DNA of 52,630 bases from positions 1 through 52,630 of the IMG/VR virus record IMGVR_UViG_3300025093_000028; one strand, written 5' to 3'. The position numbers were made by a program, and so were the translations under genes. A model generated the notes under the pieces. That model had not been told where the DNA came from, searched no databases, and saw nothing but the letters and a program-made list of their open reading frames with translations. Positions 1-52,630 of the stretch are shown one piece after another. Within the stretch, counting starts at the first letter, position 1. Every line of letters begins with the position of its first letter. The DNA comes from a virus.

Positions 1-1003
1 CTGAATCACCTTGAAGTCCTGGATTAAGACATCCAAATTGTTGTGATGTAGGTGTATCATCATCTGGTCTTATCACTGCTATAATATCTTCATACACCCA
101 CACAGGACCTGTTGCACTAGCTGCAACTGGTAGTGTTAGACCTGTTTGATTTACTCTTAAATTTCCACAAACACCTTCACCTCTAGCTCCAGAAGTTCTT
201 CCTGATGTCCAGATTTTTGGATTAGTGGCAAATAAGTTATCTAATTCAAGTGTTGTTGCAAACTGTGGGTTGTCGTTTGGTATTATACCATCTAGACCAA
301 TAGGTTGCCAAGACTTGTTATCAATTACATTTTGTTGTACAGAAAATAAAGCAGCATCTACTTTGTTAGTGATTCCTGAAGATTGGTAATATGTTGGAGC
401 ATATCTTACACTTCTTCCAACAATGTTTACTGGAGAAATGTAACCTGCTTGTGTTTCAGTGGCTTGGTATACATTGTTTACTGGATCATAATCATTTGTT
501 ATATCAGCAGGATTTGATAAATTCCTATCACTTGTAAAGTTAGGATTTTCTATAGTTACATGATTATTAGTTAGACCTACTAGTACTCCTGTTGCTGTAT
601 CTTTTACGATTGTACCTAATGTACCTACTGCAGGCCATCCTCTGTCTGAACTCATAGTTATACCTGCTCTAAGTGGCCTAGTAAACTGTCTGTTTGTAAA
701 TTCACCAGAGTTAGCACCACTCCATCCCCCACAAGTTGTACATCCTAATTGATATGCTCGTGATGCTTCAATTACATCTATTTTAATCACTTGATCACCT
801 ACAGTAATTTCAGATGGAAGAATTTCTTCAGGAGATAAGTCTTCAATAGGTTTCTTCTGAGTTACACTACATACAATAGCAGGTTCTCCAGTGGCTGTAC
901 CTCCAGAGACTTTTTCTCCCAAACCTACTGAATTAAGATTAGGATTAGCTTTTGCCATCTCTTTTATCTTATCTTTTATTTCTTGTGTTAATTCTAGTGA
1001 CAT
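1..1003 (-). CDS. Chymotrypsin-fold serine protease, virion-block gene, 3' end outside window
   Basis: Translating the minus strand from an ATG at 1003 gives 334 uninterrupted codons running off the left edge. The protein shows the chymotrypsin-like layout: an N-terminal region containing VGLGEKVSGG (26-35), LTNNHV with candidate catalytic His148, KVDAALF with candidate Asp216, SGRTSG at 267-272, and PGLQGDS ending at candidate Ser334, the last complete codon. The next codon begins with G, as expected for GDSG. Bacterial trypsin-like peptidases have this order. It lies 12 bases after the large Thr-rich protein gene and belongs to the virion block, so I infer a virion-associated or maturation protease. 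The first ~80 residues look like a conserved prodomain-type segment. The C-terminus is not visible. Confidence 0.75.
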   Translation of the reverse strand, partial: MSLELTQEIKDKIKEMAKANPNLNSVGLGEKVSGGTATGEPAIVCSVTQKKPIEDLSPEEILPSEITVGDQVIKIDVIEASRAYQLGCTTCGGWSGANSGEFTNRQFTRPLRAGITMSSDRGWPAVGTLGTIVKDTATGVLVGLTNNHVTIENPNFTSDRNLSNPADITNDYDPVNNVYQATETQAGYISPVNIVGRSVRYAPTYYQSSGITNKVDAALFSVQQNVIDNKSWQPIGLDGIIPNDNPQFATTLELDNLFATNPKIWTSGRTSGARGEGVCGNLRVNQTGLTLPVAASATGPVWVYEDIIAVIRPDDDTPTSQQFGCLNPGLQGDS

Positions 1004-1015
1004 ATTCTATTAGTT

Positions 1016-3766
1016 TTATGCTGGTGTTTCTGCTTCAAACCACGTCCATATTGTATTTACACCTTCAAGTAATGTAGTGGTTGTAGTTGTTGTACTTGGT
1101 GGTGGATCAAATGATCTAATACCATCGCTTATTCTACATTCTGCTCTACTTCCAAAGTCAGCAGCTCCCCCTGGTGTTATTCCTGATGGTGCTTCTTCTG
1201 AAGGAACTAAACTCCAAACACTTGTATTTACATCAAGTCTCCATAAACCATCTAGTGAAGGATCTATAATTAAATCTGGTCTTACAGATATATATATGTA
1301 ATTATCAACCATTCCTATAGATGCAGTACCTTTAATACCTGTTGGTAAATTTATAGTTCCTTCTAATGCACCTGTCAAGTAATCAAATTGTTTTAGATTT
1401 CCAGTATCTAGAAAGCCACCAAATGGAAGACTTGGACTAATTAGTTTATTTGGTGTTACACCATCTTCTTTAAATGTAAGAAGTACATCTCCTGTAAGTC
1501 TAAAATCAGTATTCTCCCACTTTTCAGTAACTTGTAATTCTGTAGTTCCTTCAATAATTTCTACTTCTAAAACTTTATTTATTGAAGAAGTTTGGTAAAG
1601 TGCTACAAATTTAGTGTCATTTATTGTTTCCATGACACCAGGAGCAGGATTAGTCCACTCATTTGGGAATGTATAGAAAACTCCATCCCATGTGATATTA
1701 CCAGGAACACCATTAGTTCCTAATGTGTATCCATATCTTGTCAAATTACCTGGTAGTCCAGTTTGCAGTAAATTACCAATTAAATAGTTTTCACTAACTG
1801 AAAAATCAGGATATGACATATAGCTACCTTGTGGTAATACTATTTCTTCTTTTATAAATGATACAGGATTCCAAGCATATATTCTATTATAACCTGCTTG
1901 TCCAGGATAACATGCTCCAGGATTAGCTGCACAACTATTAACGTAAGCCTCAGGATAAATTAGATTACAAGTTAGAGGTGGTTGAGTACAAGCTAATGCA
2001 ATTGGTCCACCAGTTGGTGCAGTTCCTGATATAGTTAATACAGTGTAATCAGTTTCACAACTTATAATAAACTCTCCATTAGTACTATTATCACTATATA
2101 CTCCTCCTCCAAACTGATTACCTACAACATTAACTCCATAACCAGTTGATATTGTAATGGTTGGAGTTTCTGTATTTGTGTCTGCTTGATAAATATCTCC
2201 TTGGATAAATTCACCGTTTGAAAAAGTGGTGTTTAGTATTCCAACTCTTATTGCAATATTGTTTACAGGCTGAGGAAATGTTATTGTGTAGTCAAAAGGT
2301 TGACCAGAAGGACCAGATAACCCTACACCATTTGCTCTTGGTATAACTAAACCTGTATAAGGTCCAACATAATCTAGTGTATATGATGGATATAAGGTAA
2401 AACCAGTAGGAGGTGATGTTGCTGAAATACTACTTCCCTCAACAGTCATTCCTTGATAATCAAATGATACTGGACCTATATATGGACCACTTGCACCGCT
2501 TTCCTCTCTTACATTTAACCAAGGTAGGACAATAACATCATCACAAGGATCTTCATAATAAAGATCAACATCTGAACAACCAGTTGTTGAGAATACACTT
2601 GGTGCATCTGATGTTACAGTAAAGTCTGCAGCTGCTGTATATGGAGGTTGTTGTTCTACTGTATATAAAACAAGTGTTTCTGGATGAAGAACATACAATA
2701 TACCTTCTCTTGAGAATATATCCATGTACTTTTCACCTGTGTAAGCACTAGTAAATTCTGGAACTCCTAAATCTTGCAACTTCATTGGAGCTGTTATATT
2801 TTCTTGATTAGGTCCTGAATCTAAAGTTTTTTGTTGTATCCAGTTACCTGTTCTAGTATCACCTGGATTATCATAATCAAGTCTGAAATTTGTAATCACT
2901 TGACCATTATTAAGATGTAATACACCTGGATTTGAAACAGTTCCATTACAAGTATTTACAGCTGCTCCAAGACCAATTTTATCAGAAGAAGAACTTGGTA
3001 AACTTAAAGCTATATTACCTGTATCAGATATATCAATATTATACCCAACAACTGTTGGGCAAGTATTAGTGGCAGTTGGTCCACCAAAACCTACTACTAA
3101 AGTGGTATCATTAATAGCAGTTATAGTAGTACATTGAATACCTGTAAAAGTAAGATTACTTTCACTAATATTTGCTAAAGACACATTAATCTCTCTAACA
3201 AAAGATAAAGTTGGAGGATTTGATGTACTATTTATATTATACTCTTTAACTACAAAGTTAAGTGAGGTTTCATCTGTTTCACCAGATAACCACAATTTAG
3301 TTTGTGTTGCACATATTGGTCTAGTAACTCCTTGTGTTACTGTAAAATCATTAGGAACTAATACTGCAGATACTGTATTATTTATCATATCATATACTCC
3401 TATTTCTCCTGAATCTCCTCCAAAACTTGTCCAAGTACATAATGTTGCTGGTGGAAGTGATGTTGTAGTAGTGGTAGTTGGTGGTGGAGTGGTGGTTGTA
3501 GTTGTTGTAACATCACAAATAATAGACCCAGTAAAGTCACAGTTTGGTGTAGCACAAGAATAAATATCTGTTGAACCACAAAGACTATTTAAATTATCTA
3601 ATCTAACAACAGTAGTTCCATCAGGAGCCTCTACTTGATAACCAGCCAATAACGCTGCTTTAGAAACGTTTTGAGCAAACGGTATAGCAAAACCAGTTGC
3701 ATCTGAATACAAATCAAAAGGACCTGTTTCATTGCCTGCAAAACTTAATGTTATTATTATTGTCAT
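1016..3766 (-). CDS. Large modular virion protein with poly-Thr linkers (propeller-like)
   Basis: A 916-residue protein. Its ~85-residue N-terminal domain (Phe-Asp-Leu-Tyr-Ser at 17-21, a VSKAALL helix, then Cys-containing strands) is joined by a Thr/Pro linker at 87-102 to a long beta-rich body. The body has repeated short segments and many Asn, Gly and aromatic residues, consistent with beta-propeller or lectin-like folds. A second poly-Thr run (892-898) precedes an 18-residue tail ending in WTWFEAETPA. There is no signal peptide. Its position downstream of the tail-type proteins suggests a tail fibre, receptor-binding or decoration protein. Function is inferred from architecture and neighbours only. 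Codons in the linkers are mostly ACA/ACT/ACC, giving a low-complexity DNA tract. Confidence 0.7.
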   Translation of the reverse strand: MTIIITLSFAGNETGPFDLYSDATGFAIPFAQNVSKAALLAGYQVEAPDGTTVVRLDNLNSLCGSTDIYSCATPNCDFTGSIICDVTTTTTTTPPPTTTTTTSLPPATLCTWTSFGGDSGEIGVYDMINNTVSAVLVPNDFTVTQGVTRPICATQTKLWLSGETDETSLNFVVKEYNINSTSNPPTLSFVREINVSLANISESNLTFTGIQCTTITAINDTTLVVGFGGPTATNTCPTVVGYNIDISDTGNIALSLPSSSSDKIGLGAAVNTCNGTVSNPGVLHLNNGQVITNFRLDYDNPGDTRTGNWIQQKTLDSGPNQENITAPMKLQDLGVPEFTSAYTGEKYMDIFSREGILYVLHPETLVLYTVEQQPPYTAAADFTVTSDAPSVFSTTGCSDVDLYYEDPCDDVIVLPWLNVREESGASGPYIGPVSFDYQGMTVEGSSISATSPPTGFTLYPSYTLDYVGPYTGLVIPRANGVGLSGPSGQPFDYTITFPQPVNNIAIRVGILNTTFSNGEFIQGDIYQADTNTETPTITISTGYGVNVVGNQFGGGVYSDNSTNGEFIISCETDYTVLTISGTAPTGGPIALACTQPPLTCNLIYPEAYVNSCAANPGACYPGQAGYNRIYAWNPVSFIKEEIVLPQGSYMSYPDFSVSENYLIGNLLQTGLPGNLTRYGYTLGTNGVPGNITWDGVFYTFPNEWTNPAPGVMETINDTKFVALYQTSSINKVLEVEIIEGTTELQVTEKWENTDFRLTGDVLLTFKEDGVTPNKLISPSLPFGGFLDTGNLKQFDYLTGALEGTINLPTGIKGTASIGMVDNYIYISVRPDLIIDPSLDGLWRLDVNTSVWSLVPSEEAPSGITPGGAADFGSRAECRISDGIRSFDPPPSTTTTTTTLLEGVNTIWTWFEAETPA

Positions 3767-3792
3767 ATTACTTACTATATTGTGGTTTAATA

Positions 3793-5748
3793 TTAAGGTG
3801 CTCCTGTAAGACCTGTCATGTCCAGCTCTTCAGTAGCAGCAGATTTTACAAAACTTACTGTAGATAACTTACTATCAGTTTCTACTGATGTATCATTTAA
3901 TATAATAGTTCCGTCAAGGGTAGCTCTATTTGTAAATGCAAATGTTCCTGTTTTCTCAGTTTGAATAGTAATTTCTATATCATCTCCAGCGTTACAGAGA
4001 ATTAAACCACTATCATTTGCCATCAATGTACCTGAACTAATACCGTTTCTAGATATTGTTGCTCTAACAACAATAGGTTGTCCACCGTTTGACAAGTCCC
4101 AATTTAATTTAACAGTTGGAACCTCAGTGGTAGTTGTTGTAGTGGTTGTTGGTGCTACAGTTGTTGTAGTTGTAGTGGTTGGTGCACAAGATCCCCACTC
4201 AACAAAGAAGGAGTCAGTGCTTGGATTAAAGTTTTGAAGAATCGAATCAAGATTCTGACCATCTTTATCTATTGATGAGAATTGAAAATCACTAGTGGTA
4301 ATTAGCTGCGGACTATTTGGACGGAAGAAACCATACGAAACATCCACTGCACCAAGAGCCCCATTTTCATAGTTATACCATGCGTCATATATTGTTCCTC
4401 CTATATTAAACTGTACATATACAGGAGTGGATATTCCTGACCAAGAAGTTTCACCTGTTGTGTTTATATCTGGACCAATTGGTGCAGGATTAAGAAGTAA
4501 ACTATTTTTAGTAATGCTAGGATTCGAATTACTATCATACCACGAAGCATAGTTTATATCTTGGCTTGAGTTATTATATAATAAACAATTAGGTGCTACA
4601 GTTGTTGTACTAGTTGTAGTTGATGTACTAGATGTACTAGTTGTAGTTGTAGTTGGTCCAGGACACACATAAAAATCAAGTACAACTCCAGCTAGCGCAT
4701 CAGCTGGAGGAGACAATACAAGTTTTAGTTCACTTATATTTCCACTAACTGGTGAAATTGCTGTAACTCCTGAAGAGGTTACTGGGGACGATGATGCTGG
4801 AATTGTTCCACTTAAATTAACTGTGTTTTGATCTATTTGACTTGTTATATAAGATCCACATGCAATTATTTCAGTGGCAGCAATTTCTTGAGGAGATGTT
4901 ATAGAAAGAATCTCTACGTCTCCTGGTCTTTCAATTGAACCATAACCCCCACTTATAAATGCTATAGCGTTTATTGGAGGATTAAAATTCATTACTAATG
5001 TTGAACCACCCTTCATACCAAGAGCACCTTGTCCACCAGATTGATTTGTCTGGTATGCCCCATTACATACCTCACTAGTACCTGGTGTAAATGGAACATA
5101 AATGGGTGCTAGTCCAAGATAGCTTGTAGTTAATTGAACTCCGTTGCTCAATATTTTAGTTCCATTTCCAGTCTGTACATTAGGGAAACCTTCTGGATCA
5201 GTAAAATCAAATGCTTCTATACAATCAAAAACAATAATTGTAGTGGTGGTTGTAGTTGTACTACTTGTACTACTTGTGGTAGTAGTTGTAGTTAGTTCTT
5301 CAAAACATCCTTCTATTCTACAATCTGGATAGATAGTAGTTGTAGTTGTAGTTGTTGATGATGTGCTAGTTGTCGTAGTGGTAGTACTAGAAGTACTTGT
5401 AGTGGTAGTAGTTGGGTTTGGTACAACATCAACACAACATGTAGTGATTTCACATACAGTTGGTTCATTACATCTGCTAACACATCCAGATGTTAAACGA
5501 ATCACTTTACCAGCAATATCGTTAACAGAAACAGACCCTGCATAATGAGGGTTACAATACTTAAACGTTAGTATACGTTTATACGCTAACAACTGATTGA
5601 TCTCATAAGCAGATATACAGTTACCTAACATGAATACAACATCATTGTATGCATTGTTAGCAAGCTCTGCCAGCTTACAATCAATCTGTTTAAGTAGGTC
5701 AGGAATCTTGTGACAATCCTGACAATTTGTTAATCTGGGTGTTAACAT
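3793..5748 (-). CDS. Modular virion protein with four poly-Thr/Ser linkers
   Basis: A 651-residue protein. Residues 1-110 form a Cys-rich, partly helical domain (NCQDCHKIPDLL near the start, CEITTCC near the end). Thr/Ser linkers at about 113-138 and 153-170, and two more near residues 370 and 530, separate beta-rich modules of roughly 150-190 residues. The last module, ~100 residues, looks immunoglobulin-like. There is no catalytic motif that I recognise. The arrangement of compact domains on glycosylatable linkers fits a fibre or adhesin on the virion surface. It shares linker style with the 916-residue neighbour and the C-terminus of the 380-residue protein, but the modules differ. Role inferred. 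Confidence 0.7.
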   Translation of the reverse strand: MLTPRLTNCQDCHKIPDLLKQIDCKLAELANNAYNDVVFMLGNCISAYEINQLLAYKRILTFKYCNPHYAGSVSVNDIAGKVIRLTSGCVSRCNEPTVCEITTCCVDVVPNPTTTTTSTSSTTTTTTSTSSTTTTTTTIYPDCRIEGCFEELTTTTTTSSTSSTTTTTTTIIVFDCIEAFDFTDPEGFPNVQTGNGTKILSNGVQLTTSYLGLAPIYVPFTPGTSEVCNGAYQTNQSGGQGALGMKGGSTLVMNFNPPINAIAFISGGYGSIERPGDVEILSITSPQEIAATEIIACGSYITSQIDQNTVNLSGTIPASSSPVTSSGVTAISPVSGNISELKLVLSPPADALAGVVLDFYVCPGPTTTTTSTSSTSTTTSTTTVAPNCLLYNNSSQDINYASWYDSNSNPSITKNSLLLNPAPIGPDINTTGETSWSGISTPVYVQFNIGGTIYDAWYNYENGALGAVDVSYGFFRPNSPQLITTSDFQFSSIDKDGQNLDSILQNFNPSTDSFFVEWGSCAPTTTTTTTVAPTTTTTTTTEVPTVKLNWDLSNGGQPIVVRATISRNGISSGTLMANDSGLILCNAGDDIEITIQTEKTGTFAFTNRATLDGTIILNDTSVETDSKLSTVSFVKSAATEELDMTGLTGAP

Positions 5749-5763
5749 AATTAAATGTGATGT

Positions 5764-5862
5764 TTATACTCCTTTATTACTACTGTTGCAATGAGCACAT
5801 AGACCGTTTGTTAACTGACATCCACATCCCACCTTTGCACCACAATTTGCACACTGAGCCAT
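5764..5862 (-). CDS. 32-residue zinc-ribbon-like peptide
   Basis: A short minus-strand ORF begins MAQCANCGAKVGCGC and contains a second CAHC pair, so seven cysteines and one histidine lie in 32 residues. That spacing suits one small zinc-binding knuckle or ribbon. It starts 2 bases from the end of the 190-residue gene and stops 15 bases before the next start, fitting the tight spacing of the block. No family is recognised. A similarly short Cys-rich gene sits near the right end of the window. Confidence 0.5.
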   Translation of the reverse strand: MAQCANCGAKVGCGCQLTNGLCAHCNSSNKGV

Positions 5863-5863
5863 T

Positions 5864-6436
5864 TTATGTAAAGTTTATAATGTAGTTGTTACCGTTACCA
5901 GAACAACCACAATTGGTTTTCAAAAATTGATCAAGCATGTTGCTTGCTTTTGTATATAACTTAAGAGCTTCTTGCTCAGCACAATTATTTGCTGCAGCAA
6001 TTGCTCCTTGAATAAAAAAGTTGATTGTGTTTAAATTCACACTAGCTTGAGTTCTAAGAGCACTATCGCACTCCATCATATCAAGCTTTAAAAACGCATT
6101 GTCAAACTTCTCCTGTAGTTTATCAACACGCATAATAGTCTTCTCAACATAGTTTAGATATGCTGGAGCTATAGAATATTTTAACTTATATATACCGTCA
6201 GGTAGAGCTTGTTTGCAACCATCTTCAGTAATACCTAAAGTGTCAGATGCAAAGATGTTTGTTTCTAACGGTAGGAAGGGTAGTATTTTTGTACCAAAAT
6301 TTGGTACTTCTATTTCAATTGTTGGTGCTGATACAACTGGTGGACTATCTGGGTAGATAGACGCATCTGTAACAGCGAGCAATAGAGTACTATAGCTAGG
6401 AGGAACTATGATGTCTAATTGTAAAGTGGCTGCCAT
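5864..6436 (-). CDS. Virion structural protein, beta N-domain plus helical C-domain
   Basis: A 190-residue protein. Residues 1-90 read as an Ig/FN3-like beta domain (alternating hydrophobics, PDGIYKLKY). Residues 95-170 are predicted helical with regular Leu/Ala spacing, and the end is CGCSGNG followed by a short hydrophobic strand. It sits between the major tail-type protein and the modular fibre-like proteins, so a tail or baseplate part is likely. It follows a strong terminator-like hairpin (6448-6497) with no clear promoter of its own, so it is probably expressed by read-through at a lower level. Confidence 0.6.
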   Translation of the reverse strand: MAATLQLDIIVPPSYSTLLLAVTDASIYPDSPPVVSAPTIEIEVPNFGTKILPFLPLETNIFASDTLGITEDGCKQALPDGIYKLKYSIAPAYLNYVEKTIMRVDKLQEKFDNAFLKLDMMECDSALRTQASVNLNTINFFIQGAIAAANNCAEQEALKLYTKASNMLDQFLKTNCGCSGNGNNYIINFT

Positions 6437-6447
6437 TATTATTGTTT

Positions 6448-6497
6448 TAAAAAAAAATGCCAGAGGATATGAGTGTAAATCCTCTCACCTCTGGCAT
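6448..6497 (-). terminator. Rho-independent terminator after the 380-residue virion gene
   Basis: On the minus strand a perfect 10-base stem, ATGCCAGAGG with CCTCTGGCAT, encloses about 21 bases and is followed at once by nine T residues (6448-6456 read as A on the plus strand). It lies 40 bases past the stop of the 380-residue gene. An alternative 7-base stem, AGAGGAT with ATCCTCT, uses the same 3' arm and would compete with the terminator stem. Confidence 0.85.
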
Positions 6498-6536
6498 AGG
6501 TTTATGTTAAAAGTCTATCCCTACTACTAGCTCTAA

Positions 6537-7679
6537 TTATGGAGCAGTTGTAGTAGTTGTAGTTGTAATACAAGTGTTGTCATCAACAACAGCACCCAAA
6601 GCAGATACTAATACAGCTTCTACTAAAGCACCAATACCACTTGTATCAGCATTAGGAACAGCAATGATTACAGTTGAATCTTGCATTACGTAATCTCCCC
6701 ACTGATAAGCAGACTTATCATATTGGTTAAATTTGATGTAATAGCTGTCATAAACAGTTCCATCAGTTACGTAAGATTCAAAGTTCTCATTGTATCCACC
6801 CATACGATACAAAGATTTTAAGTATCCAGCTTGGTAGCTATAGAAGTTCTTTTCTAGTTGCTTGAACTCATCAGATCCTCCAGAAGCATAAGATGCTTTT
6901 TGGATAACAGATGAAGTTGCAACAGGGTTACAGTTGTCTGCAACAATAAAGTCAGCAGTTGTAGCAGGTCCTTCATATACAAAAGTACTAAAGTACATTC
7001 TGTCATACTCGAATGGGAATGCAGCAACATCACATGGTTGACCATATTTAGTTAATGGTTTTCCATGAATACGTAGAATAGTTCCACCAACATTTTCAAA
7101 CTCGAAGAAAGTGTTGAAAGAGATGTTATCTGGGTTGTCACCAGGAGCAGCTTCTTCTAACTTAGCAATAATAGAGTTGATTAGTGCGTTAGTGTCAACA
7201 TCAGTACATACATCACCACCACACTCACAACATGGAGCCTGTACAGTTACAGAACGTGTAAATCCATTGAAGTATAATGTGTCAATGTAAGAAGAGTGAG
7301 CACGTAGTGTTAAAGTTACCACCTCACCACATTGTACTGTAAAACTAGTTACATCTGTAATTTGGTTAGCAGCAGTAGCACATCCTGATACTTTGTACCA
7401 TTCAGTTACGTTTGTTTTTGGGTTGTTACCTGCATTTTGATTAACACCAGAGATTTTGTCAGATCTTTTTGATCCTTGTAAATAAGTGTTTTCTCTACCT
7501 TGAGCTACGTAGAAATAGTTAACACCAGCATCATCGATGTTAGCTGCAGTAGCTAAATTGTAATCAGGTTTAAAGAAACCTACTTGACCTGCAGTAAGAT
7601 CTTGAGTTGAACCAGAGCTAGGGAGAGCAGTCTGCCCTACTGGCACCACGAATAACGTGGTTAATGAAAAATCAGCCAT
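6537..7679 (-). CDS. Abundant virion protein, major tail-type protein candidate
   Basis: A 380-residue protein starting MADFSLTTLFVV. It is beta-rich with a Cys cluster (CCECGGDVC) near residue 152 and a final poly-Thr tail (TTTTTTTAP). There is no recognised enzyme motif. Position after the neck-type gene, medium size and a dedicated strong terminator downstream suggest high-level expression, as for a major tail or tube subunit. In a short-tailed phage it could instead be a major appendage or head-decoration protein. The Thr tail resembles the inter-domain linkers of the two large downstream proteins. Confidence 0.55.
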   Translation of the reverse strand: MADFSLTTLFVVPVGQTALPSSGSTQDLTAGQVGFFKPDYNLATAANIDDAGVNYFYVAQGRENTYLQGSKRSDKISGVNQNAGNNPKTNVTEWYKVSGCATAANQITDVTSFTVQCGEVVTLTLRAHSSYIDTLYFNGFTRSVTVQAPCCECGGDVCTDVDTNALINSIIAKLEEAAPGDNPDNISFNTFFEFENVGGTILRIHGKPLTKYGQPCDVAAFPFEYDRMYFSTFVYEGPATTADFIVADNCNPVATSSVIQKASYASGGSDEFKQLEKNFYSYQAGYLKSLYRMGGYNENFESYVTDGTVYDSYYIKFNQYDKSAYQWGDYVMQDSTVIIAVPNADTSGIGALVEAVLVSALGAVVDDNTCITTTTTTTAP

Positions 7680-7708
7680 TTTTTATGATTTAAAGGTTAA
7701 AAATAATT

Positions 7709-8440
7709 TTATTCATTAGTTTGTATTCTGAACTGTGCACTTTGCACCGCACTAGCGTTTTCAGTATACATTGCAAGATTTTGAACTGTCAGATCTAGAA
7801 GTTCATCTTCTAAGTATTCTGCTAACTCACAATCTTGATTAGTAGATGGGGATCCATCCAACATGATATAACCTGCTTTGTTAATATACACAGGGTATCT
7901 CATATACATTATGTAAATATCTTTGGGAGTAAATGTACCATCAGTATATACGCTGATAGTGTCAGAAGATATAGCATTTAAGGTTTCTTGATACTCAAAA
8001 CTAGGTTTGTAGTGATCATTGTTAAGTAAGAGAGATAGGTCTCCATGCTTACTTAAGTCCTTGTTAATCCATATCTTACGATCTTTGCACTTACCTTTAT
8101 CAGCCAATACATAACTGTCAACATAAAACATGTATTTAGGTTTTAGTGCAGTTAGATCAGCATCCCATTGATGTAGTTCGGTATTAGTTTCTGTTAAAGG
8201 TAGTGGTTGACTTGTAAAATCTATAACTAAATTTTGTAAGTCTTCGTACCTTTTTTTAAAAGCATCAAATCCTAACTTGTTAGGAATTGCAAAACCATCA
8301 ACTTTTTGTTTTATCAACTTGATCTGAGCCTCATTCAAAGCTAAGATCTTGTCTTCTAGTTGAATCTGTTGATGCTCGTTAGTTGATAGTTTATTTAGTT
8401 TCTGGTCTATTTTGTATAATAAACTATCTACTTGTATCAT
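7709..8440 (-). CDS. Neck/ring-type connector protein candidate
   Basis: A 243-residue protein. Residues 1-50 look like a coiled coil (IDQKLNKL, then QLEDKILALNEAQ). The middle is mixed, and the C-terminal third holds YMRYPVYINKAGYIMLDGSP followed by CELAEYLEDELLDLTVQNLA. That strand-turn-helix pattern resembles neck/ring proteins that follow the capsid gene in crAss-like and related phages. Gene order (portal, scaffold, capsid, this gene, tail-type protein) supports a head-tail connector role. Assignment rests on pattern and position. Confidence 0.5.
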   Translation of the reverse strand: MIQVDSLLYKIDQKLNKLSTNEHQQIQLEDKILALNEAQIKLIKQKVDGFAIPNKLGFDAFKKRYEDLQNLVIDFTSQPLPLTETNTELHQWDADLTALKPKYMFYVDSYVLADKGKCKDRKIWINKDLSKHGDLSLLLNNDHYKPSFEYQETLNAISSDTISVYTDGTFTPKDIYIMYMRYPVYINKAGYIMLDGSPSTNQDCELAEYLEDELLDLTVQNLAMYTENASAVQSAQFRIQTNE

Positions 8441-8455
8441 TTATAAAAGAGTTTT

Positions 8456-8486
8456 AAAACTAGCCCCTTATACAGAAGCTAGTTTT
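8456..8486 (-). terminator. Inverted repeat at end of the 322-residue gene
   Basis: A perfect 9-base inverted repeat (AAAACTAGC and GCTAGTTTT) with a 13-base loop spans the stop codon of the upstream gene, with A runs on one side and T runs on the other. It could act as a weak terminator or 3'-end stabiliser. The trailing T run on the minus strand is only four bases. Confidence 0.45.
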
Positions 8487-9436
8487 TTAGTTTTCAACTT
8501 TCCTTCCAATACTAACAACTCATCTTGGTTGTCCTCATCAGCTAGAAACTTAATTAATTCTTCTTCTTCTTTTGCTATCTCATACTCACCCTCAAAAACT
8601 CTACCATTTGGCTTAACTCTGTAGATGGAATGCTGAATAGCTTGTTTAACTAAATCTTTAATATGGAGTAAATTTTCTTTCATATCAGCGAATCTGTTGA
8701 ACACTTCTACAGGATTTAACCCTTTGAAGTTACCACTTGTCATCTCTGATTGTTTCAACATATTATCAACTTGGTTATATACAACTTCTTCTTTTGTCTC
8801 ATCTGTCACAGGAAGTCCTAAAAGTCTTGCAACTTTCTTTTTCTTCTCAGGAGTCATTGAGTCAAACTTGATAATAGCTTTGTTAATAAGCTGTTTCTTC
8901 TTGTAGACAAGAGCATTTTCTATATCATCATTAACAACATAGAATTGTGTGTCTGCTGGAAACTCACCTCTTTCCCAAGCCTGGTATGAAGATGCAATAG
9001 TTGGATGAACTCTTAACCATGCAAATGCAAGCTCTTGTAAAGGTTGATTCAAGTCAAATAAGTTATCTCCATCTAAAAGTTTTACAGGCTGTACATGTAA
9101 TGAATCATTCACTCCTGTAGATAGTGCATAGTTCCAGAATTTAGCTCTTGGCCCTAAGTCAATATCACCTAGTTTTTGTTGAAGCTTATCACGAAGTTCT
9201 GTTACACGCTCAATCTCCAACTCTTTTTCTGTTGGATCTTGAATACGTCTAATGTAACCAGCATCAGGATCTAATCCTGTTCTGTACTTACCATCTAGCT
9301 CTTTGTATGGATATTTAAAAACTCCTGTTCCAGGAATTCTTGTCATGCCCATGTTGGCAAGATTACTATCCATAGTTTGCAATTGAGAACTGTTATATTG
9401 TTTCTTAATAGTAGAAACTTTTCCTAATTTACCCAT
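8468..9436 (-). CDS. Virion-block protein of unknown function
   Basis: A 322-residue, mostly helical, charged protein (many Glu, Lys, Asp) starting MGKLGKVSTIKKQY. It contains a Pro/Gly-rich segment (RIPGTGVFKYPYKELDGKYRTG) near residues 33-54 and a helical C-terminus ending KLKTKKLASV. No signal peptide, membrane segment or catalytic motif is seen. It lies between the capsid and connector-type genes, where head-completion or internal virion proteins are usual. Function unknown beyond that. Confidence 0.6.
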   Translation of the reverse strand: MGKLGKVSTIKKQYNSSQLQTMDSNLANMGMTRIPGTGVFKYPYKELDGKYRTGLDPDAGYIRRIQDPTEKELEIERVTELRDKLQQKLGDIDLGPRAKFWNYALSTGVNDSLHVQPVKLLDGDNLFDLNQPLQELAFAWLRVHPTIASSYQAWERGEFPADTQFYVVNDDIENALVYKKKQLINKAIIKFDSMTPEKKKKVARLLGLPVTDETKEEVVYNQVDNMLKQSEMTSGNFKGLNPVEVFNRFADMKENLLHIKDLVKQAIQHSIYRVKPNGRVFEGEYEIAKEEEELIKFLADEDNQDELLVLEGKLKTKKLASV

Positions 9437-9529
9437 AATGTAGTTTAATTAATAATGTTATTGGTTTATTTTGTAGAGTGATCCAATTGAATGGGTAGAA
9501 ACTTAATTCTTCACTCTGGTTGAGAAGGT

Positions 9530-9605
9530 AGTCCCCTCGTGAGGAGGGACAGTGTGGGATGAGGGGACTCTTCTCTCGAGAAAGAGTTGACTAGGGAAAG
9601 TCAAC
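9530..9605 (-). ncRNA. Multi-hairpin RNA element downstream of capsid gene
   Basis: The 188-base gap after the capsid gene holds three consecutive inverted repeats. GTTGACT/AGTCAAC lies at 9586-9605 (loop 6). CTCTT/AAGAG around a TCTCGAGA core lies at 9568-9586. A perfect AGTCCCCTC/GAGGGGACT pair lies at 9530-9538 and 9561-9569 (loop 22). This patch is far more G/C-rich than its surroundings. No T run follows, so it is not an ordinary terminator. It may stabilise or punctuate the abundant capsid mRNA. Confidence 0.5.
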
Positions 9606-9624
9606 CGTAGATCTCTTTTATATT

Positions 9625-11178
9625 TTAGAATTGTGGGATTTCTTCAATCAACACAGTTCTAGATAGATCCTCAATAAATACGTCACATCTATCTTTCATC
9701 CAGATTTCGTATCCTGGGAATTTGTTAGCAGAGCTCATACCTTGAGACTTAGCAAAGCCTAAGTGGTGACGAGTTCCATCAATATAACCCCAAGTCATAG
9801 AAGGAGCACCCTTCATACGTACCTCACGGATGTTGTTTACCATTGATCCATCTGATTGAGGAGATACATCAAATACCATGAATACAGGAGTAGACTTCTT
9901 GTTTTGTCCAAATTCTAAGTTAGTTTGTGGTAAATCTAACTCTTTCAAGTGAACAAGTTCTACACGTCCAGTCTCACGAGTAACCATTGCATCGAAAGCA
10001 AAGTTATAAGTGATAGACTGTCCTTCTCCTTGTAAGTATCTGTTTCCAGAATCAGCCATGAAAGTAAGACCTGAGTTAAGTGCATCATCTTTAAGAGCTT
10101 GTTGGAATACATCGAATCCAGCCTCATTAGTGTACATTTTAACTCTACGATCTTTAACGTCCACTCGTCTGTAGAATAAGTCTCCAAATACTGAACGAAT
10201 CAAGTTTGCAGAGAACTCACCTCTATTGTATTGTACTAAGTTTCCGTTATTTCTCATTCTGTGGTATACACCAGCAGAAGTTCTTTTTAATTCTTGTTTA
10301 GAACCGTTAGTCTTAACTGTTCCAGGCTTAGCCCAGATCATTCTCTTAACTTTCAATTCTAACATAGACTTACGCATCCAGAACTCAACGAAAGGCTCCC
10401 ATTTAACATCGTTTCTTGTTAAAGGAAGTTGATTACGTCTTTGTGGAGCATATACTAAGATGTCTAGTGGCTTACCAGAAGCATCACGCATCATCTTGTC
10501 ATCAGCCCACTCAGTGATTTTGTGCTCATATCCATATGCAGAACCTAAAGATTCGAACATAGTGATTTGCTCACCTAATCGTGGAAGACCTAATAAGTCT
10601 TGGTCAAATTCACCAATTGCAGCATCAACTAGTTCTAACTCGATACCTTGAGCTAAGAACTGAGAACTTACAAAGTCTACAGTTGGATTGTCACTTACTA
10701 ATGTAAAAGTGTACAAGAATCCAGCATTCCAAGGCTGAGGATCTTTGATTACATAGAAACGTGGTCCATACTGACGAGTACCTACAGAAACGATAGCGTT
10801 CTTAGAGAACTCATTAGTATCAAGCACTAATGTAAATTCTTGTCCATCAATACCTGGCTTAGGATTAGCAGCTGTTGAATCAGGGACATCAATGATTTTT
10901 GGGAATTTGTAAGGTACAGCGATTTGCCATTTCCAAGCATCACTATTCGTATCAATGTAATACGGAGTGCTCTTGTTAATCATATCAAGGAAATCATTGC
11001 TGTACAATGAAGATTGAGTATACAGACTGATAATCTTTTTATCATAGTCCGCAGGCTCAGTAGAGTGGAAAGACTCTAAGTGATTTGCGTCTGTTAGCTT
11101 TCCTACAGCACGCTTATCCATAGAAGCTACTCGTGCATAAGTAAAACCAGTTAGACCTGGGATAGTTTGAATTGCCAT
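9625..11178 (-). CDS. Major capsid protein
   Basis: A 517-residue soluble protein starting MAIQTIPGLTGFTYARVASMDKR. It is the fourth large gene of the terminase, portal, scaffold, capsid order, which is the strongest evidence. Its length fits HK97-fold capsid proteins, and it has the mixed alpha/beta composition, an N-terminal arm and a central region with many Arg/Lys residues (WAKPGTVKTNG near the middle) seen in such proteins. It ends in an acidic-aromatic tail, LIEEIPQF. There is no protease domain. A large RNA hairpin element follows the gene. Confidence 0.75.
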   Translation of the reverse strand: MAIQTIPGLTGFTYARVASMDKRAVGKLTDANHLESFHSTEPADYDKKIISLYTQSSLYSNDFLDMINKSTPYYIDTNSDAWKWQIAVPYKFPKIIDVPDSTAANPKPGIDGQEFTLVLDTNEFSKNAIVSVGTRQYGPRFYVIKDPQPWNAGFLYTFTLVSDNPTVDFVSSQFLAQGIELELVDAAIGEFDQDLLGLPRLGEQITMFESLGSAYGYEHKITEWADDKMMRDASGKPLDILVYAPQRRNQLPLTRNDVKWEPFVEFWMRKSMLELKVKRMIWAKPGTVKTNGSKQELKRTSAGVYHRMRNNGNLVQYNRGEFSANLIRSVFGDLFYRRVDVKDRRVKMYTNEAGFDVFQQALKDDALNSGLTFMADSGNRYLQGEGQSITYNFAFDAMVTRETGRVELVHLKELDLPQTNLEFGQNKKSTPVFMVFDVSPQSDGSMVNNIREVRMKGAPSMTWGYIDGTRHHLGFAKSQGMSSANKFPGYEIWMKDRCDVFIEDLSRTVLIEEIPQF

Positions 11179-11208
11179 TTGTTATTCGTTTTAAATTAAA
11201 TTATTAAA

Positions 11209-12495
11209 TTATAAAAACCATGAATTAGGTTTGGTCTTTTTACTTGAAGACTTAGAAGCTGTCTTGCTTCTAGTCACTTGTCTAGCTACTTCCCCAAAGA
11301 GTTGGTTAGACTTTTTAGTCACACCTGTTCTTTGTATAGTAGATAGAGTAGGATCTTTTTCTAATATCTTCAGTAAAAGCCCCACCTTTACTTTCATTTC
11401 ATGGTTCTCAGGTCTTTTCAAATCTAAGATAGCACGATCAAAGTCAGTGAGATTTTCTCCAGCAGGAGTTTTCCACTTGTCTACTAATAGGAAGTCTTGT
11501 AGTTCGTTTGCTAAGTTAGAATTGATTGGTATACCATCAAACTCTTTTTCTTTTAGCTTGTCAGTTAAAATAGTCTGAACGTTGTTTATATATTGGTTCT
11601 TGATAGCAACCTTTTGTTGTTGCAACTCTTCAGCTTCTTTATCTAATTGTTGAAGCTTTTTAGCTTCTTTCTTTACTAGCACCTTGTGATGTCTAGTAGC
11701 TACGGATTCTAAATCACCGTAATTTTGTAATCTTTCGATCTCTTTATCTATGTCTTCTGATTCAAATCCTTGATCAACGAGTGCTTGTTTCATCACTGCC
11801 ACTTGATTCTTTTCATTAGATAAGTCCATTTCTGAGAAACTTACAATCTGGTTGTATGTTCCAAAGTATTCTTTTGGGTCAACTCCTTTTACAAAAATAG
11901 ATTCAAATGCTTGTTGGTAATCTTCACCAAACTGCCCAATGAAGTTTTGAACTAATTCAGATGCACCTTTTTTCTTTTCAGCGTTAAATCTTTCTAGAAA
12001 CTCTTCAGGTGTATTGATCGATACTTCTTCATCTTCACTATCCTTTGTAAAGACTCCTAAGTTAAACAAGTCATTAGCTAAAGCAGTGAATTGAGTTCCA
12101 TCTACTTGCTGTTCTTGTTCTTCTTCTTCAGACTCTTCAACTTTTTCTTCTTCAACTGGCTCTTCTTTTGCAACAGTTGGTTCTTCTTTTTCTTCTTCTT
12201 CTTCTTCCTCTGCATCACTTAAGAAGTCAGCTATCAAAGATTCTCCTGATTGCTTTTCTTCATCAGTTTTACCATCAACACTTTTTGGTGGAGTGATATC
12301 TTTACCTTTTGGTACACCATCATTAGCCTCTGGCTTAGGTGCATCAACTTCATTTACTATAGGTTCAACATCATCAGGGTTTCCTGAAGCAGTTTCTGGA
12401 GCAAGTAAATCATTCAGTAATTGAGTGTCCCCTGCACCAGTCTCAACAGTATCTTGAATACCGAAGTTACCGATTTTATCTAAATTATCAGACAT
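11209..12495 (-). CDS. Acidic scaffolding-type protein
   Basis: A 428-residue protein. Residues ~1-140 are strongly acidic and disordered, with runs of Glu at about 95-103 and 120-130. Residues ~150-400 are helical and coiled-coil-like with a Gln/Lys-rich centre, and the end is basic (Lys/Ser-rich, TASKSSSKKTKPNSWFL). This acidic-helix-basic plan and its location directly upstream of the capsid gene match phage scaffolding proteins, whose basic C-terminus contacts the capsid. No sequence family is recognised with certainty. Confidence 0.65.
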   Translation of the reverse strand: MSDNLDKIGNFGIQDTVETGAGDTQLLNDLLAPETASGNPDDVEPIVNEVDAPKPEANDGVPKGKDITPPKSVDGKTDEEKQSGESLIADFLSDAEEEEEEEKEEPTVAKEEPVEEEKVEESEEEEQEQQVDGTQFTALANDLFNLGVFTKDSEDEEVSINTPEEFLERFNAEKKKGASELVQNFIGQFGEDYQQAFESIFVKGVDPKEYFGTYNQIVSFSEMDLSNEKNQVAVMKQALVDQGFESEDIDKEIERLQNYGDLESVATRHHKVLVKKEAKKLQQLDKEAEELQQQKVAIKNQYINNVQTILTDKLKEKEFDGIPINSNLANELQDFLLVDKWKTPAGENLTDFDRAILDLKRPENHEMKVKVGLLLKILEKDPTLSTIQRTGVTKKSNQLFGEVARQVTRSKTASKSSSKKTKPNSWFL

Positions 12496-12637
12496 ATGTA
12501 GTTAAATTTTGTTACGAAATTGGTTTATTATGTAAAACTATGCTAAGACTATCTAATTTCAAAGCATATTTGCCTAATAAAGGCAACTATTTTTGATAAT
12601 ATAGCATTAACATTTTTTACTCTGCTAATTTAATTGA
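12496..12637 (-). other. Intergenic gap between portal and scaffold genes
   Basis: No gene is seen. There are two small inverted repeats: GCTAAT/ATTAGC (12624-12642, overlapping the portal stop) and TTGCCT/AGGCAA (12570-12586). Neither is followed by a T run on the minus strand. A TATGCTTTG at 12561-12569 (minus strand) resembles a -7 box with one extra base, so a weak internal promoter is possible but unproven. Confidence 0.35.
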
Positions 12638-15223
12638 TTAGCTTTTCTTATTTCTTCCTTTTGCATTCTCTTTTGCAACAGCAAGATCATTTGCTTGATT
12701 GTCACGAGCTAGTTTAATTTTCTCTCTTTCAATCTGTAGCTTTTGTTGAGCTATACTATTTTTAGAATTGATGTCAGCCATTTTGCTGTCATAATCCTTT
12801 TGAGCTTTTGTTTGTTGTGAAGCCAGCTTCTCAATCTCAAGTGCATCTGGTGTACCAGACATATCAAGATCAACTGTTGCACCACCTTCTCTAGACATTG
12901 CTCCTATCATAGCTATCTCCTTCTTATTTACACGATCTAGTTCGTTCTGGTAGTTTTCATTAGCTTGCTTCTCTTGAGCCATTCTAGCAGCTTCCTGCAT
13001 TTGAGCTTGTGCAATCTGACCAGCTTGTTCTTGTTGCTGTTGTTGTAATTGCAACTGCTGTTGTTGCTGCTCCATTTGTCTATCTCTAAGATCTTTGAAG
13101 GTTTTCTTCATTTCTCTCATAGACTTGGTGCTATATAGCTCAATTACATCATAAAGTGTGCCACCGTTCTGGATAATAGCCTGAGAAAGTTGTCTAAGCT
13201 CATTAAACATCTGAGTGTCTTCAGGTCTGTTGGTCAAGAACACTTTTAAATCACGAAGTTTTAAGTCTGATCCATTCACTTGAACGAATGCAGACTCACC
13301 TTCGTTTGTTATATATGACAGGGTAGATTGTGGTTTACTACTTTCAATATACAGAGCTGCATCAACAATAGCTTGGTATAATTGACCCATTACATACTCA
13401 TGAGCAATAAATAGAGGCTCTGTCTGAGAGTAACTTTGTGATAATGCTGTTTGTGTACCTGTGGCTGTTTCTGATGCAGCTATGGAGCCCATACGCTGTT
13501 TAGACATACCAATAAGTTCCCAACATTCTATCTTCATTTGTTGTGCTAGTGTATAACGAGCCTGTATCTCTTGTGTTCTTGTAAGATCCAGAGATGTAAA
13601 CTGGTTGAATGAGCTTGGGCTCTTCAAGTTCTCTGGACTATCATCAACAAACACAACACCACGCTCACGAGCTTCCATCTCCCACATGTCTAATGCATCT
13701 TGTGCATCACCATCTTTTGGAATAGGAATATGTCGTAGTGACATGAGTTGCACCTTACCAACTTCTTTCTCCAGAAGCTTGTATAGCTGGTTCATACACA
13801 CGTTATAAATCACCTGGAAGGGTTTCATTAGATCAACCAGAGATCGTGCCTCTGTGTTCTTAACTTCGTACGTAGTACCTATGATTGGACAGTAGTTTAG
13901 AAGTTTATATGGCTTAACGTGGTAGATATCTGGACCAATCTTAGTTCCTTGATACCATTGGTTAATCCATCCCCACTCTAGTGATATTTCTGTAGGCATG
14001 TCACCTGACTTGTATGATTCATCAACAAGTGTTGACTGTTCGTTACCTAACTCATCTGTGTATATAAGCTTACCAATCTTTTTCTTAGAGATCCAGTAGC
14101 TTCTTATAACAACATACTTGTATCCAAATGAAGACACGTTAGATGTAAGACCTAAGAAGTCTTTTAGTCCATCATTGTTCTCCTTCATTTCGCTTTCTAT
14201 AAGCATACGTGTTTGTAACACTAGTGGATCATACGTATCATACATTATTGAATCTTCACCAGGTATAGCATCTGGATTACCAAGGTTGGATTCTCTAACA
14301 TTAATAAGTCCATAGTCTTGCAGAGAGCTTCTTAGATGATCGATCTCTTCTTTTGTGAGGTCTGGGAAGGTTTCAATGATTTGAGACAATTCCATCACCT
14401 CTACTGTACCAGCAGCGTATGCTCCTTGAGCTCTACCTGTTGGATCTGATATATATTTTCTATCTGGTGTTGTAAGGAACCACGTGTTCTTTGGATTAGC
14501 CACCTCTATGTTGAATCCAAGTTTAGAATTGTCTTCATAGATGTGATAGAACTCTCTTGCAGAAATAAGTAAGTCTCTAAATGCATCCTCACTCTTTTCT
14601 TTTAGGTTGAAGTCTGCTTTCTGTGCTGTAAGTGTATGGTTTGCCCACTTTTCAGCCACTGATGTATAACTATCAAGCTGATCCTTCACTTGCTCCATTG
14701 TAATAGCTTCAATGTCTTCCATAGACACTTCTTGTCCAGAAATAGCAGCTTTTGCCATAACTTGCTGCTTAACTTGATTTATTACGTAAGCTTTTAGTGT
14801 ATCTGTTTTAAATTGCAGCTCTTGAGCTTGACTATCATCATCAAATGCCTTCACTCTAAAGCTATCAGGACGTTTTGATATCTCACCAACTAATTCGTTT
14901 ACAGGAGTGGTGATAATTGAGTAGTGCTTTACATAAGCAGGAAGTTCTAAGTCTTCTTGGAGCATGTCTGTAAAACTCTTCACCTCAGGTTCGTCAATTA
15001 AGAAGTCTTCTCTTCTCAATATTCCTTTCATGAGGTCATAGTTTTTTACAAACGTATCTCTGTTCTTAACATATTCAGCATATGCTTTATTTGCAAAATA
15101 GTCCATGGTATTCTTTATCCAGCTATCATCTTTCTTTTGCTTCTCAGTTTTAAACTGATCAGGAAAGATGTTTAGGTAAGCATACCTAATGTTGTCCTCT
15201 TTTGTATATCTAATAATTGCCAT
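12638..15223 (-). CDS. Portal protein
   Basis: An 861-residue protein encoded between large terminase and scaffold, overlapping the terminase stop by one base. The body is mixed, with conserved-looking core strands (NPKNTWFLTTPDRKYISDPTG near residue 240). From about residue 695 a Gln-rich coiled coil follows (QMEQQQQQLQLQQQQQ), then a long charged helix rich in Lys/Gln/Ala. Long portals with a Gln-rich C-terminal barrel or helix occur in crAss-like and other Bacteroidota phages. It would form the dodecameric DNA gate. Assigned on gene order, length and overall pattern. Confidence 0.8.
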   Translation of the reverse strand: MAIIRYTKEDNIRYAYLNIFPDQFKTEKQKKDDSWIKNTMDYFANKAYAEYVKNRDTFVKNYDLMKGILRREDFLIDEPEVKSFTDMLQEDLELPAYVKHYSIITTPVNELVGEISKRPDSFRVKAFDDDSQAQELQFKTDTLKAYVINQVKQQVMAKAAISGQEVSMEDIEAITMEQVKDQLDSYTSVAEKWANHTLTAQKADFNLKEKSEDAFRDLLISAREFYHIYEDNSKLGFNIEVANPKNTWFLTTPDRKYISDPTGRAQGAYAAGTVEVMELSQIIETFPDLTKEEIDHLRSSLQDYGLINVRESNLGNPDAIPGEDSIMYDTYDPLVLQTRMLIESEMKENNDGLKDFLGLTSNVSSFGYKYVVIRSYWISKKKIGKLIYTDELGNEQSTLVDESYKSGDMPTEISLEWGWINQWYQGTKIGPDIYHVKPYKLLNYCPIIGTTYEVKNTEARSLVDLMKPFQVIYNVCMNQLYKLLEKEVGKVQLMSLRHIPIPKDGDAQDALDMWEMEARERGVVFVDDSPENLKSPSSFNQFTSLDLTRTQEIQARYTLAQQMKIECWELIGMSKQRMGSIAASETATGTQTALSQSYSQTEPLFIAHEYVMGQLYQAIVDAALYIESSKPQSTLSYITNEGESAFVQVNGSDLKLRDLKVFLTNRPEDTQMFNELRQLSQAIIQNGGTLYDVIELYSTKSMREMKKTFKDLRDRQMEQQQQQLQLQQQQQEQAGQIAQAQMQEAARMAQEKQANENYQNELDRVNKKEIAMIGAMSREGGATVDLDMSGTPDALEIEKLASQQTKAQKDYDSKMADINSKNSIAQQKLQIEREKIKLARDNQANDLAVAKENAKGRNKKS

Positions 15224-17244
15224 TATGAAAAAAGTTTATTTTTCTTTCTATCAAACAGTCCTCTTGACTGTGTAAATAGCTTGTTCTTTTTGTTTCTATT
15301 ATGCATAGATGCCAATCTGACATCTTGCTTCTCTCCCACTCTACCAATGATGGGATCTAGTTTCATAGCTAGAGCTATTGCTAACTCTGCTGCAATGATG
15401 CGGTCAAAGTTACCTGACTCATTGTACTGTATCATCTCTTCAAGAAGTACAGGATCTAATATCTTTGCCATTCCTTTGGTTTGAGAAACTATCTCACCTT
15501 CTTCGTTGGTTTCAGAATGGACTATCTCTTCACTATACTTCTTCAAGCATCCATGTAGAAAGTCTCTAATCTTTTCTGATGATCTATGTATACCATAATC
15601 ACGTCTCACCGTGGTGTTTGGTACTATTTCTTTCAGCCAGTTAGGTTGTCTTTCTAAATATTGTGCATCTCCCTTACTAATCATATGATCTATAAAGGAT
15701 ATTTCATCATTTTCACATAATGCTCTAGCATTATAGTACTTTATCAAATATCGAGCCTGTTCTTCCCAGGTTTCTTTCTTATCTGGACGTGCACAATAGC
15801 TTGCAACAAACATATCTTGGTATTTTTCACCAGATATAGCGTGCATACGCTTATATATGTATACAGAACCCAATGATGAACTATATGCTGATTTACCCTG
15901 TCTATATGGGTCAATACCAGCCACATATAGGCCATATGGTGGATTATCTACAGGAAACTCGTATATAACCACAGGAGCATCTTTTAAATCAGTGTGCTTC
16001 AGTGGAAAGTTAGTTATAGGCACCTTATCAGTGAAGTCATGTTTAACACCATCACCATCATCATACAATATTACAGGCGTACCTGTTCTTTCTCCTTCTA
16101 AGAGTCTATACTTCTGACGCTTTGCTGCTTCTATGTCAAAGATGTTTGTATCTTCATTCAAGAATATATCATCCACTTCTTGTGGGTAGTACATCTTCTC
16201 TTTCAGGTATGCAAGTCTATCACCTGCCTTCTTTAGACGCTCTAAGTTAGTATTGGTTACTTCTGTAGCCTTTTCTTCGTTAGAGACCATCATGGGCACT
16301 TCATGTAGTAGAGAATCTGCAGGTTTGTCTAAGAATGCACCCAATGTAGAGTCTTCCTTAGCTTCCATCCTGTATTTATGAGAAATAAACAATCCATGTA
16401 CACGCTTCTCATCTTTTTCGTTATTATACGTAAGAAAGTTAAAATTATCTACGTCAAACATCAAAGTTTTGGCATCCATGAATTTTTTCATGTCTCCACC
16501 TGTTCCTGTAAGAATAGGACTACATCCCCACCCAAATGGTGTTGTAAATCCAGGAACAGCAGCTTGGAAACCTCTTAAAAAGCTTCCTTTACCTATCTCA
16601 TCAATGATCAGTCTACGAGGTTTTGTACCTGCAATAGCTTCTTCATTGTTACCTTCATCTAAGTTACGGATGAGGATCTGTGAGAATGGTATACGTTCAC
16701 CACCTCTAGTCTTTATTCCGAGTGTCACCTGGTTCTTCCAGTTGTCTTCCACTCTTTGCCATCTCCACGCTTGTGGTAAGAAGTTTAGTCCTTTGTCTAT
16801 CTTGTCTGTAATCAGCTTGATATCAGGAGCATTCAGACCAGCAATAATATTTTGTGAGTTCTCATCAAAAGTTGCACCGTGTGCTATGTAACTTGCTTCT
16901 ATTACAGACTTAGCAAAACGTCTAATTCCTAGTATTACAAGTCCTTTCTTTTCTTTGTGAGCTCTATCTATCTCATTTGTAACTAACCATTCGTTATCTC
17001 TGAGCAGTGGGTTAGCATATTTCTGGTTAATTCTACCATATTCATCAATAATGTCCACTTCTGTATGCCATACATTTAAATGCCAATATAAGAAGGGATT
17101 TATATAAACACCGTCCATCATACAACCATTCATACACAATTCCTTGTGAAATGCGTAAAAGGGCTTGTACTCCTCAGACTCTTTGTCTGGAATACGCCCT
17201 TGATTGATGAACCAATCTTTATAGTCTACGTTATGTAGTTTCAT
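15223..17244 (-). CDS. terL: Terminase large subunit
   Basis: A 673-residue packaging ATPase-nuclease. The ATPase half has an Arg-rich Walker A, GIRRFAKS at 106-113, and Walker B RRLIIDEIG at 210-218 with the acidic DE pair, followed by an SPILTGTGG coupling-like motif. The nuclease half has AGIDPYRQGK near residue 445 and acidic residues downstream (CENDE), consistent with the RNase H-like TerL nuclease. The second Gly of the usual Walker A (GKS/T) is Ala here. It lies just after a small-terminase candidate and just before the portal, the classic order. Confidence 0.9.
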   Translation of the reverse strand: MKLHNVDYKDWFINQGRIPDKESEEYKPFYAFHKELCMNGCMMDGVYINPFLYWHLNVWHTEVDIIDEYGRINQKYANPLLRDNEWLVTNEIDRAHKEKKGLVILGIRRFAKSVIEASYIAHGATFDENSQNIIAGLNAPDIKLITDKIDKGLNFLPQAWRWQRVEDNWKNQVTLGIKTRGGERIPFSQILIRNLDEGNNEEAIAGTKPRRLIIDEIGKGSFLRGFQAAVPGFTTPFGWGCSPILTGTGGDMKKFMDAKTLMFDVDNFNFLTYNNEKDEKRVHGLFISHKYRMEAKEDSTLGAFLDKPADSLLHEVPMMVSNEEKATEVTNTNLERLKKAGDRLAYLKEKMYYPQEVDDIFLNEDTNIFDIEAAKRQKYRLLEGERTGTPVILYDDGDGVKHDFTDKVPITNFPLKHTDLKDAPVVIYEFPVDNPPYGLYVAGIDPYRQGKSAYSSSLGSVYIYKRMHAISGEKYQDMFVASYCARPDKKETWEEQARYLIKYYNARALCENDEISFIDHMISKGDAQYLERQPNWLKEIVPNTTVRRDYGIHRSSEKIRDFLHGCLKKYSEEIVHSETNEEGEIVSQTKGMAKILDPVLLEEMIQYNESGNFDRIIAAELAIALAMKLDPIIGRVGEKQDVRLASMHNRNKKNKLFTQSRGLFDRKKNKLFS

Positions 17245-17246
17245 AT

Positions 17247-17576
17247 TTACTTTCTATTCTTATAGAAGTCTTCTGCCATAGATCCTAACTGTGCACCGCC
17301 TCTGGTTTCAACCTTCTTCTTCTCTTCCTTCTCACGAAGTTTATCTACTTGCTCTAATAAAGCTAGATAATTCTTCATAGTGTCTTGCACAAACTTACCC
17401 TGGCTCTCAATAGATGCAACCACCATAGGGATTACACCACCTGCCTTAGTTTCTTTGTACTTAACTCTATCTTCTAGTTCATGAAGAGGGTTAGCATCAA
17501 CATATTCTTTCCAAGAACTTAGTTGTTGCTCTGCCCAGTCAAGTTCAGCATTAATGTATGTAGTTTTCTTTGCCAT
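17247..17576 (-). CDS. Small terminase subunit candidate
   Basis: The frame is open to a TTG at 17633, but I place the start at ATG 17576 (MAKKTTYINAELDW), which has an A-rich leader typical of this genome; ATGs at 17591 and 17600 are alternatives. The 109-residue product is helical and charged, with a coiled-coil-like stretch (NYLALLEQVDKLREKEEKKK), and ends in a flexible GGAQLGSMAEDFYKNRK. Position immediately before large terminase is the main reason for the call. A clear DNA-binding helix-turn-helix is not obvious. Confidence 0.45.
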   Translation of the reverse strand: MAKKTTYINAELDWAEQQLSSWKEYVDANPLHELEDRVKYKETKAGGVIPMVVASIESQGKFVQDTMKNYLALLEQVDKLREKEEKKKVETRGGAQLGSMAEDFYKNRK

Positions 17577-17629
17577 TTGTTTTGTCTTCATTCCATCCAT
17601 CTTCCCAATATATGAAGATGTAGTTGTTA

Positions 17630-17911
17630 TCAATAGGTGTCATCATCATTTAGCTCGTGTACATTACTAATTCTCATACCATCTCTTAGAATCTTTTCTA
17701 TTTCAGACTCATCGTGAGGGACATCAAGGTCTAGACTAATTTGATACTTCTGTAATGCATGATATACATTCTTATCAGTCAAGCCCCATAAATACTTAGT
17801 TTCTATACCATCCAGGGATGTAGCTAAGTGTTTTCCTAAGTTTAGAGAGGGGTGATCTCTTTTGAGTTCCCCTAGTAATTGAATTATTTTGTGATAGTAC
17901 GTTGCGCTCAT
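17630..17911 (-). CDS. Small protein of unknown function
   Basis: 93 residues, helical, starting MSATYYHKIIQLLGELKRDHP. The C-terminal half is acidic (DVPHDESEIEKILRDGMR) and ends in DDDTY. No motif is recognised. It is one base from the preceding gene's stop and belongs to the same tight operon between the HU/IHF-like gene and the terminase genes. Role unknown; it may be a packaging accessory factor. Confidence 0.55.
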   Translation of the reverse strand: MSATYYHKIIQLLGELKRDHPSLNLGKHLATSLDGIETKYLWGLTDKNVYHALQKYQISLDLDVPHDESEIEKILRDGMRISNVHELNDDDTY

Positions 17912-17912
17912 T

Positions 17913-18188
17913 TTAAATCAGATCATCTATGTCATCTTCTGATATAGGGTTTATATCATCAGCTGGTGGTTTAACTTCTGTGACTAAATATTCTGGATCT
18001 GTTTCGCTTTGTTCTTCTTCTGTGTTGTAATACTCAGGTCTAACTGTAACTTTCAAGATGTCATTCTCTTTACCCTCAACAGGTTCACCGTGTATGTCAA
18101 TAAAGTCAGCACCTTCTTCGTACAAGTGTGTTAAAACTTGTATAAGGTTTGCTACAGGTATCTTATTTAGAGTTATTGGCTTGCTCAT
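17913..18188 (-). CDS. Small acidic protein of unknown function
   Basis: 91 residues. The first ~55 form a compact-looking alpha/beta domain (NLIQVLTHLYEEGADFIDIHG, then a strand ILKVTVRPEYY). The rest is an acidic, probably disordered tail ending EDDIDDLI. Its start overlaps the upstream zinc-binding gene by 26 bases, indicating translational coupling. No family recognised. Confidence 0.55.
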   Translation of the reverse strand: MSKPITLNKIPVANLIQVLTHLYEEGADFIDIHGEPVEGKENDILKVTVRPEYYNTEEEQSETDPEYLVTEVKPPADDINPISEDDIDDLI

Positions 18189-18465
18189 ATTCTTTGTATT
18201 TCATTTCTTCTTCATCTGATAGCACAGCTACCCATTTCTTAATTGGACAAGAGCAAGAAAGACATTTAGTTTTTGCAGATAATGTACATCCACAACTAAC
18301 ACAATGTGCATCTGGTCTAACGCTGCTGTGATTCTTTGAGTGATTCTCACATGCTTCACATATAGCTAAACGTTCTGCACTCACCTGTGCAATCTGTTCT
18401 TTCATAGCTTCAGGAGGAAACAAATTGTTTCTCCATCCTTCGTATATCTCTTTTACCTTTATCAT
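18163..18465 (-). CDS. Zinc-binding protein with three Cys pairs
   Basis: 100 residues. Residues ~35-77 contain CEACENH, then CVSCGC, then CLSCSC, three Cys-pair knuckles that could bind one or two zinc ions. It ends in an acidic/Lys-rich helix (SDEEEMKYKEYEQ). It overlaps the HU/IHF-like gene by four bases (ATGA type) and the following gene by 26, so all are co-translated. Small zinc-ribbon proteins of this type are common upstream of terminases in Bacteroidota phages; the function is unknown. Confidence 0.6.
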   Translation of the reverse strand: MIKVKEIYEGWRNNLFPPEAMKEQIAQVSAERLAICEACENHSKNHSSVRPDAHCVSCGCTLSAKTKCLSCSCPIKKWVAVLSDEEEMKYKEYEQANNSK

Positions 18466-18818
18466 TCCTTTTCTATTTTTGGTTTTAACGATGATATGGT
18501 TAGGTTAATCTCACTAAGCTTACTTTTTATAAAGTTTGACCTCTTTAGAGGCATTGATCCATCGTCTTCTTTTAACATCTTCTCATAACTGCTTTTGACA
18601 TCTTTTATCTTCTGCAGTTTCTTTTGAGCTTTTTTCTTATTAAACAAGAACTTCCCAAAACCAGAGAGCTCTACAGTGTTGTTGTTCTTCAAAGCATCAT
18701 GTGCACTATCAAACTGGTGTGTTATCACTTGATCTATCACCCTGTGTGACACTACTAGCTTCGTTGACATCTTCCTTGTTATCCACTCTCTGAGTGTCAT
18801 GTCCTTTGGCTTTTTCAT
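18462..18818 (-). CDS. HU/IHF-like DNA-binding protein
   Basis: 118 residues. The N-terminal half reads like the HU/IHF fold: helices (STKLVVSHRVIDQVITHQFDSAHDAL), then the beta turn NNTVELSGFGKFLFNKKKAQKKL, matching the VxLxGFGxF signature of the family. The long DNA-embracing arms are not obvious. The C-terminus is a helical, Lys-rich extension. HU/IHF-like genes are a recurring feature of crAss-like and other Bacteroidota phages, where they probably bend DNA for packaging or transcription. Its first 110 bases overlap the upstream gene in another frame. Confidence 0.75.
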   Translation of the reverse strand: MKKPKDMTLREWITRKMSTKLVVSHRVIDQVITHQFDSAHDALKNNNTVELSGFGKFLFNKKKAQKKLQKIKDVKSSYEKMLKEDDGSMPLKRSNFIKSKLSEINLTISSLKPKIEKE

Positions 18819-19167
18819 TGTGCGCTATTCCTATTACTAAGTTTAAATTTTTTTTGAAGTCAAGCACAATAACTGGATTAACCTTCACCTTACCTGACTC
18901 TTTCACAAATATCCCCACCTTCTTCAGCTTAGATACAATATTATTAATCGTAGCAGGGGTGGTGTTATACCTTTCACAAAACTGTGACCGTACATTAGCA
19001 TAAGAGATTGTGCCCTTCACTGCTGTATATGCTACAAGCTCTATCTCACGTTTTGTAAGACGAAGGTTGTTAATAGCAGACAGTATAGAATAATACTGCT
19101 GTGCTATAGCATATTCATCATCTAAGCTCTTCTTTAGCTTTTGAATGACCATCTTTCTTTCTTCCAT
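18709..19167 (-). CDS. Winged-helix DNA-binding protein, first gene of late block
   Basis: 152 residues. Residues ~10-110 show helices and a helix-turn-helix pattern (LTKREIELVAYTAV, then SYANVRSQFCERYNTTPATINNIVSKLKKVGIF) with a following wing (VKESGKVKVNPVIVLDF). This resembles small winged-helix regulators. The last ~35 residues are polar and disordered, and their DNA doubles as the start of the HU/IHF-like gene. As the first gene behind the leftward promoter (19192-19199), it may regulate the late block. The second Met at residue 6 is an alternative start. Confidence 0.65.
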   Translation of the reverse strand: MEERKMVIQKLKKSLDDEYAIAQQYYSILSAINNLRLTKREIELVAYTAVKGTISYANVRSQFCERYNTTPATINNIVSKLKKVGIFVKESGKVKVNPVIVLDFKKNLNLVIGIAHNEKAKGHDTQRVDNKEDVNEASSVTQGDRSSDNTPV

Positions 19168-19498
19168 GATTTAGTTATGTTGTGTTTTGTACAAATATAC
19201 AATAAATATTTATATATCATACATTTATTCATTTTTCAATGCTATATTATGTAATATCTAATATCTTTTTACCCCTTCATGGTGTAGTGTATAAGAATAC
19301 ATAAGCCCACCCACCCACCAAAGGTATAACATTTTTTTGATACGTTACAAATTTTCTGAAAACTTTTTTTTCTAAAAGGGCCCACCCCATCGTGTGCATA
19401 AGAGAAGAGACCCCTCCCCACAGAGACCCCACGCATGAAAAGCAGGTTGGGGATAGTCCCCCCTGTTTAATAAGTCTAACATTAAAAACAGAAAGAAA
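19168..19498. other. Divergent control region between late and early blocks
   Basis: A 331-base gap with no gene. Next to the late block lie the minus promoter box and very AT-rich DNA. At about 19300-19470 there is unusual C/G-rich sequence: CCCACCCACCCACC at 19305-19318, GGGCCCACCCC at 19379-19389, GAGACCCC repeated at about 19406 and 19422, and GGGG-ATAGT-CCCC near 19449-19461. It is the switch point of gene direction and so a candidate for replication origin, early promoter and regulator binding. A weak TTG (19447-19449) to TAATAAGT (19468-19475) spacing may mark the rightward promoter. Confidence 0.5.
19192..19199 (-). promoter_or_regulatory. Bacteroidota-type -7 box for late block
   Basis: TATATTTG on the minus strand, matching TAnnTTTG, 25 bases upstream of the first start codon of the leftward block at 19167. 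No TTG is found at the usual 19-20 base distance, so strength or activator dependence is uncertain. Confidence 0.6.
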
Positions 19499-19888
19499 AT
19501 GGCTTTAGAATTTAAATTGTACGAACGTACCGAAAGAACTGAATTAGGAACAGTAGCTGAACTAACAGGTGTTGGTGGCAAAATTGGTTTATTACCATCT
19601 AACTTTAACAATCACGACAAGCGTGTTGTTATTATTATGAAGAAAACTGATGGCACAAGTGCCCAAGTGGTTTGTTCTTCTAACGTAAGTAATGGCTTGC
19701 GTGCTAAGGAAATTACCCTCAGCCAAGTGCAAGGCTTTCCAATCGTTGAGCAAATTACGCCTGATGGAGAAATCATCAACATTGTAACAATGCCAAGTGG
19801 TGGTGCTCTTGTTGAGTTCGATGTTACTAACAAGGTTGCTGAGTACCAAGCACCAACCTTTGACCCAAGTGAATTGGTGGCTTTCTAA
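19499..19888 (+). CDS. Solitary early protein of unknown function
   Basis: 129 residues, beta-rich, starting MALEFKLYERTERTELGTV and ending FDPSELVAF. No signal peptide, membrane segment or known motif. The start follows an A-rich leader (AACAGAAAGAAA). Unlike most of the window it stands alone: it is the first rightward gene after the control region and is followed by its own ~105-base 3' UTR and a strong terminator (19995-20023). Its codons look more G/C-ending than its neighbours. This suggests a strongly expressed early product, possibly a host-takeover or DNA-binding factor. Confidence 0.7.
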   Translation: MALEFKLYERTERTELGTVAELTGVGGKIGLLPSNFNNHDKRVVIIMKKTDGTSAQVVCSSNVSNGLRAKEITLSQVQGFPIVEQITPDGEIINIVTMPSGGALVEFDVTNKVAEYQAPTFDPSELVAF

Positions 19889-19994
19889 GCCATCATTTCC
19901 CTTTGGGGATATATATAGGGTGGGAGAAAAGACAAGGGTGGGCTATTAAAACACAAAATGTGGTTTGTTTGTATGTGTTTTATGTGTATGGAAG

Positions 19995-20023
19995 AGTGGG
20001 TGTGTGAACACCATCCACTTTTT
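19995..20023 (+). terminator. Terminator after the solitary early gene
   Basis: AGTGGGTG pairs with CATCCACT (one G-T pair, loop 9) and is followed by five T residues. It lies about 107 bases after the stop codon at 19888. Just beyond it TTTTACCACC occurs twice in tandem (20020-20039). Confidence 0.75.
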
Positions 20024-20079
20024 ACCACCTTTTACCACCTTGTAAACAGTATGTTTCAATAATAAATATATATAGCATT

Positions 20080-20172
20080 ATGAAAAGAAATGACGACAGT
20101 TGCAACACAGCAGTACTTATACTCACTATACTATGTGTTGTTATGTACTTCTTAGGTAAATATACATCATGA
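20080..20172 (+). CDS. 30-residue membrane peptide
   Basis: MKRNDDSC followed by one hydrophobic segment (TAVLILTILCVVMYFLG), then KYTS. The charge pattern suggests a single membrane helix. It is followed after one base by the next small membrane gene, so the pair is probably co-translated. No family. It could be a small holin-like or host membrane-modulating peptide; this is speculation from form only. Confidence 0.5.
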   Translation: MKRNDDSCNTAVLILTILCVVMYFLGKYTS

Positions 20173-20173
20173 T

Positions 20174-20311
20174 ATGGAAGATGATAAGTTTGAATACCAA
20201 GGACGTTCTAAAGAGCAATATGAACGTAATATGAAGATTGGTTGCTTTTCAGCTATTCTCTTTTGGGGCTTAGTTATGGCCATCTTCTTATATAAAATGT
20301 TTTGGGCATAG
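20174..20311 (+). CDS. 45-residue single-pass membrane protein
   Basis: A polar, charged N-terminal half (MEDDKFEYQGRSKEQYERN) precedes a hydrophobic helix (IGCFSAILFWGLVMAIFLY) and ends KMFWA. The likely topology has the charged half in the cytoplasm. It starts one base after the preceding 30-residue membrane gene. Function not recognised. Confidence 0.5.
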   Translation: MEDDKFEYQGRSKEQYERNMKIGCFSAILFWGLVMAIFLYKMFWA

Positions 20312-20430
20312 AATGGCTATAAAGCAATAATCAGGTGGTGCATCACCCAACGCTGCAGGAGAGCATGAGCACAGTCTTCTATGCTTCAAAGCATATTAAT
20401 AAATACAGTTAATCAATAAATACAACAACA

Positions 20431-20577
20431 ATGAGAAAAATTAAGTTAACACCTGTAGAGTTTTATAGGTTTAGAAGAGTTGCATTCCTTTATGGAGTGT
20501 TGTTTATGTGTAGCATATCAGACAGTGTCTACACAGTGGAAGCTAAAGATGATAAGCTAGAACAAATAGGTTATTAG
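20431..20577 (+). CDS. 48-residue small membrane or exported protein
   Basis: A basic N-terminus (MRKIKLTPVEFYRFRR) precedes a short hydrophobic segment (VAFLYGVLFMCSIS) and then a polar tail (VEAKDDKLEQIGY). This could be a signal anchor. It stops two bases before the 3D-domain gene and follows an A-rich leader (TACAACAACA). The 119-base gap before it has a short hairpin (ATGCT/AGCAT) but no other gene that I can support. Confidence 0.45.
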   Translation: MRKIKLTPVEFYRFRRVAFLYGVLFMCSISDSVYTVEAKDDKLEQIGY

Positions 20578-20579
20578 TT

Positions 20580-20915
20580 ATGAAGAGTTTTTTTATGATG
20601 GTCAGCGTGGTGGCTACAATCTATCACGCTACACCATCTCAAACAGATGACACACCATTCATCACAGCATCTAACAGAGTTATCAATAAAGATAATCCTG
20701 CAGGGCATAGATGGATAGCTGTTAGTAGAGATTTAGAACCTTTGGGTTTTGTCTTTGGAGCTAAAGTGTGTGTTGAAAACGCTGGAGATATGGATGGTAT
20801 ATGGACAGTGCAAGACAGAATGAACAAGAGATGGACTAAGAGAATAGACTTTCTTGTTAACACGGACATGAAATATGGTAAGTGGAATAAGGTTTCAATA
20901 AGATTAATACAATAA
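20580..20915 (+). CDS. Exported 3D-domain (double-psi beta-barrel) protein
   Basis: 111 residues. Residues 1-16 (MKSFFMMVSVVATIYH) look like a signal or anchor segment. The rest fits the 3D/RlpA-like double-psi barrel: ITASNRVINKDNPAGHRWIAVSRDL, then GFVFGAKVCVENAG, then a TVQDRMNKRWTKRIDFLV segment with Asp residues in the places typical of MltA/3D domains. In the family such domains cleave or bind peptidoglycan glycan strands. Grouped with three small membrane peptides, it may act in lysis or envelope remodelling, although its location is in the early block. Confidence 0.6.
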   Translation: MKSFFMMVSVVATIYHATPSQTDDTPFITASNRVINKDNPAGHRWIAVSRDLEPLGFVFGAKVCVENAGDMDGIWTVQDRMNKRWTKRIDFLVNTDMKYGKWNKVSIRLIQ

Positions 20916-20919
20916 CAAA

Positions 20920-21168
20920 ATGGCTAGAGAAGAAATGTTTGACATAGAGTTCTGCAATGTAGTGCTTTTTGTTACAGGATGTTATAGTCCTGAAGAAAAG
21001 AGAGTGATGTACTATCCAGATGGTTCAGGTTATCCAGGTTCACCAGCTACATTTGAAATAAACACGATTCAGTGTGGTAGACAGGATATTATGGACTTAC
21101 TGAGTGGTAGTCAGCTTGAAGATATAGAGAAACTAATACTAAACAATCATTTTAATCATGAGTATTAA
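20920..21168 (+). CDS. Small acidic protein of unknown function
   Basis: 82 residues starting MAREEMFDIEFCNVVLFVTG. An alpha/beta composition includes a Gly/Pro-rich turn (YPDGSGYPGSPATFEINTIQ) and a helical end (SQLEDIEKLILNNHF). Similar short proteins occur in many phage accessory regions. It overlaps the next small ORF by 11 bases. Function unknown. Confidence 0.55.
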   Translation: MAREEMFDIEFCNVVLFVTGCYSPEEKRVMYYPDGSGYPGSPATFEINTIQCGRQDIMDLLSGSQLEDIEKLILNNHFNHEY

Positions 21169-21304
21169 AGAACATAAGGTGCTTGCAACAGGTTTGCATT
21201 GCATTACAGACAAGAAAGGACGTGTACATGTTTACACAGAGAAAGAATATGAACACTTATCTTGGTGGGACCATCAACGCATAAAATACTTTGGACATGG
21301 ATAG
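21158..21304 (+). CDS. 48-residue protein of unknown function
   Basis: Short ORF starting MSIKEHKVLATGLHCITDKKG and rich in His, Tyr and Trp (EYEHLSWWDHQRIKYFGHG). It overlaps the preceding gene by 11 bases and the following gene by 8, a coupling pattern that supports it being translated. No motif recognised. Confidence 0.45.
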   Translation: MSIKEHKVLATGLHCITDKKGRVHVYTEKEYEHLSWWDHQRIKYFGHG

Positions 21305-21479
21305 ATATAAGAAAAACCTGAAGGTGGAAGGTGACAAAGTGTACAGTTATGATACACATGTTGCTACAATTGATGAACCAGCTGGACATTTGATTGTTCA
21401 TGGATGGTGGTCAGCTACAACATCTAGACATGTTAGTTATGTTGCACAAGAGTATGGATTAAGACAAAGATATGATTAA
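21297..21479 (+). CDS. 60-residue protein of unknown function
   Basis: I choose ATG 21297 (MDRYKKNLKVEGDKVYSYD) over the in-frame TTG six bases upstream. Strand-rich N-terminal half; the second half is IDEPAGHLIVHGWWSATTSRH. The product is basic, without a known motif. It overlaps the radical SAM gene by 8 bases, so the two are probably translationally coupled. Confidence 0.5.
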   Translation: MDRYKKNLKVEGDKVYSYDTHVATIDEPAGHLIVHGWWSATTSRHVSYVAQEYGLRQRYD

Positions 21480-22305
21480 GACACAGAAAACACGTACACT
21501 AGTTACGAAAGATAACAACAATAGTGCTAATTGCATTGCTCCAAACCTCATCTATGGATGTTTTGGAGGTTGTGTGGACACATATTGTTACATGTCTAGA
21601 TATAATGGACGTAGAGTGTTTGTAAACACAAATGTAGAAGACATATTTCAATCTGTTGTTGAGTGGGAGAAAGGATTCAATAAGGTTCCAGACCAACAGG
21701 ATCCAATCTACACTATGGTTGACGTAGCATGCAATACAGACTTAGTGCTTATGCAAAAGCATATGCCTGAGTCTTTGCATGACTATTTGAAGCGTTATGA
21801 TGACCATCCACAACTTAACAGTACTATGGCTACAAAGTATCCAGCGCTGTTAAAGCTTGATGTTACACATTTCAACAAGCCTCCAAGAGTGCGTGTTAGT
21901 CTTATGCCACAAACATATTCTAACGTACTAGAGCCTAAGATGCAGAAGATATCATCTCGTATAGAAGATATTGATCGCTTGAAGGACTTAGGATGGGAAG
22001 TGCACATAAACTATTCACCTGTTGTCTTTCAAAGAAGATGGATACAGGAGTATGATGACTTGTTTGCAGAGGTGAAACGTGTGGCTGGTGTGAATAAATG
22101 TGAAGTGATAGTGCTTACAAACCATAGGAATCAGATGGCTAAAGCATCACCAGAAGCACAAGAGATGATGAAATACAGCTGTGAGATCAAGAATAACAGT
22201 GGTGTGATGCGTTATCCAATACGTGATAAGACTAGATTGCTTTCAAGATGGAAGCAACTATACAATAAGTATTTTGAATTAGAAACAATTAGATATATAT
22301 TTTAA
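21472..22305 (+). CDS. Spore-photoproduct-lyase-like radical SAM protein
   Basis: 277 residues. An N-terminal cluster GCFGGCVDTYCYM places Cys30, Cys34 and Cys39 as likely ligands of a [4Fe-4S] cluster. The context (NLIYGCFGG...YCYMSRYNGRR) and later strands (VRVSLMPQTY, then WEVHINYSPVVFQRRWIQEYDDLF) follow the SplB/DNA-repair radical SAM pattern. In that family the enzyme uses S-adenosylmethionine to reverse a thymine photodimer. The canonical spacing is CX3CX2C; here it is CX3CX4C, so the substrate may differ. It lies among small early genes, not in the replication operon. DNA repair or DNA-base modification is an inference. Confidence 0.7.
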   Translation: MIKTQKTRTLVTKDNNNSANCIAPNLIYGCFGGCVDTYCYMSRYNGRRVFVNTNVEDIFQSVVEWEKGFNKVPDQQDPIYTMVDVACNTDLVLMQKHMPESLHDYLKRYDDHPQLNSTMATKYPALLKLDVTHFNKPPRVRVSLMPQTYSNVLEPKMQKISSRIEDIDRLKDLGWEVHINYSPVVFQRRWIQEYDDLFAEVKRVAGVNKCEVIVLTNHRNQMAKASPEAQEMMKYSCEIKNNSGVMRYPIRDKTRLLSRWKQLYNKYFELETIRYIF

Positions 22306-22306
22306 A

Positions 22307-22540
22307 ATGGAAAGTTACAGAAGAGTAAAAGGTTATGAGTTTAAGTTTGTAGACCAAGGACCAGATGATAGATTCTATCAGTGTCGTGGTGATGTTTATT
22401 ATGATGATGAACATGATGAGATACCTGAACCAGGACTGTGGAAAGCAGCTCTAGAACTAGAACAACAACTAAAAGATGAGGGTTATGTTGCAGATGCAGA
22501 ATACTCTGAGAAAGGTTGGGTAGAAGTAGTATTATTATAA
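22307..22540 (+). CDS. Small acidic protein of unknown function
   Basis: 77 residues, acidic and aromatic-rich. It starts MESYRRVKGYEFKFVDQGPDD, has a central helix (PGLWKAALELEQQLKDEG) and ends in a strand (WVEVVLL). It begins one base after the radical SAM stop, so the two are one transcriptional unit. No function recognised. Confidence 0.55.
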   Translation: MESYRRVKGYEFKFVDQGPDDRFYQCRGDVYYDDEHDEIPEPGLWKAALELEQQLKDEGYVADAEYSEKGWVEVVLL

Positions 22541-22552
22541 ATAAAAAAGAAA

Positions 22553-22726
22553 ATGGAAGGAATAAAAGAATTACCAGAAGAGATGGCTAGCAACAGTCAG
22601 CCATACATTATGTGCCCATCTTGTTTTAAAGGAGGCATCAAGTTTAATTATGTTACTAATGAGGGATCATGTGACCATTGTGGTACAAGATTCACTAAAC
22701 ATGGTAACAGCGTAAGATTTATGTGA
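22553..22726 (+). CDS. 57-residue zinc-ribbon protein
   Basis: Two Cys pairs, MCPSC at about 20-24 and CDHCG at about 40-44, are separated by a strand-rich loop (GGIKFNYVTNEGS). This is a classical zinc ribbon. It is preceded by an A-rich leader (AAAAAAGAAA) and ends one base before the next gene. Such mini-ribbons in phages may bind nucleic acid or host RNA polymerase; no direct evidence here. Confidence 0.55.
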   Translation: MEGIKELPEEMASNSQPYIMCPSCFKGGIKFNYVTNEGSCDHCGTRFTKHGNSVRFM

Positions 22727-22727
22727 T

Positions 22728-23234
22728 ATGTGGATAGCTTGTGAATTAGTATTCCGTCACTACAATCCCAAGAAGTTAGAAGAAGGAATGTTATTTATGA
22801 ACGAGCTAAATCCTGGGAATGAAGCGAAGGAACAAGTAGAAGTGTGGGCCCTCAAGGCAGAGAGCATACATGACCAAGTAAGTTATGATATGATGGTGTT
22901 TGAATGTGGGTTTCCTGTTCAACCGTGGCTTATTACAGATGATGGCAGAATAGCTGCTATACCAGATGAGATAGGTTGGTTTGATCCAGGTAAACGTTCA
23001 GAAGAACTAATACCATTCACAATAACTGAAATGAACTTCATCATGCAAGAGTTTGATGGACTACTAGAAATCTTTGTTAACGAAGATGAACTAGAGAGAG
23101 GGATTGTAGATCCTGTATACGAAGATAACTTTGTGATTCTCAGATTCTTAACTGATGATGAGGACGCAGAAGAACTATATTTAGAAGAAGGTTTCGATAA
23201 TACAACTATCGATGACCCAGATGATTTAGAATAA
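22728..23234 (+). CDS. Acidic protein of unknown function
   Basis: 168 residues with strong negative charge, especially the last 30 (DDEDAEELYLEEGFDNTTIDD). Mixed helix and strand, and aromatic-rich early (MWIACELVFRHYNPKKLEEG). No motif recognised. DNA-mimic behaviour is possible for such a charged small protein, but nothing specific supports it. Confidence 0.6.
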   Translation: MWIACELVFRHYNPKKLEEGMLFMNELNPGNEAKEQVEVWALKAESIHDQVSYDMMVFECGFPVQPWLITDDGRIAAIPDEIGWFDPGKRSEELIPFTITEMNFIMQEFDGLLEIFVNEDELERGIVDPVYEDNFVILRFLTDDEDAEELYLEEGFDNTTIDDPDDLE

Positions 23235-23330
23235 GAATAGTATCATATATTGCACATTTATTAAGTTTTGATAGGTTAATCTGTAAAAACTTGACATAAT
23301 GTGCAATAAAATGCACAAAGTACGTACAAT
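23235..23330 (+). promoter_or_regulatory. Long-range inverted repeat, candidate operator
   Basis: A perfect 11-base inverted repeat: TATTGCACATT at 23248-23258 and AATGTGCAATA at 23298-23308, with a 39-base AT-rich spacer. A partial third copy (AATGCAC) follows at about 23310. It fills the gap before the 42-residue gene. No clear -7 box is seen inside. Two half-sites about five helical turns apart suggest protein-mediated looping. Confidence 0.5.
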
Positions 23331-23459
23331 ATGGAAGAATTAAGTAATTGCTGTGGAGCTTCAAGATGGGGTGAAACAGACATATGCTCAGATTGTAAAG
23401 AGCATGCAGATTTTGAACCAGATGAAGACTGGGAAAACGAAGTAATAAATAAAAGATAA
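23331..23459 (+). CDS. 42-residue Cys-rich acidic peptide
   Basis: Begins MEELSNCCGASRWGETDICSDC; a CC pair and a CSDC pair could form a small zinc site, followed by an acidic tail (ADFEPDEDWENEV). It ends three bases before the next gene. The candidate operator lies immediately upstream, so this gene and the next may be separately controlled. Confidence 0.5.
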   Translation: MEELSNCCGASRWGETDICSDCKEHADFEPDEDWENEVINKR

Positions 23460-23462
23460 GAC

Positions 23463-24032
23463 ATGGGAGTAGATATTTATGGTAGAGCACCTAAGCTCAG
23501 ATATGAAAAGCCTGATAAAGATTGGACTAAAATAGAATCAGAAGAAGAAAAGAAAGAGTACTTTGATGAATTAGAGAAGTTTGAAGATGATAATCCTGGA
23601 TACTATTTTAGAAGTAATTGGTGGGGCTGGAGACCTATTGTCTATCTATCAGAGATAGCAATGGAAAATGCAGGACTGGATTATAACACAGACTTGTGGC
23701 ATGAAAACAGCGGTGGTGGACTAGAAGATGGTTTTCAGTGTCTTCAGCTTGCTAATGCATTAGAACACCTTATAGCACAAGATGCAGATTTAGAACAGGA
23801 AGATGATGTGATGTACATTAATCTTGGTTCTTGGTCTACTAGTGGTGGTGAGTTTGTTGAGGAAGACATACAAGAATCTCTAAACAAAGACTGGCCTCTT
23901 GGAGCTGTAAAGTTTACAAAAATGGTTGGAGAAGATGGTAAAATGTATCATCCAACACATTCATCACCAGTGTGGCATATAAAGAATTGGATAAAGTTTC
24001 TAAAAGAGTGTGGAGGCTTTGAGATATATTAA
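23463..24032 (+). CDS. Conserved phage protein with DIYG...WWGWRP motif
   Basis: 189 residues. The start MGVDIYGRAP and the segment YYFRSNWWGWRPIVYL are a pattern I recognise from uncharacterised proteins in many phages and some bacteria. The rest is helical and acidic (NALEHLIAQDADLEQEDD) and ends HIKNWIKFLKECGGFEIY. No catalytic residues are identifiable. Function unknown; its wide spread in phages suggests a core accessory role. Confidence 0.65.
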   Translation: MGVDIYGRAPKLRYEKPDKDWTKIESEEEKKEYFDELEKFEDDNPGYYFRSNWWGWRPIVYLSEIAMENAGLDYNTDLWHENSGGGLEDGFQCLQLANALEHLIAQDADLEQEDDVMYINLGSWSTSGGEFVEEDIQESLNKDWPLGAVKFTKMVGEDGKMYHPTHSSPVWHIKNWIKFLKECGGFEIY

Positions 24033-24055
24033 TAACTAATAATTTAATTTTAAAC

Positions 24056-24400
24056 ATGGAAAATTCAACAAAAAAGAGAACTTACGTTCGTTACACAAAG
24101 AAACAAGTGAGTGCAATGCGCAAAGCTTTAAAAACAGAAGAACCTCGTTTAGTGATTGCTAAGCGTTTTTCTAATGATTGGGGTATACCAACTCGCAATG
24201 TTTACCAAAAGCTTAATAGCGTAGCTAGAACAAAGCGTAAGTATACTAAGCGTAGTCCTAAAACTACCAATGTAGCTACAGTTACAAAAAGTGATACTGG
24301 TGTAACTCTTACAAGTGACATGATGTACATACTTGACATGTTCAAGGAACCAACAAAGATAGTGATGTACAAGGATCACGTGAGATATTACTATAACTAA
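24056..24400 (+). CDS. Basic DNA-binding protein, HTH/Myb-like
   Basis: 114 residues. The basic N-terminus (TKKRTYVRYTKKQVSAMRKAL) leads to a helix-turn-helix-like stretch (VIAKRFSNDWGIPTRNVYQKLNSV) and a Lys/Arg linker (RTKRKYTKRSP). The last 30 residues form a small alpha/beta end. It probably binds DNA and might be an early regulator. It is the last gene before a terminator that overlaps the promoter for the replication block. Confidence 0.6.
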   Translation: MENSTKKRTYVRYTKKQVSAMRKALKTEEPRLVIAKRFSNDWGIPTRNVYQKLNSVARTKRKYTKRSPKTTNVATVTKSDTGVTLTSDMMYILDMFKEPTKIVMYKDHVRYYYN

Positions 24401-24428
24401 GTCTTGTAAGAACACAAGAGTTTTTTTA
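24401..24428 (+). terminator. Terminator of early block, shared with next promoter
   Basis: TCTTGT and ACAAGA form a 6-base stem (loop 6) followed by G and seven T residues. It directly follows the stop codon at 24400. The TTG inside its 5' arm is also the -33 box of the promoter ending at 24434. Confidence 0.75.
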
Positions 24429-24434
24429 TATTTG
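24404..24434 (+). promoter_or_regulatory. Bacteroidota promoter for replication block
   Basis: TTG at 24404-24406, 20 bases, then TATATTTG at 24427-24434, an exact match to the Bacteroidota consensus. The expected start of transcription is near 24440, 14 bases before ATG 24454. The -33 box sits in the terminator stem and the -7 box begins at the end of its T run. Confidence 0.8.
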
Positions 24435-24453
24435 TAATCTCTCTTGTTATTTT

Positions 24454-24645
24454 ATGGGTAAGTTTATAACATTTCTAATTAGATGGATAGGGTCCAACCT
24501 TGCAGTACCGTTCTGGATGGTTGGGCACATTCACCTATCAACAAACATCTATGAAGATTTGCATGAACTTATTGCGTCCTTTGGGATGAATATTATTGTA
24601 TTGATAGCCTTATGGCTTGATTGGAAAGAACAAAAAGAAGAATAA
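24454..24645 (+). CDS. 63-residue two-helix membrane protein
   Basis: Two hydrophobic segments, FITFLIRWIGSNLAVPFWMVG and FGMNIIVLIALWLDW, are joined by a polar loop with His/Asp/Glu. It ends in a charged tail (KEQKEE). This could be a holin-like or membrane anchor protein, but it heads the replication operon, two bases before DNA polymerase. Anchoring replication to the membrane is a possible but unproven role. Confidence 0.55.
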   Translation: MGKFITFLIRWIGSNLAVPFWMVGHIHLSTNIYEDLHELIASFGMNIIVLIALWLDWKEQKEE

Positions 24646-24647
24646 AT

Positions 24648-26609
24648 ATGACTGATAGTGTAATTATATATGATATAGAGACAATGCAAGAGTGCTTCAT
24701 CGTTGTATGTATGGAGCCTGAGAAAACACCTCGTAGCTTTGTGGTGAGTAAGTGGCAGAATCAGTTAGATGCGTTTGTAAAGTATACAGACACACACAAA
24801 GATGCCTATTGGGTAGGTTATAACAACTTACGCTTTGATGGTCAGGTGGTTGAGTGGATACTCAGAAACTATGAGCAGTGGCATGAGCTCTCTGGACTAG
24901 AAGTATGTGCAAAGATTGCACAGAAAGCGCAGGATGTAATTCATGATGCAAATTATGATGTGTTTCCTGAGTATAGAGAGTGGGAGCTTTCCTTAAAACA
25001 AATAGATTTGTTCAAAGTTCACCATTATGATAACAAGAATCGTAGAGTGAGTCTTAAGAGATTGGAGTTTGAGATGGACCTAGAGAACATCGAAGAGATG
25101 CCCATACATTATGCAAAGACAGGATTGACAAAAGATGAGGTGTTTTTGTCACTGCAGTACTGTTTTAATGATGTAGATGCAACTTATGAATTCTATAAAG
25201 TAACCCTAGGTGATACAGATCACCCATTATACAAGGGTAATAACCAAATACAGCTGAGAAAAGATATTGAAGAAGAGTTTGGTATACCATGTTTAAACTA
25301 TTCAGATAGTAAGATAGGGGATGAGATAATCAAGAAGTATTATTGTGAGGAGAAAGGTATGGATGTGAGAGATCTTCCACGCAAGGGTTATTTCAGAAAG
25401 AGTATAGACATCAAGAATTGCATAGCGCACTATGTTAAGTTTGAAACTGAACAACTGCAACAGTTCCTCCAGAATATCAAGAGACGCAAACTAGGATTGC
25501 AAGATGATTTCAAAGAACACATACATTTTTATGATAATGTCTATTCATTCATGAAGGGTGGTCTCCACACTGAAAACAAACCTGAAGTGTTTGAAGAAGA
25601 CGAAGAGTATGAAATTATTGACTGGGATGTGGCTAGCTATTATCCTGCTATTATTATTAACAGTGGGAAATATCCTGCTCATTTAGGTAAAGAGTTTTTA
25701 CGTGGGTACAAGCAAATGTTTGAGAAAAGACTGGAGCTTAAACCACAAGCAAAGACAGACAGAAAGATCAAGGGAATCGTAGGAGCACTTAAACTTGCAG
25801 TTAACTCTGTATATGGTAAGTCATCTGATATGAATTCATGGATATATGATAGGCAACTTACTATGTTCACCACTATAACTGGTGAGCTTAGTTTGATGAT
25901 GCTTATTGAGAAATACGAACTGAATGACATACATGTGATCTCTGCAAATACAGATGGTGTAACGATTAAAGTGAGAAAAGACTTGATTCCTAAGATGCAT
26001 GAGATAAATGAGTGGTGGTCCGAGCTAACACAATATGTTTTGGAAAGAACGGACTATAAGAAAATTATCTTTTCAACAGTCAATGATTATATTGCCATCA
26101 TGCCAGATGGTTATGTAAAGAAGAAAGGTGACTTCCTTACAGATTTTGAACTACATAAGAACAAGTCTGCAAGGGTGGTACCTATAGCACTAGAGCAATA
26201 CTATGTAAATGGTACACCTGTCAGAGAGACTATTATGAATCATAAGAACCTCTATGACTTTTGTATTAGAAAGAAAGCATCTAAGGACTTTCACTATGAG
26301 GGTGTAGATGATGATAACAAAGTTACAAAGTATGACAAGCTTATCAGATATTACGTAGGTAGAACTGGTGAGAAAGTGTACAAGGTGAAGAACGAGTCTT
26401 CTGATAGCAAGGCTGCTAAAAGAAGTCAAGTGGAAGCTGGTGAGTGGAAGTGTTATGTATGTAACACTCTACCACCAAACTCACCTGTAGATAATGTCAA
26501 CTTTAACTATTACATAGATAAGGCTGAGAGTATGATAACTAAAATATTGACTAATGGTAAGCGTAAGAAGAGTGCTTACATACCTGGTCAGCTAAATCTT
26601 TTTGGTTAA
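24648..26609 (+). CDS. DNA polymerase, family B
   Basis: 653 residues from ATG 24648 (MTDSVIIYDIETM); a TTG 27 bases upstream would put nine odd residues before the exonuclease motif. Proofreading motifs: Exo I YDIET (Asp9, Glu11), Exo II VGYNNLRFDG (Asn60, Asp64), Exo III YCFND (Tyr171, Asp175). Polymerase motifs: A, DWDVASYYP at 325-333; B, LKLAVNSVYG at 381-390; C, SANTDGV at 432-438, where the usual DTD is NTD. It is short for the family and would replicate the phage genome. The gene end overlaps the next start by one base. Confidence 0.9.
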   Translation: MTDSVIIYDIETMQECFIVVCMEPEKTPRSFVVSKWQNQLDAFVKYTDTHKDAYWVGYNNLRFDGQVVEWILRNYEQWHELSGLEVCAKIAQKAQDVIHDANYDVFPEYREWELSLKQIDLFKVHHYDNKNRRVSLKRLEFEMDLENIEEMPIHYAKTGLTKDEVFLSLQYCFNDVDATYEFYKVTLGDTDHPLYKGNNQIQLRKDIEEEFGIPCLNYSDSKIGDEIIKKYYCEEKGMDVRDLPRKGYFRKSIDIKNCIAHYVKFETEQLQQFLQNIKRRKLGLQDDFKEHIHFYDNVYSFMKGGLHTENKPEVFEEDEEYEIIDWDVASYYPAIIINSGKYPAHLGKEFLRGYKQMFEKRLELKPQAKTDRKIKGIVGALKLAVNSVYGKSSDMNSWIYDRQLTMFTTITGELSLMMLIEKYELNDIHVISANTDGVTIKVRKDLIPKMHEINEWWSELTQYVLERTDYKKIIFSTVNDYIAIMPDGYVKKKGDFLTDFELHKNKSARVVPIALEQYYVNGTPVRETIMNHKNLYDFCIRKKASKDFHYEGVDDDNKVTKYDKLIRYYVGRTGEKVYKVKNESSDSKAAKRSQVEAGEWKCYVCNTLPPNSPVDNVNFNYYIDKAESMITKILTNGKRKKSAYIPGQLNLFG

Positions 26610-26872
26610 TGAAACGAAGAGCAAAAATAAATAGAGGTAACATAACTAGACATCTTATCGAATATCAGTTAGATATGGTGGGTAAGAGATTAGTTGATAC
26701 CTTAGATGATGACAAGTGGTATTTCAACTGGACTATAACAAGAGAACAACATGAAGAGTTTAGAAGATATGCTATACGTACATTAAAAAAGGTATTTAAA
26801 TTTAACACGAATAAAGCAAAACAAACGTTCGACTGGTTCTATGAGCAGTTTGGACTAAGAATTAAAAATTAA
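26609..26872 (+). CDS. Small basic protein of unknown function
   Basis: 87 residues, helical and basic, starting MKRRAKINRGNITRHLIEYQ and ending WFYEQFGLRIKN. It overlaps the polymerase stop by one base. Basic charge and position next to DNA polymerase suggest a nucleic-acid or polymerase accessory role; no family is assigned with certainty. Confidence 0.6.
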   Translation: MKRRAKINRGNITRHLIEYQLDMVGKRLVDTLDDDKWYFNWTITREQHEEFRRYAIRTLKKVFKFNTNKAKQTFDWFYEQFGLRIKN

Positions 26873-26876
26873 AATT

Positions 26877-27059
26877 ATGAAAAGCGAAGTATTATTAGTA
26901 ACACTTATAGCTATGTCACTGGGACTAGCTTACACAATTTATGCAATCTATTTTGATAGCCAAGAGCTACCAGAAGAACCACTACCAGCACCAAAGCGCA
27001 AGAGAGGTAGACCAAAAGGAAGTAAAAATAAAAAGAAGAAAGATGTCAAAGTTAATTAA
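26877..27059 (+). CDS. 60-residue membrane-anchored basic protein
   Basis: An N-terminal hydrophobic helix (VLLVTLIAMSLGLAYTIYAIY) is followed by an acidic/Pro linker and an AT-hook-like basic tail (KRKRGRPKGSKNKKKK), where RGRPKG matches the minor-groove AT-hook core. A membrane helix with an AT-hook suggests tethering of AT-rich DNA to the membrane. The stop overlaps the next start by 17 bases. Confidence 0.6.
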   Translation: MKSEVLLVTLIAMSLGLAYTIYAIYFDSQELPEEPLPAPKRKRGRPKGSKNKKKKDVKVN

Positions 27060-27267
27060 TGAGGATTGGGAACACGCAGCTTATGCTAATGATAAGTTGT
27101 ATCAAGGAGAACGCCAGTATAGAATGGAACTAGAATGGCAGGAGTGGGAACACGAACAACAGAAAAAGAGAAAGAAACCAGCTACCATAGTGGTAGAAAA
27201 ACCAATTAAAGATGAGAATGCACATAACCCCACAAATGTTCAAAGAGCTCATCAAGAAAAGTTATAA
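27043..27267 (+). CDS. 74-residue charged protein of unknown function
   Basis: I choose ATG 27043 (MSKLINEDWEHAAYAND); the frame is open further upstream but that would run through the preceding gene. Helical, very polar, with a basic stretch (WEHEQQKKRKKP). No motif. It overlaps its neighbours on both sides (17 and 56 bases), consistent with a compact operon. Confidence 0.5.
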   Translation: MSKLINEDWEHAAYANDKLYQGERQYRMELEWQEWEHEQQKKRKKPATIVVEKPIKDENAHNPTNVQRAHQEKL

Positions 27268-27838
27268 TTTAGATTTAATTTATTTACTTAAGTTGATTGA
27301 AGAGCAGTATGACATACAACCATTGTATAATGATAGTATGAAGATTGCTGCTCTCTATCAAACTTTGATAAGAAAAGGTCTTATAACTAAAGATGAAGAG
27401 AAGCTCACACCTGTAGGCGAAAGCTTACTAAAGTTTGTAAACAATACAGACAACGCAAAAATAATAAAACGAAAACCTGTAACGACAGAGTTTGAAGAAT
27501 GGTGGAAGAACTATCCACCTACAGATTCTTTTGAAGTGAATGGTAAGGTGTTTAAAGGCACCAGAGCATTACGTAGAGGAAAAGAAGAATGTAGAAGGAA
27601 GTTCAAAGCTATACTAGAGGAGGGAGATTATACAGCAGAACAGCTCACAAAAGCTCTAAAATATGAGGTAGAACGTAAAATAGAACGTTCACTCAAAGAG
27701 AGAAAAAACTGTATGAGTTTTATGCAAGGATCTATACCCTATCTCAATCAACGTACCTTTGAAGGCTTTATTGAACTAATGGAGCAAGATAAGGATAGAG
27801 AGCCTACAGAGCCCTCAGGAGGTCCTACAGACATTTAA
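27212..27838 (+). CDS. Replication accessory protein, helicase-loader candidate
   Basis: 208 residues. Residues 1-85 look like a winged helix (LIYLLKLIEEQYDI, then ALYQTLIRKGLITKDEEKLTPVG). Residues ~100-190 contain a domain with EEWWKNYPPTDSF, GKVFKGTRALRRGKEECRRKF and NCMSFMQGSIPYLN. I know this pattern from proteins near helicase and primase genes in phages, where N-terminal winged-helix plus C-terminal domain architecture suggests replication initiation or helicase loading. It precedes the DnaB-type gene by about 480 bases. Confidence 0.5.
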   Translation: MRMHITPQMFKELIKKSYNLDLIYLLKLIEEQYDIQPLYNDSMKIAALYQTLIRKGLITKDEEKLTPVGESLLKFVNNTDNAKIIKRKPVTTEFEEWWKNYPPTDSFEVNGKVFKGTRALRRGKEECRRKFKAILEEGDYTAEQLTKALKYEVERKIERSLKERKNCMSFMQGSIPYLNQRTFEGFIELMEQDKDREPTEPSGGPTDI

Positions 27839-27848
27839 AACAATAATT

Positions 27849-28007
27849 ATGGCAGAAGAATTTAACGAATGGATGAAACGTATTAAGAATCAATACTATT
27901 CAGACAATGAAAGAATGACAGACGCTTTTGAAAAACTAAGAAAAATAGCAAAAAACAAGAATTATGAAGATAATAGCAAGTATAATACTATGGCTGGTCG
28001 TAGCTAG
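27849..28007 (+). CDS. 52-residue helical protein of unknown function
   Basis: Starts MAEEFNEWMKRIKNQYYSDNE, charged and helical, ending YNTMAGRS. Preceded by the AATAATT leader common in this genome. The 3' end overlaps the next small membrane gene by 44 bases in another frame. No function recognised. Confidence 0.45.
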   Translation: MAEEFNEWMKRIKNQYYSDNERMTDAFEKLRKIAKNKNYEDNSKYNTMAGRS

Positions 28008-28083
28008 ATTAATGTTGTGGTTAGGTAAGTTTATCTGGCCAGAAGATAATGGTGATGATGACTTTCACAACTTAAGATATTAG
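27964..28083 (+). CDS. 39-residue single-pass membrane peptide
   Basis: A hydrophobic N-terminal helix (MKIIASIILWLVVARLMLWL) is followed by an acidic polar tail (PEDNGDDDFHNLRY). It overlaps the 52-residue gene and stops two bases before the next start. Resembles small phage membrane peptides; the function is unknown. Confidence 0.45.
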   Translation: MKIIASIILWLVVARLMLWLGKFIWPEDNGDDDFHNLRY

Positions 28084-28085
28084 TT

Positions 28086-28322
28086 ATGAAGAAGAGGAAG
28101 TGGACAAACATCAATGGTAAATGGCGCATAGTACCTGATACACAGGAAGCAATGAAGGGTGCAAGATTTATTCCTTGTAATGAGGACAGTCAAGTTTATA
28201 ACTGGCAGAGAACTCACAAGAAAGCATGGGTGAATCATGAGAATGGACCTACAGGTGCATATGTGCCAAGAAGCATGGAAGATGTTAAGAAAGAACTAAA
28301 AAAGAAAAAGAAGAAGAGATGA
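28086..28322 (+). CDS. Small basic protein of unknown function
   Basis: 78 residues starting MKKRKWTNINGKWRIVPDT and ending in a Lys-rich tail (KKELKKKKKKR). The middle has aromatic and polar residues (YNWQRTHKKAWVNH). Likely binds nucleic acid. The stop overlaps the start of the helicase gene by four bases, so translation is coupled. Confidence 0.55.
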   Translation: MKKRKWTNINGKWRIVPDTQEAMKGARFIPCNEDSQVYNWQRTHKKAWVNHENGPTGAYVPRSMEDVKKELKKKKKKR

Positions 28323-29383
28323 GTTTTGAATTACTAAAACAGGAAGTGCAAAAAGGTCTTGATGGACGCAATGGAGGTATACCTATGGGTTTTAACAGGC
28401 TCAACAGGTATGTAGGTATCAGAAAGGCTATGTACTATCTTATTGGTGGTCTCACTGGTTCTGGTAAGACTAGCTTCATTGATGATGCTTTTGTTCTTAA
28501 TCCAGTAGACTGGGCTCTATCACCAGAAGGTAGAGCTTCAGGGATTAAAGTGAAAGTGTGGTATAGATCCATGGAGCGTAGTAGAACATACAAGCTTGCT
28601 AAATGGACTGCACGTAAGATATTCTTTGACCAAGGAATTATTATACCAGTGAATAAGCTATTGGGTTGGACAGAAAAGATGACTAAGAATGAGCATGACT
28701 TGTTCCTTATGTATGAAGACTATATGAATGAGCTGTCTGAACTTGTAACAATCATTGATGGTCCTGAGAATCCTGTAGGTATTGCTAAAGAACTCAAAGC
28801 TTATGCACTAGAACGTGGTGAGATAGTACAAGAGGACCAATACAATAAGATATATATTCCAAACAATCCTAATGAGATAACTCTTGTTGTACTAGATCAC
28901 ATTGGTCTACTTAAGACAACTAGAGATCAACCAACTAAGAAACAGGCTATTGACAAGATGAGTGATGAACTTAGATATGCTCGTGACTTCTATGGTCATA
29001 GTCCTGTTGTTGTTAGTCAGTTCAACAGATCTATATCTAATCCCATCAGGATAAAGAATGGTGATGTTGAACCACAGCTAGAGGATTTTGCAGACAGTTC
29101 AAGCACACAGAACGATAGTGATGTATGTATGGCATTGTTTGATCCTATGCGTTACAATGTTGAAGACCCATCTGGTTACAACCTCAACAAGCTAAGAGAT
29201 GAATACGGTGGTAAGTATTTTAGAAGCCTTCGTGTAATTAAGAATAGCTATGGTGAGGATGATATCAGAATTGGTCTTGCATTCTTAGGCCAGATAGGTA
29301 TGTTCAAGGAACTACCTAGACGTAGAAACATAACTGATTCAGACTATGAGTCAGTAATAAACAAATCATTTTTTATATCATGA
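28319..29383 (+). CDS. DnaB-type replicative helicase (RecA-core ATPase)
   Basis: 354 residues. Walker A GGLTGSGKTS at 43-52, Walker B LVVLDHIGLL near residue 190, and a VVSQFNRS motif III-like segment near 240 are typical of SF4/DnaB-type helicases. Only the C-terminal helicase domain is present; the N-terminal DnaB domain is absent or reduced, as in many phage versions. It would unwind DNA ahead of the family B polymerase, with the DnaG-like primase encoded nearby. The end overlaps the SF2 helicase gene by four bases. Confidence 0.8.
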   Translation: MSFELLKQEVQKGLDGRNGGIPMGFNRLNRYVGIRKAMYYLIGGLTGSGKTSFIDDAFVLNPVDWALSPEGRASGIKVKVWYRSMERSRTYKLAKWTARKIFFDQGIIIPVNKLLGWTEKMTKNEHDLFLMYEDYMNELSELVTIIDGPENPVGIAKELKAYALERGEIVQEDQYNKIYIPNNPNEITLVVLDHIGLLKTTRDQPTKKQAIDKMSDELRYARDFYGHSPVVVSQFNRSISNPIRIKNGDVEPQLEDFADSSSTQNDSDVCMALFDPMRYNVEDPSGYNLNKLRDEYGGKYFRSLRVIKNSYGEDDIRIGLAFLGQIGMFKELPRRRNITDSDYESVINKSFFIS

Positions 29384-30465
29384 CACTAAGAGATAAACGA
29401 CAAGCAGAGTTTGCTGACATGTGGTGGAATCATGGAAAGTTTGGGATCCTCAACTTATGTCCTAGGTTTGGTAAGATAAGAACTACAATTAACATCTTGA
29501 AGAAGATGAAACCTGATTGTAGTGTTCTTATTGCCTATCCTGATAACAAGATTAAGCAGTCTTGGATAGAGGACTTTGAGGAGATGAAGTATGAGAATGA
29601 TAACATCACATACACGACACACCTGTCTATACACAAACACACAGGTACAGAGTTTGACATAGTTGTTATTGATGAGATACATCTACTGAGTGAAGCACAA
29701 ATAGGTGCATGTGTAGACTTATTCTCTATCAATGATAACATACTTGGTCTCACTGGTACACTATCTAAGTGGACAAAGCGTACACTTAGAGACGATCTAT
29801 CACTATCTGTAATTGCAGAATATCCCATTGAAAAAGCAATTGAAGAGGGTGTTATAGTGGACTACCAGATAACTGTAGTGAATGTACCACTGGACAATGT
29901 TGTTCGCAATGAGTATGGAAAGAAGAAAATCAAGAAGACAGAGTTGCAACAGTTTAAATATCTAACAGGTACTATAAACAGAATGATGTACAGTGGTGGT
30001 AACACTATGTTTATGAGACTAGCAAGGATGCGTCTCATCCAGAGTAGCTTGGCTAAGCTAAACAAAACCAAACAGCTGCTACAGCAGTATAAGGATGAGC
30101 GTGTTCTTGTATTTTGTGGAACTACAAAGATAGCAGATAGTCTAGGTATACCATCTCACCACAGTAAGTCTAAAGACAAAGAAGCTTTTAAGAAGTTTGC
30201 TGAGGGTGAGGGTACACACATGGCTGTTGTGAAGATTGGTAATACAGGAATCACATACAAACCATTGAACAAAGTGATTATAAACTACTTTGATAGTAAT
30301 GCAGAGAACTTAGCACAGAAGATAAACAGATGTATGGCTATGGAATACAACACTCCTAACAAGAAAGCAGACATCTATATCATCTGTTCTAACGAGAGTG
30401 TTGAAGAAAAATGGCTTAATAAAGCACTAGAATTCTTTGACAAAAAGAAGATAAATTACGCATAA
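29380..30465 (+). CDS. SF2 helicase (DEAD/DEAH-like)
   Basis: 361 residues. Motif I is CPRFGKIRTT (27-36), with Ile33 where Ser/Thr is usual. Motif II is DEIH at 98-101, motif III is LTGTL near 119, and the C-terminal RecA-like domain has VLVFCGTTK and a motif VI-like QKINRC. It resembles short phage SF2 helicases used in replication restart or recombination. The Ile in motif I may be normal for this subfamily; if not, ATPase activity would be reduced. A promoter follows the gene. Confidence 0.8.
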   Translation: MTLRDKRQAEFADMWWNHGKFGILNLCPRFGKIRTTINILKKMKPDCSVLIAYPDNKIKQSWIEDFEEMKYENDNITYTTHLSIHKHTGTEFDIVVIDEIHLLSEAQIGACVDLFSINDNILGLTGTLSKWTKRTLRDDLSLSVIAEYPIEKAIEEGVIVDYQITVVNVPLDNVVRNEYGKKKIKKTELQQFKYLTGTINRMMYSGGNTMFMRLARMRLIQSSLAKLNKTKQLLQQYKDERVLVFCGTTKIADSLGIPSHHSKSKDKEAFKKFAEGEGTHMAVVKIGNTGITYKPLNKVIINYFDSNAENLAQKINRCMAMEYNTPNKKADIYIICSNESVEEKWLNKALEFFDKKKINYA

Positions 30466-30470
30466 TTTCG

Positions 30471-30478
30471 TATATTTG
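30471..30478 (+). promoter_or_regulatory. Bacteroidota -7 box upstream of RecA-core ATPase gene
   Basis: TATATTTG, 34 bases before ATG 30512. No TTG at 19-20 bases upstream. A short AT-only inverted repeat (AAATTA/TAATTT, 30453-30468) precedes it. Confidence 0.6.
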
Positions 30479-30511
30479 TAAATATAATAACTACATAATA
30501 AATAAATAAAA

Positions 30512-31180
30512 ATGAGTTCAAAATTGATTGGAGTTGTTGGTGAAACTGGGACAGGTAAATCAACAGCAATTAAACACTTAGATCCAAAAGAGAGCTACAT
30601 TATCAACGTTGCAAAGAAGGAATTGCCTTTCAAAGGATCAGGCAAGCTTTACAATGAAGATAATAGAAACTACAAAGAGATCGATGACCCAACAGAAATC
30701 ACAAGACTTTTAAAGACTATTTCAGAAAAGGCCCCTCACATTAAAAACATAGTTATTGAGGACAGCAATTACCTCATGGGTTTCAGAATGGTAGAGAAAG
30801 CTATGGAAACAGGCTTTACTAAGTTTAGTGTGATGGCTAAAGACATGGTTGACATGTTCAGAACTGCACGCTCACTACGAGATGATTTGTGTATATTCTA
30901 CTTCTCTCATCCAGAGACTATTGAAGATGCTGGTGAGATAGTGGGATACAAAATCAAAACTGCAGGGAAGCTTATTGATAACCAAGTCTTACTTGAAGGC
31001 TTACTAACTGTTTGTTTGTACACAGATGTTGAAGAAACCAAAGATGGTGTAAAATACAGCTTCCTTACAAACAGATATAGAAAGAAGCCTGCTAAGAGTC
31101 CTGATGGTATGTTTCACGAAACAAAAATACCTAACGATTTGCAATACGTAAAAGATCATGTAATAGAATACTATAATTAA
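30512..31180 (+). CDS. RecA-core ATPase (Sak4-like annealing/recombination candidate)
   Basis: 222 residues. Walker A VGETGTGKST at 9-18, a Walker B-like IKNIVIEDSNYL near 88, and a later strand DLCIFYFSHPE near 132. The compact single RecA-like domain fits AAA_24/Sak4-type phage ATPases, which assist single-strand annealing. It is followed 18 bases later by the SSB-like gene, the usual partner of Sak4 proteins. An AAA-type role in replication is the alternative. Confidence 0.6.
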   Translation: MSSKLIGVVGETGTGKSTAIKHLDPKESYIINVAKKELPFKGSGKLYNEDNRNYKEIDDPTEITRLLKTISEKAPHIKNIVIEDSNYLMGFRMVEKAMETGFTKFSVMAKDMVDMFRTARSLRDDLCIFYFSHPETIEDAGEIVGYKIKTAGKLIDNQVLLEGLLTVCLYTDVEETKDGVKYSFLTNRYRKKPAKSPDGMFHETKIPNDLQYVKDHVIEYYN

Positions 31181-31198
31181 TAATTAAAATTTAAATTT

Positions 31199-32080
31199 AT
31201 GAGTACAATTGGAGGAGTAAAAAGAGAATCCGCAATTAACAGTGAAAACACAGCTTACCCAAAGAAGGTGGGCTTATTTGAGGCTAACGTAATAGCCATT
31301 AACCCAACTATAGAAGAATACAATACAGTGCTTGGTATGGAGCTTAATCCAGAAAGTAAAGTTACAGAGTATCTTGGAACAACAAAAGATGGCAATACAT
31401 ATCTTCGTGTAGATGTATGGTTGCAGGACATCAAAAGTCAAGATAACTTCAAGGTGAGCTTCTTCTTGGAAGACAGAGAAAGAGAGAACCGTGATGGGAC
31501 TAAAAAACAATATATTAATAGTGTAGGTGTAACAGCTTGGGCTGCTGATGAGAATGACTTATGGGATTGGTTTACTAATGGACGTGACTATCGTGTTGCA
31601 TACATTGGTGAAGAAGACTTATATGAGTTTATTCGTACGTGGTTAGGAAAGCTAGACTATCGTCATGCAGATACAGTTCTACAGCTAGACTGGAAGAAAC
31701 TTATGCGTGGTAACATCAATGATCTTAAAGGTGAGGTTGATGGTGAATGGTGTAACTCTGTCGTAGCTCTAGCAACTGTTGTTGTTAAAGAGCGTGATGG
31801 TGAGACTAAAGAATACCAAGGTATTTACAATAAAGGATTCTTGTCTGGATACACTATGAAACAATTTAGACTTGTTGACTATACAGATCAACGTACGCTA
31901 AACAGTCTTAGATCTAGAAAGCCACGTGAACTTAAACCACATGAGAAGTTTGTTGTTAGAGTGACAGGAGAATATGGATGTAAAGATTATTACATTCTTA
32001 AAGAGCTTGAGGAATATAATCCTGGAGACAACCTAGTTGCATCTGATAACTATATATCTGATGATGGTTCAGACTACTAA
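31199..32080 (+). CDS. SSB-like single-strand DNA-binding protein
   Basis: 293 residues. A beta-rich centre (EYLGTTKDGNTYLRVDVWLQD, then FKVSFFLEDRE, then WCNSVVALATVVVKE) fits an OB-type fold, and the tail SDNYISDDGSDY is acidic, like the protein-interaction tail of SSBs. Its place between a Sak4-like ATPase and primase supports the role. The N-terminal STIGGVKRES nearly matches the primase N-terminus (MIGGVKRQ). A strong terminator follows. I cannot assign a named family. Confidence 0.6.
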   Translation: MSTIGGVKRESAINSENTAYPKKVGLFEANVIAINPTIEEYNTVLGMELNPESKVTEYLGTTKDGNTYLRVDVWLQDIKSQDNFKVSFFLEDRERENRDGTKKQYINSVGVTAWAADENDLWDWFTNGRDYRVAYIGEEDLYEFIRTWLGKLDYRHADTVLQLDWKKLMRGNINDLKGEVDGEWCNSVVALATVVVKERDGETKEYQGIYNKGFLSGYTMKQFRLVDYTDQRTLNSLRSRKPRELKPHEKFVVRVTGEYGCKDYYILKELEEYNPGDNLVASDNYISDDGSDY

Positions 32081-32099
32081 AAAATAAATGTTTAATCAT

Positions 32100-32133
32100 A
32101 AAAGGTCCCTTTCTTAATTGATGGGGGCCTTTT
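32100..32133 (+). terminator. Terminator between SSB-like and primase genes
   Basis: AAAAGGTCCC pairs with GGGGCCTTTT (one G-T pair) around a 14-base loop, followed by CTATT. It begins 20 bases after the SSB-like stop. A TTG inside the loop (32118-32120) and TATATAAA at 32138-32145 form a weak promoter-like pair but lie too close to ATG 32149 for a normal leader. Confidence 0.75.
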
Positions 32134-32148
32134 CTATTATATAAAACT

Positions 32149-33162
32149 ATGATAGGAGGAGTAAAGAGACAGAATAATAATGTAACAGCAGAAGCTATTC
32201 TATCAAAAATATCAGAGTATGATATCTTCAGGTTTTATATGCCTAACAAGGATTGGAAGCTAGGACAAGCAACCTATTCTCCATTCAGAGATGAGAGAAA
32301 CCCATCATTCCTAATTGGTGTTAGAGGAGACTCTATAAATTTTATTGACTTTGGTGACACCAGTATGAAAGGTGATTGTTTTGAGTTTGTAAAGAAACTA
32401 TACAACGTACGTACATTCAATGAGGTGCTGCGAAAGATTGATTATGATTTCAGTCTTGGTATTGGTTCAGGATCTAATTCACAAGAGTACAAAACTATAG
32501 TGAAGAAATATTCTCAACCAGATGTAGTCTCTAAAGACTACTCTTTTATTCAGGTGAAGACTAGAAACTTTACACATGAAGAGTTAGCCTATTGGAATGA
32601 TTACTATCAGGATATAGATGATCTCAAAGCTAACAACATATATTCTATTGCTGAGGTGTATCTAAACAAGAAGCGTATTGTTATACCAGACAATGAGCTT
32701 AGGTTTGGTTACCTGTATGATGGCCACTGGAAGATATATAGACCATTCTCTGATAGAAGATGGAAGTGGATGCCTAACAATGTACCAATCACTGCTATGG
32801 ATGGTAAAGATGACATCAAAGATTGTGATGTTGCGTTTATCAATAAGAGCAAGAAGGACTACATGGTTATGAAGAAACTATATCCGTGTTGTTGTGCTGT
32901 TCAAAATGAGGGTATGGGATGTTTTTCTGATGAGAATGTACAGTTCTTGAAAGACAACTCAAACAGACAGATACTATCGTTTGACAGTGATGATACAGGC
33001 GTATCAAACAGTAAGAAGGTCACTGAGATGTTTGGTTTTGACTATTGTAATGTTCCCAGAAAGTTCCTTAAAGAAGGAATCAAAGATTGGGCAGATCTTG
33101 CAAAGGTTCATGGACTAAAAGTGATAGAAGAATACTTAATAAATAAAAACATAATACAATAA
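32149..33162 (+). CDS. DnaG-type primase
   Basis: 337 residues. The N-terminal part (ATYSPFRDERNPSFLIG, then INFIDFGDTSMKGDCFEFVKKL) has the CHC2 zinc-domain layout without the Cys/His ligands. The C-terminal part has a Toprim core: ILSFDSDDTGVSN near residue 280 (DxD) and KDWADLAKVHG. No helicase domain is attached; the DnaB-type helicase is separate. It would prime lagging-strand synthesis. Starts MIGGVKRQ, like the SSB-like protein. Confidence 0.8.
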   Translation: MIGGVKRQNNNVTAEAILSKISEYDIFRFYMPNKDWKLGQATYSPFRDERNPSFLIGVRGDSINFIDFGDTSMKGDCFEFVKKLYNVRTFNEVLRKIDYDFSLGIGSGSNSQEYKTIVKKYSQPDVVSKDYSFIQVKTRNFTHEELAYWNDYYQDIDDLKANNIYSIAEVYLNKKRIVIPDNELRFGYLYDGHWKIYRPFSDRRWKWMPNNVPITAMDGKDDIKDCDVAFINKSKKDYMVMKKLYPCCCAVQNEGMGCFSDENVQFLKDNSNRQILSFDSDDTGVSNSKKVTEMFGFDYCNVPRKFLKEGIKDWADLAKVHGLKVIEEYLINKNIIQ

Positions 33163-33164
33163 AA

Positions 33165-33959
33165 ATGGAAGCAAGAATCAAAAACAGTGCACAAGCTAAA
33201 AATCTATTGTTAAGTGCACCAGTACCCAAAGAAACAAAAACCTACAAACCTGTAAGCCACAGAGAGCTTATAGACTTAACTCTTGAGAGTATATACCAGT
33301 CAGGATATACATTAGAGAGTCAAAGTTATTCTACAGCAAGAAATGGTGATGTTGCTAATGGTAGATATACAATAGCTAATGTTGCTGATAGTGAAATGAA
33401 ATTACAAATAGGTTGGCAGAACAGCTATGATAAGAGTTTAGCTCTTAAGTTTGCTCTTGGTACATCAATCATCATTTGTTCTAATGGTATGGTGAAAGGT
33501 GATCACGGAGCTTTTAGAAAGAAGCACCAAGGAGATATACAAACCTTTACACCAGCAGCTATATCAGAATACATAAAAGGTGGTGGTGATGCTTTTCAAG
33601 ACTTACAGAAAGATCGTGATGCATTAAAGCAATACGAAGCTACAGAACAAACTCAAGCAGAGCTGTTAGGTAGATTGTTTCTTCAGGAAGAAATCATTAC
33701 ATCTACACAGCTAAATATAGTTAAGAGAGAACTTAGAAATCCAACTCATGACTATGGTGCACAGGGAAGCATGTGGGAACTTTACAATCATGTTACATTT
33801 GCATTGAAAGAAGCACATCCATCAGATTGGATGCAAGATCATATAGATGTTCATAACTTCTTTATTAATCACACCAATAATATTACACAAGAGATGCAAG
33901 CAGATGCAGACATGTTTGCAGCTGTACTTAGTAATCAATTAGATATGTTTCAATCATGA
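33165..33959 (+). CDS. DUF932-like phage/plasmid protein
   Basis: 264 residues. The segment SHRELIDLTLESIYQSGYTL, then a strand-rich centre with LALKFALGTSIIICSNGMVKGD, fits the DUF932 family found in phages and plasmids. The C-terminal half is helical with WELYNHVTFALKEAHPSDWMQ. The family has no established activity. It starts two bases after the primase stop and overlaps the next gene by four bases. Confidence 0.7.
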   Translation: MEARIKNSAQAKNLLLSAPVPKETKTYKPVSHRELIDLTLESIYQSGYTLESQSYSTARNGDVANGRYTIANVADSEMKLQIGWQNSYDKSLALKFALGTSIIICSNGMVKGDHGAFRKKHQGDIQTFTPAAISEYIKGGGDAFQDLQKDRDALKQYEATEQTQAELLGRLFLQEEIITSTQLNIVKRELRNPTHDYGAQGSMWELYNHVTFALKEAHPSDWMQDHIDVHNFFINHTNNITQEMQADADMFAAVLSNQLDMFQS

Positions 33960-34189
33960 CAGTTAATGAATATGTAAACAACCTTGTACAGTTGTTAAAA
34001 AAAGATCCTGAGATAGGTGAATTAGAAGTAATCTATTCTCAGGACGCAGAGGGTAACTCTTACCAGAAGGTATTCTACACTCCATCAATTATGAAGACAG
34101 AGGGATTGGAGAATGCATATGTCACAGGAGTGATGAATATAGACCCAGATGAGATAGATGTAGAAACAAGTGCATTATGTATTAACTGA
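33956..34189 (+). CDS. Small conserved phage protein
   Basis: 77 residues starting MTVNEYVNNLVQLLKKDPE, with strands (LEVIYSQDAEGNSYQKV) and an acidic end (IDPDEIDVETSALCIN). The pattern resembles short proteins found widely in phages with unknown role. The stop overlaps the epimerase start by one base. Confidence 0.55.
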   Translation: MTVNEYVNNLVQLLKKDPEIGELEVIYSQDAEGNSYQKVFYTPSIMKTEGLENAYVTGVMNIDPDEIDVETSALCIN

Positions 34190-35070
34190 TGAGACGTACA
34201 TTAGTAACAGGAGGTGTGGGATTCATAGGATCTCATGTAGTTGAAAGACTAACTGAGTTAGGTGAAGAAGTGATCATACTAGATAACTTCAGCACTGGTA
34301 AGATGCAAAACTTACCAAAGCTAGAACCTGCACCTCTCATCACAATATATGAATTGGGAAGCAATCAGTGGGGTGGATTACCTGATATGGACTTTGACAC
34401 TCTTATTCATCTAGCTGCACCTGTATCAGTTGAAGAGAGTTTGTCAAACCCAGATAAATATCATCGTCAAATTGTAGAGGGTAGTGCTCAGTTGTTTGAT
34501 TGGGCAATAAGGAATGGCTGTAAGAACATAGTGGTAGCATCAACAGCTGCTGTATATGGAGATACAGAAACATTTCCTACAACAGAAGATAGTAAGTTAT
34601 CTCCTGGATCACCTTATGCATCATCTAAACTAGCAATGGAAGAGCTTTGTATGCAATATGATGCAAACTTTTCAGTGTTAAGATTCTTCAATGTGTTTGG
34701 AGAAAGACAGAAAGATAGGGGAGGATATGTATCAGCTATACCTATATTCTATAAACAATATGGAAACCGTGATAGCTTAACAGTTACAGGAGATGGTCAA
34801 CAGACCAGAGACTTTGTATATGTTAAAGATGTTGTTGATGCTATTATAGCTTCGATAGGTTACAATGGTATTTGGAATGTAGGATCTGGTGAAGAGGTTA
34901 AGATTATAGATGTAGCTAAAGCATTTAGTGACAATATAGAGTTTATACCTGCTAGAAAGGAAGCTAGGAGATCTCTCAGTGACATCTCTAAGATAAAAGA
35001 AGACTTGGGATGGTCTCCACAAGTAAGTTTAATTAATTGGATAAAATCAATAAAGAATGAAATGGGATAA
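34189..35070 (+). CDS. NAD-dependent nucleotide-sugar epimerase/dehydratase
   Basis: 293 residues. The Rossmann motif GGVGFIGSH lies at 7-15, an acidic ribose-binding residue follows in IILDNFS, then STAAVYGD with the catalytic Ser/Thr, and SPYASSKLA (Tyr-x3-Lys) near residues 143-147. This is the extended SDR family, nearest to UDP-glucose 4-epimerase/GDP-sugar enzymes. It would supply a modified sugar, plausibly for the two glycosyltransferases at 48815-50192, or alter host surface sugars. The gene end overlaps the glycosylase gene by 14 bases. Confidence 0.85.
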   Translation: MRRTLVTGGVGFIGSHVVERLTELGEEVIILDNFSTGKMQNLPKLEPAPLITIYELGSNQWGGLPDMDFDTLIHLAAPVSVEESLSNPDKYHRQIVEGSAQLFDWAIRNGCKNIVVASTAAVYGDTETFPTTEDSKLSPGSPYASSKLAMEELCMQYDANFSVLRFFNVFGERQKDRGGYVSAIPIFYKQYGNRDSLTVTGDGQQTRDFVYVKDVVDAIIASIGYNGIWNVGSGEEVKIIDVAKAFSDNIEFIPARKEARRSLSDISKIKEDLGWSPQVSLINWIKSIKNEMG

Positions 35071-35779
35071 TTTTAAAGAACACTTTCACCCATCGTGGCA
35101 TAATAAAATGAAACCATTTATAGAGAGCAATGAATGTGATGAGATATATGCATTCTTGAAGAAAGAGAGTAAGAGGGGCAAGCAAATTGCTCCTCTGTCA
35201 TCTCAGGTCTATAGATGTTTTAAGGAAACACCACTGGATGAAGTGAAAGCAGTGATTGTGGGCATGTGTCCCTATCACACATTTAAGAACGGATTACCTG
35301 TAGCAGATGGTTTGCTTATGGGATGTTCAATAACAGGCTATGTACAACCTTCTTTGAAGAACTTCTACAAAGCACTAGAGACTGAGTTCCACAGAGGACT
35401 TAATCTAAGTTATGATCCATCTCCTGATGTAGCATATCTAGCAGAACAGGGAATACTAATGCTTAACGTAGCACTCACCACTGAGAAGAACAAAGCTGGT
35501 AGTCACATAGATGTATGGGAACCATTCACAAAGTATTTATTTGAAGAGGTTCTTAATCCACTAGGTGTACCATATGTCTTTCTTGGTAAAGATGCTGGTA
35601 GGTATACGAGATATACAGGAATCTTTGCTCACACATTTGTTGTGAGTCATCCAGCCAGTGCTTCTTACAAGGGTGTTGATTGGGACAGTGAGGGTGTGTT
35701 TACAAAAGTGGATACACTAATTTATGAAAACAACGGATTTAGCATCAACTGGTTAAAAGATGCAGAAGATCCATTTTAA
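35057..35779 (+). CDS. Uracil-DNA glycosylase family protein, altered catalytic motif
   Basis: 240 residues. The UDG fold is recognisable: VIVGMCPYHTFKNGLPVADGLLM (motif 1 region at 67-88), ILMLNVALTTEKNKAGSH (133-150), VPYVFLGKDAG, and VVSHPASASYKG (195-206, His198). In active family-1 enzymes motif 1 is GQDPYH; here it is GMCPYH, with Cys71 where the water-activating Asp belongs. This may lower or change activity, or the protein may serve as a binding or structural factor. The nucleotide sequence there is clear (GGCATGTGTCCC). Confidence 0.75.
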   Translation: MKWDNFKEHFHPSWHNKMKPFIESNECDEIYAFLKKESKRGKQIAPLSSQVYRCFKETPLDEVKAVIVGMCPYHTFKNGLPVADGLLMGCSITGYVQPSLKNFYKALETEFHRGLNLSYDPSPDVAYLAEQGILMLNVALTTEKNKAGSHIDVWEPFTKYLFEEVLNPLGVPYVFLGKDAGRYTRYTGIFAHTFVVSHPASASYKGVDWDSEGVFTKVDTLIYENNGFSINWLKDAEDPF

Positions 35780-35790
35780 AAACAGAAACA

Positions 35791-36132
35791 ATGATAAGAG
35801 GAACATTAACAGAAGATCCTAGTGTATTAGCACCAGGAGATGAAATTATTACTAACCAAGGCTCAGAGATGAGATGTTATGTAGTGGAAGAAATTCCACG
35901 AGTTAGTAAAAAGAAAGTATGGTGGAACGGTAAAACAAGATATATAGCTGTAAAGTGTAGAGCTGCTATGACACAAAAAACCACGTCACATGTAAATTCG
36001 TGGAATGGTAAGACTTACACTAACACTTACAAAACGTACGAGTTCAGAGTGCCTAATGAGAATGATCCAATAATTAAGGTGGATCTAAACTTTAAACAAA
36101 TGTATATAATTAATAAATTTAACAATGGATAA
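35791..36132 (+). CDS. Small basic beta-rich protein, paralogue of next gene
   Basis: 113 residues with a LAPGDEIITNQGSEMRCYVV start region, then basic strands with Trp/Lys (KKVWWNGKTRYIAVKCRAA), ending FKQMYIINKFNNG. The arrangement (a GDE-turn strand, a central basic loop, a C-terminal phi-x-K-x-hydrophobic strand) resembles the following 94-residue protein. They may be diverged duplicates. The gene overlaps the next by eight bases. Function unknown. Confidence 0.55.
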   Translation: MIRGTLTEDPSVLAPGDEIITNQGSEMRCYVVEEIPRVSKKKVWWNGKTRYIAVKCRAAMTQKTTSHVNSWNGKTYTNTYKTYEFRVPNENDPIIKVDLNFKQMYIINKFNNG

Positions 36133-36409
36133 CACAGTAAACAGACCGATTAAGAAAGAAGATCTCCAAGTGGGAGATGAAGTGATTGTACGAGGTGTAG
36201 ACCTCAACTACATGCAAATTGTAAGACCTCCAAAACAAAAACAATCTAAAGATTGGCAGGGAAATCCTTGTACAGTGTGGACATCAGCTGTATGTAATAG
36301 AATCAACAGTAAGTTTGATAAGAAATGGGATACAGATGATAAGGATAATGTAAGATTTGACTTTGAATATAAGTCTATCTGGTTAGTAAAACGAGGAGAT
36401 AATAATTAA
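36125..36409 (+). CDS. Small basic protein, paralogue of previous gene
   Basis: 94 residues with LQVGDEVIVRGVDLNYMQIV, a central loop (DWQGNPCTVWTSAVCNRIN), and a C-terminal strand FEYKSIWLVKR. Similar layout to the upstream 113-residue protein. No known domain. It lies directly before the rIIA-like gene and may be co-expressed with it. Confidence 0.55.
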   Translation: MDNTVNRPIKKEDLQVGDEVIVRGVDLNYMQIVRPPKQKQSKDWQGNPCTVWTSAVCNRINSKFDKKWDTDDKDNVRFDFEYKSIWLVKRGDNN

Positions 36410-36424
36410 TAAATAAGAACAGAA

Positions 36425-38713
36425 ATGAGATTAGAAAATCAAAAACAATCAAACGTCCTAGCAACAGGACCAGCTAACAAGAGCATAGGAATGTCCTTAG
36501 ACTTAGATTCTGCACAGGTATTGATGCAGATGTTAAGTAAGAATCTGTATTCAGATGCAATAGGCTCTACAGTTAGAGAGTGTGCCAGTAATGCACTGGA
36601 CAGTCATAGAAGAGCAGGAGTGAATAAACCTATAGTGGTGTCTCTTGTAAGAAATGACAGTAATAATTATGAATTCTCTGTTGAGGATTTTGGTATTGGT
36701 TTAGATGCTAATGATGTGGAGAAGATTATCAGTAAGTATGGTAAGTCTACAAAGCGTGACAGTGATACAGAACTTGGTATGATGGGTCTTGGTTTCAAGG
36801 CCCCTCTAGCTTATGCTAGTAGCTTCTATTTTACATGTAGAAAGAATGGTGTAGAGCGTAAGTATATGATGTACGAAGGTGAAGACACTAACACTATTGA
36901 CTTGATATATGAAAAACCAACAACAGAAGGTAACGGTGTAAAAGTGATTATACCTATTAAGTGGGGAGATAGATATGACTTTGTAAATAAGATTAAAGAG
37001 CAGCTTGCTTATTTTGAGCATGTGTATTTCAATGTGGATGACATAGATAATAACTTTGTGATTCACAGATCTAATTTGTTTCAGTTCTCTGAACTATCTT
37101 CTGATAGCTATCTACATGTATGTCTTGATGATGTTTATTATCCACTAGACTTCAAGAAGCTTGGCATGGGTAAGATAGAAATACCTGTAGGTTTGAGACT
37201 TAGTTTGACAGATGGTGTGTTTCCTACACCAAACCGTGAGGCTCTTAGATATACACCTGAAGCAAAAGCAGCTATTCTAGAAAAGATACAGCGCTTTGCT
37301 AATGTAATGACACAACGGTATAATCAATCAGTCACTGTAAATAGTGATGTGTATGCTGTACTGAAGTATTACACAAGCAACAGTAGATATATCAATATGT
37401 TTGGTAAGCAGTTTGACTATAATCAACTTGCTCCATTTGCTACAGCTAGAATTGCTACACCTAAGATACCTGGTGTAGATACATTGGAATTACATACGTT
37501 ACAAGGATATGCATTTGGTGCATTACTTAACAATTACAGACGTTCTTACAAGTATGAGAATGGTAGAATGTATGAGATAAAAGCTGATAATACTTGGTCT
37601 TCACGTGTTGATTGGGATGCAAAAGATAGAAGACACTATATTCTTAATGGTGACATGCGAGGACATAAGAAAGCCTATCTTAGAGAACTTGCAGAAGATC
37701 ATGAAGATAGATGTGTATATTTTATTAAGGAGAAAACTAAGCAATTGGCCAGAATGCAACTTAAAGGAAGCAAGGGCTATAAAGAGCTTCTAAAGCTTAA
37801 CAACTATCCTAAAGATCAATGGAGAACTGTAATCAAAGAGTGGCAGCACATTGAGAGTCTTCTACTTGCTGATGTTATTGATGCTGATGCTATTGAGGTA
37901 CCTCAAGATTGGATAGATGCTAGAAAGCAGACCAAAGTGGCTAAGATGAAAGCAACTAAAGCTGCTAAAGGTGCAAAGTTAGCAGGTGATTTCAATTGTA
38001 AGAGAGCTGAAAATCTTCTTAGATACAATGATGGTAGAAACTGTAAGTTTGTTGCTGGTCGTCTTAATGTTCAAACAATAGAAGAGGGTAACACTCTTTA
38101 TGTTTATACACATCACGATGACTTTATGAAGCTTGATAAGATGTATGAGGATACCAAAAAGATGGGTATTGAATACATTACACTATCTCAACGTGAGCTT
38201 GATGTTATAGAAGATTCAGGAGAGACAGTGGACAATCTAGTATCTTATGATGATTTTGTTAAAGGTCATGAGAAGTTTGTTCAGATAGTTACAGCTGTAC
38301 GCATTCACAGATTCTGTAATAACTATAGTAATGTGTTTGATAAGAGAAGTTATATTAAAGAAGTTAATTTAGAACTTGCAACTGATCTAAAGAATCTTAC
38401 AGATTACCGAGCACTCTACCTATATCCTACTAAGTATAGTAGTTTTGGAGATCTTGATGATTTGATGAAGATAGCTGAAGAGAACAACTTGTTTGATGAT
38501 ACATATTATCAACTACAAGAGAAGGTTCATCAACTATTAAAGACTCACTATTATTTCAATACACTTGCAAACGTGATGAATTATTCTCACACCTCTAGCG
38601 GACTTCTAGATTGTATGGCACAACTAATGACTTGTAATGGGTTAGAGGTGAATCCAAACTATGAGTATAACTATCTAAAGAAAGCGCTGAAGGACAGCGA
38701 AGAAACAGAGTAA
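36425..38713 (+). CDS. rIIA-like GHKL ATPase
   Basis: 762 residues. The N-terminal GHKL ATPase fold shows the N-box RECASNALDSHRRA (51-64; Glu52, Asn56), the G1 box VEDFGIGLD (87-95) and the G2 box GMMGLGFKAP (118-127). The rest is mixed, with a basic helical segment near 510-525 (KQTKVAKMKATKAAKGAK). Phage rIIA proteins have this start and occur with rIIB, as here, 70 bases downstream. Their T4 relatives act in lysis timing and exclusion; the function here is inferred from family. Confidence 0.75.
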   Translation: MRLENQKQSNVLATGPANKSIGMSLDLDSAQVLMQMLSKNLYSDAIGSTVRECASNALDSHRRAGVNKPIVVSLVRNDSNNYEFSVEDFGIGLDANDVEKIISKYGKSTKRDSDTELGMMGLGFKAPLAYASSFYFTCRKNGVERKYMMYEGEDTNTIDLIYEKPTTEGNGVKVIIPIKWGDRYDFVNKIKEQLAYFEHVYFNVDDIDNNFVIHRSNLFQFSELSSDSYLHVCLDDVYYPLDFKKLGMGKIEIPVGLRLSLTDGVFPTPNREALRYTPEAKAAILEKIQRFANVMTQRYNQSVTVNSDVYAVLKYYTSNSRYINMFGKQFDYNQLAPFATARIATPKIPGVDTLELHTLQGYAFGALLNNYRRSYKYENGRMYEIKADNTWSSRVDWDAKDRRHYILNGDMRGHKKAYLRELAEDHEDRCVYFIKEKTKQLARMQLKGSKGYKELLKLNNYPKDQWRTVIKEWQHIESLLLADVIDADAIEVPQDWIDARKQTKVAKMKATKAAKGAKLAGDFNCKRAENLLRYNDGRNCKFVAGRLNVQTIEEGNTLYVYTHHDDFMKLDKMYEDTKKMGIEYITLSQRELDVIEDSGETVDNLVSYDDFVKGHEKFVQIVTAVRIHRFCNNYSNVFDKRSYIKEVNLELATDLKNLTDYRALYLYPTKYSSFGDLDDLMKIAEENNLFDDTYYQLQEKVHQLLKTHYYFNTLANVMNYSHTSSGLLDCMAQLMTCNGLEVNPNYEYNYLKKALKDSEETE

Positions 38714-38717
38714 TCAT

Positions 38718-38750
38718 GTGGGAGATTGTTTGACAGTCTCCCATATTTTT
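38718..38750 (+). terminator. Terminator after rIIA-like gene, shared with promoter
   Basis: TGGGAGA and TCTCCCA form a perfect 7-base stem (38719-38743), followed by a T-rich tract to about 38750. Its loop contains the TTTG (38729-38732) that serves as the -33 box for the next gene. Confidence 0.75.
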
Positions 38751-38760
38751 CGTATATTAA
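38729..38760 (+). promoter_or_regulatory. Promoter-like pair before rIIB-like gene
   Basis: TTTG at 38729-38732, 20 bases, then TATATTAA at 38753-38760. The -7 box matches TA at its start but not TTTG. ATG 38783 follows at normal distance. The pair overlaps the terminator hairpin. Confidence 0.5.
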
Positions 38761-38782
38761 TAAATAAATAACAATTAAAAAC

Positions 38783-40297
38783 ATGAGTAAATTTCTAAGT
38801 TTGGAATGGTTCAAAAACAAAGTGGACCATTCAGTAGAGAAGGTAATTGAGAAGAAACTTGATGCCTTAATGAACCAGCAAGATGAAGAAGCTGGACAAC
38901 CATTCAGCAGCGCTAAGCTTGTAAATGATGTACTAACTGTTGTAATGAACGATGGTTCTGTAATTACCAAGATGGATGCTACAGAGGATCACTATGCAGC
39001 TGTACAGGTAGCAAAGAATGTAGCAGAGCTGTATTCTATTGTTAGTGACCCTAGTGTTGTTAGTGAGAAGATTGAAGAAGAGAAGAAGTTGGCAAGACTT
39101 AAAGCTCTTCGTGAGGGACTCTCTGTTCTGAAAGAGAGTGGTGAGTTCACAGTGGATGGAGATAGTGTATACTTCAAAGGTATATCTAGATCTCTACCAC
39201 AACTACTAGTTGAAGAACTTATCGATGAGGTGAGTCGTGCTAAAGAGTTGGGTATTCCACTAAATGATTCTGATGGATATCAGTCTCTCAAGCGATTCTT
39301 TATGTGGTGTGCACTTAATCCAAGAGCTGAGGTGGCACATGAGCTATACAGATTCTTGAAAGAGAACAGCTTCCGTATCACTAAGCAAGGATTCTTTGTA
39401 GCACTACGTAATGTTGTTACACTACATGGAAGCCCAGAGCTTGTACACTTTATCTCTAATACTTACAACAAGGTGAAAGCTGTCTGGAAGAAGAGCCCAG
39501 ATGACTACACTGTGTTCCTAGAAAATGGTGAATACAAGCTTGTACATGATGATAAGCTATATCGTGAAGAAACACACACTAGTACAAGTTGTCAAGAGTG
39601 CTTGGGAGAAGGTGGTTACTATGATGATGGTGATTATTATGAAGATGAAGATGAATGGAATGAAGGTGAGTGGATAGAATGTGATACATGTGGTGGTACA
39701 GGTGAAGTGGAACCTTATGAAGTAACAAACACTGTACGAGTAGATCATGGAGAAGAGATAGGTAAACTTACAGAGCTCTATCTAGACCTACCTAACAGAC
39801 ATGAGAATCGTTTCACAGATGATTGGACTAAAACATTTGATATTCGTGTAGGTAAGGTGGTTAACATGCCTAAGGAAAGTTGTAACTGGTCAACACAAGA
39901 TTGTGCTGCAGCTGGTTTACACTTCACTTCTGACCAGATACACTATGTAGGATGTGGTGATCAGTCTGTACTTGTTCTTATCAATCCTATGAAGGTAGTT
40001 GGTATTGGTGCACACAAGGGTAGATGCTATGAGTATTTACCAATCATGACTGTACCAAGAGATGAGGCTACAGAGATTCTTCATGACAATCAGTTTGACA
40101 CTCTACAGCTTGATGAAGAGTATGCAATCCGTGAGCTTGAAAACCTTGAGATTAAGGTGCAAGAAGGATTTGTAGCTGAGACCAGTAAGTATGAATTCAA
40201 CTTACCAAATGTTAGCAGTTCTGACATACGTAATATTGTAGGAAGCTTAGAGGATATGAAGGCTGAGATACGAGATAGAATCGTATCTTTAGATTAA
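38783..40297 (+). CDS. rIIB-like protein with zinc-finger insertion
   Basis: 504 residues. A YRFLKENSFRITKQGFFVALRNV segment (189-211) after FFMWCALNPRAEVAHELY is the rIIB pattern. Residues 270-303 hold CQEC and CDTC pairs around an acidic Tyr/Asp loop (YYDDGDYYEDEDEWNEGEW); CxxCxGxG spacing recalls a DnaJ-type zinc finger. The C-terminal half is mixed, rich in Cys/Gly/His (NWSTQDCAAAGLHF). With rIIA-like it forms the gene pair known from T4-type phages, encoding membrane-associated proteins tied to phage exclusion and lysis. A promoter follows its end. Confidence 0.75.
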   Translation: MSKFLSLEWFKNKVDHSVEKVIEKKLDALMNQQDEEAGQPFSSAKLVNDVLTVVMNDGSVITKMDATEDHYAAVQVAKNVAELYSIVSDPSVVSEKIEEEKKLARLKALREGLSVLKESGEFTVDGDSVYFKGISRSLPQLLVEELIDEVSRAKELGIPLNDSDGYQSLKRFFMWCALNPRAEVAHELYRFLKENSFRITKQGFFVALRNVVTLHGSPELVHFISNTYNKVKAVWKKSPDDYTVFLENGEYKLVHDDKLYREETHTSTSCQECLGEGGYYDDGDYYEDEDEWNEGEWIECDTCGGTGEVEPYEVTNTVRVDHGEEIGKLTELYLDLPNRHENRFTDDWTKTFDIRVGKVVNMPKESCNWSTQDCAAAGLHFTSDQIHYVGCGDQSVLVLINPMKVVGIGAHKGRCYEYLPIMTVPRDEATEILHDNQFDTLQLDEEYAIRELENLEIKVQEGFVAETSKYEFNLPNVSSSDIRNIVGSLEDMKAEIRDRIVSLD

Positions 40298-40300
40298 TTA

Positions 40301-40345
40301 ATTGGGGGATAGCATTTATTTTGTATATTTGTTATTCCCCATTAA
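40301..40345 (+). promoter_or_regulatory. Promoter inside an inverted repeat, before HNH gene
   Basis: TTG at 40302-40304, 19 bases, then TATATTTG at 40324-40331, a strong Bacteroidota promoter. It lies inside an inverted repeat whose arms are approximately ATTAATTGGGGGAT and ATTCCCCATTAAT. The arms lie before and after the -7 box, so the hairpin could terminate upstream transcripts or modulate the promoter. ATG 40355 follows at normal leader distance. Confidence 0.75.
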
Positions 40346-40354
40346 TTTAAACTT

Positions 40355-40756
40355 ATGGCAAAGAAATCAACAAGAAAGCCTAGAGTTCCTAGGACTAGAA
40401 ATGCTGGCACAATGACAGAAGCAGCATTCTGGTCTATGATTAGAAGCGCTCTAAGGCAGAAAAGCAGATGGTGGAAGCCAATTGCTGAATGTAAGAAGCT
40501 TGCAAGGCGAGCGTACAAAGGAAAGAATAAAAGGCAGAGGTGGGAATACAAATGCAATAAATGTAAGGAGTGGTTCAAGAGTGATCAAGTTAATGTTGAT
40601 CATATAGAACCTGCAGGAAGTTTGAATTGTTCACAGGACTTACCATCTTTTGTGGAAACACTCTTTTGTGAACAAGAGAACTTACAAGTGTTGTGTAAAA
40701 CTTGCCATGACCAGAAAACAAAACTGGAAAAACAATTAAAACAATTTAAGAAATAA
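40355..40756 (+). CDS. HNH endonuclease
   Basis: 133 residues. A basic N-terminal half precedes a Cys pair CNKC (67-70), VDHIEP (81-86) with the Asp-His, and LQVLCKTCHDQKT (110-122) with a second Cys pair and His118. This is the zinc-stabilised HNH nuclease pattern. It has a dedicated promoter. Homing, recombination or host-DNA cleavage are all possible; it does not interrupt a gene. The end overlaps the DUF3310-like gene by one base. Confidence 0.85.
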   Translation: MAKKSTRKPRVPRTRNAGTMTEAAFWSMIRSALRQKSRWWKPIAECKKLARRAYKGKNKRQRWEYKCNKCKEWFKSDQVNVDHIEPAGSLNCSQDLPSFVETLFCEQENLQVLCKTCHDQKTKLEKQLKQFKK

Positions 40757-40983
40757 TGAACAGAGAATTATTGAGATCGCTCACAAAGCCTGAGCACTAT
40801 GATTCACAGACTAATATAGATGTAATAGACATATGTCATATGTACAACATATCTTTCTCTCGTGGTAACATAATCAAATATGTTATCAGGGCAGGTAAGA
40901 AGAACGATGAGTTGAAAGATCTATATAAGGCTTTGGATTATTTACAAAGGGAAATACAATACATTAAAAACCAATCACAATGA
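40756..40983 (+). CDS. DUF3310-like nucleotide kinase-type phage protein
   Basis: 75 residues. PEHYDSQTNIDVIDICHMYN, then FSRGNIIKYVIRAGKKNDELKDLYKALDYLQREIQ is the DUF3310 pattern found in very many phages, with the YHR/NxxKYxxRxG signature (here GNIIKYVIRAG). The activity is unknown; a nucleotide-metabolism role has been suggested from its neighbours in other phages. It overlaps the exonuclease gene by four bases. Confidence 0.8.
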   Translation: MNRELLRSLTKPEHYDSQTNIDVIDICHMYNISFSRGNIIKYVIRAGKKNDELKDLYKALDYLQREIQYIKNQSQ

Positions 40984-42035
40984 TAAAGGGACAAACAAAT
41001 ACAGAAGCAAACTATAGGGCTGTCATGTTGGACAGCTCTAGTTCTTTAAAGGATTTTTCACTTGATAGAAAGAAATACTATAGAAAATATATCCTTAATG
41101 AACCAATTAATGAGAAAGAAACAGCAGCTGCTAACATGGGTAGACTAGTGGAGACACTATTGTGGGAACCAGATCTTTTCGAAGAGAAGTTCTTTCTATC
41201 TTCTTGTGCAACACAACCAACAGGACTTATGTTGGAGTTCGTTGAAGCGTTGTACAGAGTGACTAGAGATTCTACAGATGAGTCTGGAGAGGTGACTAGA
41301 GACTTTGAAAGCTTATCAAGAGAAGCATATGATCTATCTTCCTTCAAGATAAAGTATGAGGCTGTCATCAAGAAGTTTGTAGGTAGTGATGCAGAGCTAT
41401 ACTATCATGAAATCAGAAAGGTGAGAGCAAACAATCTAACTGTAGTGAACAGCTTAGATGTAACTATGGCTGAAAAGATCGTAGAAACACTTAAGCAAAG
41501 CACTGTCACATCAAAACTTGTCACTCTTGTCAATAGTGCAAGATACAATGTGTTTTGTCAAATGCAAGTTGAAGACTATGTTATAGATGGACATGCTTTT
41601 AAGTCTATGATGGACTGGGTAGTGGTAGATCATGATGCTAAAACTATTCAGGTGTATGATTTGAAGTGCACATGGAATGTAGAGAACTTCTTTGAGGAAT
41701 ACTATTTGTATAGAAGAGCATACATCCAGGCATTCTTGTATAAGAAAGCTGCACAACACATGGCTAATGATGACATGCTTGAATACTATGGGTATGAAGT
41801 ACTCAATCCTAGATTTATTGTTTGTGATAGTGCAAACTTCTATAGTCCAATAATATATACATTGTCTGAGGAAGACATGAATGATGCTAAGAATGGCTTT
41901 GAGTACAAGGGTAGAACCTATCCTGGTGTTAAAAGCTTGATTAGTGATTTGAAATGGGCAACAGAGAATAACATGTGGGATGTTAGCCAAGGAACATTCG
42001 AGGCTGATGGAGTAGTTAACATACGAAATAGATAA
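40980..42035 (+). CDS. PD-(D/E)XK exonuclease (RecB/Exo VIII-like)
   Basis: 351 residues. The nuclease core is MMDWVVVDHDAKTIQVYDLKC (210-230), where Asp212 and Asp227-x-Lys229 form the PD-(D/E)XK site. An upstream N-terminal Arg/Glu-rich region (AANMGRLVETLLW at 50-62) contains the conserved helix of the RecE/YqaJ-like families. It would resect double-strand ends for the RecA and SSB-like proteins. No helicase domain is attached. The gene end is two bases from the next start. Confidence 0.8.
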   Translation: MIKGQTNTEANYRAVMLDSSSSLKDFSLDRKKYYRKYILNEPINEKETAAANMGRLVETLLWEPDLFEEKFFLSSCATQPTGLMLEFVEALYRVTRDSTDESGEVTRDFESLSREAYDLSSFKIKYEAVIKKFVGSDAELYYHEIRKVRANNLTVVNSLDVTMAEKIVETLKQSTVTSKLVTLVNSARYNVFCQMQVEDYVIDGHAFKSMMDWVVVDHDAKTIQVYDLKCTWNVENFFEEYYLYRRAYIQAFLYKKAAQHMANDDMLEYYGYEVLNPRFIVCDSANFYSPIIYTLSEEDMNDAKNGFEYKGRTYPGVKSLISDLKWATENNMWDVSQGTFEADGVVNIRNR

Positions 42036-42037
42036 TA

Positions 42038-42601
42038 ATGACAATTAAGAAAACGATAACCAGTATATTTATGGTTCCAACTCTAAGGATTCCAAAAAAC
42101 GCATTGAAAAATAATGGGTTTATAAATGGTTATGTTGAAGATGCAGAGAGAGATTTTCAGTATCCTGATGCTGTTTATCTCTTGTTTCTGCCTAAAGACA
42201 TACCAAAGTTTAGAGAGTTCCTTGATGATGAGTATGAACGTACAGAAAACATTATTGAGGATTATGATTATGAAGGAGGATTTGTAGTTGTTGTATACAA
42301 ACTTGACAGTAGATGGAGAAAAGACTATACTCTTATCAAACAGGGTAAGTATTCTAAAACCTCTGACAGCTTTCAGAAGCTGTTTCCAAAGGTTATAAAA
42401 ATTATGAAGAATGGCTTACATAGAGATGAGGTGTCCCTGCAGTATCGAGTGTTCAATAAGACAGAAGATATGATTGACTACTGGGAGAACAAGATAGGTA
42501 TTGAATGGGATGATGAGTTTGAAGTGTGGGAAGGATATGACAAGAACAAAGAAATACTTCATATAAACAAGTTAAAAGATAGTGTAACAGATAAAGTATA
42601 A
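42038..42601 (+). CDS. Protein of unknown function in recombination operon
   Basis: 187 residues, mixed alpha/beta, starting MTIKKTITSIFMVPTLRIPK. A central acidic region (DDEYERTENIIEDYDYEGG) leads to strands (FVVVVYKLDSRWRKDY), and the end is charged (KNKEILHINKLKDSV). No motif recognised. Its position right after the exonuclease and before the DnaA-domain gene suggests a replication or recombination accessory role. Confidence 0.6.
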   Translation: MTIKKTITSIFMVPTLRIPKNALKNNGFINGYVEDAERDFQYPDAVYLLFLPKDIPKFREFLDDEYERTENIIEDYDYEGGFVVVVYKLDSRWRKDYTLIKQGKYSKTSDSFQKLFPKVIKIMKNGLHRDEVSLQYRVFNKTEDMIDYWENKIGIEWDDEFEVWEGYDKNKEILHINKLKDSVTDKV

Positions 42602-42603
42602 TT

Positions 42604-43002
42604 ATGAATGCAAAACAATTATTAGAAGAAAACCCTTTATCAAAAGATAAGTTGAAACTGTGGTTCACAAACCAACTAACAGCTCAGCTTGAAAACTTTG
42701 AGGAGGATGATAACTTCAAAGAGTTTATGGTAAAGTCAGGAATCACTGATGACCAGATAGAAACTATATTCACCAAAGGAGGTAGAGGTTGCCTTGATTT
42801 CTTTGATGAAGAAGGTTTGATTATATCAGTGGTACATAATTGGAAAGACAAAACCTTTTCATATTATGTTAATGATGATAAGCCCCAAGGATCATTCAGT
42901 AAGAGAACAGATGCAGAAACTGCTGTTCTTCAGGAATGTATCAAGACCCTTGAACAAACATTAACTGAAAAAGAGGAGACAGATGACAACTCAGAGAATT
43001 AA
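42604..43002 (+). CDS. Acidic protein of unknown function
   Basis: 132 residues, starts MNAKQLLEENPLSKDKLKLW. It has an acidic linker (NFEEDDNFKEFMVKSG), a Gly-rich turn (FTKGGRGCLDFFDEEG) and an acidic end (EKEETDDNSEN). No known domain. The stop overlaps the DnaA-domain gene by 20 bases, so the two are coupled. Confidence 0.55.
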   Translation: MNAKQLLEENPLSKDKLKLWFTNQLTAQLENFEEDDNFKEFMVKSGITDDQIETIFTKGGRGCLDFFDEEGLIISVVHNWKDKTFSYYVNDDKPQGSFSKRTDAETAVLQECIKTLEQTLTEKEETDDNSEN

Positions 43003-43369
43003 AGAACTAGTAGAAGATTATTTCAATGTAGATCTATCAGAGAAAACCAGGAAGAGAGAGCTAGTTCATATCAGATTTTTATATTATAACTTAGCATATC
43101 ACCACGCATCAGATGGTTTAAGTCTAACTGCTGTAGGTAACACTATTGGTGGTTTTGATCATGCCACTGTGTTGTATGGTCTTAGACAGTATAAGAATCT
43201 GTATGAATTTGACAAGCCTTTTAGACGCAGAGTTAATCCTTTTCTAAACGAAATAGAAGAAGAGATTAACAAGAGTAGTGTCAACAGTAGAAGAACTATA
43301 CACAGACAGATAAGGCGATTGAAGGAGAGAATTCTTCAGATGGAGAAACAATTGGAAGATATAGAATAA
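42983..43369 (+). CDS. DnaA domain IV-like DNA-binding protein
   Basis: 128 residues. Residues ~1-75 resemble the C-terminal DNA-binding domain of DnaA: KTRKRELVHIRFLYYNLAYH, then LSLTAVGNTIGGFDHATVLYGLRQYKNL, where GGFDHATVLYG corresponds to the GRDHTTVL signature helix that reads DnaA boxes. No AAA+ domain is present. The C-terminus is a basic coiled coil (RRTIHRQIRRLKERILQMEKQLED). It may bind DnaA-box-like sites in the phage or host origin. Confidence 0.75.
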   Translation: MTTQRIKELVEDYFNVDLSEKTRKRELVHIRFLYYNLAYHHASDGLSLTAVGNTIGGFDHATVLYGLRQYKNLYEFDKPFRRRVNPFLNEIEEEINKSSVNSRRTIHRQIRRLKERILQMEKQLEDIE

Positions 43370-43384
43370 ATTTTACAAATAATT

Positions 43385-43564
43385 ATGAGAACAATTGGAA
43401 AAATTATAGTAGATTTGCTTTCTAGCAATCACATTTCAGCTGACGAAGCTGAGTTAATGATCAATAAACTTTCTAGGGATGGTAAGTCATTAGGTTTTCA
43501 ACCTAAGAGGACTGCTAGTCCCTATTGGTATCAAACAAATACAATGAACGATGAGAACAGCTGA
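43385..43564 (+). CDS. 59-residue helical protein of unknown function
   Basis: Starts MRTIGKIIVDLLSSNHISADEAELMINKL and is helical, with a polar, aromatic end (SPYWYQTNTMNDENS). It fills the gap between the DnaA-domain gene and the next gene and overlaps the latter by 14 bases. No family recognised. Confidence 0.5.
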   Translation: MRTIGKIIVDLLSSNHISADEAELMINKLSRDGKSLGFQPKRTASPYWYQTNTMNDENS

Positions 43565-43883
43565 AGAATTCAATCTAACATATGAGCTAGTTATGGATGG
43601 TCCAGGGCTAGTTATAGAAGTTCCTGCAGTGGTTCAATATTTGAATCAAGTATTTGATGATCTACTAAAGATAGAGGGATTTAAGTGTAAAGAGATATCT
43701 ACTATCCGTGGTATACCACGTGTAGAAACTAACCTCAATGAGATTTTACCATTCGTTGGTAGAATAATCAATGAGCAGTTAGAGGAGAATCTTAGTCTTA
43801 TGTTGAAAGTGGAATTCGAAGTAGAGCAACGATTGCTATCGTTGAATTTAGACAAACACGGTAAACCTATAAATCATGAATAA
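43551..43883 (+). CDS. Small protein of unknown function before ribonucleotide reductase
   Basis: 110 residues starting MRTAEEFNLTYELVMDGPG, helical with hydrophobic repeats (VQYLNQVFDDLLKIEGF, then VGRIINEQLEENLSLML). The end overlaps the nrdB-like start by eight bases, tying it to the reductase operon. No known motif. Confidence 0.55.
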   Translation: MRTAEEFNLTYELVMDGPGLVIEVPAVVQYLNQVFDDLLKIEGFKCKEISTIRGIPRVETNLNEILPFVGRIINEQLEENLSLMLKVEFEVEQRLLSLNLDKHGKPINHE

Positions 43884-44856
43884 GAACATTTTTATGCCAA
43901 GGGTCAATATTCTCCCTTATGAATATCCACAATTACTAGACTACAAAGATGCAATCAGACACTCGTATTGGATTGATACAGAGTTTAACTTCACTGAAGA
44001 CATACAAGACTTCAAGGTGACAATTACAGATGAAGAACGTGATGTTATCAAGAAGACTATGCTTGCTATAGCTCAGATTGAGGTGAATGTAAAAACCTTT
44101 TGGGGTGATTTGTACAAACGTATGCCTATTACAGAAATAGGTGATGTGGGATTCACATTTGCTGAATCAGAAGTGAGACATAAAGATGCATATGCCAGAC
44201 TGTTAAGAATTCTTGGGCTAGAAAAAGAGTTTCAGAATGTAGTTGAGGTGCCTGCTATAGAAGGGCGCATCAAATATTTGAAGAAATACTTAGATGGTAC
44301 AAGATCTAGAGACAACAAGATGTACACTAAGTCTGTGCTGTTGTTTTCTTTATTCATAGAGCACGTTAGTTTGTTTAGTCAATTCCTCATTATGATGAGC
44401 TTTAACAAAGAGAAGAATGTCCTGAAGGGGATATCTAATGTTGTTGAGGCTACAAGTAAAGAGGAAGAGATACATGGTAACTTTGGAGCAGAGCTCATCA
44501 ATATTATTAAGAAAGAGAACCCTGAGTGGTTTGATGAAGAGTTTGAAAACCTTATATACTCAGCATGTAAGAAAGCTTACGCAGCTGAGTGTGGTATATT
44601 AGATTGGATCTTTGAAAAAGGAGAACTTGAGTTTCTACCAAAGGAAACAATCCAGCACTTCATCATGAACCGTTTCAACAACTCACTTAAAAAGATTGGA
44701 ATGAAGCCAATGTTTGGTGTGGACAATGAGTTATTAGCATCAACTAAATGGTTTGACATAGAAATCACTGCTACTAAAGAAGGAGACTTCTTCTATAAGA
44801 AGCAAGTGGATTATAATAAAAAGAGTAAGAGTATAACTGTAGACGATTTATTTTAA
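43876..44856 (+). CDS. nrdB: Ribonucleotide reductase small subunit, class I
   Basis: 326 residues, standard length. Candidate diiron ligands: Glu69 (QIEVNV), Glu99 and His102 (ESEVRH), Glu162 (IEHVSLF), and Glu197/His200 (EEEIHG). Tyr106 lies four residues after His102, matching the radical tyrosine position of E. coli NrdB. With the large subunit one base downstream it would form an active class I enzyme making dNTPs from ribonucleotides. Ends VDDLF, a typical peptide tail that docks on the large subunit. Confidence 0.9.
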   Translation: MNKNIFMPRVNILPYEYPQLLDYKDAIRHSYWIDTEFNFTEDIQDFKVTITDEERDVIKKTMLAIAQIEVNVKTFWGDLYKRMPITEIGDVGFTFAESEVRHKDAYARLLRILGLEKEFQNVVEVPAIEGRIKYLKKYLDGTRSRDNKMYTKSVLLFSLFIEHVSLFSQFLIMMSFNKEKNVLKGISNVVEATSKEEEIHGNFGAELINIIKKENPEWFDEEFENLIYSACKKAYAAECGILDWIFEKGELEFLPKETIQHFIMNRFNNSLKKIGMKPMFGVDNELLASTKWFDIEITATKEGDFFYKKQVDYNKKSKSITVDDLF

Positions 44857-44857
44857 A

Positions 44858-46486
44858 ATGGAATATAAAAGATATTACTGGCTTAATGAAGACAGTAGAA
44901 TGTTCTTGTCCAGGGGATATCTAGATGAGTCCCCTGAGCAAAGAATACGAGATATAGCAAACGTAGCTGAGAAGTATCTAAACATGCGTGACTTTGCACA
45001 CAAGTTTGAAGACTACATGTCTAGAGGTTTCTATAGCTTATCAACACCTGTATGGATAAACTTTGGTAAAAGAAAGGGTTTACCTATCAGTTGTTATGGA
45101 TCTAATGTAGATGATACACTAGATAGTATACTAAATGCAGGACGTGAGATAGGTATGATGTCAAAGAATGGTGGTGGTACAAGCGCCTATCTAGGAAACA
45201 TTAGACCAAGAGGAACTAGCATTAGTACAGGAGGTAAGGCTGATGGACCAGTGCATTATGCAAGAATCTATGACACTGTTGTAGATGTTTGTAAACAATC
45301 TGCAGCTAGACGTGGAGCATGTGCTGTCTATCTACCTGTGGAACATGCAGACATAGAAGAGTTTCTAGACATTGGTACAGAGGGTAATCCTATTCAGAAT
45401 CTTCAGTATGGTGTTACAGTTAGTGATGCCTGGTTGAAGAGTATGAAAGCTGGTAGTAAAGAGAAACGTAAGATATGGGCTAAGATTATTCAAAGGCGTA
45501 ATGAATTTGGATTCCCATATATTATGTTTAAGGACAACTCAAACAATGAGACATCTCCTTATAAAGAACTAGGGTATGAAATTACAGCTAGTAATTTATG
45601 TAGTGAAATACAGCTTCCTACAGACAGCTTCCATAGTTTTGTGTGCTGTTTAGGATCTATCAACTTGTTACACTGGGATGAGATAAAAGAAACAGACGCA
45701 GTGGAAACATATGTGTTGTTCTTAAATGCAGTGATCAATGAGTTTATACAAAAGGCAGAACACCTTCCAGGTATGAAGCGAGCTTGGAGATTTGCCAGAG
45801 AACACAGAGCTATTGGTGTAGGTGTACTAGGATATCATTCCTACTTCCAGTCTAAGCTTATAGAGTTTGAATCACTAGAAGCTAAACAACTTAACCATCA
45901 GATCTTCAAGACATTGAAAGAACGTACAGAAGATGCTTCTAGATGGTTACATGATGCTAAGGGGTATAAGTCTATTAGAGAAGGCTTTGCTAACACTACA
46001 CTTATGGCCATAGCACCAACTAAATCTAGTTCGTTCATCCATGGTCAGGTGAGTATGGGTATTGAACCTATCAAGTCTAACTACTTCATCAAGGATCTTG
46101 CTAAGAGTAAGACAGTGTATAAGAATCCGTTCTTAGAAGCTGAGCTTGAGAAGTATGATATGAATAACGATGAAACATGGGAGTCTATTCTTAAGAAGGA
46201 TGGATCTGTACAGCATCTAAAGTTTCCAACTAAGGCTGTATTCAAATCCTTCATAGAGATAAGTCCTAAAGAACTAGTTCTGCAGGCTGCTCAAAGACAG
46301 AAGTTTATTGATCAGTCACAGAGTCTAAACTTAATGATACACCCAACTGTATCTGCTAAGGATATCAATCAATTATATCTTTATGCACATGAAGAAGGGG
46401 TAAAAACACTCTATTATCAGTTCAGCCAGAGCTCAGCTCAAGCATTTGCAAGAAACATTCTTGACTGTGCAAGCTGTGAAGGCTAA
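44858..46486 (+). CDS. nrdA: Ribonucleotide reductase large subunit, class I, shortened
   Basis: 542 residues, shorter than the usual 700-850, with no N-terminal ATP-cone regulatory domain. Present are the STPVWINFGKRKGLPISC motif with the active-site Cys, SKNGGGTSAYLGNIRPRG, the NLCSEIQLPTD motif with the thiyl-radical Cys, and VCCLGSINL. The C-terminus CASCEG (Cys537, Cys540) is the redox pair that passes electrons from thioredoxin/glutaredoxin. Loss of the ATP cone removes overall activity control by dATP, common in phage enzymes. A promoter-terminator cluster follows. Confidence 0.9.
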   Translation: MEYKRYYWLNEDSRMFLSRGYLDESPEQRIRDIANVAEKYLNMRDFAHKFEDYMSRGFYSLSTPVWINFGKRKGLPISCYGSNVDDTLDSILNAGREIGMMSKNGGGTSAYLGNIRPRGTSISTGGKADGPVHYARIYDTVVDVCKQSAARRGACAVYLPVEHADIEEFLDIGTEGNPIQNLQYGVTVSDAWLKSMKAGSKEKRKIWAKIIQRRNEFGFPYIMFKDNSNNETSPYKELGYEITASNLCSEIQLPTDSFHSFVCCLGSINLLHWDEIKETDAVETYVLFLNAVINEFIQKAEHLPGMKRAWRFAREHRAIGVGVLGYHSYFQSKLIEFESLEAKQLNHQIFKTLKERTEDASRWLHDAKGYKSIREGFANTTLMAIAPTKSSSFIHGQVSMGIEPIKSNYFIKDLAKSKTVYKNPFLEAELEKYDMNNDETWESILKKDGSVQHLKFPTKAVFKSFIEISPKELVLQAAQRQKFIDQSQSLNLMIHPTVSAKDINQLYLYAHEEGVKTLYYQFSQSSAQAFARNILDCASCEG

Positions 46487-46517
46487 TCAAATTAAGTAAA
46501 AAATGTGTAGTTAAGGG

Positions 46518-46548
46518 TTGTATATACCATATACATTTTATACATTTG
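46518..46548 (+). promoter_or_regulatory. Promoter driving a short transcript
   Basis: TTG at 46518-46520, 20 bases, TACATTTG at 46541-46548, a good Bacteroidota match. It lies about 30 bases after the nrdA stop. The transcript it would start meets a terminator within about 100 bases. Confidence 0.65.
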
Positions 46549-46553
46549 AACAA

Positions 46554-46657
46554 TGAAAGATATTACTATCTTGAATTCTGATAATTTGGATTAAATATTT
46601 CTGTTCTGTTTTTAATTGTGAAAGGGGCCTTGGAGAAATCTAAGGCCTTTTTTTGCT
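46554..46657 (+). ncRNA. Putative small RNA between nrdA and recA
   Basis: Bounded by the promoter at 46518-46548 and a terminator ending near 46655. It would be about 100 bases long. It contains a 13-codon ORF (MKDITILNSDNLD) starting at 46553, so it could be a leader peptide, a small RNA, or a by-product. No known RNA family is recognised. Confidence 0.4.
46621..46655 (+). terminator. Terminator before recA
   Basis: AAAGG-GGCCTT pairs with AAGGCC-TTTTTTT: a GGCCTT/AAGGCC stem (46626-46646) with a 10-base loop, followed by seven T residues. It lies in the only stretch between nrdA and recA. Confidence 0.85.
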
Positions 46658-46687
46658 TGGAAAATAGACTAGAATTAACTATATTTG
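46657..46687 (+). promoter_or_regulatory. Promoter of recA
   Basis: TTG at 46657-46659, 20 bases, TATATTTG at 46680-46687. The expected start near 46693 gives an 18-base leader to ATG 46711. The -33 box lies just after the terminator's T run. Confidence 0.8.
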
Positions 46688-46710
46688 TATGTAATAATAA
46701 ACAATTAAAA

Positions 46711-47811
46711 ATGGCAAAAAAGCAAGAATCAACCGTAGACAAGTTCCAGGAAGCACTGGAAAAACTAAACAAACAGTATGGAAAGGGAACCGTACTAGCA
46801 CTAGACAGCAAAACAGAAGGCACTTATGATGCAATCAGTACAGGGTCAATTGGATTTGACTGGATTACATTAGGTGTTGGAGGTTTTGTAAAAGGTAAAA
46901 TGTATGAACTTATGGGCTGGGAGGGCACAGGTAAATCTACAATATGTGGACATGCTGTAGCTAGCTGCCAGACTAAAGGAGGAAAGGTAGTTTATATTGA
47001 TGGCGAACATGCTGTTGATAAAAACTATTTTGAAGCACTAGGTGTAAATACATCAGAGATGTTAATTGCTCAACCATCATCAGGTGAAGAAGGTTTTAAC
47101 ATTGCTGTAGAGATGATGCAGTCAGGAGAAGTAGATTTAGTAATCATTGACTCAGATAGTTCACTTATTCCTAAAGCTGTGTTAGATGGTGATGTTGGAG
47201 ATCATGCAATTGGTAAGAAGGCAAGACTAAACAGTGGTGCCTATCCAAAGATTAAAAGCATTGCTCATAGTACAAACACATGTGTTATTGTAATCTCTCA
47301 GTATCGTGAGAAGATTGGTGTTATGTTTGGTAACCCAACTACTACACAAGGAGGACATGCTCTTAAGTTTTATTCTGATTGTAGAATAGAAGTGGGCAGA
47401 TCTCTAGCAAAAGAAGGACAAGAAGTGTATGGTAACATCACAAGAGTGAAAGCTACCAAGAACAAGATGAGTCCTCCATACAAGAAATCAGAGTTTGAGA
47501 TTGTGTATGGTGTAGGTATTGATAAGGTGGGTGAAACTTTACAGCTGCTGCATGAGTTTGGATTAGGTCGTAAGTATGGTAAGACATATACATTTGATGA
47601 TGTAAAATATGACCTAGAGGAGTTCAAGCAGATGATACTAGAAGATGTTGAGTTCTTTGATAAACTAAAGACTACAATTGTAAACGCTATTCGTGGTGTA
47701 GAAGAGGAAGAAAAAAAAAGTGAAGTTGTGAACTATGAGCAGGCTAAAACTATTGAAGTGGTAGCGCCTGAAGAGCTTACACCAGATCTATTTGATATAC
47801 CTGAGTTATGA
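46711..47811 (+). CDS. recA: RecA recombinase
   Basis: 366 residues from ATG 46711 (MAKKQESTVDKF). An in-frame GTG at 46618 would place the start inside the terminator and before the recA promoter, so it is rejected. Walker A GWEGTGKST at 69-77 and Walker B VDLVIIDSDS at 141-150 are clear; the bacterial RecA catalytic core continues with VIVISQYREKIGVMFGNPTTTQGG, whose QYREK region resembles the mobile loops. The C-terminus is acidic (EEEEKKSEVVNY). It would do strand exchange with the SSB-like and exonuclease proteins, and is more like bacterial RecA than UvsX. Confidence 0.9.
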   Translation: MAKKQESTVDKFQEALEKLNKQYGKGTVLALDSKTEGTYDAISTGSIGFDWITLGVGGFVKGKMYELMGWEGTGKSTICGHAVASCQTKGGKVVYIDGEHAVDKNYFEALGVNTSEMLIAQPSSGEEGFNIAVEMMQSGEVDLVIIDSDSSLIPKAVLDGDVGDHAIGKKARLNSGAYPKIKSIAHSTNTCVIVISQYREKIGVMFGNPTTTQGGHALKFYSDCRIEVGRSLAKEGQEVYGNITRVKATKNKMSPPYKKSEFEIVYGVGIDKVGETLQLLHEFGLGRKYGKTYTFDDVKYDLEEFKQMILEDVEFFDKLKTTIVNAIRGVEEEEKKSEVVNYEQAKTIEVVAPEELTPDLFDIPEL

Positions 47812-48221
47812 AATGTATAGTGTGTGGAGCAAATTCAGAGTCTGAATACTGCTTCAAACATAAGCCTAGAAAACAACTGTCTGGCAACAGGGGATTTAAA
47901 AAGCCAACACTAGCTACCAAACCTACAGTTAGTGTTGGTAAATCCCAACCAAACACAGACCATATAATATTCAAAGAGGTTTGGAAAGAAAGACCTCACA
48001 AGTCTGAAGTTAGTGGTGCATATCTAGGTAAGGAGGCGCTAAGTTTGTATTTTCATCACATACTTCCTAAAAGTAAGTACCCACAATTTAGGAATCTTAA
48101 AGAAAATATCATACTTTTGACAGCTGATGAGCACGCTAATGTAGAAAGTGACATCTATAGATATGAAAAAATAAATGAGATACGAGAGTATCTAATTGAT
48201 AAATATAAACTAAACATATGA
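47808..48221 (+). CDS. HNH-type endonuclease with N-terminal zinc finger
   Basis: 137 residues. The N-terminus KCIVCGANSESEYCFKH is a Cys/His cluster; the C-terminal half has YFHHILPKSKYPQFRNLKENIILLTADEHANVE, the HNH core with a His-His start and Asn/His later. Similar proteins lie next to recombination genes in other phages. It overlaps the recA stop by four bases, so the two are co-translated. It may resolve or nick recombination intermediates. Confidence 0.75.
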   Translation: MKCIVCGANSESEYCFKHKPRKQLSGNRGFKKPTLATKPTVSVGKSQPNTDHIIFKEVWKERPHKSEVSGAYLGKEALSLYFHHILPKSKYPQFRNLKENIILLTADEHANVESDIYRYEKINEIREYLIDKYKLNI

Positions 48222-48526
48222 AAAACCAATTCTTTTACACTCGTAAAGAAGCTGTACAGGGAACAGATCCTGTAGAGTACAAAGAGTACACGGACAGCAT
48301 CAATCTTAACAAAGTAATTCGTAGCGTTCAGATGAATGATGACTCAATTGTTGTGTTATTAGATGACATGCATGAGCGTATTACAGAAGTACCTAACATC
48401 AATCCTAAGAACAACAAGGTGATTGGTACAAAGAAGAAGGTAGATGTATACCAGACAGAAGCCTATCTATATGGAGAAGATATAGAACGATTTAGAAAAC
48501 TAACAAATATTGAGAACAATGGCTAA
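48218..48526 (+). CDS. Small protein of unknown function
   Basis: 102 residues starting MKNQFFYTRKEAVQGTDPVEY. Beta-rich with a run of polar residues (RVVLLDD-like strand SIVVLLDDMHERI), a Lys-rich loop (NPKNNKVIGTKKKVDV) and an acidic end. The stop overlaps the GroES-like start by eight bases. No motif recognised. Confidence 0.55.
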   Translation: MKNQFFYTRKEAVQGTDPVEYKEYTDSINLNKVIRSVQMNDDSIVVLLDDMHERITEVPNINPKNNKVIGTKKKVDVYQTEAYLYGEDIERFRKLTNIENNG

Positions 48527-48815
48527 AAAACCATACAAAAAACTTCTTGGAAACCGCATCTATGTAGAGATTCCTAAGAAGGAAGAGACTAAATTAATTG
48601 TTGATGAAAACACCAAAGAAGCTCTGCAGCGTGAAATGCTAAAGAGAATGTCTAAGCTCACTGTATTTGATGTAGGAGACCTAGTAACTAACATTAAAGC
48701 AGGTGATGTTATACTTGCAGATCCAGGCAAACTAAAAGATGCTATGGTGATTCCTTTATCTGATGATAAAGATGTACTACTTGTGTCCCCATTTGACGTA
48801 ATACACGTTTGGTAA
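48519..48815 (+). CDS. GroES-like co-chaperonin candidate
   Basis: 98 residues from ATG 48519 (MAKKPYKKLLGNRIYVEIP); an in-frame TTG nine bases earlier is less likely. The layout LLGNRIYVEIPKKEET, then a mobile-loop-length region, VGDLVTNIKAGDVILADPG, and LLVSPFDVIHV fits the GroES fold (Cpn10), like T4 gp31, which replaces GroES to fold the capsid protein. It is short of the canonical length only slightly. Function inferred from fold pattern; identity is low. Confidence 0.5.
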   Translation: MAKKPYKKLLGNRIYVEIPKKEETKLIVDENTKEALQREMLKRMSKLTVFDVGDLVTNIKAGDVILADPGKLKDAMVIPLSDDKDVLLVSPFDVIHVW

Positions 48816-49579
48816 TGAGCTCCCTCCCTTTTATATCGTGTAAGTGTATCACATACGGACGAGTGGATACACTAGAAGAAGCACTGTATAGCTTTCTCAT
48901 ACAGGACTATCCTAAAGATAAGTGTGAATTAGTTATAGTGAATGATTATCCTGAGCAAGAATTAGTCTATGATCATCCTCAGGTGACCATTTACAATCTG
49001 GATAGTACATTTCCTTTGATAGGAGAGAAAGAGAACTATGCTATTGAGCGATGTAAAGGGGAGCTTATTGCTGTTTGGGACGATGATGATGTAGCTATGT
49101 CTAATCATCTTCAGAACATAGCTAAACACTGGCAGCCAGACACTAACATTATACACTGGGAAACAGGTGTGTTCTATAATGAACCATCCATTACGTCTAT
49201 AAGTGGTGTAGGTAACTCAGGTATAGTGTATAGTAAAGATGTATGGGAAAGAATAGGTAGAAGTCCACTAGAAAATGCTGGTGGAGATATGACACTTACA
49301 AATAGAATACATGCACTAGGAGGTAAACTTAATGTAAAGATGCCACCAGATCAAGCTTCTTGGTTTTATATGTGGGGTGGTAGAGGATATCACCAGTCAG
49401 GTATGGGCACAGATGATGGTAGCAGACCTAACATTATAGAAAGACACTCAGCACATATAGAGAAGCTTAGAAGACAAGGTGTGATTCCTACAGGACGTGT
49501 ACATCTTAGTCCTAAGTGGAAGAAAGACTACGCACAAATGTTAAAAGATTATGTCTCAAATTCATTTACTTCTAGTTAA
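48815..49579 (+). CDS. Glycosyltransferase family 2
   Basis: 254 residues from ATG 48815, overlapping the previous stop by one base. The N-terminal CITYGRVDTLEEALYSFLIQ and CELVIVNDYP match GT-A/GT2 starts, and WDDDD at 88-92 supplies the metal-binding DxD. The C-terminal part (HALGGKLNVKMPPDQASWFY) looks like an acceptor domain. It probably attaches a sugar from a nucleotide donor, perhaps made by the epimerase, to DNA, a virion protein or host surface glycan. It overlaps the next gene by 29 bases. Confidence 0.8.
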   Translation: MSSLPFISCKCITYGRVDTLEEALYSFLIQDYPKDKCELVIVNDYPEQELVYDHPQVTIYNLDSTFPLIGEKENYAIERCKGELIAVWDDDDVAMSNHLQNIAKHWQPDTNIIHWETGVFYNEPSITSISGVGNSGIVYSKDVWERIGRSPLENAGGDMTLTNRIHALGGKLNVKMPPDQASWFYMWGGRGYHQSGMGTDDGSRPNIIERHSAHIEKLRRQGVIPTGRVHLSPKWKKDYAQMLKDYVSNSFTSS

Positions 49580-50192
49580 TAGAAATCTTCTAGAGACAAC
49601 CAAGAACACTGTAGAATTCCTACGTAAAGAACAAAGAGTCAAGATACATATACTTGATCAAGGATCTACATACCCTCCCTTATTAGAATGGTATAAAACT
49701 ATACCAGAAGATATTATCTACTGTGGTAATGAAGGGCCATATTCATGTTGGCACCCAAAATACAAACATTTTAGAAAAAACTACTTCATTGTAGCAGATA
49801 GTGACTGTATATATAATGGAGTTCCTGATGACTGGTTAGACGTTATGCTTAATGCACTAGACCACTCAGGAGCATTCAAGGTGGGATTCTCTCTAGAGAT
49901 AGATGATTTACCTAACAGTGAGCTTGGTAGGGAAGCACATGCACATGAGAGTAAGTATTGGGAAAAGAAAACACCTTATGGGTGGGATGCTCACATAGAC
50001 ACTACATTTGCTCTGTACAAGAGCTATTCACCCTTCTCTTACGATGGACTTAGATTAGATAGACCATACACTATACAACATGCACCGTGGTATTTAGATG
50101 TTTGTTGTATCCCTGAAGAGTGGGAATATTATTTAGAACATGCATCCTCTGTATCTACATGGGGAAGTAAAATTAAAAAACAGAAGAAATGA
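49551..50192 (+). CDS. Second glycosyltransferase (GT-A fold)
   Basis: 213 residues. HLLLVNRNLLETTKNTVEFLRK, then a strand KIHILDQGST and NYFIVADSDCIYNG with Asp83-Ser-Asp85 as the metal-binding DxD. The end (WGSKIKKQKK) is basic. It overlaps the upstream glycosyltransferase gene by 29 bases and the next by four, suggesting a two-enzyme glycosylation step. Substrate not visible. Confidence 0.75.
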   Translation: MSQIHLLLVNRNLLETTKNTVEFLRKEQRVKIHILDQGSTYPPLLEWYKTIPEDIIYCGNEGPYSCWHPKYKHFRKNYFIVADSDCIYNGVPDDWLDVMLNALDHSGAFKVGFSLEIDDLPNSELGREAHAHESKYWEKKTPYGWDAHIDTTFALYKSYSPFSYDGLRLDRPYTIQHAPWYLDVCCIPEEWEYYLEHASSVSTWGSKIKKQKK

Positions 50193-50533
50193 AAAGAAAA
50201 TGTAATAAGTGCAAGAAGAAAAGACCTTCTTGGATGTTTAAAACAGACGACAAGAAAACTTGCAGAAAATGTGAGTATAGATGGTGGCGTGAAGTGCTTA
50301 AGATGATGGTGAGGGATAGAAGACTTTCTCCTGTAGAAAGACTAGCTACAAGACTAGGATATATGGGTGTAGGCTTTCTTATAGCAGGTCAGTGGACTAT
50401 TAATCCTGTATTGTATATGATGGGATTCTGTTGTGTGCTTATACAAGTTGCAACAAGAAGACAATGGAATCTGGTGCTATTACAACTCAATGGGTTGATA
50501 GCATGGACCATACACTTCTTTAACTCTCTATAA
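50189..50533 (+). CDS. Zinc-finger membrane protein
   Basis: 114 residues. The N-terminus has KCNKCKKKRPSW and KTCRKCEYRWW, a four-Cys zinc finger. The C-terminal half has hydrophobic stretches, GYMGVGFLIAGQWTINPVLY and MMGFCCVLIQVATR, then MDGLIAWTIHFFNSL-like residues, so two or three membrane helices. It closes the rightward block just before the bidirectional terminator. Role unknown. Confidence 0.55.
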   Translation: MKRKCNKCKKKRPSWMFKTDDKKTCRKCEYRWWREVLKMMVRDRRLSPVERLATRLGYMGVGFLIAGQWTINPVLYMMGFCCVLIQVATRRQWNLVLLQLNGLIAWTIHFFNSL

Positions 50534-50534
50534 T

Positions 50535-50560
50535 AAAAAAGCCCCAATCAAGGGGCTTAT
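50535..50560. terminator. Bidirectional terminator between convergent blocks
   Basis: AAGCCCC and GGGGCTT (50539-50545 and 50552-50558) form a 7-base stem with a 6-base loop, with an A run before and T-rich sequence after. It sits between the last rightward gene (50533) and the convergent minus-strand gene ending at 50562, so it can end both transcripts. Confidence 0.85.
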
Positions 50561-50561
50561 A

Positions 50562-50879
50562 TTATTTACATCCGTATTTACATTTCTTTTTTACAGACTT
50601 ACCTTTCTTTGCATAACCCATTTTGTTACGCACAGCTGTAGGTAATTTTTTAAGTCCTACTTGTTTAGCTGTAGGCTTCTTTAACTTCTTACCAGCCTTA
50701 GCTTTCATTTTGGATTTAGGTGGTACCATAGAGGCAGCTTTGCCACCATAGCCCATCTTTTTAACTTTCTTACCAGCTTTGGCTTTCATAGACTTACCAT
50801 AGCCAGCTTTCTTTACTTTGGATCCTGACTTAGCTTTTTTCATAGTTTTGCCATATCCTGCTTTTTTATGCATTGCCAT
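50562..50879 (-). CDS. Lys-rich protein with GYGK repeats, DNA-condensing candidate
   Basis: 105 residues, about a third Lys. A repeat of roughly KKAGYGKxMKKAK occurs several times (KKAGYGKTMKKAKSGSK, KKAGYGKSMKAKAGKK, KKMGYGGKAAS), and the end is CKYGCK. The composition resembles histone H1-like or protamine-like proteins. No fold is predicted. With the three other basic proteins in this block it may neutralise packaged DNA or coat the host genome. Confidence 0.65.
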   Translation of the reverse strand: MAMHKKAGYGKTMKKAKSGSKVKKAGYGKSMKAKAGKKVKKMGYGGKAASMVPPKSKMKAKAGKKLKKPTAKQVGLKKLPTAVRNKMGYAKKGKSVKKKCKYGCK

Positions 50880-50898
50880 AATTTTATAATTTGAGAGG

Positions 50899-51198
50899 TT
50901 AACATTTCCACCTACGTCTAGCTTGTCTTATTCTAGAGTTAGGATTATTTCTAGTTTTTGCACTACTTCTTTTTAACTGTCCCAAACTACGAGCGCAATA
51001 AGACTTACGTCTCTTTGCAGCTTTAGATCCCTTCTTCACCTTTCCTGTAACAGCAGTTTTTAACTTGCTTCCAGGATTAGCTTTTCTATAGGCTTTTACA
51101 CCTTTCTTAGTCATACCAGCACCCTTCTTGGTAGGTCTGTAGTTAGCACCTTTACCCTTAGTGGTTTTTCTGATAGGATTTTCTTTCTTACGAGCCAT
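50899..51198 (-). CDS. Basic protein with conserved PGSKLKTAVTGKVKKGSKAAKRRKS motif
   Basis: 99 residues, highly basic. The segment KAYRKANPGSKLKTAVTG followed by KKGSKAAKRRKSYCAR is a pattern I recognise from small phage and giant-virus proteins of unknown function. It ends RIRQARRRWKC. It probably binds DNA and may be carried in the virion. It lies between two other basic genes with short spacers. Confidence 0.65.
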   Translation of the reverse strand: MARKKENPIRKTTKGKGANYRPTKKGAGMTKKGVKAYRKANPGSKLKTAVTGKVKKGSKAAKRRKSYCARSLGQLKRSSAKTRNNPNSRIRQARRRWKC

Positions 51199-51200
51199 GG

Positions 51201-51473
51201 TTATTTCTTCTTTTTAGTAGATCTCTTACGCTTTCTAAGCGCACTAGTCCTCCTACCCATGCCCACTCTTTTCTTTTCAGCTACAACAGCAGCTTTACGT
51301 TTACCAACACCTTTCCATGTAACTGGTGTTTTCTTACTAATTTTCTTTGTAGGACGACATTTCTTAACGCCTTTATTCTTGGAAGATCCACAGGGGTTAC
51401 CCTTTTCATCTTTCCACTTTTCCTTAAACCAACGTTTAAGAGCAGCGCCTTTCTTTGTCTTCCTTACAGCCAT
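51201..51473 (-). CDS. DUF5872-like basic protein
   Basis: 90 residues starting MAVRKTKKGAALKRWFKEKWKD with a Cys pair (NPCGSS, KKCRPTKK). The LKRWFKEKWxD...CGxS...CRP pattern fits small basic proteins annotated DUF5872 in phages. The C-terminus is Arg/Lys-rich (RRTSALRKRKRSTKKKK). It is expressed with the other basic proteins. Function unknown. Confidence 0.6.
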   Translation of the reverse strand: MAVRKTKKGAALKRWFKEKWKDEKGNPCGSSKNKGVKKCRPTKKISKKTPVTWKGVGKRKAAVVAEKKRVGMGRRTSALRKRKRSTKKKK

Positions 51474-51733
51474 TAGTTCTTCACTGTTCGTTTGTTAATG
51501 ATTCGTTTACCTTTACGATTCATTATCTTAACATAGTCAGTCGTTAGTTTTTTTTTAATGATGATTTCTACATCCTCATTAGCATAAACTTTTTGTATTA
51601 CATTGATTATGGGGTTGTCCTCATTTGATTCTAACCACTCAGTAGTTGCTGTGATGTCTTTCTCAGCCACCACTTTACCACTTCCACAACTTGTTAGTAA
51701 TACAACTGCTAATATTAAGATTAACTTTTTCAT
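51473..51733 (-). CDS. Small lipoprotein
   Basis: 86 residues from ATG 51733; the frame is open 11 codons further, but the earlier residues overlap the small upstream ORF. The lipobox LLTSCGSG near residues 13-20 follows a hydrophobic signal (MKKLILILAVVLLTSC), so Cys16 should be lipidated. The rest is polar and basic with mixed strand and helix (VEIIIKKKLTTDYVKIMNRK). It could act in the periplasm in lysis (spanin-like) or exclusion. Confidence 0.65.
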   Translation of the reverse strand: MKKLILILAVVLLTSCGSGKVVAEKDITATTEWLESNEDNPIINVIQKVYANEDVEIIIKKKLTTDYVKIMNRKGKRIINKRTVKN

Positions 51734-51737
51734 AGTG

Positions 51738-51818
51738 TTATTTTTTAAGTGTACACCATCCAACACATACAGTCTTGAAAGTGGTGTAGTATATTAATTT
51801 ACATATGAACTTCTTCAT
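51738..51818 (-). CDS. 26-residue ORF, possible decayed copy of CDGSH gene
   Basis: Encodes MKKFICKLIYYTTFKTVCVGW and four further residues; it starts six bases after the CDGSH-like gene and ends four bases before the lipoprotein. In another frame its 3' part reads LDGVHLK, similar to the CDGSHLK end of the neighbour, so it may be a frame-shifted duplicate. Weakly supported. Confidence 0.3.
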   Translation of the reverse strand: MKKFICKLIYYTTFKTVCVGWCTLKK

Positions 51819-51823
51819 GATGT

Positions 51824-51904
51824 TTACTTTAAGTGTGAACCATCACAATATCCATTAGGATCTTGCGTATTTCCACATCCACATTTAGGTCTTTCAGTTT
51901 TCAT
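51824..51904 (-). CDS. 26-residue CDGSH-like peptide
   Basis: Encodes MKTERPKCGCGNTQDPNGYC ending DGSHLK. The order Cys-x-Cys-x2-Thr, then Pro, then Cys-Asp-Gly-Ser-His matches the ligand set (three Cys, one His) of CDGSH iron-sulfur proteins, with slightly altered spacing between Pro and the last Cys. True CDGSH proteins are longer and dimeric; this is far shorter. It may bind a [2Fe-2S] cluster or zinc. The gene starts two bases from the end of the upstream gene. Confidence 0.5.
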   Translation of the reverse strand: MKTERPKCGCGNTQDPNGYCDGSHLK

Positions 51905-51905
51905 A

Positions 51906-52127
51906 TTATTTCTTTTTTCCTGCTCTACGTTTTCTGCATTTAGCAATAGCTCCACTGGCATAAGCAGAGGGAAATACCTTATACTGTGCTTTCACCTTGT
52001 GGTAACAAGCATCGTGATTAGGTTTAGAAGACTTACCCTTTTTAGCTTTGGGTGTTGCTTTCTTAGCCACTCTCTTACGAACTGTAGCTTTCTTTCTCCC
52101 TCTTACTTTAGATTTTCTAACTGCCAT
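51906..52127 (-). CDS. Basic protein with FPSAYASGAIAKCRKRR motif
   Basis: 73 residues. The basic N-terminus (RKSKVRGRKKATVRKRVAKK) leads to HDACYHKVKAQYKVFPSAYAS and ends in a basic KCRKRRAGKKK. The YKVxPSAYASGAxxKCR segment is a conserved pattern I know from small phage proteins, where it probably belongs to DNA-binding virion proteins. Role unproven. Confidence 0.65.
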   Translation of the reverse strand: MAVRKSKVRGRKKATVRKRVAKKATPKAKKGKSSKPNHDACYHKVKAQYKVFPSAYASGAIAKCRKRRAGKKK

Positions 52128-52136
52128 TGTGTTTTA

Positions 52137-52400
52137 CTATTTTAATACTTCCATAGCTGGTTCCTCCACGCTAACTTGTGGTGGTTCAGGTGCTTCTTTA
52201 ACAGTGCCTGTTTCAACTCCTTTAGCCATTATTTGTTCAATAACGTCATTAGCTCTCATCATAAGTTGGTATTTACCAGCTTCTTCAGTTGCTAAAAAGG
52301 TTCTTACAGTGTTTAAGAATAGTCCGAATTCTTGTCCAGATAGTTCAAATTTGTCTTCTGGAGCCCATGTGTAACGTTTGTTTGGATCGTACTGTGCCAT
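52137..52400 (-). CDS. Small protein of unknown function, first gene of right block
   Basis: 87 residues starting MAQYDPNKRYTWAPEDKFEL. A helical middle (FGLFLNTVRTFLATEEAGKYQLMMRANDVIEQIMA) is followed by an acidic, Pro-rich tail (APEPPQVSVEEPAMEVLK). Similar short proteins appear near tail genes in other phages; the function is unknown. It is the first gene after the promoter at 52434-52464. Confidence 0.6.
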   Translation of the reverse strand: MAQYDPNKRYTWAPEDKFELSGQEFGLFLNTVRTFLATEEAGKYQLMMRANDVIEQIMAKGVETGTVKEAPEPPQVSVEEPAMEVLK

Positions 52401-52433
52401 AATTTTTAATTTATTGGTTTATAATAATTCTAA

Positions 52434-52464
52434 CAAATATATAAAATATCTGTTAGTCTTGCAA
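52434..52464 (-). promoter_or_regulatory. Promoter of the right-end minus block
   Basis: On the minus strand TTG (52462-52464), 20 bases, then TATATTTG (52434-52441). The expected start lies near 52428, 28 bases before ATG at 52400. The -33 box lies in the last codons of the upstream partial gene. Confidence 0.8.
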
Positions 52465-52630
52465 ATCTATCTTGAACACAATAGTCCCTGTGGACTTTAT
52501 GCTTTTTGATATGTCCAACTTTATTCTAAACATGTTATGGAGTCTAAGAATTTCTTCTAACAACATATCATTATATCTAGGCATACTAGGTGCCAGTCTA
52601 AATATATATGCATTGTTTGTCCTGGTTATT
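52453..52630 (-). CDS. Partial gene entering from the right edge
   Basis: 58 codons and a stop on the minus strand, open from the edge (ITRTNNAYIFRLAPSMPRYND near the start, ending IDLQD). No motif recognised in this fragment. It is likely the C-terminal end of another minus-strand gene, so the block continues to the right of the window. Confidence 0.5.
   Translation of the reverse strand, partial: ITRTNNAYIFRLAPSMPRYNDMLLEEILRLHNMFRIKLDISKSIKSTGTIVFKIDLQD

Follow-up and report, generated by a model that had tools for sequence, protein, structure and literature searches.

The window, that is, the whole stretch of DNA analysed (52,630 bases, an IMG/VR virus record), begins with an open reading frame on the minus strand (2-1003) that encodes 334 amino acids, stays open up to the contig edge and is truncated at Ser334. 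This ORF corresponds to the first 334 of ~443 residues of a predicted NAL1-like serine protease, the 3' end of which lies beyond the contig edge; the complete protein has 443 amino acids in the relatives L002/L019, L003/L020 and L004/L021. The ORF encodes, in this order, an NNHV motif with the predicted catalytic His148 (TNNHV; 560-562, minus strand), a VDAALF motif with Asp216 (VDAA; 356-358, minus strand) and a PGLQGDS motif ending in Ser334 (GDSGS; 2-4, minus strand), which bears out the original prediction of a protease gene cut at its catalytic serine. Also encoded are a putative N-terminal NAL1_N-like domain (residues 6-80; 764-988, minus strand), which aligns with the N-terminal domain of bacterial homologues, and a GRTSG motif (residues 268-272; 188-202, minus strand), whose bacterial counterpart is GRTT or GRTN. 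The Ser334 codon reads TCA on the complement, and base 1 of the window, G, is the first base of codon 335; the glycine expected after GDS is known from relatives, a 99.8% identical one (L019) continuing as TCA-GGA-TCT-GCT, i.e. S-G-S-A, and hence reading GDSGSA. In an alignment of 22 sequences with identities down to 34%, H148, D216, S334, G335 and S336 are all invariant.

Relatives of the protease are encoded at 33 viral loci and dN/dS is below 1 in every pair tested (~0.3-0.5 for most, 0.7 for the closest pair), which excludes a chance ORF. In one locus (L042, 1136-2463), the protease gene is broken across two frames, which a sequencing error or gene decay could explain. An AlphaFold model of a full-length relative, based on the 22-sequence alignment, reached a pTM of 0.84 and a mean pLDDT of 74, with loops 89-110 and 158-174 being uncertain. 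In a Foldseek comparison with the PDB, the first 34 chains were those of rice NARROW LEAF 1 (NAL1; E to 2.5e-16, ~426 columns, moderate TM of 0.51-0.58 by query length), followed by Streptomyces griseus and alpha-lytic-type proteases (E ~1e-6). The model and these matches to NAL1 and S1 enzymes support the predicted double beta-barrel; the trypsin fold originally proposed is thus upheld and can be narrowed, NAL1 being the closest structural type. What is best supported is that the protein is a serine endopeptidase with a chymotrypsin fold of the NAL1-like type, which looks catalytically competent and is predicted to be active.

Profile searches gave a similar picture. The Pfam family NAL1_N (PF25608) matched the window protease below the cut-off (E 0.0021) and was weak in all eight phage records checked; the region of this match also lies inside the ~426-column Foldseek alignment and the profile-profile alignment described below. 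Pfam Trypsin was matched by two of the 22 relatives (best E 1.1e-4), and PHROG 20754 'protease' (324 positions) by 13 of the 13 members of set A1 (best E 6.5e-17). Sequence searches of the PDB with the single protein and with the profile returned no true relative, those named above being found by structure only; nor was there a match in NCBIfam, in GenBank phages (tblastn), in plasmids or in a first scan of genome contigs for homologues. Homologues were then obtained with a DNA pattern for NNHVLA...VDAA, and many bacterial and archaeal ones are present among the matches listed for it; AAC codons are over-represented in this set, whose figures cover the matches listed, so the nearest bacterial donor cannot be inferred from it. 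The phage profile aligned with a profile of 83 complete bacterial and archaeal homologues, additionally filtered for the GxSG motif, over 306 columns (E 2.3e-34), with NNHV, VDAA, GRT, GDSGS and GLLFAG in register, and reversed and shuffled decoys gave no match to the phage profile. A tree built from 24 phage rows and 31 bacterial or archaeal ones unites all phage rows (support 100/100) on a long branch (1.83); its sampling of bacteria is biased, and long branches were flagged. Judging from sequences and model together, the protease represents a branch of the NAL1-like trypsin-fold proteases that is specific to phages.

Trypsin cleaves at Arg and Lys by virtue of an Asp at position 189 of its S1 pocket. 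At the corresponding position, located by counting back from the catalytic Ser (Ser minus 6) and not from structure, Pro328 is found in all 22 phage sequences and Met, Ile or Phe in bacterial homologues. The protease thus apparently lacks the S1-pocket Asp of trypsin, and this replacement argues against Arg/Lys specificity. Furthermore, Cys 88, 325 and 380 are conserved in the phage lineage and are missing from most bacterial relatives.

A crAss-like major capsid protein is encoded in the window (9625-11178, minus strand; PF23898, E 1.7e-28; phrog_11589, E 2.9e-36); its closest cultured relative is that of the cyanophage Leptolyngbya phage Lbo-JY46 (26.5% identity over 99%), ahead of those of Flavobacterium phages. 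According to these matches, the window belongs to a crAss-like phage and the protease lies inside its structural block, just downstream of fibre-like genes, as had been noted originally. Gene order in crAss-like loci is constant: two Thr-linked surface/fibre proteins, the protease, a collar-type tail fibre (phrog_8763, E 1.3e-20), a small coiled-coil protein, more Thr-linked proteins, a DNA-repair-exonuclease-like gene and CrAss_Ring_2. The protease is a separate polypeptide, its gene directly following a Thr-linked fibre-like gene (gap of ~4-12 bases in most loci) and being co-directional with the structural genes in crAss-like loci. In L020 (7823-8453) and equivalents, the last Thr-linked gene is separated from the exonuclease-like gene by ~630-650 bases in which no ORF reaches 80 amino acids, a spacing that is kept across loci. 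In record G036 (L277, 8961-10649), the protease occupies another genome position, ~54 kb from Ring_2 and again beside Thr-linked proteins; a 134-aa protein encoded after it appears Dps/ferritin-like by eye. Other relatives (L041, L043-L046) are encoded in records without a crassvirus capsid match, where Thr-rich-linked proteins also neighbour the protease. Since the record carrying L045 encodes a baseplate wedge subunit, it is probably that of a contractile-tailed phage.

The gene immediately upstream of the protease (1016-3766, minus strand) encodes a 916-aa Thr-linked, all-beta surface protein, of which the predicted model is partial (pTM 0.41) and gives weak kelch/propeller-like matches. 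It is preceded by a gene for a 651-aa poly-Thr-linked surface protein (3793-5748, minus strand), of which relatives without the protease retain an 88-89-aa N-terminal stub only. In this region (1016-5748) and in relatives, the domains of surface proteins are connected by long poly-Thr/Ser linkers. An N-terminal module, FDLYSD..GF, is common to the 916-aa protein and to the 82- and 360-aa proteins of L020, a similar start being present in an 882-aa protein of L041; from these sequences, it appears to be a shared virion anchor to which exchangeable outer parts are joined.

At its C-terminus, behind a poly-Thr linker, the 916-aa protein carries the tail VNTIWTWFEAETPA (1019-1060, minus strand), the protein ending in ...TTTTTTTLLEGVNTIWTWFEAETPA. 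Nearly all crAss-like loci share this arrangement, the product of the gene that precedes the protease ending in a Thr-rich linker, the pattern [NKRS]T[ILV][WYF]x1-3[WYF] and a few residues. The tail is kept where the remainder of the protein differs: once linkers and tails were masked, BLAST matched neither the upstream protein of L041 (652 aa, ending NTIYTIWVHIE) nor that of G036 (182 aa, ending NTVFVKYDVY) to the 916-aa family, and the one of L185 combines a different N-terminus with a weakly related core. The pattern is specific to the gene before the protease: of 797 distinct ORFs, 101 of them poly-Thr, from 76 capsid relatives in which no protease was detected, none ends in it. In L035/L036 the motif is internal and is followed by a further Thr linker and domains, and in the contractile-tailed group L043-L046 the upstream gene lacks it. 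The pattern was defined after the sequences had been seen and is therefore a lead rather than a test, the unrelated partner contexts being two, a small number. Its pairing with the protease suggests that the enzyme works with the upstream surface protein.

A capsid search matched at least 599 stretches, from which 80 contigs (L183-L262) with a capsid protein 94-96% identical to that of the window were kept. Within 10 kb downstream, the protease was detected in three of these 80 loci, many of which are shorter than 10 kb. It is encoded in four of 25 long records (the window, G006, G020 and G036); Ring_2 is present in 23 of the 25, nearly all picked for the 94-96% identical capsid, and three of those 23 carry the protease. 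Three loci (L186, L203, L217) have a complete capsid-to-Ring_2 block without the protease and the second surface protein, the stub of the first surface protein adjoining the tail fibre directly. The protease cassette is thus an optional accessory, and its absence from these blocks and from most relatives disfavours a core role in assembly. As a separate observation, the fibre region differs strongly among L183-L262, as in an abundant lineage swapping its surface cassette.

These data bear directly on what the enzyme might do. It shares a block with the capsid gene, as a prohead protease maturing the capsid would, and processing of virion proteins was among the roles first proposed; it is, however, absent from 20 of the 23 long Ring_2 records and from the three complete blocks, and the main text of the crAss001 structure paper, searched by term, names no protease. 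A prohead protease should be conserved together with the capsid gene, and with only three of 23 records carrying the gene this role is rejected by distribution as very improbable. Trypsin folds are sometimes reused without catalysis, so that the protein could be a pseudoprotease serving as an adhesin or structural domain; this appears quite improbable, as the triad and GDSG are invariant down to 34% identity. Another suggestion, a self-cleaving fibre, finds no support because the protease is a separate polypeptide.

Processing of the upstream fibre is a more probable alternative. The protease could recognise or cut the tail or the adjacent Thr linker in the infected cell, and so trim or release a modular fibre before assembly. 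The conserved tail sits exactly where a substrate signal would be expected, the protease gene is always adjacent to the upstream gene and, in L035/L036, a Thr-linked module stands behind the internal tail as if it were a removable extension; indeed, conservation of the tail would be expected equally for a cleavage site and for a docking site. However, few residues remain past the tail to be removed in most loci, and relatives without the protease have Thr-linked proteins too, so that this reading is possible but tentative. Less likely still is a host-takeover or counter-defence protease that would attack host proteins in the cytoplasm and owe its place near structural genes to a chance cassette insertion. 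The distance of ~54 kb between protease and Ring_2 in G036 would agree with it, as would the degradation of specific regulators and partner proteins by plant NAL1-type enzymes (PMC12915138), which for the phage protease could at most be a lead, by analogy, for partner-directed action. Against it, the neighbours of the G036 protease are still Thr-linked surface proteins and a gene whose product bears the tail, the protease is co-directional with structural genes in crAss-like loci, and the three conserved cysteines, rare in bacterial relatives, would suit an exposed protein.

The reading that we prefer, with a probability of roughly 0.4, is that the protease engages the upstream Thr-linked fibre through the tail, is displayed on the virion and clips a host-surface or biofilm protein at adsorption. 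Fold, triad, family, location, accessory distribution and pairing of tail and gene were obtained by computation; activity, docking, display and target are what we infer beyond them. The accessory cassette lies in the fibre/surface region of some crAss-like phages and also, as a separate case, of some probably contractile-tailed ones, and the protease is encoded as a free polypeptide by the gene just past the fibre-like gene. It may then dock on the fibre tail bearing NTIWTWFEAETPA, and through this engagement ride on the virion surface, where at adsorption it could clip proteinaceous host-surface or biofilm material. More speculatively, the two genes might form a tag-and-enzyme module, in which a free NAL1-like protease would be loaded on, or act on, exchangeable surface proteins via the C-terminal tag of the preceding protein, the cassette moving between crAss-like and other phages.

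In rice, NAL1 is important for yield, and to our knowledge plants are the only organisms in which functions of its protease family have been demonstrated. With its invariant active site and its likely tag for partner recognition, the phage branch could provide a simple bacterial-virus system for studying this family. The findings also suggest that proteases can be among the optional surface equipment of phages, here in a group without a close cultured member (the nearest cultured capsid relative being the 26.5% identical one above). No description of such a protease in crAss-like phages was found in a literature search; as far as our searches show, neither the NAL1-like identity of the phage lineage nor its accessory distribution nor its pairing with the tail has been described. 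The fold and the family were already known, with an unnamed member in a viral structure library and an existing PHROG family.

Among known viral proteins, PHROG 20754 matches the phage protease and carries nothing but the name 'protease', and the BFVD entry A0A7S9XDX3 (Virus NIOZ-UU157, uncharacterised; 44% identity, TM 0.88) is a plain family member deposited without a function. The syntenic 'peptidase' of Flavobacterium phage Fpv1 (NC_031914, BOX09_gp21; L056, 19101-19973) was considered as a homologue and rejected, since it has no protease motif and, besides its own 'peptidase' PHROG, matches head-decoration and minor-tail families; its annotation looks doubtful. Streptomyces griseus protease B and alpha-lytic protease (chymotrypsin-like, S1) share the double-barrel fold, but match more weakly and over the protease part only (~290 columns). 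Bacterial and archaeal NAL1-like trypsin-domain proteins (NNHVLA...VDAA...GRTT...GDSGS...GLLFAGS) align with the phage protease in every motif, whereas the phage sequences stand on their own branch of the sampled tree and have Pro328 in place of the bacterial Met, Ile or Phe. Finally, the trypsin-like serine proteases NAL1 of rice and ZmNAL1a of maize (PDB 7y77, 8pmg, 8hau), of which plant NAL1 forms an oligomeric assembly, are only ~16-17% identical to the phage protease, but their fold aligns with it along almost its entire length, N-terminal domain included.
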